NCBI GenBank assembly: GCA_025060105.1
Contig: JANXCS010000002.1
Location: forward strand, 62,001 to 126,000
Length of the DNA stretch: 64,000 nucleotides
Reading direction: 5' to 3'
Source: Pseudothermotoga sp.
GTDB lineage: Bacteria > Thermotogota > Thermotogae > Thermotogales > DSM-5069
Positions 1-64,000 of this stretch are shown here, in pieces. Position 1 is the stretch's first letter; each line of letters starts with the position of its first letter. The translations under genes and the position numbers were made by a program. A model generated the notes under the pieces. The model was not told where the DNA came from. It did no database searches and saw only the letters and a list, made by a program, of their open reading frames with translations.

Positions 1-2
1 AA

Positions 3-959
3 AAACTTGCCTTTGAAAAAGGTGAAATCGATCTTTGGGGTGTTCCAGCACAGTTCTATCCAGAGATCAAGGCTAAAGCTAAGGAAAAGAACTGGGTCGT
101 TGGAACTGGCGGACCAACTTACGGAACAACGTTCATCACTTTCAACTGGAACCACGACGATCCTGTCAAGAGATCTTGGTTCAGAAACGAATTTTTCAGA
201 AAAGCTGTGGCGTACGCCATGGATAAAGATGCGATGATCGACACACTCCTAGCAGGTCTTGGCGTGGCACAGTGGGGGCCAGTCTCAGTGCTGTCACCGT
301 TCTACAACGATGACGCTTTAAGGAAATATCCATACGATCTAGAATATGCTCGCGTGATGTTACAGATGGGTGGTTTCAGTTGGGATAAAGATGGTAATTT
401 GATCGATGCCAAAGGTAACAAAGTTGAGTTTGTACTTTCTACGAACGCTGGTAATAGGATACGCGAAGGTATGTGCAACATCATAAGAGATGAACTTGCA
501 AAGCTTGGAATCAAAGTTACATTCGTTCCACAAGATTTCAACCTGCTCGTCAACAAGATGCTCAACACCACGGACTGGGAAGCGATTGTGATAGGTTTGA
601 CGGGTTCCGACGAGCCACAGGGTGGTAGAAACGTTTGGGCTCTGAAGGGAACATTACACTTCTGGAACTTCCATCCAGAGGCTGCACCTGGAAAACAGAT
701 CAAGCCAGAAATCTACGAAGCACCTGATTGGGAAATTGAGATAGATAAAATCTTCGCAGAAAACATCAAAGTACTCGATCAGAAGAAGGTCTATCAAATG
801 TTCTCAAGATATCAAGAGCTCGTATCGGAACATCTACCACTCATCTACACGGTACAGCAGCTCTATCTGTACGCACACAAAGCTGATTTGAACATCATCG
901 AGCCAACGGCCTTCGGTGGTATGCTCTGGACGTTACCTTGGATCTACTGGAAGAAATGA
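3..959 (+). CDS. ABC transporter substrate-binding protein, family 5 (5'-truncated)
   Basis: The frame is open at the window edge, so the signal peptide and N-terminal lobe are outside; about 318 residues are visible. The segment with FRKAVAYAMDKDAMID is the typical family-5 (oligopeptide/nickel/oligosaccharide) binding-protein signature, and the C-terminus ends in a usual aromatic-rich tail (LPWIYWKK). The protein would capture a solute outside the cytoplasmic membrane and hand it to the two permeases encoded directly downstream. In Thermotogae many members of this family bind oligosaccharides rather than peptides, so the ligand cannot be assigned. The family call is firm; the substrate is unknown. 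Confidence 0.93.
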   Translation, partial: KLAFEKGEIDLWGVPAQFYPEIKAKAKEKNWVVGTGGPTYGTTFITFNWNHDDPVKRSWFRNEFFRKAVAYAMDKDAMIDTLLAGLGVAQWGPVSVLSPFYNDDALRKYPYDLEYARVMLQMGGFSWDKDGNLIDAKGNKVEFVLSTNAGNRIREGMCNIIRDELAKLGIKVTFVPQDFNLLVNKMLNTTDWEAIVIGLTGSDEPQGGRNVWALKGTLHFWNFHPEAAPGKQIKPEIYEAPDWEIEIDKIFAENIKVLDQKKVYQMFSRYQELVSEHLPLIYTVQQLYLYAHKADLNIIEPTAFGGMLWTLPWIYWKK

Positions 960-964
960 ACCTT

Positions 965-982
965 GGGGGGCTCTTGCCCCCC
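965..982 (+). other. Intercistronic GC stem-loop
   Basis: A perfect 7-bp stem (GGGGGGC / GCCCCCC) closes a TCTT loop five bases after the binding-protein stop codon. No T-run follows, and the permease ribosome-binding site (AGAGGTGAT, 991-999) lies just downstream. It therefore looks more like an mRNA-stabilising or partial-attenuation element that keeps the binding-protein message more abundant than the permease messages than like a full terminator. That role is inferred. Confidence 0.5.
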
Positions 983-1004
983 TTGACTTAAGAGGTGATG
1001 TTCT

Positions 1005-1970
1005 GTGCTCAAGTACATCGCAAGAAGATTGGTTATAGCTATACCTGAGTTGATCATCATATCGTTCTTGGTTTTCATGATCATGGAGGCAGCTCCTGGA
1101 GATTTTCTGGATCAATACAAGCTGGATCCATCGATGTCTAAAGAAACATTGGAGGCCATGAAAAAGGAACTTGGACTGGATCAACATCCCATGGTCAGAT
1201 ACTTGAAATGGCTTTCAGGTGCCGTTAGAGGTAAATTCGGATACTCATTTTACTACAGAAGACCCGTTTCTACTTTGATATGGGAACGAGTGGCAGCCAC
1301 ACTGAGTCTTTCGTTGGTGTCTCTCGCCGGTTCTTGGATCTTGGGCATTGCTCTGGGTACGTTTTCTGCTTTGAAGAAATATTCTTTAGCAGACAAAATA
1401 CTCACAGTTTTTGCCTTCAGTTTCATAGCGATCCCATCTTTCTTTCTTGGCTTGTTGTTCCTTTACTTTGCGGCGCGAACAGGTTGGTTCCCCATAGGTG
1501 GCATGATCTCGATCGATTACAACAACATGACCGCTTGGCAGAAGTTTAAAGATCTGTTGTGGCACATGACGTTGCCAGCAACGGCTTTGACACTCGGTTC
1601 TATGGCCAGCCTGATGAGGTACATGAGAGGTTCCTTGCTGGACGTTTTGAACGAGGACTATGTGACGTTCGCACGTGCGAAGGGTATGCCTGAAAGAATC
1701 GTTGTATATAAACACGCAATGAGGAATGCCATCAATCCCATGATCACTTTCCTTGGTTTCAGCATTTCGGGTATTCTGGGTGGTTCACTTTTCATTGAAA
1801 ACATATTCGCCTGGCCTGGAATGGGTAGGCTCATATACCAAGCTCTCATCCAGAAAGATCTCTATTTAGTCATCACGAGCGGTTTGATCAGCGCCGTCCT
1901 GTTGGTAGTGGGAAACTTGGTGGCAGACATTCTTTTGGCGCTCGTCGATCCAAGAGTTCGATTGACCTGA
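1005..1970 (+). CDS. ABC transporter permease, OppB/DppB type
   Basis: This 321-residue membrane protein starts at GTG behind AGAGGTGAT. It begins with a hydrophobic helix (about residues 9-30), followed by an external loop and five further hydrophobic stretches, as expected for OppB/DppB. The cytoplasmic EAA-type coupling loop is visible around FARAKGMPERIVVYKHAMRN (residues about 223-242). It forms a heterodimeric channel with the next permease and would be driven by ATPases that are not encoded in this window. It sits 45 bases after the binding-protein gene and 13 bases before the second permease, so all three are surely co-transcribed. Confidence 0.95.
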   Translation: MLKYIARRLVIAIPELIIISFLVFMIMEAAPGDFLDQYKLDPSMSKETLEAMKKELGLDQHPMVRYLKWLSGAVRGKFGYSFYYRRPVSTLIWERVAATLSLSLVSLAGSWILGIALGTFSALKKYSLADKILTVFAFSFIAIPSFFLGLLFLYFAARTGWFPIGGMISIDYNNMTAWQKFKDLLWHMTLPATALTLGSMASLMRYMRGSLLDVLNEDYVTFARAKGMPERIVVYKHAMRNAINPMITFLGFSISGILGGSLFIENIFAWPGMGRLIYQALIQKDLYLVITSGLISAVLLVVGNLVADILLALVDPRVRLT

Positions 1971-1983
1971 GGAGGTTCGAGCC

Positions 1984-3513
1984 GTGGCGAAGAACAATGT
2001 TAACAAAACTAACAACAAGACAGGTTTCGAAGAAAAGTACCTTTCGCGTGGTCAACTCATCTGGAGAGCTTTTCTCAAACACAAACTCGGTGTCGGAGCT
2101 CTCGTGGTTTTGATTTTGCTCTATCTGTTAGCATTGTTCGCAGATTTCTTTGCTCCGTACAACCCTGCAGAACAATCCTTGAGGCACACTTATTCTCCTC
2201 CAACAAAGATCTACAGAACCTACAAAGGTCAAAGGGTAAAACCTTACGTACTTCCGTCCATGAGTTATGTAGACAAAATCACCTATGAAAGGACTTACAA
2301 AGAAATGCTGTTTCCCCGCAGAATCGTGATCGAAAAAAATAATGGAGAAAGGGTTACCTACGAACTTGGTAAAGATGGCGTTGAATCGTTCAGGTTTTCG
2401 GTGAACAGGATAGAGAGCATCAAAGTTAGAGGAGAATGGTACGACGTTAGGAAAACACCAGTCGTGAGCGATTATTTTCTGTTCGGATACAATGATGACG
2501 TTTTGAACAAAGGAATCTCACGTTTTGAAACAACATCGTCCGTGGCACAAGAAATGTTTTTCAAAGCGTACAAAGACAGATTCGATCTAACTGAGGAAGA
2601 AGATGTCCAAGCGATCGCTGTGACTGAACAAATCGACACTATAATGGTGAAACGGGATGGAAAATTCGAAATGATAAAAGGAAAGGTAATCGAATACGAT
2701 TACAAGATTTATCCTGTGAAGTGGTTCGTCAAGAGCTGGACAGGCAAGTTCTTGTGGATTTTCCCGATGAATGTTCACTTGTTCGGTGTGGACAATTACG
2801 ATAACAATCAGTTTGTGAAGCTTTATATAATGGGTGCCGACCTTTTTGGAAGGGATGTTTGGTCGAGGATCGCTTTCGCTTCGAGAATTTCTCTCTCGAT
2901 AGGTTTGATCGGCGTTATAATAACAATCGCTCTTGCCCTCGTTTTTGGTGGTATATCTGGTTATTATGGTGGACTAGTTGATGAAGCCTTCATGAGATTC
3001 GCTGAGATCATCATGTCTATCCCTGGATTCTATTTGATGATCATGTTGCGAGCCGTTCTACCGTTGGATTTGCCATCGACACAGATTTATTTACTCATCG
3101 TGTTCATATTGTCGTTCATCGGTTGGGCAGGTACGTCCCGTGTTATCAGAGGACTCGTGCTTTCCATCAGAGAAAGAGAATTCGTTGAAGCTGCCGTGGC
3201 CATAGGATTGTCGAACTGGAAGGTGCTTACAAGGCACGTACTACCCAACACCACGACGTATTTGATCGTGAACGCCACCCTGAGGATTCCTGGTTATATA
3301 CTCGGTGAAGCTGGCTTGAGTTTCTTAGGGTTGGGTATAAGGGAACCTCAGGCATCTTGGGGCCTCATGCTCGCACAAGCTCAAGATGTGTACGTCATAA
3401 CGAGAGCACCTTGGTTGTTGATCCCAGGAATATTCATTTTTGTTACAGTGCTCGCTTTCAATTTCGTTGGGGATGCTTTGAGAGACGCACTCGATCCAAG
3501 ATCGTTGGGTTAG
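1984..3513 (+). CDS. ABC transporter permease, OppC/DppC type, with large insertion
   Basis: The gene starts at GTG behind GAGGAGGTT and encodes 509 residues, against roughly 280-310 for a usual OppC. The N-terminal region holds the first helix (about 36-60) and the normal APYNPAEQSL segment. The conserved MGADLFGRDVWSR motif, which normally follows within about 40 residues, does not appear until about residue 284. Roughly 180-200 extra residues, polar and rich in charged beta-like segments, are thus inserted into the external loop after helix 1. The remaining five helices and the EAA loop (VEAAVAIGLSNWKVLTRHVL) are normal. The insertion may contact the binding protein. The stop codon overlaps the convergent murC stop. 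Confidence 0.93.
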   Translation: MAKNNVNKTNNKTGFEEKYLSRGQLIWRAFLKHKLGVGALVVLILLYLLALFADFFAPYNPAEQSLRHTYSPPTKIYRTYKGQRVKPYVLPSMSYVDKITYERTYKEMLFPRRIVIEKNNGERVTYELGKDGVESFRFSVNRIESIKVRGEWYDVRKTPVVSDYFLFGYNDDVLNKGISRFETTSSVAQEMFFKAYKDRFDLTEEEDVQAIAVTEQIDTIMVKRDGKFEMIKGKVIEYDYKIYPVKWFVKSWTGKFLWIFPMNVHLFGVDNYDNNQFVKLYIMGADLFGRDVWSRIAFASRISLSIGLIGVIITIALALVFGGISGYYGGLVDEAFMRFAEIIMSIPGFYLMIMLRAVLPLDLPSTQIYLLIVFILSFIGWAGTSRVIRGLVLSIREREFVEAAVAIGLSNWKVLTRHVLPNTTTYLIVNATLRIPGYILGEAGLSFLGLGIREPQASWGLMLAQAQDVYVITRAPWLLIPGIFIFVTVLAFNFVGDALRDALDPRSLG

Positions 3514-4832
3514 GAATACTGCTTGATGAACATTTTGGAGTAATTTATTATGTCGCCCGCACCCACGAAGAGATAAACTGTATTTGGTGCGGGTTTTATT
3601 TTGCTGAGTAGTTCCTCAACGGACGCGAAATATTCCGCAGTTTTACCATAATTCTTTAAACCTTCAGCAATCATGCGTGCAGAAATGTTTGGAAGCACTT
3701 GCTCGAAGGCACCGTACACTTCTGTGACATAGACCTCATCAGCATCCAACAAAGCTTTCGCAAAGTTACCATCTTCTCTAGCTAGCCTCGTGTAACGATG
3801 TGGTTGAAAGATCACCACTTGTTTCATTCCTTCAAACACTTCACGAGATGTGTTTATCAACCACTTCAGCTCGTCTGGTGTGTGAGCATAGTCATCAACA
3901 ACATATATCTTCTTAGATTCGTTGAGAACAGTCACTGTGAATCTTCTGTAAGTACCTACAAAGCTTGAGAGAGATTCCACAACTTTCAAAGGATCATAAC
4001 CTGCAGCCCACAAAAGTGTTACTACTGCCATCGCGTTCAAAACGTTGTGTAAACCTGGTACTTTGAGTTTCAAAGTGTATTTCCTTGTGTCAAGCTTTAT
4101 TGAAGCAATTTGTTCAAAACGATTCACACTCCTGTTGATTAGAACACAAGTACCTCCTTGCAGACCGAACGTATGATGCCCCAAATGCGAAGTCAATCGA
4201 TCCTCGTGGAAAGTCACAACGTTCCGAGCAGATTTGGCAAGCTTCTCGAAGCACGAAAGATAATAAGACTCATCTGCGTGGAAATTTTCCAAATGATCTT
4301 TTCGAGCGTTAGTGATTATTAGATGCGTAGGATGGAAAGAAGCAAAGCTCGGCTGACTCTCATCCAGTTCGTAGACAAACGGCCCGGTGCCTTTTCTGTA
4401 ATTTCCGAACTCCAACGACGGATTCGCACCGCCCAGAAAAACCGTTGGATCCGCACCGAGGGCTTTGAGTGCGTGCGCCAGCATAGCTGTTGTGGTCGTT
4501 TTACCATCGGATCCCGTCACAGCGAATTGAACGTTATCTTCCACAAGTTCCTTGAGAAGTTCAAAGCGTGTCACGATGCGAACATTTTCTTCGCGAGCTC
4601 TCAACAATTCAGGATTGTTCAAACTGACCGCAGGAGTATGAACCAAAAGGTCCGGTTTCATCCAGTTTTCACGGTCATGACCTAAGAAAACTTTTATACC
4701 GAGCCGTTCGAGTATTTCTATCTGCTCGTTTCTGTGTATATCCGAACCATACACATTGTGTCCCATGAAATGACAATGGATAGCTAAAGAACTCATCCCG
4801 ATCCCACCGATCCCAACGAAATGAATTTTCAT
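3510..4832 (-). CDS. murC: UDP-N-acetylmuramate--L-alanine ligase
   Basis: MurC adds L-Ala to UDP-MurNAc, the first amino-acid step of peptidoglycan precursor synthesis, in the cytoplasm. The start chosen is the ATG at 4832, which overlaps the murG stop as ATGA and has GGAGG seven bases upstream; an ATG two codons earlier is too close to that site. The protein has 440 residues: an N-terminal Rossmann motif (HFVGIGGIGMSS), an ATP-binding loop TGSDGKTTTTA at about 106-116, the ELDES element, and the C-terminal DDYAHTPDE and FQPHRYTR segments. The loop has Asp where most MurC enzymes have His (GTHGKTTT). It is the last gene of murD-ftsW-murG-murC. Confidence 0.97.
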   Translation of the reverse strand: MKIHFVGIGGIGMSSLAIHCHFMGHNVYGSDIHRNEQIEILERLGIKVFLGHDRENWMKPDLLVHTPAVSLNNPELLRAREENVRIVTRFELLKELVEDNVQFAVTGSDGKTTTTAMLAHALKALGADPTVFLGGANPSLEFGNYRKGTGPFVYELDESQPSFASFHPTHLIITNARKDHLENFHADESYYLSCFEKLAKSARNVVTFHEDRLTSHLGHHTFGLQGGTCVLINRSVNRFEQIASIKLDTRKYTLKLKVPGLHNVLNAMAVVTLLWAAGYDPLKVVESLSSFVGTYRRFTVTVLNESKKIYVVDDYAHTPDELKWLINTSREVFEGMKQVVIFQPHRYTRLAREDGNFAKALLDADEVYVTEVYGAFEQVLPNISARMIAEGLKNYGKTAEYFASVEELLSKIKPAPNTVYLFVGAGDIINYSKMFIKQYS

Positions 4833-5848
4833 AGGCATTCCTCCAAAATAATTTTTGCGATTCGCTCTGCAGGATTATATTTTTTTTCTGGAATTCTGCC
4901 GAGATTCAATGCAAATCGAATTGCTTCGAGTAATTTCATTGGGTTCAGTTCACTTTCCCTCACGACCACACCTCTTCCCAAATTCTCGACGAACTTCGCA
5001 TTTCGAACCTGGTGCCCCCCAGCTGCTCCTTCCCACGGTATGAGAACTGCTGGAACACCGTAGTGAAGTAATTCACTCACCGTGAGCGCACCAGCCCGAC
5101 ACACAACAGCAGCAGCTCCGCGCCAAGCTGACGGCATATCGTAAATGTAATCCAGCGCTGATACGTTCTCAAAAACCGACAGTCTCCTTGTCCAGTCAGG
5201 ATCACCTGTTCCATGGACAAACTTCAGATTCCTCTCCTCTTGATAAATTTTTTCCATCATGGAGTTGATCAGCTCACTCCCCTTGCTCCCCCCAAATACA
5301 AGCACATAACCTTCACCAAAAGGAGTCCCAGTCGTTTTACCGATCCTTATAGGATTACCTGTGACGATTATTTTATCTCTCACAGACCTTGGAAAGGCGT
5401 TCACAGTTTCTTCGAAACCGACGAATATCTTTCTCGCATATTTGCTGAGCCATTTGTTCGCCAAACCAGGAACAACGTTCTGTTCTTGTATGTACAGTGG
5501 TAAATTTTTCCTCCCACAAACCGTACCAACAGGATAAGAAACATAACCACCTGTGACCAAGCAACAATTGGCTTCATCGATTTCCGAAGCTATAATACTC
5601 TTACTTTTGACAATTTTCAATACCCTTTTCAAGTTGACAGGTTTGAACAACGGTCTTTCTAGGCCAGACACGTCCAGTTTCACAAGCTTATATTCCGGAT
5701 GCTCCAGCGGAAGAATTCTGTTTTCAATGCCTTTCGGCGTACAGAAATAAACAACATCGATTTTTTCACGTTTTGCCATCTCTTCCAATATCGCCAAAGC
5801 GGGATACAGGTGCCCACCGGTTCCTCCCCCAGCTGTTAAGATTTTCAT
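4829..5848 (-). CDS. murG: UDP-GlcNAc--lipid I N-acetylglucosaminyltransferase
   Basis: MurG converts lipid I to lipid II at the inner face of the membrane. The 339-residue protein opens with the diagnostic glycine-rich loop GGGTGGHLYPALAI (residues 7-20). It carries the second G-loop (FGGSKGSELIN) and the C-terminal nucleotide-sugar site around RAGALTVSELLHYGVPAVLIPWE. The ATG overlaps the ftsW stop as ATGA and its own stop overlaps murC the same way, so the four genes form a translationally coupled operon. Confidence 0.97.
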   Translation of the reverse strand: MKILTAGGGTGGHLYPALAILEEMAKREKIDVVYFCTPKGIENRILPLEHPEYKLVKLDVSGLERPLFKPVNLKRVLKIVKSKSIIASEIDEANCCLVTGGYVSYPVGTVCGRKNLPLYIQEQNVVPGLANKWLSKYARKIFVGFEETVNAFPRSVRDKIIVTGNPIRIGKTTGTPFGEGYVLVFGGSKGSELINSMMEKIYQEERNLKFVHGTGDPDWTRRLSVFENVSALDYIYDMPSAWRGAAAVVCRAGALTVSELLHYGVPAVLIPWEGAAGGHQVRNAKFVENLGRGVVVRESELNPMKLLEAIRFALNLGRIPEKKYNPAERIAKIILEECL

Positions 5849-6927
5849 TTAGCTTCACTCCCGCTGGTCGCCATGTTCACCACAACGCCAATACTGGCCA
5901 TCATTATCGCAATTGAGCTTCCTCCATGACTCATGAATGGTAGCGTTACGCCAGTGACAGGCAACAAACCCGAAACAACTCCGAGATTCACTAAAACTTG
6001 TATCATGATTAGTAGAGCGAGTCCAGATACGAAACCAGTAACGAATGTGTCATTCGAATTTTCTACTAACTTCAACATTGTCCATACGAGCAAGAAAAAC
6101 AATGAAACTACACTGACTATACCGACCAATCCAAGTTCTTCACCGATAGCTGCGAATATGAAATCTGTGACCACGGCGGGCACCGATAACTTCACTTCAC
6201 CCAATCCCACACCTTTTCCGATCAATCCACCTTCCTTAAAAGCTCTCACAGCTTGCATGACTTGTTCTGGCAGATCACCACTGAAGAACGCTTTCAACCT
6301 CGAAATTTGATAACCTCTTAGGAAGACCCCAAATCTTTGAGCCACATAAAAGAAGAAAGCAATTAGACCAAATGTTGAAATAACGTATATCATCCTACTT
6401 CCATGCGAGTAAAGCACCAGAAGTGCGATAAAAAAAACTATGAGAGCACTACTCAAGTCAGGTTCCAAGATGATCAGTAAAACAATGGGGCAGATCAATA
6501 ACATGGGTTTTAGAAAACCGTGCACGAAACTCTTCATTCTGTCTTTGTTTTTCTTGATATAACTTGCCATGCAAACAATCGTTGCAAGTTTAGCGAACTC
6601 AGAAGGTTGAAAACTGAATCCTGGTAGAAGTATCCACCTGCGAGAACCTGCAATCGGCGGAAAAGCATACGGTAAAATCAAGAGAACGATAGCTAACATG
6701 TAATAGAACGAAACGTACCTTTCATGATACCTGTAGTCAACAAAACACATCACGATCATCAGAACAACACCTACGGCGAGCTTCATGATATGCGATCTGA
6801 AAATATCGCGTGCCACACCACCGTACAAGTTCATTTGTGCAGAGACTTCAAGACCAGAGATGACTATTAATCCCACGGCAATGAGAATAGCCGTCACAAT
6901 CAAAAGTGCCAAAGCGTGATTGGGCAC
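5845..6927 (-). CDS. ftsW: SEDS peptidoglycan polymerase FtsW
   Basis: FtsW is a polytopic SEDS glycosyltransferase that polymerises lipid II, usually at the division septum. The 360-residue protein has about ten hydrophobic segments. SEDS signatures include the FSFQPSEFAKLA region, the conserved FIFAAIGEELGLVG loop, and the C-terminal LPVTGVTLPFMSHGGSS motif. It starts at GTG seven bases after GGAGGG; the murD stop TAG shares its last base with this start. An RodA assignment is possible by sequence alone, but the position inside murD-murG-murC favours FtsW. Confidence 0.93.
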   Translation of the reverse strand: MPNHALALLIVTAILIAVGLIVISGLEVSAQMNLYGGVARDIFRSHIMKLAVGVVLMIVMCFVDYRYHERYVSFYYMLAIVLLILPYAFPPIAGSRRWILLPGFSFQPSEFAKLATIVCMASYIKKNKDRMKSFVHGFLKPMLLICPIVLLIILEPDLSSALIVFFIALLVLYSHGSRMIYVISTFGLIAFFFYVAQRFGVFLRGYQISRLKAFFSGDLPEQVMQAVRAFKEGGLIGKGVGLGEVKLSVPAVVTDFIFAAIGEELGLVGIVSVVSLFFLLVWTMLKLVENSNDTFVTGFVSGLALLIMIQVLVNLGVVSGLLPVTGVTLPFMSHGGSSIAIMMASIGVVVNMATSGSEAK

Positions 6928-8201
6928 TATTTGCCCTCCTGAAAGAATTTTACCACCCGGACGAAGTGTTCTCCACGTTCAGCGTAGCTCGAATATAAAT
7001 CAAAACTTGCTGCTGCTGGACTGAGTAAAACAACATCACCAAAACTAGCGCTCTTAAAGGCTTCCAACACAGCTTGTTCCATATTTTCTACAACGCAGAA
7101 AGGCACATTTGATTCTTTCAGTAGCGGAACTATGCGTGAACGTATTTCACCGAACACGACAACATGTTTGGCTTTCTTCTTGATCTGCTTTATCAAAGGA
7201 TCGTAATTCTCATTCTTACCCCTTCCAGTGAGTATGAGAACAACTCTTCCATCCGAATAGTTTTCAAGAGCAGCGATTGTTGCAGCCGCACTCGTTGATT
7301 TTGAGTCGTTGACGAACTGTACCCCGTCGATGCTTGCAACGAGTTCCATTCTGTGATGAGGCGGTCGAAAATCCTCAAGCGCATTCAACACTTCATACGG
7401 TTCAAAGCCGAGAAATTTCATTACTGTAAGTACTGCAGAAAGATTCTGTTGATTCTGATAGGTTTTTAACAGATCGTTTCGGGATGGGTAAATCTCTCCA
7501 CAAAACTCTATCCCATCTTCTGTAACTCTAATTGGTGAGAAAAATCTCACAGAATAACCTTTCGACTTGACGATTGTTTCACAATCTCTATGAATATATT
7601 TATCTTTGGCAAACTTGAACAGTTTCAATTTACTCTCTACATAATGCTCAAAATTTGGATGCCAATCCAGATGGTTTGGTTCTATGTTCAATATAAGACC
7701 AACATCGATCGGTAAGCTCTTAGCCCAAAATAACTGAAAACTGCTGAGTTCCATTATGAGATAATCGAAACGCTGGCCAAGAACGTTCGAAACGGGATTT
7801 CCAACGTTGCCAGCAACCGCTACTTTCTTGCCAAGCTTACTCATGACATGTTCAAACATGCGGCAAGTGGTTGTTTTTCCATTCGTACCAGTGATCCCTA
7901 TAATGAAACCTGGTTTCTCAATGTTCAGCACGACATCCAAATCCGTTAGAACTCTCTCCAACGCATGTGAAATGATCGGATGATCTGGTTTCACAGATGG
8001 GCTGACCACAATCCAATCAGCTTGCAGTATCTTATCAGAGTTACCATTCTCTTCAAACTCCACCCCCAAAGCGAAAAGCTCTTTTCTTTCCTCCTCGTTC
8101 AATGCTCTAGCTTCGCTCACGAAGACCTTGTGACCCAGTTGAATCAAAATTTTACACAGAGCTTTGTTGCTCACACCGTAACCAACAAGCGCGTAAATCA
8201 G
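6927..8201 (-). CDS. murD: UDP-N-acetylmuramoylalanine--D-glutamate ligase, probable CTG start
   Basis: MurD adds D-Glu to UDP-MurNAc-L-Ala. The ATP loop ITGTNGKTTT lies near residue 105, with ILNIEPNHLDWH, NDSKSTSAAATIAAL and LLSPAAASFDLYSSYAERG further on. The homologous N-terminus begins at IYALVGYGVSNKAL. No ATG, GTG or TTG is correctly placed: the in-frame ATG at 8237 has no ribosome-binding site, and the GTG at 8210 lies inside the GGAGGTG site (8214-8208). The CTG at 8201 (spacing 8) or 8204 (spacing 5) fits best, giving about 424 residues. A start at ATT (8198) cannot be excluded. It is the first gene of the wall operon. Confidence 0.94.
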   Translation of the reverse strand: MIYALVGYGVSNKALCKILIQLGHKVFVSEARALNEEERKELFALGVEFEENGNSDKILQADWIVVSPSVKPDHPIISHALERVLTDLDVVLNIEKPGFIIGITGTNGKTTTCRMFEHVMSKLGKKVAVAGNVGNPVSNVLGQRFDYLIMELSSFQLFWAKSLPIDVGLILNIEPNHLDWHPNFEHYVESKLKLFKFAKDKYIHRDCETIVKSKGYSVRFFSPIRVTEDGIEFCGEIYPSRNDLLKTYQNQQNLSAVLTVMKFLGFEPYEVLNALEDFRPPHHRMELVASIDGVQFVNDSKSTSAAATIAALENYSDGRVVLILTGRGKNENYDPLIKQIKKKAKHVVVFGEIRSRIVPLLKESNVPFCVVENMEQAVLEAFKSASFGDVVLLSPAAASFDLYSSYAERGEHFVRVVKFFQEGK

Positions 8202-8220
8202 CAGTAGCACCTCCGTTGGA

Positions 8221-8249
8221 ATTATACTTCCATACAAGCGGAAGTTCGA
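8221..8249 (-). promoter_or_regulatory. Possible murD operon promoter
   Basis: Read leftward, there is a perfect TATAAT at 8226-8221, with a poor -35 match (TCGAAC, 8249-8244) 17 bases upstream. Transcription would begin near 8214, at the ribosome-binding site, giving an exceptionally short leader. The -10 is convincing; the -35 is not. Confidence 0.4.
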
Positions 8250-8294
8250 TGTTCCATTTTGTGGCAGAGATCATTTTACCATTGATTAATCTTT

Positions 8295-8324
8295 TTGCTT
8301 GTTTTTAAATGATGGGACTATAAT
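8295..8324 (+). promoter_or_regulatory. eda promoter
   Basis: TTGCTT (8295-8300) and TATAAT (8319-8324) are separated by 18 bases, a good housekeeping sigma-A type promoter. The expected start is near 8331, followed closely by the GGAGGGGG ribosome-binding site and the GTG start at 8358. The same hexamers and spacing recur upstream of rpsL. Confidence 0.7.
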
Positions 8325-8357
8325 AGCCTTGGATAACTGAAAGAAGGAGGGGGCAAC

Positions 8358-8993
8358 GTGAACAGCATCGTCGATAAGATCATCGAGAGTGGGATCGTTG
8401 CAGTTATCAGGGTGGACAGTCCGTCCAAAGCGATCGAAGTTTGTAGAGCTTGTAGAGAAGGTGGCATAGTGGCTATAGAGGTCACCTTCAGTGTGCCGAG
8501 AGCAACTGAAGTCATCAACCAACTTTCAAAAGAACTTGGAGACGAGATCCTGCTTGGTGCGGGTACAGTGCTCGATCCGTACACGGCAAAGATCGCTATT
8601 GAAGCTGGGGCAAAGTACATAGTGGCTCCAAACCTATCTGAAGAAACTGCTTTGTTGTGTAATAAGCACCGAGTACCTTACATTCCTGGTGCGTTCACTC
8701 CAACTGAAATCGTCAAAGCGCTTGAACTAGGATGTGAACTGATCAAACTGTTTCCCGCCTCGGCCGTTGGACCTGGTTATATCAAAGCTATACATGGGCC
8801 ACTTCCCCACGCAAAGTTACTGCCAACAGGCGGTGTAGAGCTTGAGAACGTGAAAGAATGGATCAAGGCTGGTGCAGCAGCGGTTGGAGTGGGAGGCGGA
8901 CTCACAAAGGGAAGCAAAGATGAGATTAAGGAAAGAGCAAGAAAGTTCGTTGAACTCATCAAGGAGGCTCGAAGAGAGATAAACGTAAAGTAA
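8358..8993 (+). CDS. eda: 2-dehydro-3-deoxyphosphogluconate (KDPG/KHG) aldolase
   Basis: This class I aldolase cleaves KDPG to pyruvate and glyceraldehyde-3-phosphate (Entner-Doudoroff and uronate catabolism). The 211 residues form a single TIM-barrel with IEVTF (Glu41 region), GAGTV, the Schiff-base lysine in ELIKLFPAS (Lys130) and the phosphate-binding LLPTGGVELENV. The start is GTG behind a strong GGAGGGGG. It stands alone between divergent murD and the cinA/motility block, with its own promoter; no kinase or uronate gene accompanies it in the window. Confidence 0.96.
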   Translation: MNSIVDKIIESGIVAVIRVDSPSKAIEVCRACREGGIVAIEVTFSVPRATEVINQLSKELGDEILLGAGTVLDPYTAKIAIEAGAKYIVAPNLSEETALLCNKHRVPYIPGAFTPTEIVKALELGCELIKLFPASAVGPGYIKAIHGPLPHAKLLPTGGVELENVKEWIKAGAAAVGVGGGLTKGSKDEIKERARKFVELIKEARREINVK

Positions 8994-8999
8994 ATTTCA

Positions 9000-9149
9000 G
9001 TGAAAAAAATCAATCCATCTCTTTCAATCAAAACTGAAGGAGGCTTTTTCCTTACTTGTTTCATTTCAGCGGTTCTATTCGTTTTGATACTACTCGTATT
9101 GGTTGTACCACCACTGCTGAACGCTGTTTCAAAGAGAAGAAAGGTATAA
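9000..9149 (+). CDS. Possible 49-residue single-pass membrane peptide
   Basis: A GTG-started frame of 49 codons lies between eda and cinA. It reads as a polar lysine-bearing N-terminus (MKKINPSLSIKTEGG), a strongly hydrophobic segment at about residues 16-39, and a basic tail ending SKRRKV. The composition is protein-like and topologically sensible. The EGGFFL junction before the helix loosely resembles a prepilin cleavage site, but the usual Glu at +5 is absent. No clear ribosome-binding site precedes the GTG, and the frame's stop overlaps a TATAAT (9145-9150). I do not recognise it; it may be a real small protein or chance. Confidence 0.42.
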   Translation: MKKINPSLSIKTEGGFFLTCFISAVLFVLILLVLVVPPLLNAVSKRRKV

Positions 9150-9150
9150 T
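9145..9150 (+). promoter_or_regulatory. Possible -10 element for cinA
   Basis: A perfect TATAAT lies 20 bases before the proposed cinA CTG start, with GGAGGG (9158-9163) between. I find no good -35 hexamer 16-18 bases upstream, so promoter activity is uncertain. Confidence 0.35.
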
Positions 9151-9170
9151 CTTTTTCGGAGGGATCTTCA

Positions 9171-10391
9171 CTGAAGACCGCCGCGGTTATCACTGTTGGA
9201 AGCGAAATAGTTGAAGGCATAATCCTGAACACAAATGCCCAGTACATATGCCAACGTCTCGTCGAAAATGGTTTTATGGTGAAGGAAATAACGTGCGTTG
9301 ATGATGATGAAGAACTGATCAAAAACGAGGTTCAACGCTTACTGAAAAACTATGATTTGTTGGTGATGAGTGGGGGACTGGGACCTACCGAGGATGACAA
9401 AACACGTGAGGCTGTCGCCAAGGCTCTTTCTAGAAAGTTGATTCTGGATGAGCAGATCAAGAGAAACATCTTCGAAAGGGTTTCTCGATACTACAGCAAT
9501 CTTCCCAGTAATCTAGAAAAACAGGCTTTGGTTATCGAGGGAGCACAAATCGTTCCCAATCCTGTTGGTACTGCACCTGGGCAGATGATAGATGTGGAAG
9601 GTAAGAAAATAATTCTGTTGCCTGGCCCCCCTCAAGAGTTGAAACCGATGTTCGAAAATGTTATTTCATCACTGAAGATAGAACAAGATTTTGCAACCAT
9701 CAAGATGCTTTTCTTCGCTGTTCCAGAAGCTGTATTGGATCAATTTATGAGTGATATTAAAGTGAAAGAATGTGTGAAAATAGCCACTCAAGCTTCATTT
9801 GGAGAAGGTGTTTGGATCAGACTCACAGCGCCTTTGAATTGTTTCCAAGAAGCCAAAAATCTTTCAGACAAATTGATCGATAAATTCAAGCGTAACTTCA
9901 TAGGTTATGGTGACACGAGTGTGGAAAAGGCCCTTTTCGAAGAACTGAAAATCAGAAATCTCACTTTCTCAGTGGCAGAATCGTGCACGGGGGGACTCAT
10001 CAGTTCGAAAATCGTGTCCATTCCCGGTGCATCTAAGATATTTTTGGGCGGTGTGGTGGCGTACGATAATTTTGTGAAAGTCAAAGTGCTCGGTGTTCGT
10101 GAAGAAACTTTGAAAGAGTTTGGCGCCGTGAGTGAACAGTGCGTTGTGGAAATGGCGTATGGGATCAAAAGATTAACAGGAAGTGATTTTGCAATCGCCG
10201 TTTCTGGCATAGCTGGGCCGACTGGAGCAACCTCGGACAAGCCGGTGGGAACAGTCTACTTCTGTGTGACTGATGGGCGAAGAGAAACTGTAGAGAAGCT
10301 ATTCTACCCGCAAGAAAGGAACATCTTTCGCAATCGAGTGGCAACACACGCATTGTATTTGTTACTCAGCCGCCTACGTGGTATGATATAG
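9171..10391 (+). CDS. cinA: CinA-like protein (nucleotide-processing / NMN deamidase), probable CTG start
   Basis: CinA family proteins couple an N-terminal MoCF-type domain (ADP-ribose pyrophosphatase in studied members) to a C-terminal PncC-type NMN deamidase, and act in pyridine-nucleotide salvage. The N-terminal domain shows ITVGSEIVEG and SGGLGPTEDDKTREA (about residue 67); the C-terminal domain shows SVAESCTGGLISS (about 266) and SGIAGPTGATSDKPVGTVYF. Homology runs through codons upstream of the first ATG (9276). The only plausible start is CTG at 9171, seven bases after GGAGGG, giving 406 residues, normal for the family. Despite the name, a role in competence is not implied. cheA follows after 32 bases. 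Confidence 0.93.
   Translation: MKTAAVITVGSEIVEGIILNTNAQYICQRLVENGFMVKEITCVDDDEELIKNEVQRLLKNYDLLVMSGGLGPTEDDKTREAVAKALSRKLILDEQIKRNIFERVSRYYSNLPSNLEKQALVIEGAQIVPNPVGTAPGQMIDVEGKKIILLPGPPQELKPMFENVISSLKIEQDFATIKMLFFAVPEAVLDQFMSDIKVKECVKIATQASFGEGVWIRLTAPLNCFQEAKNLSDKLIDKFKRNFIGYGDTSVEKALFEELKIRNLTFSVAESCTGGLISSKIVSIPGASKIFLGGVVAYDNFVKVKVLGVREETLKEFGAVSEQCVVEMAYGIKRLTGSDFAIAVSGIAGPTGATSDKPVGTVYFCVTDGRRETVEKLFYPQERNIFRNRVATHALYLLLSRLRGMI
10359..10387 (+). promoter_or_regulatory. Candidate promoter for the cheA-flagellar block
   Basis: TTGTTA (10359-10364) and TATGAT (10382-10387) are 17 bases apart, inside the last codons of cinA and 36 bases before the cheA ATG. This gives four of six and five of six matches to sigma-A hexamers. 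It would let the motility genes be expressed independently of cinA. Confidence 0.5.
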
Positions 10392-10423
10392 TCTGAAAAC
10401 CGTCCACTCAGGAGGAATCTCAT

Positions 10424-12412
10424 ATGCACGAACAATACCTCAGCGTTTTTATCGATGAAAGTAGAGAATACATTCAAAGCTTGAATGAATCTCTGCTCAA
10501 ACTTGAAAAAGATCCACGTGACGAAGAGGCCATAAACGAGACCTTCAGAGCTTTGCACACACTGAAAGGTATGGCAGCTACGATGGGATTTGACAGCATG
10601 TCCAAGCTTTGCCATAGAATGGAACAACTGTTGGATAAGATCAGATCGAAGAAAGTTAAACTAACGTCAGAAATTCTCGATAGACTCTTCGCTGGCACGG
10701 ATGTGGTGGAAAAGATGGTAAGCAGCATCGTGTCAGGGGGAAGCGATCGACTCGACAACGTCGATTTGCAAAATCTAATGAACGCGTTCGAAGTGGTTCA
10801 AGAGGAGAAAGTCGAGGAACAAAAATCTCAGACCGCTGAACCTGCGAAAACTGAGACCATCAGTGATTCCATATTGAAAGTTGTGGAAGAAGCTTCAAAG
10901 GAAGGTTACAACGCTTTCAAAGTTACAGTCACCCTAGCTGAAGGGACACTCATGAAGGCAGTTAGGATGTACATGGTGTTCAAAGCTATTGAAGATGCTG
11001 GTGGTCAAATATTGAGCAGTGTCCCGCCTGTGGAAGACATAGAACAGGAGAAATTCGACAGAGATGTCGAGCTTGTGATCATCACTAAACAAAACGCTGA
11101 ATCCTTGCACAACAGCATTGTTTCCATATCGGAGATAGAAAGAGTCACGATCAATGCTTTAACGAAGTCTCAGGAAAAAGTGGAGGAAAAAATGGAGCAA
11201 CCTATGGCTCGTCAAGTTGAAGCAACTGAAGAAAAGGAAACCGAGGGGAAAACTCCTCAAAGAAGAAGGCTCGTTCAAACGGTGCGTGTTGACATCGACA
11301 AGCTAGATACACTGATGAACCTGATGGGAGAGCTCGTCATAGCAAGAAGTAGGATCTCAGATACTCTCAGAAAATACAGTATAAAGGAAGTCGATGAGAG
11401 CCTTTCTCAACTCAACAGAATAACACTCGATCTGCAGAACGTGGTTATGAAGATCAGAATGGTCCCGATCGCGTTCGTCTTCAACAGGTTTCCAAGGATG
11501 GTTAGAGATCTGGCCAAACAGCTTTCTAAAGAGATCAACTTCGTCATTGAAGGTGAAGAAACCGAATTGGACAGAACTTTCGTTGAAGATATAGGTGAAC
11601 CTCTTCTCCACTTGTTGAGGAATGCCATAGACCATGGTATAGAAACGAAAGAAGAACGCATTGCGAAAGGAAAGCCTCCCATAGGAACAGTTGTTTTATC
11701 AGCTAGACACGAAGGAAACAACGTTGTTATCGAGGTCAAAGATGACGGTAGAGGAATAGACAGAAACGCCGTGCTGAAAAAAGCCATAGAAAAAGGGCTC
11801 ATCACGGAAGCGCAAGCTGAGGGTCTATCAGATGAAAAAGTTTACGATTTTTTGTTCATACCAGGATTCTCCACACGTTCCAATGCGACGGAAGTTTCAG
11901 GCAGAGGAGTCGGTATGGATGTGGTTCGAAGTGTGGTTGAATCGCTGAATGGAACGGTCAAGATAGATAGCGTCAAGGACAAAGGAACAACCGTCACGAT
12001 AAGATTGCCTTTAACTTTGGCTATAATTCAAGCGCTGCTTGTGAAAGTGAACAACTATGTTTATGCGATTCCGATTGCCAACATAGATAGTACACTGAAT
12101 GTACCTGCCAGTAAGGTGCAGAAGCTTCAAGATAAGTCAGTGACAGTCATACGAGGTGAGATAATACCACTGATAAAGTTATGGGATGTTTTTGGACTCA
12201 ATGGTCATAGAGATGAGAGCTCCTACAACACTGTGATAGTGCGTGTTGGCAACAAAAAATACGGTTTAGTGGTCGATTCGCTCATAGGACAGGAAGACAT
12301 AGTGATAAAGTCTCTTGGAAAGATTTTCAACGACGTGCGTATTTTCAGCGGCGGAGCAATTTTGGGTGATGGAAGCATAGCACTCATTCTCGATGTATCC
12401 AACGTTGTCTGA
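10424..12412 (+). CDS. cheA: Chemotaxis histidine kinase CheA
   Basis: CheA is the receptor-coupled kinase that phosphorylates CheY. The 662 residues contain the P1 Hpt domain with phospho-accepting His44 in [15 protein letters not shown], a P2 response-regulator docking region (about 150-245) between charged linkers, a P3 dimerisation helix pair (about 290-350), and a P4 ATPase. P4 shows its N box ([11 protein letters not shown], about 397), G1 (DDGRGID, about 441) and G2 (GRGVGMDVV, about 494). A C-terminal CheW-like P5 domain completes it. The ATG follows AGGAGG. cheW and cheY follow immediately; no receptor, cheR or cheB gene is present in the window. Confidence 0.97.
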
Positions 12413-12423
12413 GGAGGGAGATC

Positions 12424-12861
12424 ATGGTCGGAGTTTCAGAATTCGAGGTGTTCGTTTTCGGATTGGGCGATCAAGAAATGGCGTTCGATGTTGAGTATGT
12501 GAGCATGGTCATAGAAAAAACGGACATCACACCCGTTCCCCGTTCGAAGAGAAACGTTTTGGGTGTCATGAACTTGAGGGGACGTATAGTTCCCGTGATC
12601 GATCTCAGTTCCATGCTTGGATTATCTTCGACCAACATCACCGAAGGTAAAATCGTGGTTGTGAACCTCGAGGATCTGGAGGTAGGATTTTTAGTGGAAA
12701 GGGTCAAAGGAGTGGTAAGGGTCAAGAATGAAGATGTTGAAAAGATGCAGAAATTCGACAGCTTTGGTGAGAGATCAAAAGGGATCATAAAGCGAGGGGA
12801 AGAATTGATAGTGCATTTGAATTTGCAAAAAATATTGGAAGATTTAACAGCTTCTTCGTAA
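12424..12861 (+). CDS. cheW: Chemotaxis coupling protein CheW
   Basis: CheW bridges chemoreceptors and the CheA P5 domain. The 145-residue protein is a single CheW domain with the conserved core PVPRSKRNVLGVMNLRGRIV and VIDL. It starts at ATG 11 bases after the cheA stop, behind GAGGAGGGAG, and is followed by cheY after 24 bases. Confidence 0.96.
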   Translation: MVGVSEFEVFVFGLGDQEMAFDVEYVSMVIEKTDITPVPRSKRNVLGVMNLRGRIVPVIDLSSMLGLSSTNITEGKIVVVNLEDLEVGFLVERVKGVVRVKNEDVEKMQKFDSFGERSKGIIKRGEELIVHLNLQKILEDLTASS

Positions 12862-12885
12862 GAAAACTGTGGGGAGGTAAAGGGA

Positions 12886-13245
12886 ATGGCAAAGCGAGTA
12901 CTTATAGTGGATGATGCCGCTTTCATGCGGATGCTGTTGAAAGACATCATAACCAAAGCAGGTTATGAAGTAGCAGGAGAAGCAGCTAATGGTGCTGAAG
13001 CTGTGGAGAAGTATAGGGAACTCAAACCAGATGTGGTGACCATGGATATAACGATGCCAGAGATGGACGGCATTACGGCGATCAAAAAGATAAGGGAGAT
13101 CGATCCCAACGCCAAGATAATCGTTTGCAGCGCTATGGGTCAACAAGCAATGGTGATCGAAGCTATTCAAGCAGGAGCAAAAGACTTCATAGTGAAACCT
13201 TTCCAACACAGCAGAGTGATTGAAGCTTTACAAAAATTGAGCTAG
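12886..13245 (+). CDS. cheY: Chemotaxis response regulator CheY
   Basis: CheY carries the phosphoryl signal from CheA to the flagellar switch. This 119-residue stand-alone receiver has the acidic pair Asp9/Asp10 (LIVDDAAFMR), phospho-acceptor Asp54 (VTMDITMPEMDG), Ser82 (VCSAMG) and Lys104 (FIVKPFQ). There is no output domain. The start ATG follows GGGGAGGTAAAGGG. The next gene begins four bases after the stop, so it is coupled to the export genes downstream. Confidence 0.97.
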   Translation: MAKRVLIVDDAAFMRMLLKDIITKAGYEVAGEAANGAEAVEKYRELKPDVVTMDITMPEMDGITAIKKIREIDPNAKIIVCSAMGQQAMVIEAIQAGAKDFIVKPFQHSRVIEALQKLS

Positions 13246-13249
13246 GGAT

Positions 13250-13588
13250 GTGAGAAACATAAGTAAACTTCTAGTTCAGTTTCTCCTTGCTTTAGGTCTT
13301 CTGATCGGCTTTCTCTATATCGTATATGTCTTTGTGAGAAAACGCATCCCATTTGTGGCGTCAAAGGATGTTCAAGTGCTACAGAGACATTACATAGACA
13401 AAAATACCTCAATAGTGTTGGTCAAGGTCTTAGAGGAATATTATTATCTGTTGATTTCCCATTCTAGCTCAACTGTATTGAAGAAGCTCTCCGAAGAAGA
13501 AATCGCACGGATCGAAGTCAAAGAATCTTTCTCCAAGATCCTTTTTAAAAGGCTTTCCAGAACACACGGTGAGGAAGAAAAACGATGA
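13250..13588 (+). CDS. fliO: FliO-like flagellar export assembly protein
   Basis: This is a 112-residue protein with one N-terminal membrane helix (about 6-29), then a basic segment and a small beta-rich domain (VQVLQRHYIDKNTSIVLVKV) like the FliO cytoplasmic region. FliO is poorly conserved. The assignment rests on topology, size, and position directly before fliP, where fliO belongs. It would assist assembly of the FliP-FliQ-FliR export gate. The start is GTG with only a weak ribosome-binding site, probably coupled to cheY. Its stop overlaps fliP by four bases. Confidence 0.7.
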   Translation: MRNISKLLVQFLLALGLLIGFLYIVYVFVRKRIPFVASKDVQVLQRHYIDKNTSIVLVKVLEEYYYLLISHSSSTVLKKLSEEEIARIEVKESFSKILFKRLSRTHGEEEKR

Positions 13589-14337
13589 AAAAGTACCTGA
13601 TTCTGGTTATCCTTTTAGCAGTAACGTTCTCTTTCGCTCAAGAGGAAATCCCATTCCCTTCTATAAGTATAAGGGTTTCCCCACCACAAAACCAGCGCGA
13701 TTTGGTTGTCACACTAGAGATCCTACTCATTCTCACGGTACTCACTCTCGCACCGAGTATCCTCGTCTTGTTCACTTCTTTCACACGCATCATTGTCGTT
13801 TTCTCCTTTTTACGGAATGCACTTGGAACCAGGCAGACGCCTCCAAACCAGGTACTCGTTGGTTTAGCTCTGTTTCTTACCTTTTTCATAATGCAGCCTG
13901 TGTGGAATGACATTTATAACAACGCGCTCACACCTTATTTGAACGGCAAAATAGGCTATCAAGAGATGTTCAACCGAACCATGGGACGAGTCAGACAGTT
14001 CATGTTGGCCGAGTTGAAGAACCATCACAATGAAGACAACGTTTTTTTGCTCGCTTCCAGCGTGGGAAACAAAATTGAACGCATAGAAGATGCTCCAAAT
14101 AGTCTGATCATACCTGCATTTGTGCTGGGAGAACTTGAAATCGGATTCAAGATGGGTGTATTGTTGTACATACCGTTCATCGTTATCGACATGGTGGTCT
14201 CGAGCGTTCTTCTATCCATGGGTATGATCATGATACCACCTGTCCTTGTGTCATTGCCGTTCAAAGTGCTTTTGTTCATCGCCGTGAACGGTTGGGACCT
14301 TTTAGTCAGCGGGTTGATCAAAAGTTTTGCGAGGTGA
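13585..14337 (+). CDS. fliP: Flagellar export gate protein FliP
   Basis: FliP forms the pentameric core of the flagellar type III export channel. The 250-residue protein begins with a cleavable-looking signal sequence (MKKYLILVILLAVTFSFAQ), then four hydrophobic segments. It has the highly conserved FTRIIVVFSFLRNALGTRQTPPNQVL motif region and the C-terminal PAFVLGELEIGFKMGVLLYIPF segment. The ATG overlaps the fliO stop (ATGA). fliQ follows after five bases. Confidence 0.96.
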   Translation: MKKYLILVILLAVTFSFAQEEIPFPSISIRVSPPQNQRDLVVTLEILLILTVLTLAPSILVLFTSFTRIIVVFSFLRNALGTRQTPPNQVLVGLALFLTFFIMQPVWNDIYNNALTPYLNGKIGYQEMFNRTMGRVRQFMLAELKNHHNEDNVFLLASSVGNKIERIEDAPNSLIIPAFVLGELEIGFKMGVLLYIPFIVIDMVVSSVLLSMGMIMIPPVLVSLPFKVLLFIAVNGWDLLVSGLIKSFAR

Positions 14338-14342
14338 TACGT

Positions 14343-14609
14343 TTGACGATAGATGTTTTCGTCGATGTTATGAAAGAGGGCATTGAAACCATCTTGATAC
14401 TGATAACACCACCACTACTAGTTAGTTTAGTGGCAGGTCTCATCATAGGTATATTCCAAGCCGCGACACAGATTCACGAACAAACACTCACCTTCGCTCC
14501 AAAGATCATACTCACCTTTCTCACACTGATGCTGCTTGGATCTTGGATGCTTCAAAAGCTGATCGATTACACACAGGATATTTTAGAAAAGTTCATGGGG
14601 ATGATATGA
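14343..14609 (+). CDS. fliQ: Flagellar export gate protein FliQ
   Basis: FliQ is a small two-helix component of the export gate. The 88-residue product begins at TTG (MTIDVFVDVMKEG) behind GAGGTGATA. Conserved features are the first helix (LILITPPLLVSLVAGLIIGI), the loop QAATQIHEQTLTFAPKI, and a second helix. An earlier ATG in frame (14292) is rejected because it lies deep inside fliP without a ribosome-binding site. Confidence 0.96.
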   Translation: MTIDVFVDVMKEGIETILILITPPLLVSLVAGLIIGIFQAATQIHEQTLTFAPKIILTFLTLMLLGSWMLQKLIDYTQDILEKFMGMI

Positions 14610-14616
14610 ACTGAGT

Positions 14617-15378
14617 TTGTACGAGTTTGTCCAGGAGAAGTTTTTAGCTTGGACGCTCGTCTTAACTCGAGTGGCTGGAATGTTCACAGTGGCGCCATTC
14701 TTTGGAGACTGGTTCATCCCATTACAAATAAAGGTGCTACTCGCTATCTTTTTGAGTTGGCTCGTGCTTCCGAATCTTCAAGAAAGTATATCTTTGAATT
14801 TTCCAATCCTGACCTTGGTCTTGAGTATGGTAAACAACTATCTTTATGGTTTGATCATAGGTTTGATCGCTCTATTGCCGTTGATAGGCTTAAGCTTGGC
14901 GGGAGAGATTTTTGGTACTCAAATGGGTTTCGCTATGTCATCCGTGTTGGACCCACAGCGTGAAGAAGTACCACTCCATGGTGAACTTCTGTACACAGTA
15001 GGTTTATTCGTTTTTGTTACTATCAAAGGTCATTTGTTATTGTATCAATCCATCGTCGACTCGCTGAAACACTTTTCTTTAACATCCTCACTGATGGGTT
15101 TGAATTTCATGAGTGCATTGATTGAAAAAACTGGTGAAAGTTTTATCGTCGCACTGAAATTTGGTGTGCCTTTGATTGGATTTATGCTCGTTGTTTCTAT
15201 AGCTCTCGGCATATTGTCCAGATTGGTACCACAGATGAACGTCTTCATGGTGGGCTTGCCTTTGAAAGTTCTTGTTGGTATGCTTTTGATGGTGGGACTG
15301 ATACCTGTATGGGCAGAAATGAGCGTACAGTTAGCAGAGAAGACCATCAATTTCATAGAGTTTTTTCTGGGTCGATGA
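14617..15378 (+). CDS. fliR: Flagellar export gate protein FliR
   Basis: FliR completes the FliP-FliQ-FliR export pore. The 253 residues hold about six hydrophobic segments, with RVAGMFTVAPFFGD near the start and the conserved GEIFGTQMGFAMSSVLDPQ region. The TTG at 14617 is listed as the start. A CTG two codons earlier (14611, adding Met-Ser) sits at better spacing from the weak GGGGATGA site (14597-14604) and may be the real one. The TGA stop overlaps the flhB ATG (ATGA). Confidence 0.94.
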   Translation: MYEFVQEKFLAWTLVLTRVAGMFTVAPFFGDWFIPLQIKVLLAIFLSWLVLPNLQESISLNFPILTLVLSMVNNYLYGLIIGLIALLPLIGLSLAGEIFGTQMGFAMSSVLDPQREEVPLHGELLYTVGLFVFVTIKGHLLLYQSIVDSLKHFSLTSSLMGLNFMSALIEKTGESFIVALKFGVPLIGFMLVVSIALGILSRLVPQMNVFMVGLPLKVLVGMLLMVGLIPVWAEMSVQLAEKTINFIEFFLGR

Positions 15379-16433
15379 GACTGGATCTACAGTTGTTTGC
15401 CGATCCTGACAGAACAGAGAAACCAACGCCGAGGCGCAGAAGAAAAGCGAGAGAAGAAGGACAAGTTGCGGTATCTCGTGAACTGAACATGGCCTTCACG
15501 TTTTTAGCTGCGACTCTCGTTTTGAGGTTTCTTTTGCCACGACTCAGCAAAGCTTTGGCTAACGCTTCCATAAACTTTTTTTCCCTAGAACCAATGGACG
15601 AAGAAACACTCTCAAGCTTCATATTTCAGATATTCAGAGAACCTCTCCTCTTTCTAATTTTGCTTCTATTTATGATAGTTCTCACGGCAATCTTCGTTGG
15701 GGCTCTACAAACGAAATTTCTGTTTTCTTTTAAACCTTTGAAGTTCGACTTCAGCAGGATCAACCCTGCCGAGGGAATCAAAAGGATGTTTTCCCTGAGA
15801 AACATTTTTGAGTTGATCAAGTCGTTCATCAAACTCGCGATCGTTGGTTATGTGTCTTACAGCTTGATCAAACAGCGCTACAATGATTTGCCACGCCTTT
15901 CAGAGCTTGAACCAAGCGCATCGATCTGGTACGTTGCAGATCTGGCGGTCACACTGATGTTTCGATGTTCCATTGCGATGATTGCTCTGGCATTGGTGGA
16001 CTATCTGTTCCAACGATGGGAATATGAAAAAAGTTTGCGAATGACCAGGCAGGAGTTGAAAGAAGAGTTCAAAGAGATAGAAGGTAACCCGGAGGTCAAG
16101 AGAAAACAGCGCGAGATCATGATCAGGCTTGCCCGTGGAAGAATGCTCCAAAAAATTCCCGAAGCCGATGTGGTGATCACGAACCCCACACATGTGGCTG
16201 TCGCTTTACAATACGATCCAGAGCAAATGGAAGCACCGTTGGTCATAGCAAAAGGTTTGGATGATCTCGCTAAGAAGATAATAGAAATAGCAACCACCCA
16301 CAACGTCCCCATCGTCCGTAATCCACAGATCGCCTGGGAACTTTACAAAAGTTGTGAAGTTGGAGACCAGATCCCACCGAGTCTCTACAGAGCTGTTGCT
16401 GAGATACTCGCACACGTCTATTCGTTAAGGTGA
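15375..16433 (+). CDS. flhB: Flagellar export switch protein FlhB
   Basis: FlhB controls the rod/hook-to-filament specificity switch. The chosen ATG (15375) overlaps the fliR stop and gives 352 residues beginning with the typical MRLDLQLFADPDRTEKPTP. Then come a basic PRRRRKAREEGQVAVS segment, four membrane helices, and a cytoplasmic domain with the autocleavage motif NPTH at residues 270-273 (VVITNPTHVAVALQY). All features needed for self-cleavage are present. Confidence 0.96.
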   Translation: MRLDLQLFADPDRTEKPTPRRRRKAREEGQVAVSRELNMAFTFLAATLVLRFLLPRLSKALANASINFFSLEPMDEETLSSFIFQIFREPLLFLILLLFMIVLTAIFVGALQTKFLFSFKPLKFDFSRINPAEGIKRMFSLRNIFELIKSFIKLAIVGYVSYSLIKQRYNDLPRLSELEPSASIWYVADLAVTLMFRCSIAMIALALVDYLFQRWEYEKSLRMTRQELKEEFKEIEGNPEVKRKQREIMIRLARGRMLQKIPEADVVITNPTHVAVALQYDPEQMEAPLVIAKGLDDLAKKIIEIATTHNVPIVRNPQIAWELYKSCEVGDQIPPSLYRAVAEILAHVYSLR

Positions 16434-16442
16434 AAAGCTTGC

Positions 16443-16448
16443 TATAAT
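16443..16448 (+). promoter_or_regulatory. Possible -10 element for flhA
   Basis: TATAAT lies in the short flhB-flhA gap, 24 bases before the proposed CTG start, with GGGAG between. The -35 region (TTCGTT, spacing about 16) is weak, so an internal promoter is only a possibility. Confidence 0.3.
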
Positions 16449-16472
16449 TTGATGTTAAGGGAGTGAAAGCTT

Positions 16473-18518
16473 CTGAAACATCTGGATATTTTTGTTGCCG
16501 TCGCGGTCGTTGCAATTGTACTTTTGATGATTCTTCCAATACCTGATTTTGCCCTGGATTTCTTCCAGTTGCTCAACATTGCTCTATCGATGATCATCTT
16601 ACTTTCGTCCATGTACGTTAAACATGCACTCGATATGTCTTCGTTCCCCACACTTCTGCTCATAATAACCCTCTTTAGACTCGCGTTGAACGTAGCTTCG
16701 ACAAGATTGATCCTCTTGGAAGGCGAAAAGTTTGGAGGAAGGGTGATAAGAACCTTCGGTGAATTCGTCGTTAAAGGTGACTACGTTGTGGGTCTCGTGA
16801 TCTTTCTGATCTTGGTCATCATACAGTTCATCGTGATAACACGTGGAGCCGAGCGAATAGCAGAAGTGGCAGCCAGATTCACACTGGATGCTATGCCAGG
16901 AAAGCAAATGAGCGTTGATGCAGATTTGAACGCAGGTTTGATTACGGAAGAAGAAGCTAGGAAACGTAGGGAACTAATAAGGCGCGAAGCAGACTTCTAT
17001 GGAGCAATGGATGGTGCGTCGAAATTTGTAAGAGGTGATGCTATCGCGAGTATCATAATAGTATTAGTCAACATCATCGGCGGCATTCTCATAGGCGTAC
17101 TCAAGCACAATTTGAGTTTTGCACGTGCTGCACAAGTTTATGCACTACTTACCGTTGGAGATGGACTTGTAACGCAAATTCCAGCCTTGCTCGTTTCGAC
17201 AGCAACAGGAATTCTCGTCTCCAGAGCTGCTTCGAAGGAGAACCTTGGTCAGGACCTTGTGAGAGAACTGTCAAGTGAAAGAAAAGTCATCACCATAACT
17301 GGTTTCATACTACTCTTCCTCGGTTTGGCCACACCTCTACCGATCACAGCGTCGATCATCGGTGCGGCATTCTTAGCACTTGCTTTCTATTCTTGGAGAG
17401 TTGTGCCAAAGCAAGCTGCTCCCGCACCAGCGGGTGCACCGATCGCACCTGCACCATCAAAACCGATTCTGACCACACCACAAGAAGTAGCTGAGGTTAT
17501 TCAGAGTGACACTGTGGAGGTTGAGATAGGATACGGCTTGATCCCACTGGCAGATCCATCACAAGGCGGCGACCTTTTGGAAAGAATCGCGATGATGCGA
17601 AAACAGCTTGCTTACGATTTGGGGTTGGTGGTTTCACCCATCAGGGTACGCGACAGCGTTTTGCTCAAGCCAAACGAGTATCTCATAAAAATCAGAGGAG
17701 CAGAAGTCGCGCGCTATGAATTGATACCCAACAGATTGTTGGCGATCAATCCAGGTACAGCAACCGAAAGAATTGCGGGAATAGCTGTGAAAGAACCCGC
17801 GTTCGGACTTCAAGCTTTCTGGATAGATCCATCCCGTAAGGAAGAGGCAGTTCGCCTCGGATATACGGTGGTTGATCCACCAACAGTTTTCATAACCCAT
17901 CTAACAGAAGTGTTGAAACGCAACGCTGCCGATTTGCTGGGTTCACGGGAGTTCAACATGTTGATCGACGGTTTGAAAGAAAAATTTCCACAGTTGGTGA
18001 GTGATCTGATACCTTCCATCATGAAATCAGGTGATGTGAAAAAAGTTCTTCAGAAACTTTTGAGTGAAGGGGTGAGTGTGAGGAACTTACCACTGATCTT
18101 TGAAACATTGCTCGAACACGGTGAGAAATCAACCGATTTGGTTTATCTAACAGAACAAGTGAGAAGAGCATTGAAAAGGCAGATCACTCAATCTGTCATC
18201 AGCGAAGATGGCAAATTACATGCAATAGCTCTCGATACTGAGCTTGAAAAAAGACTTTTGGAATCATTACAAGACTTTGCAGGTGAAAAAAAGATCGTTC
18301 TGAATCCACAGATTCTTAGAGAGATCATGGAAAACTTGTCGAAACAATTGGAGACGCTTATGAAAAAAGGATTTTCACCACTTGTTGTTTGTTCGGGTGC
18401 GATCAGACCTTACTTCGCTCAACTGGTGAAAAAGTTCTTACCGAATGTTCCAGTCATCGCTTATGAAGAAGTTCCTGAAGATCGTGTGCTACAGGTTGAG
18501 GGTGTGGTTAGGTTGTGA
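16473..18518 (+). CDS. flhA: Flagellar export apparatus protein FlhA, probable CTG start
   Basis: FlhA forms the nonameric export ring that docks chaperone-substrate complexes and uses the proton gradient. About 681 residues: N-terminal membrane domain with eight helices, the conserved FHIPEP-type region (GDAIASIIIVLVNIIGGILI and DGLVTQIPALLVSTATGILV), an Ala-Pro linker (about 310-330), and a large cytoplasmic domain. Homologous residues (KHLDIFVAVAVVAIVLL) lie upstream of the first TTG/ATG (16521/16524). An in-frame TGA at 16464 bounds the frame. The first usable codon is CTG at 16473, nine bases after GGGAG; a second CTG is at 16482. Confidence 0.95.
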   Translation: MKHLDIFVAVAVVAIVLLMILPIPDFALDFFQLLNIALSMIILLSSMYVKHALDMSSFPTLLLIITLFRLALNVASTRLILLEGEKFGGRVIRTFGEFVVKGDYVVGLVIFLILVIIQFIVITRGAERIAEVAARFTLDAMPGKQMSVDADLNAGLITEEEARKRRELIRREADFYGAMDGASKFVRGDAIASIIIVLVNIIGGILIGVLKHNLSFARAAQVYALLTVGDGLVTQIPALLVSTATGILVSRAASKENLGQDLVRELSSERKVITITGFILLFLGLATPLPITASIIGAAFLALAFYSWRVVPKQAAPAPAGAPIAPAPSKPILTTPQEVAEVIQSDTVEVEIGYGLIPLADPSQGGDLLERIAMMRKQLAYDLGLVVSPIRVRDSVLLKPNEYLIKIRGAEVARYELIPNRLLAINPGTATERIAGIAVKEPAFGLQAFWIDPSRKEEAVRLGYTVVDPPTVFITHLTEVLKRNAADLLGSREFNMLIDGLKEKFPQLVSDLIPSIMKSGDVKKVLQKLLSEGVSVRNLPLIFETLLEHGEKSTDLVYLTEQVRRALKRQITQSVISEDGKLHAIALDTELEKRLLESLQDFAGEKKIVLNPQILREIMENLSKQLETLMKKGFSPLVVCSGAIRPYFAQLVKKFLPNVPVIAYEEVPEDRVLQVEGVVRL

Positions 18519-19624
18519 GAATGAAGAAATATATGGTGAACGATATAAAGGAAGCCCTCGAGCAAATAAAGAAAGATCTTGGTGAGGATGCCATCATACT
18601 CAGCACACGCAGTGTTAAAAAAGGTGGCTTCCTCGGCATAGGCGCAAAGAGGTTTCTAGAGGTCACAGCGGTGTGCGAAGATAAAGATCAAGTGAAAACA
18701 GAAAGTAGCGAGGTCTACAAACTTCAGGAACTGCTCGTCAAGAACAAGGAAAAGAAACAGGAAGAAGAGATCAAAGAGCTCAAACAAATGTTACAAGAAA
18801 TGAAGTTGATGCTTGGAGCACAACGTTTGAGCGATATGCCACAGAACTTGCAGAAGGTTCTGAAAGGTCTGCAGGGCCAAGAGATAGATCAAACTGTTTC
18901 GAGCAGGATCATTGAGTATTTGAGAATAAGTTATGGTGACGTCAACATAGACGATTCTTTAAGGCAAAGACTTGCGGAACATTTTCTGGCTTTCATCAAG
19001 ACGGAGGTTCCAAACCTTAAGGGTGTGACACTTTTCAGTGGACCAACAGGCGTGGGTAAGACAACAACACTCGCCAAAATCGCGGCGAGGCTGAAGATCG
19101 TTGAGAAAAAGCAGGTGGCTATATTGACACTGGACACTTACAGAATCGCAGCGACGGATCAATTGAAAACCTACGCGACGATCATGGACATACCCATGAG
19201 GGTTGCTTACACCCCCAAGGAAGCGAGACTGGAACTCGAAGCGATGAAATCTTTCGATGTGGTTCTGATCGATACGGCAGGCAGAAGTCAAAACAACGAT
19301 ATGCAAATGAGTGAGTTGAGGGCACTCTTCGATGTGGTACAACCAAATCTGGCTTTTCTTGTGATCAGCATGAACTGCAGATTGTCCGATCTGAAAGATA
19401 TCTTAGAGAGGTTTGGAACTGTGAGGCATACGCATTTAATCTTGACAAAGATGGATGAAACAAGAACATTTGGGCACTTGATCAATGCTTCTATGATGAG
19501 TGGAACTCCAGTCGCATTCGTCACCAATGGTCAGAGAGTGCCAGAAGACATCGTTGAGGCGAATGCGAAGGATATAGCATTTCTTCTCTCAAAAGAGGTG
19601 TTGAGGATTGCTCAATCAAGCTGA
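18515..19624 (+). CDS. flhF: Flagellar SRP-like GTPase FlhF
   Basis: FlhF is an SRP-family GTPase that sets flagellar position and number. The 369-residue protein has an N-terminal basic domain (DIKEALEQIKKDLGEDAIIL), a charged coiled-coil-like stretch (about 70-105), an N domain, and the G domain with P-loop FSGPTGVGKTTTLAKIA (about 173), DTYRIAATDQL, DTAGRSQNN and TKMDETRTFG. A GTG overlapping the flhA stop is used here; the ATG at 18521 is equally possible. flhG overlaps its 3' end. Confidence 0.95.
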   Translation: MRMKKYMVNDIKEALEQIKKDLGEDAIILSTRSVKKGGFLGIGAKRFLEVTAVCEDKDQVKTESSEVYKLQELLVKNKEKKQEEEIKELKQMLQEMKLMLGAQRLSDMPQNLQKVLKGLQGQEIDQTVSSRIIEYLRISYGDVNIDDSLRQRLAEHFLAFIKTEVPNLKGVTLFSGPTGVGKTTTLAKIAARLKIVEKKQVAILTLDTYRIAATDQLKTYATIMDIPMRVAYTPKEARLELEAMKSFDVVLIDTAGRSQNNDMQMSELRALFDVVQPNLAFLVISMNCRLSDLKDILERFGTVRHTHLILTKMDETRTFGHLINASMMSGTPVAFVTNGQRVPEDIVEANAKDIAFLLSKEVLRIAQSS

Positions 19625-20438
19625 AGGTTTGTTCAATACTCAGACGAAAATCGTCAGTGTAGCCAGTGGAAAAGGCGGGGTGGGTAAAACCGTCGTCGCT
19701 GTCAATCTTTCCATAGCTCTACAAGAACGTGGTTATAAAGTCCTTCTTTTCGATGCCGATGCTGGTTTTGCCAATGCTGAAATACTCATGGGCGTGACGC
19801 CTAGATTAACTCTGAAAGATTTTTTGAAAAAGAAAGCGAGCATGGAGGATGTGATCTTCAGGACACCTTACGAAGTAGACTTAATAAGCACTGGAATGGA
19901 TGTTGATGACCTCATAACTTTCAACATAGAAGATAAGGGCAAGGTGTTGAACGAACTTCGGAGGCTCGGGGAAACGTACGATTATATCGTCTTTGATTTT
20001 CCGCCGGGTTTCAATGAACAACTTGAAAGATTTTACTTGAGTAGTGATCATGTCTTAGTCCTGACGGCGACAGAACCTACGGCACTGGTTAATGCGTACA
20101 CTTTCGTAAAAATCTTAGTCTTAAAGGGGCTTGAACCTGTGAGTTTTCACGTTGTAATGAACATGGTAAAAGATTTGAAGGAAGGTAGGAAGATCCTCGA
20201 AAAGTTCAGTTCCGTTGTGAGCAGGTTCATAGGAGTGAGCTTCGATTCGACGCACGTGGTCAAGTTTGATCCACTAGTTAAAGAGAGTATCACGAGGCAG
20301 ACACCTTTGGTGGTGCTCAAAAGAACCTCTCAACCTTCTCTGGCGATACACGGTATCGCCGATAAGATCACAAACAAAATTGTTGTAAAAAAGCTTTCTT
20401 TCATAGACAGAGTCAAGTTACTCTTAGGTATGGGATGA
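19608..20438 (+). CDS. flhG: MinD/ParA-family ATPase FlhG
   Basis: FlhG (YlxH/FleN) is the ATPase partner of FlhF and controls flagellar number. The 276 residues show the deviant Walker A SGKGGVGKTVVAVNLSIAL (about 21-39), the A' motif FDADAGFANAEILMG and the Walker B region YIVFDFPPGF. A C-terminal amphipathic, basic stretch (VVKKLSFIDRVKLLLGMG) suits membrane binding. The TTG start lies inside flhF (17-bp overlap), preceded by GAGGTG. Confidence 0.93.
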   Translation: MLNQAEGLFNTQTKIVSVASGKGGVGKTVVAVNLSIALQERGYKVLLFDADAGFANAEILMGVTPRLTLKDFLKKKASMEDVIFRTPYEVDLISTGMDVDDLITFNIEDKGKVLNELRRLGETYDYIVFDFPPGFNEQLERFYLSSDHVLVLTATEPTALVNAYTFVKILVLKGLEPVSFHVVMNMVKDLKEGRKILEKFSSVVSRFIGVSFDSTHVVKFDPLVKESITRQTPLVVLKRTSQPSLAIHGIADKITNKIVVKKLSFIDRVKLLLGMG

Positions 20439-20439
20439 A

Positions 20440-21129
20440 ATGGCAATGGCGGAATACATTGCAAAGGTCAATGCGAAAGATGTTCTCAGAGCTAGCATGC
20501 CATTAGTGATCGAGCTAGAAAATAAGAAAGGTGAAAAGTTGAAAATGAAAAGTACAATCCACGATCTGTATTTTGACAGGGGTATCCTCAAAATAGCTAT
20601 GCCAAGTTATCAAGGTAGATTCGTTCCAATACAGAGGGGCGAATTCATACATGTCACAGCGATAGCCGAAAAAGTTGTTTATTCTTTCAGCAGTCGCGTG
20701 CTTGACTACGGAAGAGATACCGAATCGAATTTCTTGGTGATGCACATCACCGTTCCAGAACAGGTGAACAGGGTACAAAGACGCAGATATGTTCGAATAC
20801 CTTTGGTGCTCAGCGGTAACTACACCGTTGAAGGTGAAGATATCCAACATAAGTTTTTAACCAGAGATTTCAGCGCAGGTGGCATATTGATGTGCACTTC
20901 AAGATTTTTGAAGGTGGGACAAACAATCTACATTGATTTAGACTTGGGAGACATAAAGCTTATCAAGCAGAAAGCTCAGATCGTTCGATACGCAGGATTC
21001 AACGAAACGACGGGTTTCCATGAGTACGGTGTTCAGTTCTTGGATGTTTCTCCAGAGCTCGAGAAATCTTTAGTTTCATACGTATTCCAACAGGAAATCA
21101 AACTCAAAAAGACGCGGGAGGAGGTGTAA
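20440..21129 (+). CDS. PilZ-domain c-di-GMP receptor, YcgR-like
   Basis: The 229-residue protein has an N-terminal YcgR-type beta domain (about 1-105) and a C-terminal PilZ domain with the c-di-GMP motif: arginines in QRRRYVRIPL (about 113-122), and DFSAGGI (about 142-148). Proteins of this design slow or steer the flagellar motor when c-di-GMP is high. It starts one base after flhG and ends one base before cheC, in the motility block. No cyclase or phosphodiesterase gene is in the window. Confidence 0.9.
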   Translation: MAMAEYIAKVNAKDVLRASMPLVIELENKKGEKLKMKSTIHDLYFDRGILKIAMPSYQGRFVPIQRGEFIHVTAIAEKVVYSFSSRVLDYGRDTESNFLVMHITVPEQVNRVQRRRYVRIPLVLSGNYTVEGEDIQHKFLTRDFSAGGILMCTSRFLKVGQTIYIDLDLGDIKLIKQKAQIVRYAGFNETTGFHEYGVQFLDVSPELEKSLVSYVFQQEIKLKKTREEV

Positions 21130-21130
21130 G

Positions 21131-21736
21131 ATGATACTCTCTGAACGAGAACTCGATCTCCTCAGAGAGATAGGAAACATTGGAACAGGCAATGCGGCGA
21201 CGGCACTGTCACATTTGACTAGCAAGAAAGTGGAGATCACCGTTCCAAAGGCTGAAGTCGTTCCGATATCGAAGATCACTTTCGTTTTTCCAGAACCAGA
21301 GGATCTCGTGGTTGGTGTCAGAATGTCAGTGAGAGGTGATGTGATATTCGACGTGCTTCTCGTTTTGAACAAATTGGCCGCTAAAAGGATCCTTCAAGAC
21401 CTTCTAGGATCACCATGTGATGATATAACACAGCTCGATGAGCTGTCACGGTCCGCTTTGAAAGAAGTAGGAAACATAATGTGTGGTTCATACATAACAG
21501 CGCTTGCCGAGTTCACAGGACTCTATTTGGATCCATTGCCACCAGATCTGAGCGTTGACATGCTAGCAGCCATCATCTCTGAAGCGATGTTGCCGACCGC
21601 CGTGTATGAGGACGACGCGATCTATGTAGAAACAGAGTTGAACATAGAAGGTCTAAGGACGATCACTTCCTACATGCTTTTGATACCCGGTCAAAACAGT
21701 TTAGACACTATTTTCAAGAAGGTGGGCTTGAGATGA
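21131..21736 (+). CDS. cheC: CheY-P phosphatase CheC
   Basis: CheC dephosphorylates CheY-P and binds CheD in chemotaxis adaptation. The 201 residues include both phosphatase motifs: Glu13/Asn16 in LREIGNIGTGNAATAL, and Glu112/Asn115 in LKEVGNIMCGSYITAL. These are at the same positions I remember for the T. maritima enzyme, so both sites look active. The ATG lies behind GGGAGGAGGTG; the stop overlaps cheD by four bases. Confidence 0.96.
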   Translation: MILSERELDLLREIGNIGTGNAATALSHLTSKKVEITVPKAEVVPISKITFVFPEPEDLVVGVRMSVRGDVIFDVLLVLNKLAAKRILQDLLGSPCDDITQLDELSRSALKEVGNIMCGSYITALAEFTGLYLDPLPPDLSVDMLAAIISEAMLPTAVYEDDAIYVETELNIEGLRTITSYMLLIPGQNSLDTIFKKVGLR

Positions 21737-22218
21737 GCATTAAAAAAATCGTGATAGGCATTGGAGAATTGGCTGTTGAACGTAACCCCGCTGTGCTAGT
21801 AACACTTGGACTTGGCTCTTGTGTTGGTGTGTGTATTAGAGACCCAGTTTCGCGGGTTGGAGGCATGGCGCATGTAATGTTACCAGACAGCGGTAACAGA
21901 GATGTCCAAACACCAGGTAAATACGCAGATACAGCGATCGCAGTTTTGGTGGAAAAACTTCTTTCACTTGGTGCAGTTAAAACCAGATTGGAAGCGAAAA
22001 TAGCAGGTGGTGCTTCCATGTTCGAAACAAGCGGAATGAACGTTGGCCAGAGGAACGTTGAAGCGGTGAAACACTGGTTGAAGTATCATCAGATCCAATT
22101 GAAAGCGGAAGATGTTGGGGGGAACAGAGCCAGGAGTATCGAATACAACATAGAAACCGGAAAACTCTTGATCAGGAAAGTTGGGGGCGGGGAAACCATT
22201 CAGATGATCGAAATATAA
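21733..22218 (+). CDS. cheD: Chemoreceptor glutamine deamidase CheD
   Basis: CheD deamidates glutamines on chemoreceptors and activates CheC. The 161-residue protein keeps the papain-like triad: Cys30 (LGLGSC), His47 (GGMAH) and Thr24. The ATG overlaps the cheC stop. Together with CheC it gives this organism the CheC-CheD adaptation branch; the receptors it acts on must be encoded elsewhere. Confidence 0.96.
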   Translation: MSIKKIVIGIGELAVERNPAVLVTLGLGSCVGVCIRDPVSRVGGMAHVMLPDSGNRDVQTPGKYADTAIAVLVEKLLSLGAVKTRLEAKIAGGASMFETSGMNVGQRNVEAVKHWLKYHQIQLKAEDVGGNRARSIEYNIETGKLLIRKVGGGETIQMIEI

Positions 22219-22237
22219 CTAAGGCGGTGCAGAAAGC

Positions 22238-22945
22238 ATGTACGAGATAGACGAGGAACAGCTTTTGAAAGAGTTGTTGCCCACTGTCAAGAGGATAGCA
22301 ACCGATCTGGTGCAGCATCTGCCCAAAAACGTTGAAGTGGAAGATTTAATCCAGGAGGGTGTACTCGCTCTGATCTCGGCAGTTCGTAGATATGATCCAA
22401 GAAGAGGTGTAAACCTGAAGACCTTTTTGATGAAAAGGATCAAAGGTGCGATGTATGATTATTTGAGGAGCATAGACTGGATGCCCCGTAATCTGAGAAA
22501 AAACATTAAAGAAGTTGAGAAAGCCATCTACGAACTTGAATCCAAATTGGGTAGATACCCGACAGTTGAAGAGATCAGTTTGTATACCAATCTGAGTGAC
22601 GAAGAGGTTGTGCGCGCGAAAAACGAAATGGTACGAAAGCAGTTCCTCAGACTGGATGAATACCTGTACGACACATACGATTCTTTCTCTGAGGTTGAAG
22701 ATCATTCTGAACCATTGCAAGTAGCATACAAGGAGATACTCTTTGAATATCTAACAGAAGCCATAAAGAAACTCTCGGAACGTGAACAGTTGGTTCTATC
22801 TTTGCGGTTCGAACAAGAACTTTCTCTCAAAGAGATAGGTCTTATCCTTGGAGTGAGTGAATCGAGAGTTTCGCAGATACTCACAGGCGCTTTGATCAAG
22901 ATCAAAAGGCGTCTTTTGGGGGAGGAAGATGGTCAACCCAGTTGA
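22238..22945 (+). CDS. fliA: Flagellar sigma factor FliA (sigma-28)
   Basis: FliA directs transcription of late flagellar and chemotaxis genes. The 235 residues contain region 2 (VEDLIQEGVLALISAVRRYD), region 3 (GRYPTVEEISLYTNLSDEEV) and the region 4 helix-turn-helix (LSLKEIGLILGVSESRVSQI). The ATG follows AAGGCGGTG. An anti-sigma factor gene (flgM) is not visible nearby. The next gene starts inside the last codons (17-bp overlap). Confidence 0.94.
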   Translation: MYEIDEEQLLKELLPTVKRIATDLVQHLPKNVEVEDLIQEGVLALISAVRRYDPRRGVNLKTFLMKRIKGAMYDYLRSIDWMPRNLRKNIKEVEKAIYELESKLGRYPTVEEISLYTNLSDEEVVRAKNEMVRKQFLRLDEYLYDTYDSFSEVEDHSEPLQVAYKEILFEYLTEAIKKLSEREQLVLSLRFEQELSLKEIGLILGVSESRVSQILTGALIKIKRRLLGEEDGQPS

Positions 22946-23225
22946 TCTCCAAACGGTAATTGTCAGAGGGGTGGACGTCTCTCTATCTGCCTCTCAACAA
23001 ATAAATACACATATAGCACTGGCTCATTTAGCAAACACTCAGATGGTACAGAGATCAGAACATCAATTGCGCACAGTTAACCCTCGTAGTGGGATAGAAG
23101 GGAAAACGGTTGGCTCTTCAACCGAAGAGAGGAGTTCTGCTTTCTACAGGCCTTCTTCTCGCAAACCCATTGTTCGTGAGGAACGGGAGGAAGGCAAGGG
23201 AACCATTTTGGATGTGAGGTTATGA
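22929..23225 (+). CDS. Unrecognised small protein downstream of fliA
   Basis: I do not recognise this 98-residue product. The N-terminal half could form an amphipathic helix (DVSLSASQQINTHIALAHLA). The C-terminal half is polar, rich in Ser, Arg and Glu, and probably disordered. There is no signal peptide or membrane segment. It begins inside fliA behind GGGGGAGG and its stop overlaps the next ATG, so it is translated with the flagellar genes. A role in motility regulation is a guess from context only. Confidence 0.7.
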   Translation: MVNPVDLQTVIVRGVDVSLSASQQINTHIALAHLANTQMVQRSEHQLRTVNPRSGIEGKTVGSSTEERSSAFYRPSSRKPIVREEREEGKGTILDVRL

Positions 23226-23710
23226 AGATAGGATACATAAGTACCAGAAAGATCGATGAAAAATACGTGGGAGCAGTCCTGATAGTCGACGAATTTGGTA
23301 TTCCCCAAGAATTTAAATACACTGAACCTGTTTCCCCAACGCCCTTACAAAGGATACTCTATGGAAAGTCACTGGATCTCTACCTGACGGTGGAGATCAT
23401 TGCCAAAAATCTTTTAAAAAACGTTGAACAAAAACCAGAGATGTTTCTCACCGACAACATAACTCTCGTCGAGAGTTCCGATCAAGTTTACTATGTGTCT
23501 TCCTATTTAACTCCAAAATCTGATCAATTTCAAAACACTGAACCAAACGAGTGTGTTATACCTCTCCAAGGAGAGAGTTTGAAATTCATCGCCAAATCGA
23601 ATTTCACTCAGGACAAGATAGAAAAACTGAAACAAATCGTCGAAGAGTTCGACATCATGGAACCTTTCCAGAGACTCACTAAAGCGCTCGAGTTTGTATG
23701 TCATTCCTGA
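23222..23710 (+). CDS. Unrecognised 162-residue protein in the motility block
   Basis: I do not recognise the family. The N-terminus (KIGYISTRKIDEKYVGAVLIVDEFGIPQEF) looks like a beta-hairpin-rich fold, followed by a helical segment (TPLQRILYGKSLDLYLTVEIIAKNLL) and a charged C-terminal half. No signal peptide or membrane helix is seen, so it is probably cytoplasmic. The ATG overlaps the previous stop and the gene overlaps the next one by 13 bases, which places it in the fliA transcription unit. Confidence 0.78.
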   Translation: MKIGYISTRKIDEKYVGAVLIVDEFGIPQEFKYTEPVSPTPLQRILYGKSLDLYLTVEIIAKNLLKNVEQKPEMFLTDNITLVESSDQVYYVSSYLTPKSDQFQNTEPNECVIPLQGESLKFIAKSNFTQDKIEKLKQIVEEFDIMEPFQRLTKALEFVCHS

Positions 23711-24378
23711 ATCAACTATTTCAAACATTGAAACTCGAACTTGGATTCATAAAAATCTATGCGCTTGATCTTTCAATCAGTGAGCCCAACATTAAATGTG
23801 AGCAATCTGATTTGAATTTAACCATCCTGAGCGCTATTTTGACATGCCACATAAACAAGGTGCAACTTTATTCATCGTTGAGAATAAACCATCATTTGAT
23901 CGAATCCTCTTCGGTGAAGATAAAAGATCAAACATTGAAACAAAAAGAACCTTTGACAGAGGATGTAAAATTTGAAAAATCTGTTAGCACGATCAACAGC
24001 GTTGTTATGAGGATCGAACCACCTTCGAAAAAGATCAACCTTAAGTTCGATGTTATTTTAAAAGAATCCTCTTTCGTGGTGAAAGTTAAAGACCGAAACG
24101 TTCCTCTCCTCAAGACCGTTCGGTTCAAACCATCAACCATAAACGATGATGATAAGAAGAAGATTCTAAAAAGCATTCGAACCTTGATTTCGCAGGAAAA
24201 TCTTGGTTCGTTCAGCTTCATTGGTTTTTACAAGAATGTGCCCATCGATTGTGTAAAAAAGATGGTCGTGGTTGGTAGAGAGTTAATAGTTGAGCTTGAG
24301 GAAAGCACGAAAGGCACAAAAAAAGATTTAGTTGTGTTACTCGCCGAGAAAGGCTACATCTTTCTTTCAATCCTTTAG
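23698..24378 (+). CDS. Unrecognised 226-residue protein ending the motility block
   Basis: I do not recognise this protein. It is rich in Lys, Ser and beta-type segments (FDVILKESSFVVKVKDRNV), with no signal peptide, membrane helix or catalytic motif I can name. The start codon lies inside the preceding gene with no obvious ribosome-binding site, implying translational coupling. Its last 12 bases overlap the convergent mfd gene. It is the last gene of the operon that begins at cinA/cheA. Confidence 0.75.
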   Translation: MSFLNQLFQTLKLELGFIKIYALDLSISEPNIKCEQSDLNLTILSAILTCHINKVQLYSSLRINHHLIESSSVKIKDQTLKQKEPLTEDVKFEKSVSTINSVVMRIEPPSKKINLKFDVILKESSFVVKVKDRNVPLLKTVRFKPSTINDDDKKKILKSIRTLISQENLGSFSFIGFYKNVPIDCVKKMVVVGRELIVELEESTKGTKKDLVVLLAEKGYIFLSIL

Positions 24379-27168
24379 AAATATCCTCTTGAGCAAATTC
24401 AAGCTCTTTTCGGCCGGCACGTTGTACAATAGGTAAACTTTTTCCTTCTCGTTATAAACGTACTTTCCTGGGATCTTCATCGAATCTCTTTCACAATAGA
24501 TCTTTAAAGTCCCCTCATCAAAGATGATCTTTTTTACGTTTCTCTGGATCGCCACCAACCTTATTCTAAAAAGATCTATCAATTGTTCCACTTGACTTGG
24601 CAATCTACCAAATCTGTCTCTCAACTCTGACTTCAAATCATCGAGACTTTTTAGATCATTACAAGAGGCTAGTCTTCTGTAAATTCTGAGTCTTTCCATC
24701 TCATTCTCAATATAATCTTCAGGTATATAGAAAGAACCAGCTATTCCTTCGATTTCAACATCTGCTCGTTCAAAGCTCGCGCTACGAATTGTTCGGTGAA
24801 GTTCTTCCTCTAACAGCTGCAAATACATGTTGAGACCTATCGAGTTCACATTACCATGTTGTTCAAATCCAAAGATAGTCCCGATACCTCTGATTTCCAT
24901 ATCTTTGAGTGCTATTTTCAGGCCACTTCCAGGGCCAGAAAATTCTTTGATGACTTGTAACCTCTTGGAAGCAGAGGAGCTGAGTTCAGAATCAAACAAA
25001 AAATATGCAAACGCTCTTTTATCACTTCTACCAACCCTTCCCCTGAGTTGGTATAACTGAGCCAAACCATACCTTTGAGCGTCGTCCACTATTATCGTGT
25101 TCGCAGAAGGTACGTCAATCCCATTCTGCATAATCGAAGTACACACGATCACATCAGACGTATGCTCGTAGAAGCTCTTCACGGCCTCTGTCAATTTTTT
25201 TGTACTCATTTGCCCGTGCGCCATTACTACTCGTACCTCGGGCACGAGTCTGCAGACTCTTTCAAAAACGTCGTGCAGATCTTCAACCCGATTATGAACG
25301 TATATCACCTGTCCCCCCCTGTTGACCTCCCTCAATATCGCCCCTCTAATGAGCCTTTCATCATAACGTGCTACGTAGGTCACCACAGGCAATCTTCCCA
25401 AAGGGGGTGTCGTTAAAACACTCATGTCTTTCATACCGTTGAGCGCCATATGCAAAGTCCTCGGTATTGGAGTTGCACTCAAAGACAGCACATTCACATT
25501 TAACCTGATCTTCTTGAACTTTTCTTTCTGCTCCACCCCGAAATTTTGCTCCTCATCGATCACCACCAAACCGAGATCTGAGAATCTCACATTTTCTGAT
25601 AACAAGATGCTAGTTCCTATGACAACGTCCAATTTTCCTTCCTTCAAGTCTTTGATTATCCTCGATCGTTCTGATTTTGAAACTGATCTGTCCAGTAATG
25701 CAACGGTTACTCCAAAAGGTTCCAAACGTTGCTTGAACAGTTTGTAATGCTGCCTTGCGAGCACTGTCGTGGGAACGAGTAGAGCGACTTGTTTTCCACT
25801 GACAACGCATCTGAAAGTTGCCCTTAGAGCGACTTCTGTCTTTCCATAACCTGAATCACCGCACAGCAATCTGTCCATAGGATGATCGCTTGCGAGATCT
25901 TCAAGCACTTCTTGGATCGCAACGGATTGATCCTCCGTTTCAACGTATGGAAAAGTTTCAGCGAATTTTTTCTCCAATTCTGCATCTCCAGCGAGCCTTA
26001 ATCCATTAATTTGTTGTCTTTTTGTGTGTATATCTACTAGTTCAGCGATCTTTTTCCTTAAATCTTCCCTGACCTTTTCGAGTCGTTTCTTCCAAGTTCC
26101 AGAATGGAGTCGGTCAATTTTTACATCTGGATCTCCAACGTATTTATGAATTCTATCCAGTCTCTCAACTGGCACATAAACAGTTGCATCTTCGTACCTT
26201 ATCACTACATACTCCTTAGTGCCAAGAACGTTTCTGATGGGTTTAACTCCCTCAAAGAGACCTATGCCATATTTCTCGTGAACCACGAGATCTCCAACAC
26301 TCAATTCATCCTCTTCAATGATGGGAATCTGGTGCAATTTGCTTCTCTTTTCAGTGAACTCTAGCCTTTCCGTATCCAGTTCTATATGGTTTGCTTCGGA
26401 CAACAGATTCTCGAGTTCAACCAAGGTTAAACCTGAACAAACTCTATATTCGCTGTGCTGTTCATCTGAAAGAAACTCTTTCATCTGTCTTTCTAACTTT
26501 GCGAACTCATCGAAGCACTTAGGTGAATTGACCAAGAAAATCTCGAATGATCCATAATCGAATATAGTGGCTCTTGAGCCTACTTTTCCAACCATCGTGT
26601 CATAACAGTGATCATCATTGATGTATTCGCGAGCAGGTAAGAGAACAAATTCATCCAATTTACCGCAAGAAGTCTGGGTCACCACATCAAAGAATCTGAT
26701 GTCCTCGATCACTTCACCAAAAAGTTCAATACGTACCGGTTTCTCATAAAGTGGCGCAAAGATATCTATTACATCTCCTCTCGCTGAGAACTCTCCACCT
26801 GCACGAACTAGATAAGACCTATCGTAACCTACCATGTTGATCCAGTGAACATCTACGAACTTTTCTCCCCTCAGAAAGTGTTTGGAGAACCGCTTGAGAT
26901 TATCTGGAGAAATTGTGAATCGACTCAGCGAATGCAGTGTGCCTACAACGAGGTCACATTTTCCATTCAAAATGGACCACAACGCTTCAATGCGATTTTT
27001 TCGAACGAAAAACGATACTGGCACATCTTCGAATGGAAACACGTCGTGGTCTGGAAAGTACTGACCGTTCAGGATGTTCGCGATTTGTGAAGCTTCTTTC
27101 TCGGTGGGAACTATCAATAAGATGGGTTTTTTGCAGGAAGATCTCAAAAGATCTTTTAAACTATTCAT
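24367..27168 (-). CDS. mfd: Transcription-repair coupling factor Mfd
   Basis: Mfd removes stalled RNA polymerase from DNA lesions and recruits nucleotide excision repair. The 933-residue protein is shorter than the usual ~1150. It retains the N-terminal UvrB-like region (about 1-200), the RNA-polymerase-interaction domain (SVGDLVVHEKYGIGLFEGV, about 290-310), and the translocase with Walker A CGDSGYGKTEVAL (about 437), DEEQ (about 536), SATPIPRTLH and the TRG-like motif near QLRGRVGRSDKRAFAYFL. The C-terminal domain is present. Most of the missing length is in the N-terminal module. It overlaps the upstream PP-loop gene by eight bases. Confidence 0.96.
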   Translation of the reverse strand: MNSLKDLLRSSCKKPILLIVPTEKEASQIANILNGQYFPDHDVFPFEDVPVSFFVRKNRIEALWSILNGKCDLVVGTLHSLSRFTISPDNLKRFSKHFLRGEKFVDVHWINMVGYDRSYLVRAGGEFSARGDVIDIFAPLYEKPVRIELFGEVIEDIRFFDVVTQTSCGKLDEFVLLPAREYINDDHCYDTMVGKVGSRATIFDYGSFEIFLVNSPKCFDEFAKLERQMKEFLSDEQHSEYRVCSGLTLVELENLLSEANHIELDTERLEFTEKRSKLHQIPIIEEDELSVGDLVVHEKYGIGLFEGVKPIRNVLGTKEYVVIRYEDATVYVPVERLDRIHKYVGDPDVKIDRLHSGTWKKRLEKVREDLRKKIAELVDIHTKRQQINGLRLAGDAELEKKFAETFPYVETEDQSVAIQEVLEDLASDHPMDRLLCGDSGYGKTEVALRATFRCVVSGKQVALLVPTTVLARQHYKLFKQRLEPFGVTVALLDRSVSKSERSRIIKDLKEGKLDVVIGTSILLSENVRFSDLGLVVIDEEQNFGVEQKEKFKKIRLNVNVLSLSATPIPRTLHMALNGMKDMSVLTTPPLGRLPVVTYVARYDERLIRGAILREVNRGGQVIYVHNRVEDLHDVFERVCRLVPEVRVVMAHGQMSTKKLTEAVKSFYEHTSDVIVCTSIMQNGIDVPSANTIIVDDAQRYGLAQLYQLRGRVGRSDKRAFAYFLFDSELSSSASKRLQVIKEFSGPGSGLKIALKDMEIRGIGTIFGFEQHGNVNSIGLNMYLQLLEEELHRTIRSASFERADVEIEGIAGSFYIPEDYIENEMERLRIYRRLASCNDLKSLDDLKSELRDRFGRLPSQVEQLIDLFRIRLVAIQRNVKKIIFDEGTLKIYCERDSMKIPGKYVYNEKEKVYLLYNVPAEKSLNLLKRIFLKD

Positions 27169-28141
27169 ACTCGAAATCCACCACTTGAAAAGTTCTTAGA
27201 CGATTGTTACGAGCCTTGATCCAAACTACGCTCACCGGAACAGCAAAGTCTCTCTCAATGAAACCTGTAAAGATGTCTTCGAGTGCTGAGGGATCATTGT
27301 ACAAACCCGGATTGACCAGAATTTTTAGCCTCACCGCTCGATCCAGCACGTATATCTCATCGATAACATTCAAATCCTTCAGAGTTAGAAAAATTTCCTG
27401 CTTTTCAACATCTTCCAAGTGCGGATAAACGTTGACGAGTGCGATGTTTTTTGAAAGAGGGCCGATGATCTTCACATTTGCCAGCTTGACTGACTTACCC
27501 TTGTACCGTAGAAACTTGAGGAGTAACTCGTTCGCCTCGGAAACAGCCTTACCATGATAATCTGGATTGATCAACATTTTCATAAGATGCTTCAATTTAC
27601 AGCCTTCACGAACGGAAGATTCACCAATCTTCACCGGTTCGATTTGAAAGAAGCTTATCAACTGTCGGATCTCAGATTTACTGAGTTCTTTTAGAGGAGA
27701 ATAAAAACCCGCAAGAATTTTCGGTCCAAATCTTCCCCAGCTGTCCGATTGGTTCGAACCAGTCACTATCAATTGATCCGGAAAGTTCTCCCGAACTGTT
27801 CCAAGCTTGGCAAATCTAGTACAACCATTACAGTTTGGACCATATTTCCAAACGTTTCTCTGGCGTTTGGTTCCATCCAAATAAACATGTCTCAATCCTA
27901 GATCTGTTGCGAGTCTGTTGATATTGTCTTTGATTACTTGGTAAGTGAACTGACCCCAATCGACAGTTGCAAGAATCACACGTCCAGGTCCAACGACGAG
28001 CTTACAGAGATAGGCTGCTAAACTGCTGTCCTCACCACCAGAAAATGCCACAACAACTTCTCTATTTGAGACAACATCCTTTATTTCACATATCAAGTGA
28101 TCGACAATTTTTTGAAGTTGACCGTGAGCATTTGACCACAT
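27161..28141 (-). CDS. PP-loop ATPase with probable three-cysteine Fe-S site (sulfur-transferase-like)
   Basis: The 326-residue protein is an N-type ATP pyrophosphatase. The PP-loop SGGEDSS lies at 34-40. A CxxC pair (Cys104/Cys107, in GPNCNGCTRF) is followed by Cys181 (REGCKLKHL). Three such cysteines bind a [4Fe-4S] cluster in TtcA/TtuA tRNA thiolases and in some LarE sulfur transferases, so a sulfur-transfer role is likely, with a target I cannot name. The annotated ATG overlaps the upstream phosphoesterase by 49 bases; a TTG overlapping that gene's stop (TTGA) is an alternative start. The C-terminal ~140 residues are not recognised. Confidence 0.8.
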   Translation of the reverse strand: MWSNAHGQLQKIVDHLICEIKDVVSNREVVVAFSGGEDSSLAAYLCKLVVGPGRVILATVDWGQFTYQVIKDNINRLATDLGLRHVYLDGTKRQRNVWKYGPNCNGCTRFAKLGTVRENFPDQLIVTGSNQSDSWGRFGPKILAGFYSPLKELSKSEIRQLISFFQIEPVKIGESSVREGCKLKHLMKMLINPDYHGKAVSEANELLLKFLRYKGKSVKLANVKIIGPLSKNIALVNVYPHLEDVEKQEIFLTLKDLNVIDEIYVLDRAVRLKILVNPGLYNDPSALEDIFTGFIERDFAVPVSVVWIKARNNRLRTFQVVDFEYE

Positions 28142-28575
28142 ATTTCAACGATGGCAACACTACCATTTTCACCAAAGCTTCCCGGATTAATAAAGCGCAC
28201 ATTTTTAAGTTCCGAATCATCAATGAAGTGCGTATGTCCGTAGAAAATCACCTGTGGCTTTTCTTCAAAAAGATTTAGAATCCTCTCCCTTATCTGATAA
28301 GGCGGTCCCCAACCGTGACACAAGCCTACATCGAAAGGACCGAAACGTACGACTAAAACCTGTGGTAAATTCTCCTTCACATCTATCTCGTCCATGTTAC
28401 CATGAACACCGTAGAAATTTTTAGATATCGCTTTGAGTTCAAGAACGGTGTTCAAATTGGTATAATCTCCAAGGCCAACGACGGTGTCAACCTCTTTAGC
28501 AAAATCAGCTAAGCTTTTTGGAAGAGATTTTAAATAAACAGGTACGTGAGTATCGCTCAACAATAAAAGTTTCAT
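28093..28575 (-). CDS. YfcE/MJ0936-type metallophosphoesterase
   Basis: This 160-residue calcineurin-like phosphoesterase shows the metal-binding series in order: LLSDTHVP (residues 5-12), GLGDYTN, GVHGNMDE, CHGWG, GHTH and NPGS. The family hydrolyses phosphodiester bonds with two bound metal ions; cellular substrates are generally unknown. One small difference is Tyr in GDYT. The ATG overlaps the glucokinase stop, so it is translationally coupled. Confidence 0.92.
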   Translation of the reverse strand: MKLLLLSDTHVPVYLKSLPKSLADFAKEVDTVVGLGDYTNLNTVLELKAISKNFYGVHGNMDEIDVKENLPQVLVVRFGPFDVGLCHGWGPPYQIRERILNLFEEKPQVIFYGHTHFIDDSELKNVRFINPGSFGENGSVAIVEICGQMLTVNFKKLSIT

Positions 28576-29516
28576 CGTTCAAACAACCTCTCGAAGACAA
28601 TAGATGCAGCACCAAGGATACCTGCATCCTTGCCAAGACGGCTCAATTCAACCTTGTATGTTCCAACCATCGTTGGCAAAACATAATTTTTTGCCCGTTC
28701 TTTAACAGGATCAAGTAAGAAGTCTCCAGCGTTGGCCATACCGCCACCGATAACCACCATCTGAGGGTTGAAGATGTTCACCAAACTTCCAATCGCCACA
28801 GCGAGAGCATCTACAACCGTGTTGAAGATTTGCAAGGCAAAATGATCACCGAGTTTCGCTTGATCAAATACATCCTTCGGTGTGACGAACTCTGGTTTCT
28901 TCAACTTGAACAGAGAGGACTCTGGGTGTCTCTCAAAACCTTCCCTCACAAAATTCCTTATGGCCGTGGCCGAAGCCAAAGCTTCCAAGCATCCTCGAGA
29001 GCCACAACCACATTTTGGACCGTTGGGTAAAACATTCATGTGTCCCAATTCAGCTCCGATGCCCGTACTACCTCTCAAAAGAATACCGTGTGTTATTACC
29101 CCACCACCTATGCCAGTACCAAGCGTGAGACAAACGACGTGATCCAAACCTTTCGCCACACCGAACATTCTTTCACCGAGAGCGTAAGCATTAGCATCGT
29201 TCTCAACGAAGACTCTCAATGAGGTTCTTTTTTCTATCTTCTCCGCGAGAGGAAAGTCTATCCACCCAGGGAAGTTTGGCGAGAACTTCACAGTACCCGT
29301 TACGTGATCAATACTTCCAGGTGATCCAATCCCAACGGCTGAGACTGAACTCTCCTTGCTCAAGTTGAGAATTGAATCTACAAGTCTTTCAACAACAGCA
29401 TCTGGTCCCTCATCTACCTTAGTTTCTCCTTCAATCCTCGCTAAAATCTTTCCATCTTCATCAACGAGCCCTACAGCGTAGTTCGTTCCACCCAGATCAA
29501 CACCTATGACGTTCAA
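28572..29516 (-). CDS. glk: ROK-family sugar kinase (probable glucokinase)
   Basis: This ROK kinase phosphorylates a hexose, most likely glucose, on O6 using ATP. The 314 residues contain the ATP-binding VDLGGTNYAVGLVDEDG, the substrate element ENDANAYALGE, TLGTGIGGG, and the zinc motif GPKCGCGSRGCLEALAS with three of its cysteines and the upstream GHMNV histidine. There is no helix-turn-helix, which argues against a ROK repressor. TTG is the start, seven bases after GAGGAGG. It lies 18 bases after rho. Confidence 0.92.
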   Translation of the reverse strand: MNVIGVDLGGTNYAVGLVDEDGKILARIEGETKVDEGPDAVVERLVDSILNLSKESSVSAVGIGSPGSIDHVTGTVKFSPNFPGWIDFPLAEKIEKRTSLRVFVENDANAYALGERMFGVAKGLDHVVCLTLGTGIGGGVITHGILLRGSTGIGAELGHMNVLPNGPKCGCGSRGCLEALASATAIRNFVREGFERHPESSLFKLKKPEFVTPKDVFDQAKLGDHFALQIFNTVVDALAVAIGSLVNIFNPQMVVIGGGMANAGDFLLDPVKERAKNYVLPTMVGTYKVELSRLGKDAGILGAASIVFERLFER

Positions 29517-29534
29517 TTGGAAACCTCCTCTTGC

Positions 29535-30830
29535 TCAATACTTCACCTTTTGCTGATCTATCAATGCGAGGAAATCCTCGTTGGTCTCCGTCTCTTGAAG
29601 TTTTCTCAGTATCAACGTTAAACCTTCTTCTTCCGTCATGCCCGCCAACATCCTTCTGAGAATCCAAACCTTCTTCAAAGTGCTCTCGCTCAAGAGCAAT
29701 TCTTCTTTCCTAGTACCAGAAAGCTGTAAATTGATGGCTGGAAAGATTCGCTTGTTCGCAAGCTGCCTCGACAAAACCAATTCCATATTTCCGGTTCCTT
29801 TGAATTCCTCGAATATGACCTCGTCCATTTTCGAGCCAGTTTCTATCAATGCAGTTGCGATGATAGTCAGACTTCCCCCTTCGCGTGTGCTCCTTGCCGC
29901 GCCGAAGAAATGCTTGGGTTTGTACAAAGCGGCTGGATCGACACCACCACTCAAAAGCTTACCACTCGGAGGTACCTGTATGTTGTAAACTCGTGCGAGC
30001 CTGGTTAAGCTGTCCAGCAATATGACCACGTCATAGCCGTATTCAACGAGCCTTTTTGACATTTCGAGTGTCAACTCCGCAACTTTGATCTGCTTGTCAG
30101 GGGCCATATCGAATGGAGCTGCGATCACTTTGGCATTCACAGATTCTTTTATGTCCGTAACCTCTTCAGGCCTCTCGTCGATCAAAAGTACAATTCTGAC
30201 AGTATCTGGATGGTTCACCGCAATACCGTTCGCGATCTCTTTCAGTAACGTCGTCTTTCCCGCCTTGGGTGGTGCAACGATGAGCCCTCTTTGGCCTTTG
30301 CCCATTGGAGCGAAGAGATCTATCAAACGAGTCGAGAGTACGTCTCGGCTGGTTTCAAGGATGAAACGTTCTCTAGGATAATCTGGTGTGAGATTTTCGA
30401 AGTTCACCCTTTCATTGCTGAGCTCTGGTGATTTATAATTCACAGCTTCGATCTTTATCATAGCGAAGTACCTTTCACCTTCTTTTGGAGGTCTTATGAC
30501 ACCTGAAATGATGTCTCCCGTGTTGAGGTTGAATTTCTTTATTTGAGACTGTGAAATGTAAATATCGTTGGAACTCGGTAACAAATTGTCGCTGCTTCTG
30601 AGAAAACCGTATCCTTCTGGGAGAATCTCTAATACACCCTCTCCGAAAATCAAACCGTGAGATTTAGCTTGAGCTTCTAAAATAGCAAATATAATGTCAC
30701 GTTTGCGCATGCTCGTATAGCGCGGTATATCATACTGCTTTGCAAGTTCATACAATTGCTTGATGGTCATTTGTTCTAGATCGTTGATTTTCACAGTTAT
30801 TGGTTCGTTTCTTTCATGTTCGTTGTTCAT
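29535..30830 (-). CDS. rho: Transcription termination factor Rho
   Basis: Rho is the hexameric RNA helicase that terminates transcription and stops untranslated transcripts. The 431 residues include an N-terminal helical SAP-like domain, the cold-shock-like RNA-binding domain (LEILPEGYGFLRSSDNLLP), and the motor with P-loop APPKAGKTTLLKEIA, LIDERPEEVTDI, the Q-loop region and LLSGGVDPAAL. The ATG lies nine bases after GGAGGTG. A promoter candidate and a ~120-base leader separate it from rplQ. Given the overlapping convergent genes in this genome, Rho may matter more than usual here. Confidence 0.97.
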   Translation of the reverse strand: MNNEHERNEPITVKINDLEQMTIKQLYELAKQYDIPRYTSMRKRDIIFAILEAQAKSHGLIFGEGVLEILPEGYGFLRSSDNLLPSSNDIYISQSQIKKFNLNTGDIISGVIRPPKEGERYFAMIKIEAVNYKSPELSNERVNFENLTPDYPRERFILETSRDVLSTRLIDLFAPMGKGQRGLIVAPPKAGKTTLLKEIANGIAVNHPDTVRIVLLIDERPEEVTDIKESVNAKVIAAPFDMAPDKQIKVAELTLEMSKRLVEYGYDVVILLDSLTRLARVYNIQVPPSGKLLSGGVDPAALYKPKHFFGAARSTREGGSLTIIATALIETGSKMDEVIFEEFKGTGNMELVLSRQLANKRIFPAINLQLSGTRKEELLLSESTLKKVWILRRMLAGMTEEEGLTLILRKLQETETNEDFLALIDQQKVKY

Positions 30831-30957
30831 TGATCAAAACACCTCCAGAAAACTTGTGGATGGAACAAAGCTCAATCAGGACTATTCTGTTATCGATCCT
30901 CAAGGTTGGAACACATGACATGGAAGGCAAACTGGTGGAGAATCTCTGTTCAAAAAT

Positions 30958-30986
30958 ATTCTACCAAATACCAAAGTGTTTGACAA
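30958..30986 (-). promoter_or_regulatory. Candidate rho promoter
   Basis: Read leftward, TTGTCA (30986-30981) and TAGAAT (30963-30958) are separated by 17 bases. Transcription would begin near 30951, leaving a leader of about 120 bases before the rho ATG. Such a leader could hold an autoregulatory Rho-loading site, which is known for rho in other bacteria; I see no defined structure in it. Confidence 0.6.
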
Positions 30987-31017
30987 GGGGGAAGGCCTCT
31001 CCCCAGCAGGGAGAGGC
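30987..31017 (-). terminator. Terminator-like hairpin after rplQ
   Basis: Immediately after the rplQ stop, a perfect 9-bp stem (GCCTCTCCC / GGGAGAGGC, loop TGCTG) spans 31017-30995 read leftward. It is followed by the pyrimidine run CTTCCCC rather than a pure T-tract. It probably ends, fully or partly, the long ribosomal-protein transcript. The rho -35 hexamer starts directly beyond it. Confidence 0.6.
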
Positions 31018-31407
31018 TCATTCACTGCTCTTCTCAACGACTTGTAGAAGAACCATTTCTGCTCCATCGCCTCTCCTTTGACCTATCCTTACAATTCTTG
31101 AAAAACCACTATTCTTGTCGACCAAGTTCTTCGCAATCTCGTCAACCAATTTATTTGTCAACCTTCTATCACATAGGTACCAATTTATTTGTCTTCTCAG
31201 GGCAATCGATTCGTTCTTATCGGTTGTTTTGGCCGCCTTGACTGCCTTCGCCATTAGTTTATCGAAAAAGCGTTTGACAACTTTTGCTTTCGTAATCGTT
31301 GTTACTATACTACGATGCTCAACGATCTCACGCAATTGATTCCTGATCAATGCTCGACTATGACTTCCATAGGAACCTATTTTGTTCTTAACCATCCTAT
31401 GTCTCAC
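31018..31407 (-). CDS. rplQ: 50S ribosomal protein L17
   Basis: L17 is a large-subunit protein near the exit tunnel. The 129 residues start at GTG ([18 protein letters not shown]) behind GGGAGGATG and contain the conserved [20 protein letters not shown]. It is the last gene of the fused ribosomal cluster, four bases after rpoA, and is followed at once by a hairpin. Confidence 0.96.
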
Positions 31408-31411
31408 AGGT

Positions 31412-32413
31412 TCATCCTCCCTTCTTCAGTGTCAATCCAAATTTTTCGAAAAGTTTTTGCTTGACTTCCTCTAAGGACTTCGGTCCAAAATTCTTGATTT
31501 TTAGAAGGTCTTCTTCGGTACGTTTTAACAGATCCCCTATGGTCTCAATTTTATCTCGCCTGAGACAATTCAGAGACCTGATCGAGAGCTCTAGTTCATC
31601 TATCTTTTTAGAATATATGGATTCTTCCTCGCTGTGTGACATCTGCTCTGCTGAAGTTTCTTCCTGTGTTATAACCGCTACAAATTCTGCCGAGAGTGGT
31701 GCCATAGTTGATGGCAGACTTTCATCTATGACTTTGAAATGATTGATGAGTGTATCGATTGCACGCTTCATAGCTTCGTGCGGAAAAATAGTTTTCTTCG
31801 TCCAAACTTCAAGAACCAATTTATCGTAGTCGGTACGCTTGGCTACCCTTGCACTCTCCACTTTGAAGTTAACTTTAATAACTGGAGAGAACACACCATC
31901 GATAGGTATTGAACCTATTTCCGGATGTTCTTCAATTTCTTGAGCTGGTACAAAACCCTTACCTGCTTGTACATAGAGCTCGAAAACAAGATCTGCTTCG
32001 TCGTCAAGAGTCGCAATTTTCAAACCTGGGTTCATCACCTCTATGCCGGCGGGTGTCCTTATGTCACCTGCCAAGAGAAGACCAGGACCTTTCTTTTCAA
32101 CTGTCATTTTCAACTTTTCCTTGACTGGAATCTCCGCTCGAAGCTGAACTTTCTTCAGATTGAGGATGATCTCCAATATATCCTCCTTAACCCCTGGTAG
32201 TGTATCGAACTCATGAAATCTCTCTGGTTTTAAGAATCTCACGCCAACGATCGCTATGGAAGGTATCGAAGACAGAAGTACCCTTCTCAAAGCGTTACCT
32301 ATGGTGATACCGTAGCCCTTCTCAAGAGGTGAGAAAACATACCGAGCGTAGTAATGATCTGCCTCTGCCCTCTCTTCCTCTACCTTCAGCTTTTTTGGTA
32401 TCATGAATTCCAT
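31412..32413 (-). CDS. rpoA: DNA-directed RNA polymerase alpha subunit
   Basis: Alpha dimerises to nucleate RNA polymerase and contacts promoter UP elements and activators. Three in-frame start codons are clustered; the ATG at 32413 ([14 protein letters not shown]) lies six bases after GAGGTG and matches homologues, giving 333 residues. The N-terminal domain has [17 protein letters not shown] and the assembly segments. An acidic linker (about 230-265) leads to the alpha-CTD ([20 protein letters not shown] and [14 protein letters not shown]). Confidence 0.97.
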
Positions 32414-32418
32414 CCACA

Positions 32419-33048
32419 TCACCTCGAGTAAAGTTCAACGATAGCTTGGACATCGACGGGCAAATCAGTGAGTTCTTCGAGCTTAGGAGCTCTCTCGAAA
32501 GTTCCACGGTATGCATCGAAATCTACTTGTATCCACGGCGCTATTGTCCTACCACGCGCAAGTTCTAAAGATCGCTTGATAACATCTATGGATCTACTGG
32601 ATTCCTTGACTTCAACGATGTCTCCTGGTCTCAGCAGGTAAGACGGTATGTTCACCTTTTTACCGTTCACCAAGAAATGTCCATGAGTAACGAGTTGTCT
32701 GGCCTGTCTTCTGTTGATTGCAAAGCCCATTCTGAAAACCACATTGTCCAAGCGTGATTCCACTAGCTTGACAAGATTTTCACGTGTATCGCCGGCCATC
32801 TTTAGTGCGCGGTCAAAATACCTCTTGAACTGTCGTTCCAGAATTCCGTATATCCTCTTCATCACTTGTTTAGATCTGAGCTGAAATGCGTACTGCGATG
32901 TCTTACCTCTGTTTCTGCCGTGTTCTCCCGGAGCAAAAGGTCTACGGTCAAATGCACACTTTTCTGTGAAGCATCTTTCACCTTTGAGATAGAGTTTCAT
33001 TCCTTCTCTCCTACAAAGACGACAAACGGGTCCAGTGTATCTGGCCAT
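32419..33048 (-). CDS. rpsD: 30S ribosomal protein S4, zinc-binding form
   Basis: S4 is a primary 16S rRNA binder that nucleates 30S assembly. The 209 residues keep four N-terminal cysteines (Cys9, Cys12, Cys26, Cys31) of the zinc-binding form, then the S4 RNA-binding domain ([20 protein letters not shown]). The gene lies between rpsK and rpoA; its stop is five bases from the rpoA start. Confidence 0.97.
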
Positions 33049-33066
33049 TCAATTTCCCTCCTCTTT

Positions 33067-33453
33067 CTACACTCTCCTTTTCTTCTTTGGCCTACAACCG
33101 TTGAAGGGTATCGGTGTCACATCTTTGATCGTATCAACCTCTAATCCTGCTGCTTGTAAAGTCCTTATAGCCGCTTCACGACCTGGCCCAGGTCCTTTCA
33201 CCAATACATCCACTCTCTTTATACCCATCCTCAAAGCTTCCTTCGCCACTTTGTCAGCTGCAAGTTGAGCAGCGTATGGTGTACCCTTTCTTGTTCCATC
33301 GAACCCCACTGTGCCTCCACTGGCCCACGTGAGAACTGCTCCTTCTTGGTCCGTTAACGTGACAATCGTGTTATTGAAGGTAGACTTTATGTGAACGACC
33401 GCACGATCGATCAGTACTTTTCTCTTCTTCTTACCTTCCGATCTTCTTGCCAC
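33067..33453 (-). CDS. rpsK: 30S ribosomal protein S11
   Basis: S11 lies on the 30S platform near the E site. The 128 residues include [18 protein letters not shown] and [20 protein letters not shown], with a basic tail ([10 protein letters not shown]). The start appears to be GTG (MARRSEGKK) behind GAGGAGGGATG. It is 20 bases after rpsM. Confidence 0.97.
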
Positions 33454-33473
33454 GCATCATCCCTCCTCAAGCA

Positions 33474-33860
33474 TCAAACAGCTTGTTCTTTCTTTTTCTT
33501 GGTCTTGATCCTACTTGGCCTTGGACCTTTTCTGGTCCTCGCATTATGACGTGTGCTTTGACCACGAACAGGTAAGCCAAGTTTGTGACGAACTCCCCTG
33601 TAACAGCCTATGTCTATCAGACGTTTGATATTTCTATTCACCTCAGCTCTGAGTTCCCCCTCAACTTTAAAATGATCCTGAATGTACTTAGTTATTTTGT
33701 TGACCTCTTCATCTGTGAGATCCTTCACACGCTTATCAGGATTGATCCCGGTGTCTTCAAGTATTTGCATCGCCCGCGTTTTTCCGATGCCATATATGTA
33801 AGTGAGCGCAACAAAGCATTTTTTATTTGCGGGCAGCTCGACTCCCATGATTCGTGCCAT
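33474..33860 (-). CDS. rpsM: 30S ribosomal protein S13
   Basis: S13 sits in the 30S head and contacts the P-site tRNA and the 50S subunit. The 128 residues contain [17 protein letters not shown] (helix-hairpin-helix) and the basic tail [20 protein letters not shown]. It is the first protein of the alpha-operon portion after rpmJ, behind GAGGAGGGAAG. Confidence 0.97.
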
Positions 33861-33872
33861 TCGCTTCCCTCC

Positions 33873-33989
33873 TCAACCTTGCTTTTGATTATGTTTCGGA
33901 TTGACTTTGCATATCACAAGTACTCTACCCTTTCTCCGCACGATTTGACAGTACTCACATCTTTTCTTCACAGAAGATCGAACTTTCAT
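33873..33989 (-). CDS. rpmJ: 50S ribosomal protein L36, zinc form
   Basis: A 38-residue protein reads [20 protein letters not shown] and continues to PKHNQKQG. The zinc ligands Cys11, Cys14, Cys27 and His33 are all present, so this is the C+ form. The ATG follows AAGGAG. It lies six bases after infA and 12 bases before rpsM, its usual position. Confidence 0.96.
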
Positions 33990-33995
33990 GGTTTA

Positions 33996-34259
33996 TCAGC
34001 TCCTTTCTTCCTCTTCTTCATCTACATCGGACTTCTTGTCGAGTTTCTTCCTGTAAACAATCCTACCTTTGCTGAGATCGTATATCGACAGCTCCACGAC
34101 AACCCTATCTCCGGGAAGAAGTTTTATGAAATTCTTTCTCATTCTTCCAGAGATCTGGGCGAGAACTTTGTGCCCATTATCAAGTTCAACAAGAAACGTA
34201 GCGTTCCTTCGAGCCTCAACAATAGTACCCTCCATTTTGATCACGTCTTCCTTAGGCAT
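33996..34259 (-). CDS. infA: Translation initiation factor IF-1
   Basis: IF-1 binds the 30S A site during initiation. The 87-residue OB-fold protein shows [20 protein letters not shown] and [20 protein letters not shown]. It has an acidic tail ([14 protein letters not shown]) that makes it about 15 residues longer than the usual 72. It lies between map and rpmJ. Confidence 0.96.
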
Positions 34260-34265
34260 AGAACA

Positions 34266-35021
34266 TCACCTCTCGACAACCGTAAGAACTGTAGCTCCAT
34301 CCTCACCAACGAGCACTGTGTGTTCAAAATGAGCACTGCGTTTTCCATCAGCCATGATAACCGTCCAACCATCATCCAGTAACTCTGTTTTCCAGTCACC
34401 TTCGCACACCATAACTTCTATCGCCAACGTCATTCCGGGCAGTAGAACAGCTCCAGTGTGTGGAGTCCCATAGTTTGGTATTTCGGGTTCCTCGTGTAGT
34501 TGTCTTCCTATACCGTGTCCAACATAGTCTCTTATAACATTGAATCCAGCAGTTTCAACAAAGCTTTGTATAGCGTACGATATATCGCCGACTCTGTAAC
34601 CTTTCTTTGCAAAACTGACAGCATTTTCCAAAGCTTGCTTTGCTACCTCCACGAGTTTTCTCCCCGATTCATCAATTTCTCCAACACAGTAAGTTTTAGC
34701 ACCATCCCCATAGTAACCTTCGTAGATCGCACCAACATCCACAGAAACAATGTCTCCTGCCTTGAAAACTTTCCTTTTCAACGGTACCCCGTGTAAAATC
34801 TCTTCATTGATTGACACGCATGTGGCATATTTGTAGCCTCTGTATCCTTTGAAAGCTGGTTTAACTTTGAGTTCCTTGAATTTTTTCATCACAAAATCCT
34901 CCACATCGGCAGCGCTAGCACCTTCCAAAACGATGTCTTTAACTTCTTCTAAAACAATTGCGACAGCTTTGCAAGCAACTTTCATTCTGTCCAATTCTTG
35001 TTTCGATTTGATCCTGATCAA
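34266..35021 (-). CDS. map: Methionine aminopeptidase, type I
   Basis: This enzyme removes the initiator methionine from nascent proteins. The 251-residue single-domain enzyme has the five metal ligands in their contexts: VSVDVGAIYEGYYGD, GHGIGRQLHEEP, AIEVMV and FEHTVLV. The start is TTG overlapping the adk stop (TTGA), behind AGGTGAGACG. Confidence 0.96.
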   Translation of the reverse strand: MIRIKSKQELDRMKVACKAVAIVLEEVKDIVLEGASAADVEDFVMKKFKELKVKPAFKGYRGYKYATCVSINEEILHGVPLKRKVFKAGDIVSVDVGAIYEGYYGDGAKTYCVGEIDESGRKLVEVAKQALENAVSFAKKGYRVGDISYAIQSFVETAGFNVIRDYVGHGIGRQLHEEPEIPNYGTPHTGAVLLPGMTLAIEVMVCEGDWKTELLDDGWTVIMADGKRSAHFEHTVLVGEDGATVLTVVER

Positions 35022-35671
35022 CGTCTCACCTTTCTCAAAGCTTTCAAAGCTTCCTCAACGACTGTTTCATGATTTGCATCGGAATCAAGTTCCAACAGAA
35101 TACCTTTTTGCTTATAATAATCGATCAGCGGTGCCGTTAGTTCATTATAGACTCTAAACCTCTTTCTTACAACGTCTTCTCTATCATCATCTCGTTGATT
35201 CAACTTGATTTTACAATCATCACACAGTTCATCTTCCTTAGGTGGCATGGACAGCAAGTTATAAATTTTACCACACTTCAGGCAAATCCTTCTGCTCGTC
35301 AATCTTTTAACCACCACATCTTCGCTAACTTTCAAGTGCAGCACTGCGTCCAATTTTTTGTTCATCGATTTCAACATCTCATCCAATGCCAAAGCTTGCT
35401 GGAGAGTCCTTGGATAACCATCGAAAATGAAACCGTTCTCGCAGTCCTGTCTGGATATTCTTTCCTTCACAAGCTTGTTGACTATCTCGTCTGGTACGAG
35501 TGCACCGGACTTCAAAATCTGCTCCACTTGCTTACCGAGTTCTGAACCGGACGAAACAGCTTCCCTAAACATATCTCCTGTCGAAATATGAGGAACACCA
35601 AAAAATTTAATCAAGTCCTTCGCAAGAGTACCCTTTCCAGCTCCCGGTGCGCCAAGCAGAACAATCCTCAT
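35018..35671 (-). CDS. adk: Adenylate kinase, zinc-LID form
   Basis: Adenylate kinase interconverts ATP, ADP and AMP. The 217 residues include the P-loop GAPGAGKGTLAKDL (7-20), the AMP site, and a LID with four cysteines (CLKCGKIY and ELCDDCKI) that bind structural zinc, common in thermophiles and Gram-positives. One base separates it from secY, and map overlaps its stop. Confidence 0.97.
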   Translation of the reverse strand: MRIVLLGAPGAGKGTLAKDLIKFFGVPHISTGDMFREAVSSGSELGKQVEQILKSGALVPDEIVNKLVKERISRQDCENGFIFDGYPRTLQQALALDEMLKSMNKKLDAVLHLKVSEDVVVKRLTSRRICLKCGKIYNLLSMPPKEDELCDDCKIKLNQRDDDREDVVRKRFRVYNELTAPLIDYYKQKGILLELDSDANHETVVEEALKALRKVRR

Positions 35672-35672
35672 T

Positions 35673-36953
35673 TCACTTCAATCCTTTCTTCATGAATCCT
35701 TCGTAGTGTCTCATGATCATGTGTGCCTCCATTTGCTGTAAAACATCCAACGCCACACCAACGGCGATCAGTGTTGATGTACCACCTATGACTATGTTGA
35801 CTCTCGTGACTGATTCCACAAAATGAGGCAAGAGCGCTATCACAACCAAAAACACTGCTCCCATGAAAGTGACCCTGTTCAGCACGCGTTGAATATATTC
35901 TTCTGTTGACTTTCCAGGTCTTATACCAGGAATGAAGCCACCATATTTTCTTACGTTTTCTGAAACTTCATGAGGATCAAAAACGACGATGCTATAAAAG
36001 TAAGTAAAGAAGAACACCAAAAGACCGTAAAGTGTTATGTACAGAACATTCCCAGGTGAAAAAATGACACGTAGCCATTGCCAGCCGACCATTTCAGCGA
36101 TTGCCGCTGGTATCATAACAATCGCACTTGCGAATATGATAGGTATCACACCACCCTGATTGACTTTTATAGGAATGTAAGTGGAAGCACCACCATAAAC
36201 ACGCCTTCCAACGACTCGTGTGGCATACTGTATGGCAATCCTGCGTTCTGCCTGTTGAACATAAATGATACCTGCGACAGTTATCACAGCTATTGCGATC
36301 AAGAAAATCCAACCAAATAGATTGAGATTACCGAGTAAAACGCTACCGAAATAACTTGGATACCTCGCCACAATACCTGCAAAGATAAGGATCGATATCC
36401 CATTACCGATACCTTTTTCCGTTATTCTATCGCCGAGCCACAACAGAAACATCGTGCCAGCAAGCATGGACACAGTAGATATGATCACAAACATCATGGG
36501 ATGTAAGTTGTATGCGACGATATCGGGACTCTGTCTCACCAAACTGAACGAAACGATGAATGACTGAAAAGCCCCAAGAACTACTGTCAAATTGCGGGTG
36601 TACTTAGCAAATTTTTTTCGACCTTCTTCACCTTCCCTGAGCATTTCACGAAGTTTGGTTATAACCGAGGACAACAGTTGTAAGACTATCGATGCGTTTA
36701 TATAGGGTGTGACACTCATTGCAAAAATGGAAAAGTTCTCAAGCGCGCCACCAGTGAACACATCATAAAAACTGATTATTCCACCAGCTGCTGCTCCACT
36801 GAAACGTTTGAACGCTTCTGCCCAAGCTTGGATGTTTATGCCAGGTACAGGAATGTAAATTCCTAACCTGAATACAATGAGTGCTAGAAGGGTGAAAATT
36901 ATTCTGTCACGTAATTCAGGTATTCTGAATGCATTCTGGAGGGCTTTCCACAC
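35673..36953 (-). CDS. secY: Protein translocase subunit SecY
   Basis: SecY forms the Sec channel for secretion and membrane insertion. The 426 residues have ten membrane helices, with the plug/TM2 region GGALENFSIFAMSVTPYINA and the C5-loop GFIPGIRPGKSTEEYI. The start is GTG behind GAGGTGATA. secE and secG are not in the window. Confidence 0.97.
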   Translation of the reverse strand: MWKALQNAFRIPELRDRIIFTLLALIVFRLGIYIPVPGINIQAWAEAFKRFSGAAAGGIISFYDVFTGGALENFSIFAMSVTPYINASIVLQLLSSVITKLREMLREGEEGRKKFAKYTRNLTVVLGAFQSFIVSFSLVRQSPDIVAYNLHPMMFVIISTVSMLAGTMFLLWLGDRITEKGIGNGISILIFAGIVARYPSYFGSVLLGNLNLFGWIFLIAIAVITVAGIIYVQQAERRIAIQYATRVVGRRVYGGASTYIPIKVNQGGVIPIIFASAIVMIPAAIAEMVGWQWLRVIFSPGNVLYITLYGLLVFFFTYFYSIVVFDPHEVSENVRKYGGFIPGIRPGKSTEEYIQRVLNRVTFMGAVFLVVIALLPHFVESVTRVNIVIGGTSTLIAVGVALDVLQQMEAHMIMRHYEGFMKKGLK

Positions 36954-36954
36954 G

Positions 36955-37404
36955 TCATATCACCTCTGCCCTTCCTCCGATCGCTTCTATAGCCTTCTTA
37001 GCGCTCTCACTGAAAGCATGGGCTTTCACAATCAATGGCTTAGTCAGTTCCCCATCTCCCAGGATCTTTACCCCATCTTTTATTTTCCTTATCACACCCA
37101 TTTCAAGCAATCTCTCTGGTGTTACCTCCTCACCTGCGTCGAATCTCTCCTCCAAAGTTTTCAAATTTACAATCGCATACTCTCTGTGAACAAAACTGTT
37201 GAAACCCACTTTGGGCAATCTCCTATGCAATGGTGTTTGACCACCCTCGTGCCAAGGATGCACTTTACCACTGCCTCGCGCTTTCTGACCTTTGTTTCCC
37301 CTACCACTGGTCTTACCATGTCCAGAACCAATACCCCTACCTACCCGCTTCGGCTCCTTCATGGAACCTGGTGTCGGTTTGAGGTCTTCTAGTCTCAGCG
37401 TCAT
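36955..37404 (-). CDS. rplO: 50S ribosomal protein L15
   Basis: L15 is a late 50S assembly protein. The 149 residues contain the glycine-rich N-terminus [19 protein letters not shown] and the C-terminal [19 protein letters not shown]. It lies three bases after rpmD and one base before the secY start region. Confidence 0.97.
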
Positions 37405-37407
37405 GGT

Positions 37408-37599
37408 TCATTCCTCCTCCGAAATTTCGACTACTTTGACCAGATGTTTGACTTTCTCAAGCATACCGAGTATCTGGGGTGTCTTAGGTTTAACAACTCT
37501 ATCGTGTAACTTTTTCAAACCTAAAGCTTTCACGGTAGCCCTTTGATCGTACTTATAACCTATGGGACTTCTAACAAGTTCCACAACGATCTTCGTCAT
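37408..37599 (-). CDS. rpmD: 50S ribosomal protein L30
   Basis: This 63-residue protein has the L30 core: [20 protein letters not shown], then [20 protein letters not shown]. It lies between rpsE and rplO with three-base gaps on each side. Confidence 0.96.
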
Positions 37600-37602
37600 G
37601 AC

Positions 37603-38142
37603 TCAAGCCCCCTTTTTTGCGCCACGGATAACTTGACCAATACTGAGGTCCCTCAATTTTGAGGCTTTTTCTGGTGGTACCAAGCTTTTCAAAGCCTTCA
37701 CAGTTGCGAGAGCTAGATTCACTGGATTCGTCGAACCAAGAGCTTTTGTCAGAACGTTCTGCACTCCCGCAAGTTCAACGACGGCTCTTACAACGGAACC
37801 AGCTATTATTCCCGTACCCGGTGCAGCGGGTTTCAACAAGATGACGGATGCATCTTGCTTTGCCGTAACTTCATGGGGAATCGTTCCCCTGTATAGTGGA
37901 ACGTCAACCAAAGATGATCGAGCAGCACTTAAAGCTTTTCTGATCGCATCTGGAACTTCACGAGCTTTACCTATACCGACTCCCACTTTGCCTTTTCTGT
38001 TTCCAACAACAGCGAGAACTCTGAAACTGAGAGTTTTCCCACCCTTTGTGACTTTAGCTGTTCTTCTTATCTCAACGATGCGTTCCTCAAACTCTTCGGA
38101 CTCTCTCTTTACAACTTCTTCTTCCAGTATTTCATCTACCAT
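37603..38142 (-). CDS. rpsE: 30S ribosomal protein S5
   Basis: S5 contributes to decoding fidelity on the 30S body. The 179 residues begin with a Glu-rich extension (about 1-25), then [40 protein letters not shown] and the C-terminal [19 protein letters not shown]. It is in the standard place between rplR and rpmD. Confidence 0.97.
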
Positions 38143-38159
38143 TTTTCACTCACACCTCC

Positions 38160-38528
38160 TCAAAATTCCAATCCGGCTTCTCTCGCAGCATCCGCTAATG
38201 CCTTGATCCTACCGTGATACTTGAAGCCTCCACGATCGAAGACAACCTTTTTGATACCCAAATTCAAGGCACGCTGTGCTATCAATCTTCCAACTTCCCT
38301 TGCTGCTTCGATACCATAAGTTTTAGTGAGCTTGTTACGAAGTTCTTTGTCAAGTGTCGAAGCTGCAACAAGCGTGTGGCCCTTACTATCGTCAATTATC
38401 TGGGCATAAATATGCTTTTCACTCCTGAAAACCGACAGGCGGGGTCTTTCAGATGTTCCCCTGACTTTTTTTCTTATTCTTAAATGTCTTTTAATCCTAC
38501 TTAGATTTCGATCCTCTTTTTTTATCAC
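38160..38528 (-). CDS. rplR: 50S ribosomal protein L18
   Basis: L18 helps deliver 5S rRNA to the 50S subunit. The 122 residues show [19 protein letters not shown] and a conserved C-terminus [20 protein letters not shown]. The start is GTG behind AAGGGGG. Confidence 0.96.
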
Positions 38529-38542
38529 ACCGAATGCCCCCT

Positions 38543-39097
38543 TTATGCTTTCTTTCCTTCCTTCTTTCTCACAACTTCATCTTTGTACTTGATACCCTTT
38601 CCAGTATAAACGTTCACTTCTCTGTAAGACCTGATCTGTGCGGCAAACTGACCAACCTTTTGTTTGTCGGGCCCTTTCACAACAACAATGTTCGGTGCAG
38701 GTGTTTCGACAGTGATTCCGGCCGGTGCCTCGAGTACCACAGGATGTGTGTATCCAACTTGAAGCGTTAACTTATTACCCTGCGCCTGTGCTCTGTAACC
38801 GACTCCTATGATTTCGAGCTGTTTTTCAAAACCGTTGGTAACACCGACCACCATGTTTTTGATTAAAGACCAATAAGTTCCTTGAAACATCTTGAGAACG
38901 CGTTTCATGGACTTTCTTATCAACATCTCTTCGTTCTGCTTGACCCAGATCTTGTTGTCCTCTATTTCAATTTGCACGTAAGGAGATAATTTTTGAGATA
39001 GTGTTCCTTTAGGACCTTTGACCATTATCGCGTCAGATTGGATTTGAACGCTGACGCCTGCAGGTACAATTATGGGTCTCTTTGCGAGCTTCGACAT
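38543..39097 (-). CDS. rplF: 50S ribosomal protein L6
   Basis: L6 lies near the GTPase-associated centre. The 184 residues form two L6 repeats, with [20 protein letters not shown] and the C-terminal [20 protein letters not shown]. It lies between rpsH and rplR. Confidence 0.97.
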
Positions 39098-39109
39098 GTC
39101 CTCACCTCC

Positions 39110-39514
39110 TCACCATATGTAAGCAATGATTTCTCCACCGACTCCCATTTCCCTAGCTTCTTTGTCCGTTACAACACCCTTAGAGGTCGTTAGTATGGCT
39201 ATTCCCAAACCGTTCTTGACCTTAGGTAACTCTTCTCTCGTGACATAGATGCGTCTGCCAGGTTTGGATACCCTCACGATGCCATGAATGACCCTCTCAC
39301 GGTTCTTTCTCAATCCTTTGTACTTCATATATATCCTCAGGATACCTTGTTTACCATCTTCGATATATTTGTAGTCCTGAATGAAACCTTCACGCTTGAG
39401 TATCTCGCATATCGCACGCTTTAAATTCGATGCTGGCACATCTACGTATTCTTTAAACACAACATTGGCGTTCCTGATTCGCGTGAGCATATCGGCTATC
39501 GGGTCGCTCCACAT
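39110..39514 (-). CDS. rpsH: 30S ribosomal protein S8
   Basis: S8 binds helix 21 of 16S rRNA. The 134 residues begin [15 protein letters not shown] and end in [20 protein letters not shown] plus the terminal GGEIIAYIW. In some bacteria S8 represses this operon by binding its mRNA; I see no convincing mimic of its site here. Confidence 0.97.
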
Positions 39515-39529
39515 TGTTCTCCCTCCTCT

Positions 39530-39715
39530 TCACCAACTTGCCTTCTTGACTCCAGGGAGCTTACCTTCCAGTGCCATCTTCCTGAAACAAACCCTACACA
39601 AACCGAATTCTCTGTAAACAGATTTTGCTCTACCACACATAACACACCTTGTGTACTCACGCACCTTAAATTTCTTTGGTTTTTTCCATCTTTCTATCAA
39701 TCCTTTTCTCGGCAT
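39530..39715 (-). CDS. rpsN: 30S ribosomal protein S14, type Z
   Basis: This 61-residue protein is the short zinc-binding form of S14, with [10 protein letters not shown] and [11 protein letters not shown] providing four cysteines. It lies between rplE and rpsH. Confidence 0.97.
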
Positions 39716-39728
39716 CTATATCTCCTCC

Positions 39729-40277
39729 TCACTTTCTGAACGGTAGACCTAACAATTCTAAAAGCCTTTTCGCTTCCCTATCAGTTTTTGCTGTTGTGAC
39801 AATTGTGATGTCCATACCCTGGACGCGGGTGGCTTGATCGGGTGTAATCTCAGGGAAAACAAATTGCTCGCTCAAACCGAAACTATAGTTTCCTCTACCA
39901 TCGAACGAGTCTGGATTCAACCCTCTGAAGTCCCTCACCTTTGGTAAAGCAATATTGGCAAGTTTGTAGAGAAAATTCCACATTCTCAGTCCACGGAGTG
40001 TTACTTTTAAACCTATGTTCATACCTTTTCTTATCTTGAAGTTTGAAATGCTCTTCTTTGCTTTTGTAATAACGGGCCTCTGACCTGCGATGACCGCAAG
40101 TTCATTCATATGCTTGGTCAACAGATCAGCATTTCTAGCACCCTCACCAATACCCATGTTTATGACTATCTTTTCAAGTTTTGGAACTTCATGAATGTTT
40201 TTGTATCCAAATTCTTTCATCAATATCGGTACTATCTCTTTCTGATATTTCTCCTTCAAAGGCATATACTGAGCCAT
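39729..40277 (-). CDS. rplE: 50S ribosomal protein L5
   Basis: L5 binds 5S rRNA and contacts P-site tRNA. The ATG at 40277 ([12 protein letters not shown]) is preferred because GAGGAGG lies nine bases upstream; an earlier ATG (40295) overlaps that site. The 182 residues include [31 protein letters not shown] and [17 protein letters not shown]. Confidence 0.97.
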
Positions 40278-40291
40278 CTTCTGATTCCTCC

Positions 40292-40609
40292 TCATACTTT
40301 ATCAACAATCTCACCGCACTTCTTGCAATATCTCACTTTTGTACCATCCTCTAAAAATTTCATACCAACGCGCGTTGGTTTGTCACAGCTTGGGCACACT
40401 ACCATTACTTTGCAAGCGTAAATCGGTGCTTCCCGTTCGATAATACCGCCTTCCCTCAACTGAGGGATCGGTCTTTGATGCCTCTTGACCATGTTGACTC
40501 CCTGAACTACAACTTTATTTTCTTTCGGAATAACCCTGAGAACTTTTCCTCTTTTACCTTTGTCCTTACCTGAAATGACTTGAACTAAATCATCACGTTT
40601 AATGCGCAT
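40292..40609 (-). CDS. rplX: 50S ribosomal protein L24
   Basis: L24 is one of the first proteins to bind 23S rRNA. The 105 residues start with the KOW motif ([20 protein letters not shown]). They end in a four-cysteine zinc-ribbon-like segment ([10 protein letters not shown] and [10 protein letters not shown]). Its stop overlaps the non-functional upstream ATG of rplE. Confidence 0.96.
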
Positions 40610-40622
40610 GAATTTTCACCTC

Positions 40623-40991
40623 TCAAAGGACCTCTGGTGCCAGAGATACGATCTTCATGTAACCTTTCTCACGGATTTCTCTGGCTACTGGCCCAAAAAC
40701 TCGAGTCCCTCTTGGTTCATTGAATTTATCCAACAACACGGCAGCGTTGTCATCGAATCTTATGTATGTTCCATCGGGTCTTCTTATGGGCTTCCGTGTT
40801 CTAACGATGACTGCCTTTACAACTTCTCCTTTCTTGATCCCTGTGTTGGGAATGACATCCCTGACGGAACATACGACCACGTCTCCTACGGTACCATATT
40901 TCTTATGATAACCACCGAGAACCCTTATGACTCTCAAAACTTTCGCACCAGAATTATCCGCGACGTTGAGATAAGTTTCTGTTTGAATCAT
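40623..40991 (-). CDS. rplN: 50S ribosomal protein L14
   Basis: L14 forms an inter-subunit bridge. The 122 residues include [20 protein letters not shown] and [20 protein letters not shown]. The ATG overlaps the rpsQ stop (ATGA). Confidence 0.97.
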
Positions 40992-41275
40992 ATTTGCTCA
41001 CTCTCCTCAACCCCGGGCATTTTTTCAGTCTGATAGCCTCGCTGGAGTATCTCCACAACTCTCCATCTTTTAGTTTTACTCAGAGGTCTCGTTTCTTCTA
41101 TGAGAACAACATCTCCAACTTTGCAGGTATTATTTTCATCGTGAACGTGGTATTTCTTAGATCTCTCTATGTGTTTCTTGTAATCGGGATGCTCGAATCT
41201 CCTGGTGACTTTGACCACAACTGTCTTATCCATTTTGTCACTGACCACAACACCTATCAATCGTTTCTTTGGCAT
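40988..41275 (-). CDS. rpsQ: 30S ribosomal protein S17
   Basis: S17 is an early-binding 30S protein with an OB fold. The 95 residues contain [20 protein letters not shown] and [20 protein letters not shown], followed by a short charged extension. Confidence 0.97.
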
Positions 41276-41281
41276 CGTTGA

Positions 41282-41482
41282 TTACCTCCTTACTCCCAGT
41301 TCTCGTTCACGAAGTATTGTCTTGATCCTTGCTATATCTCTTTTGGTTTCCTCTATTAGAGATGTATTTCTCAATTGCCCCATTGCTAATTGAAATCTCA
41401 GTTCCATGAGTTGCCTCTTTTTTTCATCCAACAGCTTTTTCAATTCTTCATCAGTATAGTTTCTGATATCACTTGCTCTCAT
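41282..41482 (-). CDS. rpmC: 50S ribosomal protein L29
   Basis: This 66-residue helical hairpin protein of the exit-tunnel rim reads [20 protein letters not shown] and [20 protein letters not shown]. The ATG overlaps the rplP stop. Confidence 0.97.
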
Positions 41483-41907
41483 ACGGCTTCACCCCCGAAA
41501 GAAGTCCTCGAAACTATCTTGGTTGGGATTGGCAACTTACTAGCAGCATACTCGAGGGCTTGCCTAGCGGTTTGCTCATCGACACCTGCGATTTCGTATA
41601 AAATTTTGCCAGGTCTAACTGGACAGACCCAGCCTTCAACGTTACCCTTCCCTTTACCCATCCTTGACTCAGCAGGTTTCTTGGTGTAAGGTTTATCTGG
41701 AAAAACTCTGATCCAGAGTTTTCCACCTTTTTTTAACACCCTCATGATGGCTATCCTACCAGCTTCAATCTGCTGAGCTGTGACCCAGGAAGGCGCAAGA
41801 GCTTTCAAACCCCACTCACCAAAAGCAACTGTTGTTCCACCCTTCGCCTCACCTTTGATTCTTCCTCGTTGTTGCTTTCTGTATTTGACTCTTTTTGGCA
41901 TCAACAT
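41479..41907 (-). CDS. rplP: 50S ribosomal protein L16
   Basis: L16 shapes the A-site tRNA environment. The 142 residues include [39 protein letters not shown] and [17 protein letters not shown]. The ATG at 41907 is at good spacing (about seven) from GGAGG; a second ATG two codons on is an alternative. Confidence 0.97.
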
Positions 41908-41925
41908 CTTGTTCCCTCCTCATTT

Positions 41926-42555
41926 TTAGATCTGCACATCACCTTTGTATATCCAAACTTTAACACCGATCGTACCATACTTCGTTTCAGCTCTAGCTGT
42001 TCCGTAATCTACCACCGCCCTCACCTTTTGCAACGGGAGTCGACCTCTCAAATACCATTCGCGTCTTGCTATTTCAGCACCAGCCAGACGACCAGAAACC
42101 ATCGTCTTGATTCCAACAGCACCTTTACGAATCGCATCGGAAATAGCCCTCTTCATTGCACGCTTGTATGATGCCCTTTTCTCAATTCTAGTTGCTATAC
42201 TTTCGGCCACAAGTTGTGCATCAAGCTCGGGCGTTTTTACTTCTTCAACATTCACAACAACTCTTCTGTTGAGCTTCTTTTCAAGCTCTTCTCTTAATTT
42301 ACCGATCTCAGTACCCTTCTTACCTATGATGACACCAGGACGCGCAGTTCTAATAACCACCGTGACAGTTTCATTGTCAGGTCGTTCTATGAAAACCTCA
42401 CTTATACCAGCTTGAATGTACATTGACTTAACCATCTTCCTTATCTCTTCGTCTTCTCTAAGCCATGAACTGTAGTTCTTCTCATTGAACCAGCGTGCTT
42501 GCCAGTTTGATGTGATGCCCAGTCTGAATCCTCTCGGATGCACTTTCTGACCCAC
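41926..42555 (-). CDS. rpsC: 30S ribosomal protein S3
   Basis: S3 forms part of the mRNA entry tunnel. The 209 residues begin [14 protein letters not shown] and hold a KH domain ([20 protein letters not shown]). The C-terminal domain shows [20 protein letters not shown]. Confidence 0.97.
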
Positions 42556-42573
42556 CGTATCACCTCTCTAGAT

Positions 42574-42981
42574 TTAGTCTTTGCTTTTCACAACTACTGT
42601 TATGTGGCACATCCGCCTTTGGATTATATCCGCTCTTCCCCTACCGCGTATCCAAATTCTTTTCATCCTTGGACCATCATCCACAACACAGTGAGAAATG
42701 TAAAGGCCATCTCTACTGAGTTTCGCATTGTTCTCAGCGTTGGCCACAGCTGACTTCAGGACTTTCTCGATGATTCTCGCAGCTTTTTTGGGAGACATTT
42801 GAAGAATTTGGAAAGCTTCATCGACACTTTTACCTTTTATAGCATTCACTACACAGCGAGCTTTTCTTGGTGATAATCTCACGTACTTGGCAACAGCACG
42901 TGCTTCCTTCGTCTCAACTTCTTCACGTTGCTTTTGCTGAACAGATCGTTTAGGCCTTCTAACTTGATTCTCAGTAGGCAT
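42574..42981 (-). CDS. rplV: 50S ribosomal protein L22
   Basis: L22 lines the exit tunnel. The 135 residues have a charged N-terminal extension ([20 protein letters not shown]) ahead of [20 protein letters not shown] and the tunnel beta-hairpin region [20 protein letters not shown]. Confidence 0.97.
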
Positions 42982-42996
42982 AGACTTGTTCCCTCC

Positions 42997-43284
42997 TCAC
43001 TTGACTTGACCTTTAGAGGCTACTTTTTTGTCCGCGTGACCTCCAAATCTCCGTGTCAGTGCGAACTCACCGAGCCTGTGGCCAACCATATTTTCTGTTA
43101 TGTATATGGGTATGTGTTTCAAGCCATTGTGAACAGCTATCGTGTGCCCTACCATTTCAGGCACTATGGTGGAAGCCCTGCTCCAAGTCTTTATGATCTT
43201 TTTCTCGCCAGTTTCATTGAGCATCCTTATTTTCTTTAACAATTTTGGATCAACATACGGTCCTTTCTTCTTCGATCGGGACAC
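42997..43284 (-). CDS. rpsS: 30S ribosomal protein S19
   Basis: S19 lies in the 30S head beside S13. The GTG at 43284 ([16 protein letters not shown]) is chosen because GGAGGTG precedes it at proper spacing; an upstream ATG (43308) overlaps rplB and lacks a site. The 95 residues include [20 protein letters not shown] and the conserved [17 protein letters not shown]. Confidence 0.97.
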
Positions 43285-43297
43285 GAAAACACCTCCT

Positions 43298-44125
43298 TCA
43301 GACTTCATTGCGCCTGCGGACTATGAATTTGTCCGATGGTCTTCTGCCTCTTCTAGTCTTGTATCCCTTGCATGGTACACCCCAAGGAGTTACTGGATGC
43401 TGACCTTTACCCCTTCCTTCCCCACCACCCATTGGATGATCCACGGGATTCATCACCATACCTCTTACATGCGGCCTTCTGCCTTTCCAACGTGGTCTTC
43501 CGGCTTTGCCATCAACCTCGTTCTTGTGGTCCTCATTGCCGACCACACCTATAGTGGCATAACATTTTATGTGAATTTTTCGCAATTCGCCGGATGGCAT
43601 TCTTAAAAGGGCGTAATCTCCTTCCTTCGCCATCAATTGACAGGCAACACCAGCCGAGCGAGCAATCTTTCCACCGGAGCCCGGTTTGATTTCCACGTTG
43701 TGTATCATCGTTCCAAGGGGTATTTTCTCGAGAGGAAGCGCATTACCAACTCTTATTTCAGCCTCGGGTCCAGCCATGATGGTGTCTCCGACCTGAAGAC
43801 CATTGGGAGCCAGAATGTACCTTTTCTCTCCATCAGCGTAGATAAGCAACGCTATCCTCGCGGTTCTGTTCGGGTCATATTCAATGGACACAACCCTGGC
43901 GGGTATACCTATCTTGTCACGCTTAAAATCGATAATCCTATACCTGCGCTTGTGACCTCCTCCGCGAAATCTCACCGTCGTATGACCGTGATGGTTTCTC
44001 CCACCAGTTTTCTTGATGGGTACCAGTAAGGATTTCTCAGGTTCTCCTTTGGTTATTTCCGAGAAATCAGGAATCACCATGAATCTCCGGCCGGGCGTGA
44101 TCGGTTTGAACTTCTTTAGACCCAT
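43298..44125 (-). CDS. rplB: 50S ribosomal protein L2
   Basis: L2 supports the peptidyl transferase centre and subunit joining. The 275 residues include [20 protein letters not shown] and [20 protein letters not shown]. The functionally important His of VDHP is retained. The second His of the common DHPHGGGEG string is Met here, a change I believe is shared by Thermotoga. Confidence 0.97.
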
Positions 44126-44138
44126 CTAAATTCCTCCT

Positions 44139-44441
44139 TCACTGCTGGACTTCCAGCTCTTTAATAACATGGCCCTCTTTCAACGTGACGATAGCTTTTT
44201 TCCAACGTCTAGTGTCCCCTTCGAATAAACCTCTGCGTTTGGGTTTTGGTTTCATCAGAAGAATATTCACTTTCTCAACTTTGACATTGAACAATTTTTC
44301 CACAGCATTTCTAACTTGGTGCTTGTTCGCTTTGAGATTGACTTCGAAAACATATTTTCTATTCTCTCTGGCAAGAGTGGTTTTTTCAGTTACCATGGGT
44401 CTAATAATTACGTCGTATGGCGTGAGCTTTCCTTGGCTCAT
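44139..44441 (-). CDS. rplW: 50S ribosomal protein L23
   Basis: L23 at the tunnel exit docks trigger factor and SRP. The ATG at 44441 overlaps the rplD stop (ATGA) and follows GGAGGTG; longer in-frame starts lie inside rplD. The 100 residues include [40 protein letters not shown] and [19 protein letters not shown]. Confidence 0.97.
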
Positions 44442-45112
44442 TTCAGCACCTCCTCGATCTTCTCTACCACATCCTTTGTCAGAACGAGCTTCTCGTGATT
44501 GATGATATCGTAGACGTTCAATCCATCTATTTTTACCTTGTCCTCCTGGCCGACACCTGGATTGTCGGCAATTATCGCTTTGAGACCTGGTATATTCCTG
44601 CAAGCAAGTTTAACATTTTCGTACTCAGGCTTCTTCCATGGTAATACGAAGAGGACTTTCTTTCCAAGTAATTGAAAGTCATTTAACAATTGCTTCATGT
44701 TCTTCACTTTGGGATCACCGAATTTTATGTCATCTACGACGATCAGGTTCCCTTCACGAAACCTTTGAGACAACGCAGACTTTATGGCTAATCTCTTCAT
44801 TTTCTTTGGCAGTTTTTTACTCCAATCCCTTGGCTTTGGACCGTGCGCAACACCACCGTGTCTCCATATAGGGGATCTTATTGACCCGTGTCTTGCTCTA
44901 CCTGTGTGTTTTTGCGGCCAAGGTTTCTTCCCACCACCACTCACTTCTGCCCGCGTCTTCGTTGAAGCAGTACCCGCACGTTTGTTGGACAGTTGATAAT
45001 CGATGTACCGCCACATCACATCCAAATTTGGTTCAATATTGAATATCTCATCCTTGAGTTCTTGTACACCTATCTTTTGTCCTTTCACATTGTAAAGGTC
45101 GACGACAGCCAT
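44438..45112 (-). CDS. rplD: 50S ribosomal protein L4
   Basis: L4 lines the upper exit tunnel and, in enterobacteria, represses the S10 operon. The 224 residues include the tunnel loop [20 protein letters not shown] and C-terminal [21 protein letters not shown] do not see an obvious L4-leader structure upstream of rpsJ. Confidence 0.97.
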
Positions 45113-45133
45113 ATTTTCAACTCCTCCTCAAAC

Positions 45134-45766
45134 TCATTTTCGGGTTTTCTTGGGGCTCCTGACGAGCACCAAGCTACCCCTCGCTCCCGGGACAGAACCT
45201 TTGACCGCTATGAGGTTATTTTCAATGTCGAGCTTGATGACTTCCAAGTTATGCACTGTGACTCTTTCGTTTCCATACCTTCCGGGCATCCTTTTACCTT
45301 TCCATATCTTCGCTGGCTCCGTGTGCTGACCAAGAGAGCCGAGCTCTCTGTGAAACTTTGAACCGTGGGATTTTGGTCCTCCAGAGAATCCCCATCGCTT
45401 TATAGCTCCTGCAAACCCTCTACCTTTTGTCCAGCCGATTACATCAACTAACTCACCCGGCTGGAATATATCAACTTTGATTGTCTGTCCCACTTCGTAC
45501 TTGCTGAGTTCCTCCTCACTGTCGAGTCTCATTTCCTTCAAAATCCTTAAAGGTTTTAGATTTGCTCTCTTGAAGTGTCCTTCGAGAGGTTTGTTACACT
45601 TTTTGATTTCCTCAAAGCCTAACTGCACCCCACAATAACCATCAATTTGAGGAGTTTTCTTTTGCACAACATAGCAAGGACCGGCTTTTATCACGGTGAC
45701 CGGTACAACCTCATTGCCTTTGAACAATTGAGTCATTCCTATTTTTCTACCGATGATCATTTTCAT
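45134..45766 (-). CDS. rplC: 50S ribosomal protein L3
   Basis: L3 reaches toward the peptidyl transferase centre. The 210 residues include MIIGRKIGMTQLF, the central extension GRGFAGAIKRWGFSGGPKSH and PGRYGNERVTVHNLEV. The ATG lies seven bases after GGAGGTG. Confidence 0.97.
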   Translation of the reverse strand: MKMIIGRKIGMTQLFKGNEVVPVTVIKAGPCYVVQKKTPQIDGYCGVQLGFEEIKKCNKPLEGHFKRANLKPLRILKEMRLDSEEELSKYEVGQTIKVDIFQPGELVDVIGWTKGRGFAGAIKRWGFSGGPKSHGSKFHRELGSLGQHTEPAKIWKGKRMPGRYGNERVTVHNLEVIKLDIENNLIAVKGSVPGARGSLVLVRSPKKTRK

Positions 45767-45786
45767 GCTCCAACACCTCCTAAGGT

Positions 45787-46095
45787 TCAGAGTTTGATCT
45801 CTACATCGACACCTGCTGGAAGGTTTATCTTCATCAAAGCGTCAATCGTCTTCGGCGAAGGTTCGATTATATCTATCAATCGCTTGTGAACCCTTTTTTC
45901 AAATTGCTCTCGTGAGTCTTTGTGCTTGTGCGGAGAGCGCAGAACAACATAGAGTGTCCTCTCCGTTGGCAAAGGTATGGGTCCCGATATCTTTGCGTTG
46001 GTTGACTTAGCAACCTCCACAATTTTCTTTGCAGATTCATCAAGAAGCTCGTGATCATAAGCTTTTAACTTTATCCTGATCCTCTGTCCAGGCAT
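45787..46095 (-). CDS. rpsJ: 30S ribosomal protein S10
   Basis: S10 is a 30S head protein. The ATG at 46095 ([19 protein letters not shown]) follows GAGGAGGGGA; the earlier in-frame start would overlap that site. The 102 residues also contain [20 protein letters not shown] and the C-terminal [11 protein letters not shown]. It is the first gene of the S10 portion, separated from tuf by a 54-base gap holding a terminator-like hairpin. Confidence 0.97.
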
Positions 46096-46120
46096 GAATT
46101 TTGTCCCCTCCTCTTCGTCC

Positions 46121-46145
46121 AAAAAGTGGGGGAAAAATCCCCCAC
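46121..46145 (-). terminator. Terminator-like hairpin between tuf and rpsJ
   Basis: Read leftward, the tuf stop is followed by a perfect 7-bp stem GTGGGGG / CCCCCAC with a six-base loop (ATTTTT), then TTTTT. This is an intrinsic-terminator layout, though with a short stem. No promoter can be fitted between it and the rpsJ ribosome-binding site (46118-46107), so read-through must supply rpsJ unless a promoter lies inside tuf. Confidence 0.65.
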
Positions 46146-46149
46146 AAGA

Positions 46150-47349
46150 TCACTCTATGATCTCCGCAACGACTCCTGCTCCAACTGTTCTGCCGCCTTC
46201 TCTTATGGCGAAACGCATACCTTTTTCGATGGCAATTGGGTAAATCAATTTTATCGTTAATATTGCATTATCTCCCGGCATAACCATCTCAGCGTTATTT
46301 CCAAGCTCAAGAATTTCCCCTGTCACATCTGCTGTTCTGATATAGAACTGCGGTCTGTAACCTTTCATGAACGGTGTGTGTCTGCCACCTTCCTCTTTCT
46401 TGAGAACATAAACATTCGCTTTGAACGTTGTGTGAGGAGTGATAGATCCAGGCGCTGCCAACACTTGTCCTCGCTCGACTTCATCCTTATCGATACCTCT
46501 CAACAAACAACCAACGTTGTCACCTGCGATACCTTCATCGAGTTCTTTTCTGAACATTTCAACGCTTGTTACAACTGTTTTCTTTATCTCATAGCTCAGA
46601 CCTACTATCTCGACTTCGTCACCCGGTCTGATGCGTCCGCGCTCGATCCTACCGGTAACAACCGTTCCTCTTCCCGTGATAGAGAACACATCCTCTATAG
46701 CCATCAAGAAAGGCTTATCTACGTCTCGGATTGGTTCAGGTATGTAGTTATCGAGAGCATCTAAGAGCTCCTGAATAGCTTTATAAGCTGGATCATTTGG
46801 ATTATTAGCTTCCATAGCTTTAAGAGCAGAACCCCTGATCACTGGAACTTCATCGCCTGGAAATTCGTATTTGGTAAGAAGCTCTCTGACCTCCATTTCG
46901 ACAAGATCAATCAATTCGGGATCATCAACTGCATCGACTTTGTTGAGGAACACAACCATGTACGGCACGTTGACTTGTCTTGCGAGAAGCACATGCTCAC
47001 GTGTCTGTGGCATTGGACCATCTGTTGCGGCGACAACCAGGATCGCTCCATCCATCTGCGCAGCACCGGTGATCATGTTCTTTATGTAGTCAGCATGTCC
47101 TGGACAATCGATATGGGCATAGTGCCTCTTCTCCGTTTGATACTCAACGTGCGTGATGTTGATAGTGATTCCTCTAGCTTTCTCTTCTGGTGCTTTGTCA
47201 ATCTGATCGTAAGGCACATAATTCGCCAAGCCTTTGAATGATAAATACTTGGTGATGGCAGCTGTTAAAGTCGTCTTACCATGGTCGATATGACCTATGG
47301 TTCCTACGTTGACATGTGGTTTGCTTCTAACAAATTTTTCCTTAGCCAT
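46150..47349 (-). CDS. tuf: Elongation factor Tu
   Basis: EF-Tu delivers aminoacyl-tRNA to the ribosome. The 399 residues carry the GTPase motifs [19 protein letters not shown] and NKVD, and the conserved domain II/III segments [18 protein letters not shown] and [17 protein letters not shown]. Sequence is close to Thermotoga EF-Tu as I remember it. Only one tuf copy is seen, directly after fusA. Confidence 0.98.
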
Positions 47350-47369
47350 TCAAACTCCCTCCTTCACCT

Positions 47370-49454
47370 TTAAACAGCCTTCAAAAGCTTCTCCAAGATC
47401 CTATCTGGTATCTCTTGATAGTGCGAGAATTGAGCTGTATAAACAGCTCTACCTTGGCTCAGAGATCTCAAGACTGTGGCATAACCAAACAACTCTGACA
47501 TTGGAGCAGTTGCGCGAATGATTTTGGTATTCGCTTTAGTTTCCAAAGCCTGTATGGTAGCTCTACGAGAATTCAGATCAGCTATGATGGAACCTAAATA
47601 TTCCTCAGGTGTTACTATCTCAAGTCTCATAATTGGTTCCAGCAACACAGGTTCACAATCTTTCATTGCGTTTTTGAAAGCTAAACTAGCAGCTATTTTG
47701 AAGGCAATCTCCGAAGAGTCTACTTCATGATAAGAACCATCTATCAACACAGCCCTTATTCCGATCATCGGGTAACCTGCAACGTAACCCATCTCCATAG
47801 CCTCTTTGATGCCCTGTTCTATCGCAGGTATGTATTCTTTCGGTATTGTACCACCAACTATAGCATTGACAAACTCAAAATGTTTTCCCTTGTCATAAGA
47901 AATAGGTTCAAACCTTAAGACCACGTGACCGTACTGACCCCTACCACCTGTTTGTCTAATATACTTTCCTTCAGCCACGGCACTTTTGGTTATGGTTTCT
48001 CTGTAAGAAACCTGCGGTCTTCCGACTTTAACATTCACGTTGAACTCTCGTTTCAACCTATCTGTCACGATTTCTAGGTGTAATTCACCCATGCCTGATA
48101 GAATGATTTGACCAGTTTCCTCATCAACACTGACTTTTAAAGTGGGGTCTTCCTCACTCAAGGCCGTCACGGCACGAACCATCTTTTCTTCTTCATCTTT
48201 CGTTGTTGCCTCAATCGCTACAGATATAACAGGCTCTGGAAAGTCAAACCTTTCTATCAGTATTGGACGATTTTCATCGCAGAGTGTATCACCAGTTGTG
48301 GTGTTCTTTAAACCTACCACGGCAACTATGTCTCCAGCCCTCGCGGTTTCCACTTCTTCTCTCTTATCCGCATGCATGAACATCAATCTAGAAATGCGTT
48401 CCCTAACGTTCTTTGTTGAATTATACACATAAGAACCTTTTTCCAGCTTACCTGAATAGACACGCAAATAGGTAAGCTTACCAACGTATGGATCCACCTG
48501 AACTTTAAAAGCAAGGGCAGCAAAGTCGCCTTCCTCCGTTGGTAAAACCTCAACTTCTTTTCCGTCAAGAGTTTGCGCTTTGAGCGGAGGTAAATCCAAA
48601 GGTGACGGTAAATAGTCTATCACAGCATCTAATAAAGGTTGAATACCTTTATTCCTCGCAGCAGCTCCACACAAGACTGGAACTATCTTGTTTGCAATGG
48701 TTAATCTCCTGATTACCGATTTCATTTTCTCAATTGGAATTTCCTCATCTTCAAGGTAAAGGTTCAAAACTTCCTCATCTTCTTCGGCGAGAATCGATAT
48801 GAGCTCCTCACGTCTGTCTTCAGCTTCACCAACGAGATGTTCTGGTATCTCTTGCTCGATGTATTGCGAACCGTCTTCACTAGTCCAAATTATTGCTTTC
48901 ATTTTGAGAAGATCTATAACACCTACAAACTCTCTCTCAGAACCAATTGGCATTTGCACCGCAACAGGCTTAGCATGGAGCCTCTCGATCATACTCTTTA
49001 CAGCCATGTCAAAATCGGCCCCAGTCTTGTCCATTTTATTCATGAAGGCTATCCTTGGCACACCGTACTTGTTCGCTTGACGCCATACCGTTTCACTCTG
49101 GGGTTCCACGCCAGCCGTTGCGTCGAATAACGCAATCGCCCCATCCAAAACCATTAAGGAACGTTCCACCTCTATGGTGAAATCCACATGGCCGGGCGTA
49201 TCTATTAAGTTTATTCTGTAACCTTTCCAGAAACACGTCGTTGCCGCTGCTTGTATCGTTATGCCTCTTTCTTTCTCCTGCTCCATCCAATCCATCGTGG
49301 CCGTTCCTTCATCGACGCTGCCGAGTACATGTTTACGACCCGTATAATACAAAATACGCTCAGACGTCGTCGTCTTACCAGCGTCTATGTGAGCCATTAT
49401 TCCTATATTACGCAGTCTCTCAAGAGGCACATACAAAGCCTGAATTTCTAACAT
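47370..49454 (-). CDS. fusA: Elongation factor G
   Basis: EF-G catalyses translocation. The ATG at 49454 ([20 protein letters not shown]) is preceded by AAAGGA; longer in-frame starts run through rpsG and are rejected. The 694 residues hold [27 protein letters not shown] and [10 protein letters not shown], and all later EF-G domains, including [20 protein letters not shown]. Confidence 0.97.
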
Positions 49455-49465
49455 AGTTTTTCCTT

Positions 49466-49933
49466 TCACCACCGCAGATGGGCAAACGCTCTGTTCGCCT
49501 CCGCCATCTTGTGAACATCTTCTTTCTTCTTGACGGCGGCTCCTGTTCCTTGATAAGATGCTATCAACTCTTCTGCCAGTTTGATGTACATAGGTCTTCC
49601 TTTCTTTGCTCGTGCTGCCACAACAATCCAACGAAGCGCCAAAGAAGTTCGTCTTGGTTCCTGCACTTCGATTGGAACTTGATATGTTGCGCCTCCAACA
49701 CGTCTAGGTCTCACTTCGAGCACAGGTCTGACGTTATCAACAGCTTTCTGAAAAACCTCCAGTGGATCCTTCCCTGTCTTCTCTCTTATGTGATCAAAAG
49801 CCTCATAGACTATCTTCTGAGCAACAGTTTTCTTACCATCCCACATGATTTTGTTTATTAATTTGGCGACTAGGACGTCTCCATAAACCGGATCAGGAGC
49901 TATCTTTCTGACTTCCGCTCTTCTTCGTCTCAC
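49466..49933 (-). CDS. rpsG: 30S ribosomal protein S7
   Basis: S7 nucleates the 30S head. The GTG at 49933 ([19 protein letters not shown]) is chosen because GGAGGT precedes it by seven bases; a TTG five codons upstream overlaps that site. The resulting 155 residues match the usual length, with [20 protein letters not shown] and [20 protein letters not shown]. Confidence 0.97.
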
Positions 49934-49951
49934 ACTACCAACCTCCAAACG

Positions 49952-50326
49952 TCACTTCTTCGGCCTCTTGGCACCATACTTACTTCTAGATTGTTTCCTG
50001 TTCTCAACACCTGCGGCATCCAACGTACCACGAATGATCTTATACCTTATTCCCGGAAGGTCTTTCACTCTTCCTCCCCTCACGAGGACAACAGAGTGTT
50101 CCTGTAAGTTGTGACCAATTCCAGGTATGTACGCCGTCACTTCAACTCCGTTTGAAAGCCTAACTCTTGCAATTTTCCTTAGAGCCGAGTTCGGTTTTTT
50201 CGGAGTCATTGTTGTGACTCGTATACAAACACCACGTTTTTGTGGATTTCCCATCAAAGCAGGTGCCTTTGATTTTTCGATTTTCCTCTCGCGACCAAAA
50301 CGTATCAACTGATTTATAGTCGGCAT
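49952..50326 (-). CDS. rpsL: 30S ribosomal protein S12
   Basis: S12 controls decoding accuracy. The ATG at 50326 ([14 protein letters not shown]) is preceded by AAGGGAGG. The 124 residues contain [20 protein letters not shown] and [20 protein letters not shown], with the lysines at which streptomycin-resistance changes occur in other bacteria intact. It is the first gene of the ribosomal cluster and has two promoter candidates upstream. Confidence 0.98.
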
Positions 50327-50360
50327 CAAAAACCTCCCTTCGATAACGCACCGAAACGTC

Positions 50361-50389
50361 ATTTTATTACAAATAACCAGTTTTGTCAA
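50361..50389 (-). promoter_or_regulatory. rpsL proximal promoter (P2)
   Basis: Read leftward, a perfect TTGACA (50389-50384), 17-base spacer and TAAAAT (50366-50361) predict a start near 50354 and a leader of about 28 bases. This is the best-matching promoter I see in the window. Confidence 0.75.
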
Positions 50390-50415
50390 TTATGAGAAAG
50401 ATGCTCGCGAAACTC

Positions 50416-50445
50416 ATTATACTACTTCGGCGCTTACACAAGCAA
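50416..50445 (-). promoter_or_regulatory. rpsL distal promoter (P1)
   Basis: Read leftward, TTGCTT (50445-50440), an 18-base spacer and a perfect TATAAT (50421-50416) form a second promoter 55 bases upstream of P2. Its hexamers and spacing are the same as those of the eda promoter. Confidence 0.65.
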
Positions 50446-50613
50446 AGGTTAATGTAACAGTTAGTAAACTGCACGTTGCAACAAATCAATCACTCCAAAA
50501 TTGGTTCATGATAAGTACAGAGTACTCGAAAATTCGAAATCGAGAGAGTAACCCACGAGTTTTAAGGATAAAAAACCGATGAACAACTTTAAAAGAACTT
50601 TTCAATGGATTCA
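50446..50613. other. AT-rich non-coding gap upstream of the rpsL promoters
   Basis: With the promoter and leader segment this makes the longest gap of the window (about 287 bases, 50327-50613). I see only short palindromes, such as AGTACTCTGTACT (50527-50515 read leftward), and no convincing terminator for the upstream corrinoid-transferase gene, no tRNA-like fold and no open frame with a ribosome-binding site. The AT-rich sequence just upstream of P1 could act as an UP element. Confidence 0.4.
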
Positions 50614-51123
50614 TCAAAATTCAATGCCTTTTCTCGCTTGGACACCTTTCGCATAATAGTGCTTCACTTCAACCATCTCTGTCACTAAATCCGCGGCATC
50701 GATCAACTCTTTCGGAGCGTACCTCCCAGTAATTATTATCTCGGTTCTCTCATGTCTTTTCGAAATCACATTCAACAAATCTTGAACAGAAAACAAACCA
50801 AGGTGAACCGCTATGCTGGCTTCATCCAATATGATCACATCGTACTCACCACTGCTGATGACCTCACGACACCTGTTCAAACCACAAAGGGCCAGCTTCA
50901 CATCTTCCTCATCCGGTTTTCCGTGCACAAACTTTGGTCTTCCAAACCTTTCCAAAGTGACATTCGGGAAGAGCTGCAATGAATGAATTTCTCCATAGTC
51001 CATTCCTTTTAAAAATTGAGCAATATAAACCTTCATGTTGTATCCTAGGGCTCTTAAAGCCAGACCTAGAGCTGCCGTTGTCTTGCCTTTACCATTTCCC
51101 GTATACACATGAATATAACCCAA
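50614..51123 (-). CDS. Corrinoid adenosyltransferase, CobA/BtuR type
   Basis: This enzyme transfers adenosyl from ATP to reduced corrinoid to make coenzyme B12. The 169 residues include the N-terminal P-loop YTGNGKGKTTAALGLALRA (7-25), IAQFLKGMDYGE and IILDEASIAVHLGLF. Start TTG lies six bases after GGAGGTG. It follows tmcAL by 15 bases. No other cobalamin gene or riboswitch is visible, suggesting salvage rather than a local synthesis cluster. Confidence 0.93.
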   Translation of the reverse strand: MGYIHVYTGNGKGKTTAALGLALRALGYNMKVYIAQFLKGMDYGEIHSLQLFPNVTLERFGRPKFVHGKPDEEDVKLALCGLNRCREVISSGEYDVIILDEASIAVHLGLFSVQDLLNVISKRHERTEIIITGRYAPKELIDAADLVTEMVEVKHYYAKGVQARKGIEF

Positions 51124-51138
51124 CTACCGCACCTCCTA

Positions 51139-52425
51139 CTACGATATAGCGATTGGAGGAAATTTGAAATCCATATCACCGATCCTCTCAGAATGCCTCG
51201 GAAACATCAGCGAGTGGATCGAGGTAGATTTTATATCATACATTAATTGTCGTTCGAAAAGTTTTGCATCTATCTTGAAACGCTCAGGCTTTTTCAAAGA
51301 TTGTTCCAAAACTTTTTTATAGAGAGAACAGAGCGAAATGATTGGTACAGTAGAAACTCTTTTCATTTTCGACAACAGCTCTCTACCCTTGGAGTTAAAA
51401 CCCAATACTCTCAAATATTGAGGGCCAAGTGTATTTGATTTTTCAATCAACTGGCTGTCTAACTCGAAGAACGAATACAGAGAAAGTCTTCTAATCTTAC
51501 TCAGAGTGAACCTTTTGCTCTTCACACAGGAGAAAAACTCCTCCAGATTTGATACCTTTGTGGCACATTCAACGAAACGTTTGTCGATCCCTTCATTGAA
51601 ACCGTGTAACCTTTGAAGTTGAAATCTATCAACTAATCTCAACTTTGAAAGGATCAGCAACTCCAAGTCCTGTAAAGATACTGGTCCTCTCCCCTCGTTT
51701 AACTCACGTGATATGATCTGCAAACTGCTTGTTGGTACTGCTTTTGCAACTTTTTCCCAGTCACCTTTTAATATACACTTCCTTATAGCCGTCGCACTCG
51801 AGAACTTTCCACGGAACCTTTCATCTTTATCCTCTGCACCGACTCGCTTCACAACATGAGGCCTTATGGGGCTGTTCAACTCTATCAGTGATTTGAGATA
51901 CTCCACACCGAGTATATCGTTAGACTTCTCTATTTTTAAAACTTCTTTTGGATTCATTTCTCCTGTCACTTCAAAATACCTCATCAAAGCGTATTTTCGA
52001 GCGTTGGGAAATGAATGCCCCTTTTTCAATTCCTCTTTCATCATCGCAGGAAAAGGTTCAGGCTGCTCAGCCATAATTCTTGCAATTTTTTGAAGAAAAG
52101 CTAGATCGGCCGATTCACTTCCAAAAACGATATCAGTGACGACACCTGTGTGGTGTAAAGACCATACAGCCCCTTTCGCAAAACCACCGGCATCTTGAAT
52201 TGCATAAACGAATGGAAGCTCAAAGACCAAATCGATTCCATTCAGCAGTGCCATTTCAGCTCTTGAGAATTTGCTTATTATGGCTGGTTCTCCCCTTTGG
52301 CAAAAACTACCACTCATGATGGCAACTACATAGTCTGGTTTAACGAGCTCCTTTGCAAGAGTCAGATGATAAAGGTGACCATTATGAAACGGATTGTATT
52401 CAACGATCACTCCCAAGACCTTCAT
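51139..52425 (-). CDS. tmcAL: tRNA(Met) cytidine acetate ligase
   Basis: TmcAL acetylates the wobble cytidine of elongator tRNA-Met using acetate and ATP. The 428-residue protein starts at ATG 52425, overlapping the upstream membrane-protein stop. It shows the nucleotidyltransferase motif EYNPFHNGH (9-17), VAIMSGSFCQRGEPAIISKF, DLVFELPFVYAIQDAGGFAKG and FSSATAIR. A longer in-frame extension through the upstream gene is rejected. The family was formerly annotated as DUF795/YlbM. Confidence 0.93.
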   Translation of the reverse strand: MKVLGVIVEYNPFHNGHLYHLTLAKELVKPDYVVAIMSGSFCQRGEPAIISKFSRAEMALLNGIDLVFELPFVYAIQDAGGFAKGAVWSLHHTGVVTDIVFGSESADLAFLQKIARIMAEQPEPFPAMMKEELKKGHSFPNARKYALMRYFEVTGEMNPKEVLKIEKSNDILGVEYLKSLIELNSPIRPHVVKRVGAEDKDERFRGKFSSATAIRKCILKGDWEKVAKAVPTSSLQIISRELNEGRGPVSLQDLELLILSKLRLVDRFQLQRLHGFNEGIDKRFVECATKVSNLEEFFSCVKSKRFTLSKIRRLSLYSFFELDSQLIEKSNTLGPQYLRVLGFNSKGRELLSKMKRVSTVPIISLCSLYKKVLEQSLKKPERFKIDAKLFERQLMYDIKSTSIHSLMFPRHSERIGDMDFKFPPIAIS

Positions 52426-52874
52426 AGTCGTGTTCTCTCCAATCGAATCAAACTGAACTGAAATGAGAAAAGTATCAAACTCAAAATTAAAAGACCTATC
52501 GACAGTAGCTGAATCGGTCTCAGATCGCCGTACGCGCCGAGTAAATCCACGGCGAACCACCCCAACCCGCTAACGACCATTCTGTAAATCTGAACGGCTA
52601 TGGAAAAAGCACTCGATGCAAACGCGAACGAAAGAAAAATCATGTGATTTCCTCCACTAGCCCTCGCTATGCTGTACAAACATGTACATAAACCAGAACA
52701 CAAAGAAAACAGAGAGAAAGCCAAGAACCATTTCGATGTTCTCACTGTTACATTGAAAAAGTCGTTGAGCAAAGGAGAAACATAACCGAGAAGTGAATAA
52801 CCGATGAGCAATAGTAACCCAAACGCAGACCAAAATACGCCTATCAGCAGTGAGAGATAGAGTAACGTTTTCAC
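52422..52874 (-). CDS. Unrecognised four-helix membrane protein
   Basis: The 150-residue product has four hydrophobic segments (about 2-28, 45-67, 73-95 and 115-140) joined by short loops and ends in a basic tail (RLERTRL). No family motif is recognised. The GTG at 52874 (MKTLLYLSLLIGVF) is six bases after GAGGTG; another GTG three codons upstream overlaps that site. It is sandwiched between uvrC and tmcAL, and its stop overlaps the tmcAL start. Confidence 0.8.
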   Translation of the reverse strand: MKTLLYLSLLIGVFWSAFGLLLLIGYSLLGYVSPLLNDFFNVTVRTSKWFLAFSLFSLCSGLCTCLYSIARASGGNHMIFLSFAFASSAFSIAVQIYRMVVSGLGWFAVDLLGAYGDLRPIQLLSIGLLILSLILFSFQFSLIRLERTRL

Positions 52875-52889
52875 AGTAACCACCTCACA

Positions 52890-54566
52890 TCATATTTTTG
52901 ACAAAAACAGTTTAGCCAGCTTCTCGCTGCCAAGAATGTTCGTAAGTTCTTCTATAGGAGCATTTCTGATCTCCTCAATGCTTGTGAACCTTTTTAAAAG
53001 TTTCTTCCTTCTCTTTGGACCTATCATTGGTACGGTCTCCATGATCGACTCTAACAACTGTCGATCCCGTAATTTCCTATGAAAACTGTTAGCAAACCTG
53101 TGGGCTTCATCCCTAATGGACACGAGTAACCTCAGCACAGGATGATCCTTAGGCAAGCTCAGTTCGCCATCGATGGTGCAAACAATTTCCCTACCTTTAG
53201 ACAAACCAACAACGCCACAGTTTTTACCAAGTTCACTCAAAGCTCTCACAACTGCTTGAACTTGAGTGACTCCTCCATCAACAAAGATCAGATCGGGGAT
53301 GGGATGTTTTGAGTACCTTCGCACCAACACATTTTTTATAGCTGCAAAATCGTTGTTTGCAATGTCAGTCAGTCTGTAATGTCTGTATGCCGATTTGAGT
53401 GGAAAGCCATCTTTAAAAACAACAACCGATGCCACCGTGAGTTGACCATGAAGGTGCGCAACATCGAATCCTTCGATGATACTTGGTGATTTTTCAAGCC
53501 CAACTAAATCCTTAAGTTGATTCATGGCGTCAAGGTTGAGTTCGAATCTTTGTGAATTGATATTTGCATTCTCAATAGCTTTTCGAAGCAGCTCAGTTTC
53601 TACATCATCCATGGGAGGGCGAACCTGTGTACCCAAATCTAGTTTTATGCTCCTTTTCACCAACACTAGTTCTGGAAGTTCGTTCTGATTCACAATATAA
53701 TAGTGAAACAGGAAATCTTCAAGTTTAGAAGAATCGAGCGTATAGTTCAGTTTTGCAACGATGTTTCCTCTCCTAACACGAAGTACGACGTAACACTTTC
53801 CACTGTTTCCAATGACATCCAAATTTCGCCAAGGTTCCAGTACCACTCCTTGACTTTCTAAAAATTGTTGCAAATTCAAAAGAAGGTCTCTGTATTTTGC
53901 GGCGTTTTCGAAGTCAAGAACAGCTGCATGCTTTTTCATCTTCTCCTTGAGTAAATTGAACGTTTCTTCCATCTCACCTTTCAAAAATCTTCTCAAAGGT
54001 TCAATAGCCAATTGAACATATGTGTTGGCATCAATTTGATTTGAACAAGGAGCTAAGCATCTATGTAAATGATGCTCAACACATGGCTTTTTCACCCTCT
54101 TGAGATCTCGTGCGCAAGTTCGAAATTGGTAAACTTGTTGTAAATAGTCTAGTAAATTCCTCAAGGTTGTGATATTCGTGTAGGGACCATAATATTCTCC
54201 ATCAAGACTTCTTTTTCTTACGATTCTCACCAACGGAAATTCTTCTTTCGTGATTTCAATGTAAGGGTAGTATTCACTCTCCTTGAGCATGATGTTATAT
54301 TTAGGCTTGTGCTGGTATATCAAACTTGCCTCCAACAATAAAGCTTCTTTTTCGCTAAAAACTATGACATAGTCTAAATCGGCAGCTTCTTCGATCAAAG
54401 ATGCTATCTTGGGATTCCTTGTGTGAGTAGATTTGCTGAAATAACTCATTAACCTGCGGTACAAATTCTTCGCCTTGCCTATGTAGAGATATTGATGCTC
54501 TTTTCCATAAAAAATGTACACACCAGGCTTTTTTGGAGCGAGTTCTGCCTTTTTTCGGAGTTCCAC
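52890..54566 (-). CDS. uvrC: UvrABC excinuclease subunit C
   Basis: UvrC makes both incisions in nucleotide excision repair. The 558 residues contain the GIY-YIG nuclease (GVYIFYGKEHQYLYIGKAKN, about 15-34), the UVR motif (DFENAAKYRDLLLN), the RNase-H-like nuclease (EGFDVAHLHG, LIFVDGGVTQ and EAHRFANSFHRK) and a helix-hairpin-helix tail (IGPKRRKKLLKRF). The start is GTG behind GGAGG. The gene is divergent from the feo operon. Confidence 0.96.
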   Translation of the reverse strand: MELRKKAELAPKKPGVYIFYGKEHQYLYIGKAKNLYRRLMSYFSKSTHTRNPKIASLIEEAADLDYVIVFSEKEALLLEASLIYQHKPKYNIMLKESEYYPYIEITKEEFPLVRIVRKRSLDGEYYGPYTNITTLRNLLDYLQQVYQFRTCARDLKRVKKPCVEHHLHRCLAPCSNQIDANTYVQLAIEPLRRFLKGEMEETFNLLKEKMKKHAAVLDFENAAKYRDLLLNLQQFLESQGVVLEPWRNLDVIGNSGKCYVVLRVRRGNIVAKLNYTLDSSKLEDFLFHYYIVNQNELPELVLVKRSIKLDLGTQVRPPMDDVETELLRKAIENANINSQRFELNLDAMNQLKDLVGLEKSPSIIEGFDVAHLHGQLTVASVVVFKDGFPLKSAYRHYRLTDIANNDFAAIKNVLVRRYSKHPIPDLIFVDGGVTQVQAVVRALSELGKNCGVVGLSKGREIVCTIDGELSLPKDHPVLRLLVSIRDEAHRFANSFHRKLRDRQLLESIMETVPMIGPKRRKKLLKRFTSIEEIRNAPIEELTNILGSEKLAKLFLSKI

Positions 54567-54606
54567 ATCTCATCCTCCGTCTTTTTATTTTACCTTAAGC
54601 GGTTGC

Positions 54607-54636
54607 TTGACTGAATCAGGAAGGGCGTGGTATTAT
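54607..54636 (+). promoter_or_regulatory. feo operon promoter
   Basis: TTGACT (54607-54612), an 18-base spacer and TATTAT (54631-54636) predict a start near 54643, inside the adjoining palindrome and about 32 bases before the feoA ATG. Confidence 0.7.
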
Positions 54637-54637
54637 C

Positions 54638-54660
54638 TTATTGAGAATAAATCTCAATAA
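54638..54660 (+). promoter_or_regulatory. Perfect inverted repeat: probable metal-regulator operator
   Basis: A perfect 9-bp inverted repeat, TTATTGAGA - ATAAA - TCTCAATAA, begins one base after the -10 hexamer and covers the expected transcription start. Its position fits a repressor site, most likely for an iron-responsive Fur- or DtxR-family protein, because feoAB follows. It does not closely match the classic GATAAT-based Fur box, so the regulator remains open. Confidence 0.72.
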
Positions 54661-54674
54661 AAAGGGGGACTGGT

Positions 54675-55112
54675 ATGTCTTTATCAGAAGTACCCGTTGG
54701 ACTGGAAGCGAAGATACTCTCTGTCCCAGAAGATGTCAAAGGGAACAAGTTGTTGTCCATTGGTTTTGTACCTGGAAACAAAGTGAAGGTCGTCGGTTGT
54801 GCACCTCTGGGAGATCCCCGTGTTTACATGATCATGGGGAAACTGATCACTCTGAGGAACGATGAAGCAAAGCAGATCTTGGTTTCATTGGAGAATGATG
54901 TGGAATCTTTGATGAACGCTAGAGAGGGAACATGGAGAGTTGTGTCTTTGATCGGAGGACGTCGACTTCGAGAGAAGCTTGAATCTATGGGTATTTTCGT
55001 GGGAAGTATAGTGAAAGTTATATCCAATGGGATCGTGGAAACTGAAAAGGGAGTTTTTAAAATAGGCATCAACATGGCTAAACTTATCCTCGTCAGGAGG
55101 GATAATGTTTGA
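54675..55112 (+). CDS. feoA: FeoA-type protein with two tandem FeoA domains
   Basis: FeoA is a small SH3-like cytoplasmic partner of the FeoB iron transporter. The 145-residue product is twice the usual ~75. Two FeoA-like domains are visible, about 1-72 (LSEVPVGLEAKILSVPEDVK, with LLSIGFVPGNKVKVV) and about 82-142 (TWRVVSLIGGRRLREKLESM, with GIFVGSIVKVI). The ATG follows AAGGGGG. The feoB start overlaps its stop (TTGA). Confidence 0.9.
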   Translation: MSLSEVPVGLEAKILSVPEDVKGNKLLSIGFVPGNKVKVVGCAPLGDPRVYMIMGKLITLRNDEAKQILVSLENDVESLMNAREGTWRVVSLIGGRRLREKLESMGIFVGSIVKVISNGIVETEKGVFKIGINMAKLILVRRDNV

Positions 55113-57040
55113 CGATTCGCGTCGCACTCTGTGGAAATCCTAATGTTGGTAAAACAAGTTTGTTCAACGCTTTGACTGGTATGAGACAGTATGTCGCAAA
55201 TTGGCCAGGTGTGACAGTCGAGGTAAAAGAGGGTGTGAGAAGCTGGAAAGATCATCACCTGATCATCACGGATCTTCCAGGAATGTATGGCATGCTCGCC
55301 ACATCGATGGATGAAAAGATAGCCCGAGATTTTTTACTTTACAATAATCCTGATGTGGTTGTTGTCGTCGCCGATGCGCTATCCCTAGAACAAGGATTGT
55401 ATTTGTTACTGGAAGTTTTAGAACTTGAAACTAAAGCGATTTTGGTCATTAATGCCATAGACGAAGCTAAGAAAAAAGGGTTGATCGTGGATAAAAGGGA
55501 ACTTTCGAAACACCTCAAAGTACCTGTTGTTCTCACCAGTGCGATCACAGGAGAAGGTGTGGAAGAACTACTTGACACAATAATCTCGACCGCTTCGAGT
55601 ACGCAGACAAAAGTAATCTTCAACTTCAGTGACGAAGTTGAGAGAGCAATATTTCAAATGCAAAGGTTCATTGAAGATTTTTCCAGAATCTCAACTTCAA
55701 GATGGTTCGCAATAAAGTATCTAGAAGGAGATCCAGAGATTGTTGAGAAATTCTCTCAGCGAACTTCAAATTTGCCTATTAAAGCAGGTAGTTTGAAAAG
55801 TGAGATTGCGCGTGAGAGATACGATCACATACAATTGATCATTAAAGAATCGATCGCATCGGCTTCAAAAGAGCTATCTTTGAGTGAGGCAATAGACCAT
55901 GTTTTAACTCACAAATTCATTGGCATCCCTGTCTTTCTTGCTCTCATGTACTTAGCACTCAACTTCGCTTTTGAAACGGTTCAACCATTGAGTGATTTAC
56001 TCGAATCGCTTTTCAGCCACGTTGTCAATTCCATCAGGACAAACCTTGGAGAAAATCTCATCAGTTCGATGCTCGCTGACGGAGTTGTCACTGGAGTAGG
56101 AGCTGTTTTGACTTTTGTTCCGAACATATTCGCTCTTTTTCTTCTGCTCGGTATCATGGAAGACTCAGGTTACCTACCTAGAGCTGCTTTCGTTATGGAC
56201 AGGATCATGTACACTTTGAAACTTTCCGGTAGATCCTTCATGTCCTTTTTGCTCGGTTTTGGATGTTCCGTGCCCGCTGTACTCTCGACGAGAGGTGTAT
56301 CTGACCCTAGAGAAAGGATCATATCGGTACTCTCAGTTCCGTTCGTAAGCTGTAGTGCGCGATTACCTGTATATTTGTTGATCGCCTCGATCTTTTTTCC
56401 TGAGAACCGCGGTTTTGTAGTCTTCTCAGTTTATTTGTTCAGCATGATTGCGGCGATGGTCAGTTCTCTGATACTTAACAGGTTGATCTTCAAAGGTCAG
56501 CGTGGTTTTTTCATCCTCGAGCTTCCAAGGTACAGATTACCAACGATTAAGAATTTGGCCATCTATACATGGCTGAGAGGTAAACATTTCTTAGTAAAAG
56601 CTGGTACCATCATTTTCGTAGCCTCACTGGTTCTCTGGGCGTTGATGTACTTTCCAAACCCGAATGATGTTTCGCAGTCGTTTGCAGCTCAAATAGGTAG
56701 GTCCATGTCTCTCATCCTGAAACCATTGAATTTCGACTGGCGTGCTTCAACTGCGTTATTTTTCGGCATAACGGCAAAAGAGATCATAGTATCAACTTTC
56801 GGCATGCTGTTTAAAACGCAGGAAGAAACGCTAGCCAAGCATCTATCTCAACTTTTCGATCCTCTCACAGCGTACAGTTTCATCATATTCGTCATGGCTT
56901 ATATTCCATGTTTAGCTACTCTCGCTTCGATCCGTAGCGAGATAGGTACAAAATACGTTTTGATCACTATATTTTATAGTTTTTTCTTCGCTTATGCTGC
57001 AGCTCTCCTCGTTAAGCTCATCGGAGGTGTTCTCTTGTGA
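55109..57040 (+). CDS. feoB: Ferrous iron transport protein B
   Basis: FeoB is the Fe(II) permease of the inner membrane, with an N-terminal GTPase. The 643 residues have the P-loop ALCGNPNVGKTSLFNALTG (6-24), the switch region NWPGVTVEVKEG, DLPGMYG and a helical spacer. The membrane part then shows two Gate regions (GFGCSVPAVLSTRG and SVPFVSCSARLPVYLLIASIF) and about eight to nine helices. Start TTG lies seven bases after GGAGGG. Confidence 0.96.
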   Translation: MTIRVALCGNPNVGKTSLFNALTGMRQYVANWPGVTVEVKEGVRSWKDHHLIITDLPGMYGMLATSMDEKIARDFLLYNNPDVVVVVADALSLEQGLYLLLEVLELETKAILVINAIDEAKKKGLIVDKRELSKHLKVPVVLTSAITGEGVEELLDTIISTASSTQTKVIFNFSDEVERAIFQMQRFIEDFSRISTSRWFAIKYLEGDPEIVEKFSQRTSNLPIKAGSLKSEIARERYDHIQLIIKESIASASKELSLSEAIDHVLTHKFIGIPVFLALMYLALNFAFETVQPLSDLLESLFSHVVNSIRTNLGENLISSMLADGVVTGVGAVLTFVPNIFALFLLLGIMEDSGYLPRAAFVMDRIMYTLKLSGRSFMSFLLGFGCSVPAVLSTRGVSDPRERIISVLSVPFVSCSARLPVYLLIASIFFPENRGFVVFSVYLFSMIAAMVSSLILNRLIFKGQRGFFILELPRYRLPTIKNLAIYTWLRGKHFLVKAGTIIFVASLVLWALMYFPNPNDVSQSFAAQIGRSMSLILKPLNFDWRASTALFFGITAKEIIVSTFGMLFKTQEETLAKHLSQLFDPLTAYSFIIFVMAYIPCLATLASIRSEIGTKYVLITIFYSFFFAYAAALLVKLIGGVLL

Positions 57041-57360
57041 GATTTCTACTTTTACTGGAGTGGATAGCTTCACTTTTGTTTTTCTTTTCGTCTGTCAAGC
57101 AAGAAACACTGCTCAGTATTTGTGTTTTGATTTTTTCTTTCATCTATTTGCTTGGACTTTTGGAGTCGAAGAATGATCCACAACGAATTCGCGCACATAT
57201 TATGGTTGGAGGTTTGTTGTTCTTCATAACGGCAGTCCTGACTTTCTTGAACGATCTGTCCAAACTCAATTTGCAGTTCAACCTCCCAAGGAATCTTTTA
57301 ATTTTTCTCGGCTTAATTGGTTTGATCCAAGCTAATGTGGTGAGAAAGAGCTTCAAATGA
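57037..57360 (+). CDS. Unrecognised small membrane protein of the feo operon
   Basis: The 107-residue product has three to four hydrophobic segments and ends in a basic tail (NVVRKSFK). It is not a FeoC-type winged helix, and I do not recognise it. GTG overlaps the feoB stop (GTGA), so it is translationally coupled to FeoB and may assist it. Its last eight bases overlap the convergent PiT permease gene. Confidence 0.75.
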   Translation: MRFLLLLEWIASLLFFFSSVKQETLLSICVLIFSFIYLLGLLESKNDPQRIRAHIMVGGLLFFITAVLTFLNDLSKLNLQFNLPRNLLIFLGLIGLIQANVVRKSFK

Positions 57361-58564
57361 AACGATAAACAAGCAAATAGATCCCAGCAGAAGCAAACGC
57401 CGCAACGGGAACCGTGGCGAACCATGAGATCAGTATGTTTTTCAAAACACCAACGTTTACAAGCTCTACCCCACGGGCCATTCCGACACCCACCACAGAG
57501 CCTACGACAACGTGGGTTGTAGAGATGGGAAAACCAAGAACAGATGCGATCAATACCGTGGAAGCGGTGCTAAAATCAATACAAAAACCTCGCGAGTTGT
57601 TCAACTGTGTGATTTCCTCTCCCACCGTCTTCATCACCTTATAACCGAGGAACAAAACTCCTACGGATATACCAAGACCCCCCAGCGCTAAAAGCCAAGT
57701 TGGAACAAGGATTTTCTGAACCACACTTCCATAAGAAACGATCCAGTAAATCAAAGCAAGGGGTCCAACCGCGTTCGCGACATCATTCGCACCGTGAGAA
57801 AAGCTTACATAACAACTTGTCATAACCTGGAGTCTTTTGAACACAGCCTCGACGAATTCATAGTTATCTGAACTGTTCGTATCGAGTCTTCTAAGTAAGA
57901 GAGTTCCAGCCAAACTGGCTACAATGGATACGATCAAAGAGATCAAAAAGCTTTTTGTAGCTTTCATTTTCAAAGTTTTTAACATGAACAGGAAACATAT
58001 GATAAAAAAAGTTGTGAATATGATCACCGGTATGGCTTTCTTCATTGCGCTGACTGGATCGGGTTTTCTCAGGATTGCATATGAAATGAGCTTGAACATC
58101 ACGTAAGCCAGCAGCCATCCTGCAAGCGGAGAAAGGATCCAACTTGCAAATATGCTGATCATTTTACTCCAGTTGATGGCGTTCAAGCCCGCACTGGCTA
58201 TACCGAATCCAGCCATACCACCGACGATCGAGTGTGTAGTTGACACTGGCATGCCCCAAATCGTGGCCAACAAGATCCAGATAGATGAGCCAAGTAGAGC
58301 TGCTAGTGCTCCAGCAAGAACCGCTTTTGCATCGTTCATCACCTCAGGTTTAACGATCCCCTTCGTTATCGTCGTGACCACGTGCGATCCAAACATGATT
58401 GCTCCGAGGAATTCCAGAATGGCTGCGATGATCACTGCTTGTCTTACGGTAATAGCTCGAGCTCCAACTGCTGTAGACATCGAATTTGCAACATCGTTTG
58501 CTCCGATCGAAAACGCCATGATGAAACCTACTGTAAACGCAATCATCAGGAACAAGTTGATCAC
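57353..58564 (-). CDS. pit: PiT-family inorganic phosphate permease
   Basis: PiT permeases import phosphate with a cation. The 403-residue protein has about ten helices and the duplicated family signature: SIGANDVANSMSTAVGARAI in the N-terminal half and SHGANDVANAVGPLALI in the second half. Further PiT elements are MPVSTTHSIVGGMAGFG and FPISTTHVVVGSVVGVG. It lies four bases after a DUF47/PhoU-like gene, the common arrangement for this permease. Confidence 0.95.
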   Translation of the reverse strand: MINLFLMIAFTVGFIMAFSIGANDVANSMSTAVGARAITVRQAVIIAAILEFLGAIMFGSHVVTTITKGIVKPEVMNDAKAVLAGALAALLGSSIWILLATIWGMPVSTTHSIVGGMAGFGIASAGLNAINWSKMISIFASWILSPLAGWLLAYVMFKLISYAILRKPDPVSAMKKAIPVIIFTTFFIICFLFMLKTLKMKATKSFLISLIVSIVASLAGTLLLRRLDTNSSDNYEFVEAVFKRLQVMTSCYVSFSHGANDVANAVGPLALIYWIVSYGSVVQKILVPTWLLALGGLGISVGVLFLGYKVMKTVGEEITQLNNSRGFCIDFSTASTVLIASVLGFPISTTHVVVGSVVGVGMARGVELVNVGVLKNILISWFATVPVAAFASAGIYLLVYRFI

Positions 58565-58568
58565 TCCT

Positions 58569-59246
58569 TCAACTCCTGGTTATCATCCTCACTTTTTCAG
58601 CCACATTTTCCGCGTGATCAGCCGATCGCGTCAGTAAGCGTGTCAATTTCTCGATGAAAAGTATGTCAACGGGATGGAGCACATTTTTCAGTGAAAAGAC
58701 CTTTTTACCCAACGCGAGGGATAATCGATCCGTACCACTCTCATCGGCTTCAACCCTTCGTGTTAGTGAGTCTTCCTGTTGAACGAATGTTGGAGAAAAA
58801 GAAGATTCGACCAAATTAAGCAACTCATGAACAGATTCTGTCATGTACTTGATGGCGTCTCGCACTTTTTCAGCCAACTCGAGGAGCATGTCCGTCAGTT
58901 CTTTTGGTAAAGGTTTTTCAAAACGATAAATCGTGAGTAATTTCAAAAAATCATCAACGGCGTCGATCACCGCGTCTTGATCATGCAATATCAACAACAA
59001 ATCCATTTTGTCGAAGTAGACGAATTTCAACTTTGAATAAACTTCTCTGATACGAACTTTCACTTCATCGGCTTTGTCCTCAAGTTCATCCACCAATTGT
59101 GCCAAATCTTCTACCGGTTCACCTGATAAGAACTTCCTGAATGCTGGTAAGATTTGTCCCGAAGCTTGCTCAACCAATTTAGCGTGTTCATAGAGCAATT
59201 TCAAAGGTGATTCTTGTGGAAAAAGTTTCCCAATGAACCTCGACAC
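58569..59246 (-). CDS. DUF47/PhoU-like Pit accessory protein
   Basis: The 225-residue all-helical cytoplasmic protein resembles the DUF47 (TIGR00153) family, which accompanies PiT permeases and is thought to modulate them, as PhoU does for Pst. Characteristic parts are the N-terminal PQESPLKLLYEHAKLVEQA and the acidic helix LVDELEDKADEVKVRIREVY. The start is GTG, preceded by GAGGTG, 16 bases after the DUF401 gene. Confidence 0.88.
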   Translation of the reverse strand: MSRFIGKLFPQESPLKLLYEHAKLVEQASGQILPAFRKFLSGEPVEDLAQLVDELEDKADEVKVRIREVYSKLKFVYFDKMDLLLILHDQDAVIDAVDDFLKLLTIYRFEKPLPKELTDMLLELAEKVRDAIKYMTESVHELLNLVESSFSPTFVQQEDSLTRRVEADESGTDRLSLALGKKVFSLKNVLHPVDILFIEKLTRLLTRSADHAENVAEKVRMITRS

Positions 59247-59262
59247 AACTCAGCACCTCACT

Positions 59263-60426
59263 TCAAGCGTACAGCAGATAACCTATGAAACCAACCATAG
59301 TAATCAATGGGATCATTTTCAAGAAAGCTTTCATCAGATCCACCTTAAAGTAGTCCAACGTCAGAACTAGACATAAATGAACCGGTGAAAGTAAAACACC
59401 GAGCACAGAAAAAACGTACGTCAAGAGACCAAGTTGTTGCCCTCCCATACCTGCCACGACAGGGTATGAAATTCCCAAAGCTGCATGTGTTATCCCTGTA
59501 GACATACCTATGAGTAGCGGTAAAAACACAGCCACGATTTTCATTCCAAAACCTAAGTTTCCAAGCTCTTGACTCATGCGTTCTCCTAAATTAAAATCCA
59601 TCATCGCATGCTTGAACATGAAAACCAAGAGCAAGATTGGTACCACATCCAGTTTCTTCATCGTTTTTTTGAGCGAAATTAAAACGTATCTAATTCTGAC
59701 GAGAGCATATAAGACACTAACCAATAACAACGCAAAGTAACCTTCCATTTTGAAAAGAAGTATCAAAAACCCTACAGATAGGATGGGTAACAGAGGCCAT
59801 AGGTGCTTAGCTTCATCTTTGCTCAACCTATTCAATTTTACGAATCTCAAGCCATTAAGGTAAAACCAGCCAACCAAAAAAGCCATAACGAACAATGGCA
59901 ATAACTTCAGAGAAATGGTACCAACTTTTGTAGAGGTGAGGCCCGAAAGGAGGTACATGGCTGGATACACAGGCCAAAAAAATTCCAAGCAGTGTCTAAA
60001 CCAATAGTTGATGGTCATTTTGTCCAGACTGGGTATGCCTTTTCCTATTTGATCGACCATAGGTGCTGTGAACATCGCACCAGCGGGCATAGGCATAAGG
60101 CCGATCGCAGAAGGTATGAACACCACGGCACCACGCGAACCATCGAAGAGTTTTTGAACAGATTCAGTCAATTTTTCTGCATCCTTGGAAATCTCCATGA
60201 TTTCACCCAGGAAATATATGAAGAAAACGGCAGGGATTAGAGTTACGAAAGACTTGTCTTGTACAGAAGCTAGAATCAATTTTACAAGAGACCATCTCAA
60301 AGTAGGATTCATCGCTACAAAGAGAGTAAAACCTGATATCATAGATAAGAGTAGAGTTCTAGCAAACCTTTGAACGATCACAACCAAAGCCAAAGAGAGT
60401 ATGACCGAGATTGTAACCAATAACAT
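59263..60426 (-). CDS. DUF401-family integral membrane protein
   Basis: The 387-residue polytopic protein (about ten to eleven helices) matches the DUF401 family, an uncharacterised group within the ion-transporter superfamily, through VVFIPSAIGLMPMPAGAMFT, a NYWFRHCLEFFWPVYPA segment and GMSTGITHAALGISYPVVAG. Its substrate is unknown. It heads the operon with the DUF47 and PiT genes. The ATG at 60426 is only two bases after GGAGG; a TTG two codons later (60420) has better spacing. Confidence 0.88.
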   Translation of the reverse strand: MLLVTISVILSLALVVIVQRFARTLLLSMISGFTLFVAMNPTLRWSLVKLILASVQDKSFVTLIPAVFFIYFLGEIMEISKDAEKLTESVQKLFDGSRGAVVFIPSAIGLMPMPAGAMFTAPMVDQIGKGIPSLDKMTINYWFRHCLEFFWPVYPAMYLLSGLTSTKVGTISLKLLPLFVMAFLVGWFYLNGLRFVKLNRLSKDEAKHLWPLLPILSVGFLILLFKMEGYFALLLVSVLYALVRIRYVLISLKKTMKKLDVVPILLLVFMFKHAMMDFNLGERMSQELGNLGFGMKIVAVFLPLLIGMSTGITHAALGISYPVVAGMGGQQLGLLTYVFSVLGVLLSPVHLCLVLTLDYFKVDLMKAFLKMIPLITMVGFIGYLLYA

Positions 60427-60471
60427 TTCCTCCTGAACAAGATTCTAATATTCGCTTGAGGTGAGTATGTC

Positions 60472-61581
60472 ATGATCAGAATTAAAAAACTGTATGAAGA
60501 AAGCAAAGAATTCTTTGCCGTGAGTGATGAGAGCCCTTTCTACCCGGATGGAAAGGGAGGGCAATTGGGGGATCGAGGTAGCATAGGTCCGGCAAAGGTA
60601 TTGTATGTGAAAGAAGTGAACGGTGAGATTCATCACAAATTGGATAGAGCACTGGAGCTAGGAGAATACAGTTTCGAAATAGATCAAATCAGGCGTAACG
60701 ATATTGCGGTACAGCATACAGCTCAACACATTTTATCTGCAGCTTTCTTAAAATTAACTCAAGCACAAACGCTGAGTTTTCACATGGGTGAGGAAACCTC
60801 GACCATTGATCTCAACCTACCCATCCTTACAGAAAGAGCAATAAGCGATGCCGAACAACTCGCCAATCAAATAGTTAGAAGTTGTACACCTGTGGAAATC
60901 CTATATCTTGATAGAGAACAAGCAGAAAAGCTGAGTCTGAGAAAAGCCATAAGTGAAAAAGTTGGTCAAACAGTTAGGGTCGTGAAGGTGGATGATTTCG
61001 ACTTGTCTGCGTGTGGAGGATTTCACGTTGAAAACACTGGACAAATCGGTATTGTGAAAATCATTGACTGGGAGAAAACGAAAGGAAATCTAACACGTGT
61101 TTATTTCGTTGCTGGTGAAAGAGCCCTTCAATATTTCCAAAAATCGGTATTTGTTTTCAAGAATCTAAGAAAGCTATTGACATGCTCTATGGAGGACCTA
61201 TCAATTAGGATCGAAACGCTGTTGGAAAAAATCAAGACACTTTCCTCACATCTGGAACACCTCTCTGAAGAACATGCAGAAGCGATCAAGGATGATCTAC
61301 CAAGAAAGAAGATGAAAGAGCTTGAAGTGTCATTCTATGAAGGATTCCCTTCTGTGGCTAAAGCACTGTTGAAGAGCCCCACGACAGATCTTTTTGTTTG
61401 CAGACTTGAAGGGGAATTCGTCCTCAGCTCAGAAAAGGTAGATTGTGCTCAAATAGTTGAAAGATTAAAGATCATGTTGAACGCACCTGGCGGTGGCGGA
61501 AAAAAGCGTGGTTCGATCAAAACGAATATAAGTATGGAAAAATTCCTTGAAATTCTTGAAAAAATCATGGAGGTGATGTGA
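60472..61581 (+). CDS. AlaX-like alanyl-tRNA editing protein (long form)
   Basis: AlaX proteins hydrolyse mischarged Ser- or Gly-tRNA-Ala. The 369 residues contain the zinc site of the AlaRS editing domain: His82 and His86 (QHTAQHILSAAF), Cys181 and His185 (ACGGFHVENTGQIG). A helical linker (about 225-275) and a C-terminal domain with NAPGGGGKKRGSIKT, like the AlaRS C-Ala region, follow. There is no synthetase catalytic domain. The ATG follows GAGGTGAG; the next gene overlaps the stop. Confidence 0.92.
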   Translation: MIRIKKLYEESKEFFAVSDESPFYPDGKGGQLGDRGSIGPAKVLYVKEVNGEIHHKLDRALELGEYSFEIDQIRRNDIAVQHTAQHILSAAFLKLTQAQTLSFHMGEETSTIDLNLPILTERAISDAEQLANQIVRSCTPVEILYLDREQAEKLSLRKAISEKVGQTVRVVKVDDFDLSACGGFHVENTGQIGIVKIIDWEKTKGNLTRVYFVAGERALQYFQKSVFVFKNLRKLLTCSMEDLSIRIETLLEKIKTLSSHLEHLSEEHAEAIKDDLPRKKMKELEVSFYEGFPSVAKALLKSPTTDLFVCRLEGEFVLSSEKVDCAQIVERLKIMLNAPGGGGKKRGSIKTNISMEKFLEILEKIMEVM

Positions 61582-62606
61582 TGAAAATTTCTCTCGCTAG
61601 GCTTCCGACACCTGTCGAAAAGCTATCTAGACTCAGCAAAAGATACGAACGCGAAATTTTTGTCAAGAGGGATGATATGACAGATTTCATCTCATCGGGA
61701 AATAAAATAAGAAAACTCGAATTTCTCTTGGCTGATGCGCTTCGTCAAAAATGTGACACGGTCTTCACTTGCGGAGGAGAACAATCCAACCATGCACGAG
61801 CAACCGCACACTTGTGTGTTAAACTCGGTTTAAAACCTGTTCTTTTCTTAAGAGAAAGCCAGCCTGAGCAGAATGGTAACTCACTCAAGAAACTGAGGAA
61901 TTTCTTTGCAAGCGATGAAGCTGAACAAAGTTATCTCAAAAAAGCCATCAATGGTAATCTTCTCCTCGACAAATTGCTCGGAGCAGAGATCATCTTTGTT
62001 ACCCAACAACAGTACGCAAAAATCGATCAACTGTTTGAAGAATACAGAGAAAAGTACGAGTCACATGGTCACAAAGTTTACACGATACCAGAGGGTGGTT
62101 CGAACGCACTCGGCGCCCTAGGCTACGCTTGGACAGTCGTTGAAATGACGAGCCAGCTTGATTTATCGGAGTTCGATGCCATTTATTGTGCGGTAGGTAG
62201 CGGTGGTACTTACGCAGGGTTACTGGCAGGTTTGAGGTTCCTCGGTTATGAGACGGATGTTGTGGGCATTAACGTGACCAAGAAGGAAGCCAATTTCTTC
62301 ACTGAAAAAGTGATGAAAATCATTGCTGAATTGTCCAATTACGGAATAAGGGTGAACATAGAGCCAGAAGAAATCAAGATTCTCGACGATTTCAGTGGAC
62401 CAGCTTATGCCGTACCGAGTGAGGCCGATCTTGAATGCATAAAAATGGTCGCAACTATGGAGGGTTTGATCCTCGATCCTGTTTACACATCCAAAGCCTT
62501 CAGAGGCATGCTCCAATCAAGCAGGAGAGGACAAAAAATTCTGTTCATACACACTGGAGGTACTTTTGGCCTTTTTGCGCAAGCACATAGATTCTTAGAA
62601 ATATGA
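61578..62606 (+). CDS. D-cysteine desulfhydrase / ACC deaminase-like PLP enzyme
   Basis: The fold-type II PLP enzyme has 342 residues. The PLP lysine is in SSGNKIRKLEFLLADAL (about 37-53), followed by CGGEQSNHARATAHLC and the phosphate-binding GSGGTYAGLLAGL. Members either release H2S from D-cysteine or open 1-aminocyclopropane-1-carboxylate; D-cysteine desulfhydrase is the more likely activity in an anaerobe. A GTG at 61578 and an ATG at 61581 are both possible starts; the ATG is five bases after GGAGGTG. Confidence 0.9.
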   Translation: MMKISLARLPTPVEKLSRLSKRYEREIFVKRDDMTDFISSGNKIRKLEFLLADALRQKCDTVFTCGGEQSNHARATAHLCVKLGLKPVLFLRESQPEQNGNSLKKLRNFFASDEAEQSYLKKAINGNLLLDKLLGAEIIFVTQQQYAKIDQLFEEYREKYESHGHKVYTIPEGGSNALGALGYAWTVVEMTSQLDLSEFDAIYCAVGSGGTYAGLLAGLRFLGYETDVVGINVTKKEANFFTEKVMKIIAELSNYGIRVNIEPEEIKILDDFSGPAYAVPSEADLECIKMVATMEGLILDPVYTSKAFRGMLQSSRRGQKILFIHTGGTFGLFAQAHRFLEI

Positions 62607-63913
62607 AGAAACTAGTTCTACTATTATCAATCTTGTTCGCACTTTTTCTCGTATCATGCACAAATTTGAGTTTAACACGCATCAAAGTTTTGCTCCCAGG
62701 CAATATGTACGCTGGAAAACCTTTCATTGTGAAAGTGGGAGTGATGGGACCATTCAATTTTCTTCTGTCCAACGTCGATGTAGAGATCAACGGTCAGACT
62801 TACAGAACTGACAGCTCTGGCTATGCACACGTTCAATTCCTTTTTTTGAAAGCAGGTTCGTACAAAATCGGTGTGAAATACGAAGAAATTACTCAAGAGA
62901 TCGTTTTGAACGTTAAACCAGCGTCATGGTTAGTTATCGGTTGGATTGGAGCCGACAACAACCTTTCTAGCTATGTCGATCAAGACATTCAAGAGATGAA
63001 AAAAGCCGCTAAAGATGTTGCTGTGATCCTTCTTGTTGATCATCTAAAATCAGAAAAATCAGATGGGATCTATGCACTCTCAAATGAAGGTGAATTTTTA
63101 CAAATAGAAACTTTGAACGAGTTGAACAGTGGTTGTCGTGATACTTTTTCCTGGTTTATCAAGAAATATCAAAACTGTGATGCGGTCAGGAAATCTTTGA
63201 TCATCTGGAACCATGGTACGGCATGGAACGATGTTGATCCATACAAAACTAAGGGAATTTCCTATGATGACACGGATAAAGATTTTTTAACCATCGATGA
63301 ATTGAAAGGAGTTCTGGAAGGTACACATTGGGATGTTCTGGGATTTGATGCCTGTTTGATGGCATCTGTGGAAGTCCTGTATGAATTAAAGAACTCAGCA
63401 GATTTTTTCTTGGCAGCTCCCGGTGAGATACCATCAACTGGTTGGGATTATTCTTTTCTTGGAGAGATCTCGAACAGTGATTCAAAGTCATTCTGCCAGA
63501 AAGCTGTACAATTTTGGAGAGCCCATTATAACAACAGTAAGTTCAGATATTCTCTAAATGCTTGGGAGAAGGAAAAATTTACCGAGGCAGTGAAACAATT
63601 CGCTGATAGACTGAAATCAATTCCACCAGAGGTTCAACCAGAGGTTTTACCGATCTGTGCCATTTATTCTCTGAATCCTAGACTTTGCGACTTTGGAGAA
63701 GTTCTCGCAAGTTTTGAGTGGTCAGACGTACTGAAAGAATTTCAAAGAGCTTGCTTGTCGGAAATAACTACCCAGTTGCACTTGAATGTGTTTTTTCCTC
63801 AAAGCAAAGATCAACTCGACAATTACCGTGAAATGTACTCAAAGTTGTCTTTCGCCTCACAAACCGGCTGGCTCAATTGGCTCGACAAGTACTTCAGTAC
63901 AATCTTGCCATGA
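62603..63913 (+). CDS. Clostripain-like (peptidase C11) lipoprotein
   Basis: The 436-residue protein starts with a lipoprotein signal peptide ending LVSC (Cys19), so it should be lipid-anchored outside the cytoplasmic membrane. An immunoglobulin-like beta domain (about 25-110) precedes a clostripain-family caspase-fold domain with catalytic His204 (IIWNHGTAWND) and Cys251 (LGFDACLMASVEVLYELK). Clostripains cut after Arg or Lys; specificity here is unknown. The ATG overlaps the upstream stop, placing this protease in one operon with the AlaX and PLP genes. Confidence 0.9.
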   Translation: MKKLVLLLSILFALFLVSCTNLSLTRIKVLLPGNMYAGKPFIVKVGVMGPFNFLLSNVDVEINGQTYRTDSSGYAHVQFLFLKAGSYKIGVKYEEITQEIVLNVKPASWLVIGWIGADNNLSSYVDQDIQEMKKAAKDVAVILLVDHLKSEKSDGIYALSNEGEFLQIETLNELNSGCRDTFSWFIKKYQNCDAVRKSLIIWNHGTAWNDVDPYKTKGISYDDTDKDFLTIDELKGVLEGTHWDVLGFDACLMASVEVLYELKNSADFFLAAPGEIPSTGWDYSFLGEISNSDSKSFCQKAVQFWRAHYNNSKFRYSLNAWEKEKFTEAVKQFADRLKSIPPEVQPEVLPICAIYSLNPRLCDFGEVLASFEWSDVLKEFQRACLSEITTQLHLNVFFPQSKDQLDNYREMYSKLSFASQTGWLNWLDKYFSTILP

Positions 63914-63939
63914 AGTAAAATTAATCATTCGAGCGAGTG

Positions 63940-63945
63940 TATAAT
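63940..63945 (+). promoter_or_regulatory. Possible -10 element for the final gene
   Basis: A perfect TATAAT stands 27 bases before the TTG start of the last gene, but no good -35 hexamer is visible 16-18 bases upstream. Confidence 0.4.
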
Positions 63946-63972
63946 AGATTTAAGCTCAAGGAGGCGGTAACT

Positions 63973-64000
63973 TTGCAAGGTAAGGCAAAAAGACTTTTTG
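63973..64000 (+). CDS. Start of an unidentified gene (3'-truncated)
   Basis: A TTG codon follows a strong AAGGAGGCGG site (63959-63968) at good spacing and opens the frame MQGKAKRLF, cut by the window end. Too little is present to identify a product. Confidence 0.6.

Follow-up and report, generated by a model that had tools for sequence, protein, structure and literature searches.

A Fur-type box over the feoA-feoB promoter of Pseudothermotoga and its conservation across the class Thermotogae

The feo locus and the palindrome over its promoter

The window, that is, the whole stretch of 64,000 nucleotides analysed here, carries an iron-uptake locus whose features are collected in Table 1. The 108-bp gap between feoA and the divergent uvrC contains the palindrome TTATTGAGA-ATAAA-TCTCAATAA, which on direct reading of the sequence is exactly the perfect 9-5-9 repeat that an earlier note on this DNA had described. 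At the other end of the locus, the 107-aa ORF that overlaps feoB has no family match in NCBIfam or Pfam; it likely shares the feo operon and is possibly its third gene.

Table 1. Features of the feo locus in the window, with the evidence for each
Feature	Position	Strand	Evidence
uvrC, 558 aa, divergent neighbour	52890..54566	-	Pfam UvrC_RNaseH_dom, 6e-41
feo promoter: -35 TTGACT, 18-bp spacer, TG-extended -10 TATTAT	54607..54636	+	consensus scan
putative Fur-type operator, 9-5-9 palindrome	54638..54660	.	sequence; conserved at 45/56 primary feo loci
core 7-1-7 repeat TGAGAAT-A-AATCTCA inside the operator	54642-54656		sequence
predicted ribosome-binding site GGGGGA	54664..54669	+	read from sequence
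feoA, 145 aa, tandem FeoA domains	54675..55112	+	Pfam PF04023, two stretches, 3e-23
feoB, 643 aa, Fe(II) transporter	55109..57040	+	TIGR00437, 3.6e-182; Pfam FeoB_N, Gate, FeoB_C
107-aa ORF, overlaps feoB 3' end by 4 bp	57037..57360	+	ORF list

The consensus scan of 54540-54720 returned the sigma-70-like promoter as its only promoter-like match. The palindrome starts 1 bp past the -10 hexamer and therefore should cover the start point of feo transcription, which is expected near 54643. The classical repressor position that the earlier note had assigned to it is supported by this arrangement.

With up to three mismatches, the pattern of the palindrome has a single match in the window, where 0.11 would be expected from 100 shuffles, and a single match in the whole 1.92-Mb genome. 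Perfect 9-5-9 palindromes of any spelling number three in the window, the mean of 30 Markov resamples being 0.33; the other two are a repeat within a coding gene, which we take to be that of EF-G, and a GC-rich stem at 30995. Three such repeats in one window, one of them in a coding gene, are what speaks for a chance palindrome at feo, and a bare 9-5-9 palindrome alone would be weak evidence. The feo palindrome is set above chance by its conservation at orthologous feo loci: in many genera the box is kept, at 45 of the 56 primary feo promoters in all, which refutes chance and leaves it a negligible probability.

Conservation across the class and kinship with known Fur boxes

A FeoB match was obtained in each of the 61 genomes searched; some are short matches to the GTPase domain only. 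Five genomes (G003, G011, G048, G053 and G054) lacked either a usable upstream stretch or a full FeoB and were left out of the 56 primary loci, while the second feo copies G009b, G035b and G046b were kept outside the 56 but inside a 59-row FeoB tree. The stretch examined was that upstream of feoA; in G045 and G057, which gave no FeoA match, that upstream of feoB was taken instead. A box was called at 13 or more of 16 matches to TTGAGAATnATTCTCAA, a threshold set after seeing the data; it is present upstream at the 45 primary loci and absent at all three second copies. When the upstream stretch of each locus was resampled 300 times under a first-order Markov model, every one of the 45 boxes reached p <=0.027, a level attained by none of the 11 other loci. 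The suggestion that the palindrome may define the iron-regulator motif of its group found support in this distribution.

Counting bases across the 45 boxes yields the class consensus TTATTGAGAATnATTCTCAATAA, in which G at -6, C at +6, A at -3 and T at +3 are invariant (45/45) and the arms extend to TTATTGAGAAT/ATTCTCAATAA. Pseudothermotoga sp. MAG RSWP20 carries TTATTGAGAATGAATCTCAATAA at feo. From these counts we read the 9-5-9 palindrome of the window as a mildly degraded version of a fully symmetrical 11-1-11 repeat. The core of that full repeat, TGAGAATnATTCTCA, is a 7-1-7 Fur-type box; in the right arm of the window copy, AATCTCA stands where the class consensus has ATTCTCA, A replacing T. 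The box centre lies 12 bp past the -10 hexamer in the source genome and 7 to 18 bp past the best -10 at 38 of the 45 loci. At the remaining seven, the script chose a -10 hexamer overlapping the box itself, and those promoter calls are regarded as failed.

The earlier note had also held that the palindrome differs from the textbook Fur box. The difference is not one of kind, for the site carries a near-consensus 7-1-7 Fur-type repeat. The window core matches the consensus of B. subtilis Fur at 11 of 14 positions, that of PerR at 9/14 and that of Zur at 8, while the class consensus reaches 12/14 for B. subtilis Fur. When longer boxes are taken, 12/19 positions of the E. coli box and 14/19 of the Vibrio box agree with the window site. 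This agreement falls inside the range of 50-80% identity reported in PMC7536154 for the Fur boxes of different bacteria. The 7-1-7 reading of the B. subtilis Fur box goes back to Baichoo and Helmann 2002, as cited in PMC11353095 and PMC6212828. That box and the present one are both 15-bp, AT-rich inverted repeats with one central base at iron-gene promoters; here, however, TGAGAAT replaces TGATAAT in both arms, and the arms of the class consensus are lengthened to 11 bp.

The closest solved precedent is the Magnetospirillum MgFur-feoAB1 operator complex, in which, according to PMC4506495, one Fur dimer was crystallised on TTGCAAATcATTTGCAA, where Arg57 contacts a conserved G and Tyr56 contacts T bases (this work is reviewed in PMC11353095). 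The operator serves the same gene pair, follows the same TTG..AAT-n-ATT..CAA plan, takes a single dimer per repeat as would the present box, and by eye shares 12 of the 16 positions of the class consensus, the G in the same place included, but it has CA within the arm where the class box has AG. The native MgFur operator is less symmetrical than the crystallised one. The 19-bp E. coli Fur box, given as GATAATGATAATCATTATC in PMC11353095, is likewise a metal-repressor operator over a promoter; only the 12 positions mentioned above agree, however, and the window site is without the three-GATAAT array, so that two overlapping dimers are not predicted on it.

Fur-family proteins and the lineages without the box

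The source genome encodes two Fur-family proteins, FurA and FurB. FurA, a protein of 153 aa, is encoded at about 6280-6741 of contig C1, directly after a gene that we take to be nusA. It has a PF01475 FUR domain (2e-32), and its best match among solved structures is a ferric uptake regulation protein (7e-36). The features expected of a Fur protein are kept, namely the ATVYR recognition helix, HQHLICKSCG with its HxH, CPKC and the CxxC pairs. Among the ten families listed, NF051892 (TransRegFurBacil) scores best with 139.6 bits, under its curated cut-off of 220. By its sequence, FurA is thus assigned as a Fur-like, Bacillus-Fur-like paralog outside the equivalog NF051892. A tree of 92 Fur-family proteins, drawn from the fetched loci out of all PF01475 matches, falls into three groups, with the FurA group (50 rows) behind one branch (94/98).

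The earlier note had proposed correlating the motif with Fur or DtxR/MntR regulators, and the box follows FurA, not the DtxR-family proteins. Of the 48 primary loci whose genome has FurA, 44 carry it, as does one of the eight whose genome has none; counted as FurA-less are genomes in which all listed matches are in the tree (G043, G060) or which have none (the other six). A Fisher test of this association gives p 1e-5 but ignores the relatedness of the genomes. Since the genomes are related, this value is to be read as two independent co-losses, and it is these, not 56 independent points, that carry the inference. The exceptions are G050, G045, G057 and G051, in which FurA is present and the box absent, and G043 alone, which has the box without FurA and whose genome is 81% complete in 240 contigs.

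On the FeoB tree, the loci without the box group into exactly three clades. The first is a Thermotogales lineage of family f2 (genera g7, g12 and g13; loci L028, L026, L033, L022, L023 and L029), in which no PF01475 match was found in G013, G029, G031, G033, G035 or G037 and the box is absent in 6/6. This lineage still has feo and DtxR-family proteins, and by eye its feo upstream regions offer no convincing replacement motif. A perfect 16/16 box in G033 (L126) was considered as counter-evidence at feo and rejected, as it falls inside a 252-aa ORF. The second clade, family f9, has orthologous FeoB; G060 is without FurA, and the FurA of G050 is degenerate, with VKR for VYR, by which the DNA-contact Tyr is gone, and no HxH. 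The third comprises a divergent FeoB type, that is, the f4 genomes and the second feo copies; two of three f4 FurA proteins (G045, G057) are without HxH.

The FurA orthologs without HxH (L158, L162 and L163, of G050, G045 and G057) are possibly metal-independent or decaying, to judge from their residues. A feo operon of a second, divergent type that lacks the box occurs at L065, L068, L071 and contig C31 of G035, and on the last a DtxR-like gene adjoins it.

That gene in G035, together with a DtxR-family gene in the source genome itself (C10:36140, 1.4e-14), brings up a DtxR/MntR-family repressor as the protein on the operator. The distribution goes the other way: all six Fur-less, box-less genomes still have a DtxR-family match over the cut-off, G056 has the box without one over the cut-off, and the plan of the box is of the Fur type. 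We consider such a repressor very unlikely.

Binding by a different member of the Fur family, a PerR-like FurB or Zur-like FurC in place of FurA, is likewise improbable. The boxes of Fur, PerR and Zur resemble one another, the window site shares 9/14 positions with the PerR box, and FurB (contig C8:77683) has as its best solved match the peroxide operon regulator 2fe3 (9.4e-20). The Fur consensus nevertheless fits the site better than PerR or Zur, and FurB reads IYN, with Asn where the DNA-contact Arg is expected. Furthermore, G060, with proteins of the B and C clades and no FurA, and G050, with B and C and the degenerate FurA, are both without the box.

The palindrome might also act as RNA, as a 5'-terminal hairpin of the feo transcript that sets its stability or translation; for the 23-mer the folding energy is -7.4 kcal/mol (z -5.6). 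Any perfect palindrome folds, however, and with the expected start inside the palindrome a 4-bp stem is left. The identity of the bases is conserved, the distance to the start codon varies widely, and the box is lost along with FurA. No credible Rfam match was obtained for the palindrome, and we give the hairpin very little credence.

We conclude that the palindrome is very probably a Fur box, the Fe(II)-FurA operator of feoA-feoB, at which repression would be exerted by covering the transcription start. This reading is based on the class-wide conservation, the co-loss with FurA, the Fur-like character of FurA, the position over the start and the MgFur precedent. By sequence position, the putative operator lies at the promoter of an iron-uptake gene, 1 bp past the -10, and its proposed cognate Fur tracks the box through two lineage-level co-losses. 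Under iron sufficiency, metal-loaded FurA would bind the box, probably as a single dimer, and would lie over the start point, directly after the -10, and block RNA polymerase; as iron falls, FurA would be released and feo transcribed. Counting against the FurA reading are the four FurA loci without the box, G043, the shortfall against NF051892 and the absence of a second strong metal-gene box from the source genome.

Further boxes and meaning for iron control in the class

In the source genome, eight places lie within one mismatch of TTGARAWTNADTYTCAA, with feo as the sole exact one; six of the others are inside long ORFs and one sits 32 nt upstream of an HD-domain gene. Reversed-pattern controls of the genome scans were not used as a null because their dinucleotide make-up differs. 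Metal genes of this genome showed no further strong box nearby at up to one mismatch to TTGARAWTNADTYTCAA or up to three to the palindrome, so the regulon of the feo box looks very small, as far as such scans can indicate. The recurrence near other metal genes whose lack, according to the earlier note, would refute its reading is accordingly missing within the source genome at the stringency used; recurrence is seen instead across orthologous feo operons, plus at two sites in Thermotoga.

These two further conserved intergenic Fur-type boxes are found in genus g5, inferred to be Thermotoga. The first lies just upstream of a gene for an AhpC/TSA (peroxiredoxin)-nitroreductase fusion, itself after an anaerobic ribonucleotide reductase gene (L228, L229, L230 and L231, each at 1501-1517); it is exact in five of the six g5 genomes searched, and the context was seen in four. 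The second is upstream of a ribosome-binding site and a 24-codon ORF (e.g. MFVLIPVDVLIAIHSEKIGQKRNR) by a radical SAM gene, presumably YgiQ-like (L141:1970-2020 on the minus strand, L139:1984-2090, and matching stretches of L238, L239, L240, L241 and L259). The ORF is found at E < 1e-3 in 7 of the 61 genomes, all of genus g5, and the box precedes it in 7/7. A second ORF of 28 codons occurs in two genomes, a terminator-like stem is visible by eye nearby, and no Rfam match was obtained for the region in the three loci scanned. The locus is put forward as a candidate for a Fur-controlled microprotein or small RNA.

The literature searches showed no paper that by title or abstract describes the box for Thermotogales, and one for the literal consensus returned no paper. 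The RegPrecise Thermotogales collection comprises 33 TF regulogs according to PMC3840689, and the box may already be listed there. Term searches within two Thermotoga papers gave no 'iron' or 'feo' in PMC3636130, where the matches displayed for 'fur' are 'furthermore' and the like, and no 'Fur' or 'iron' in PMC3750489.

The box is very probably an ordinary Fur-type switch, with a spelling common to a class of heat-loving bacteria and lost where the repressor is lost. A wider proposal is offered tentatively: the class Thermotogae may have inherited a Fur system that works through an extended single-dimer operator of its own (TTATTGAGAATnATTCTCAATAA) and whose regulon is reduced to little more than feo. 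One Thermotogales lineage would have lost this system wholesale, together with all its Fur-family proteins, and in f9 it would have decayed independently, while the Thermotoga Fur might also control a hitherto unremarked 24-residue microprotein of the iron response. The analysis corrects the idea that a non-Fur regulator may be needed at feo. For iron uptake in a deep-branching class of thermophiles it supplies an operator that can be tested and a regulator with a name, and the lineage in which Fur is lost altogether but feo is kept represents a natural experiment.
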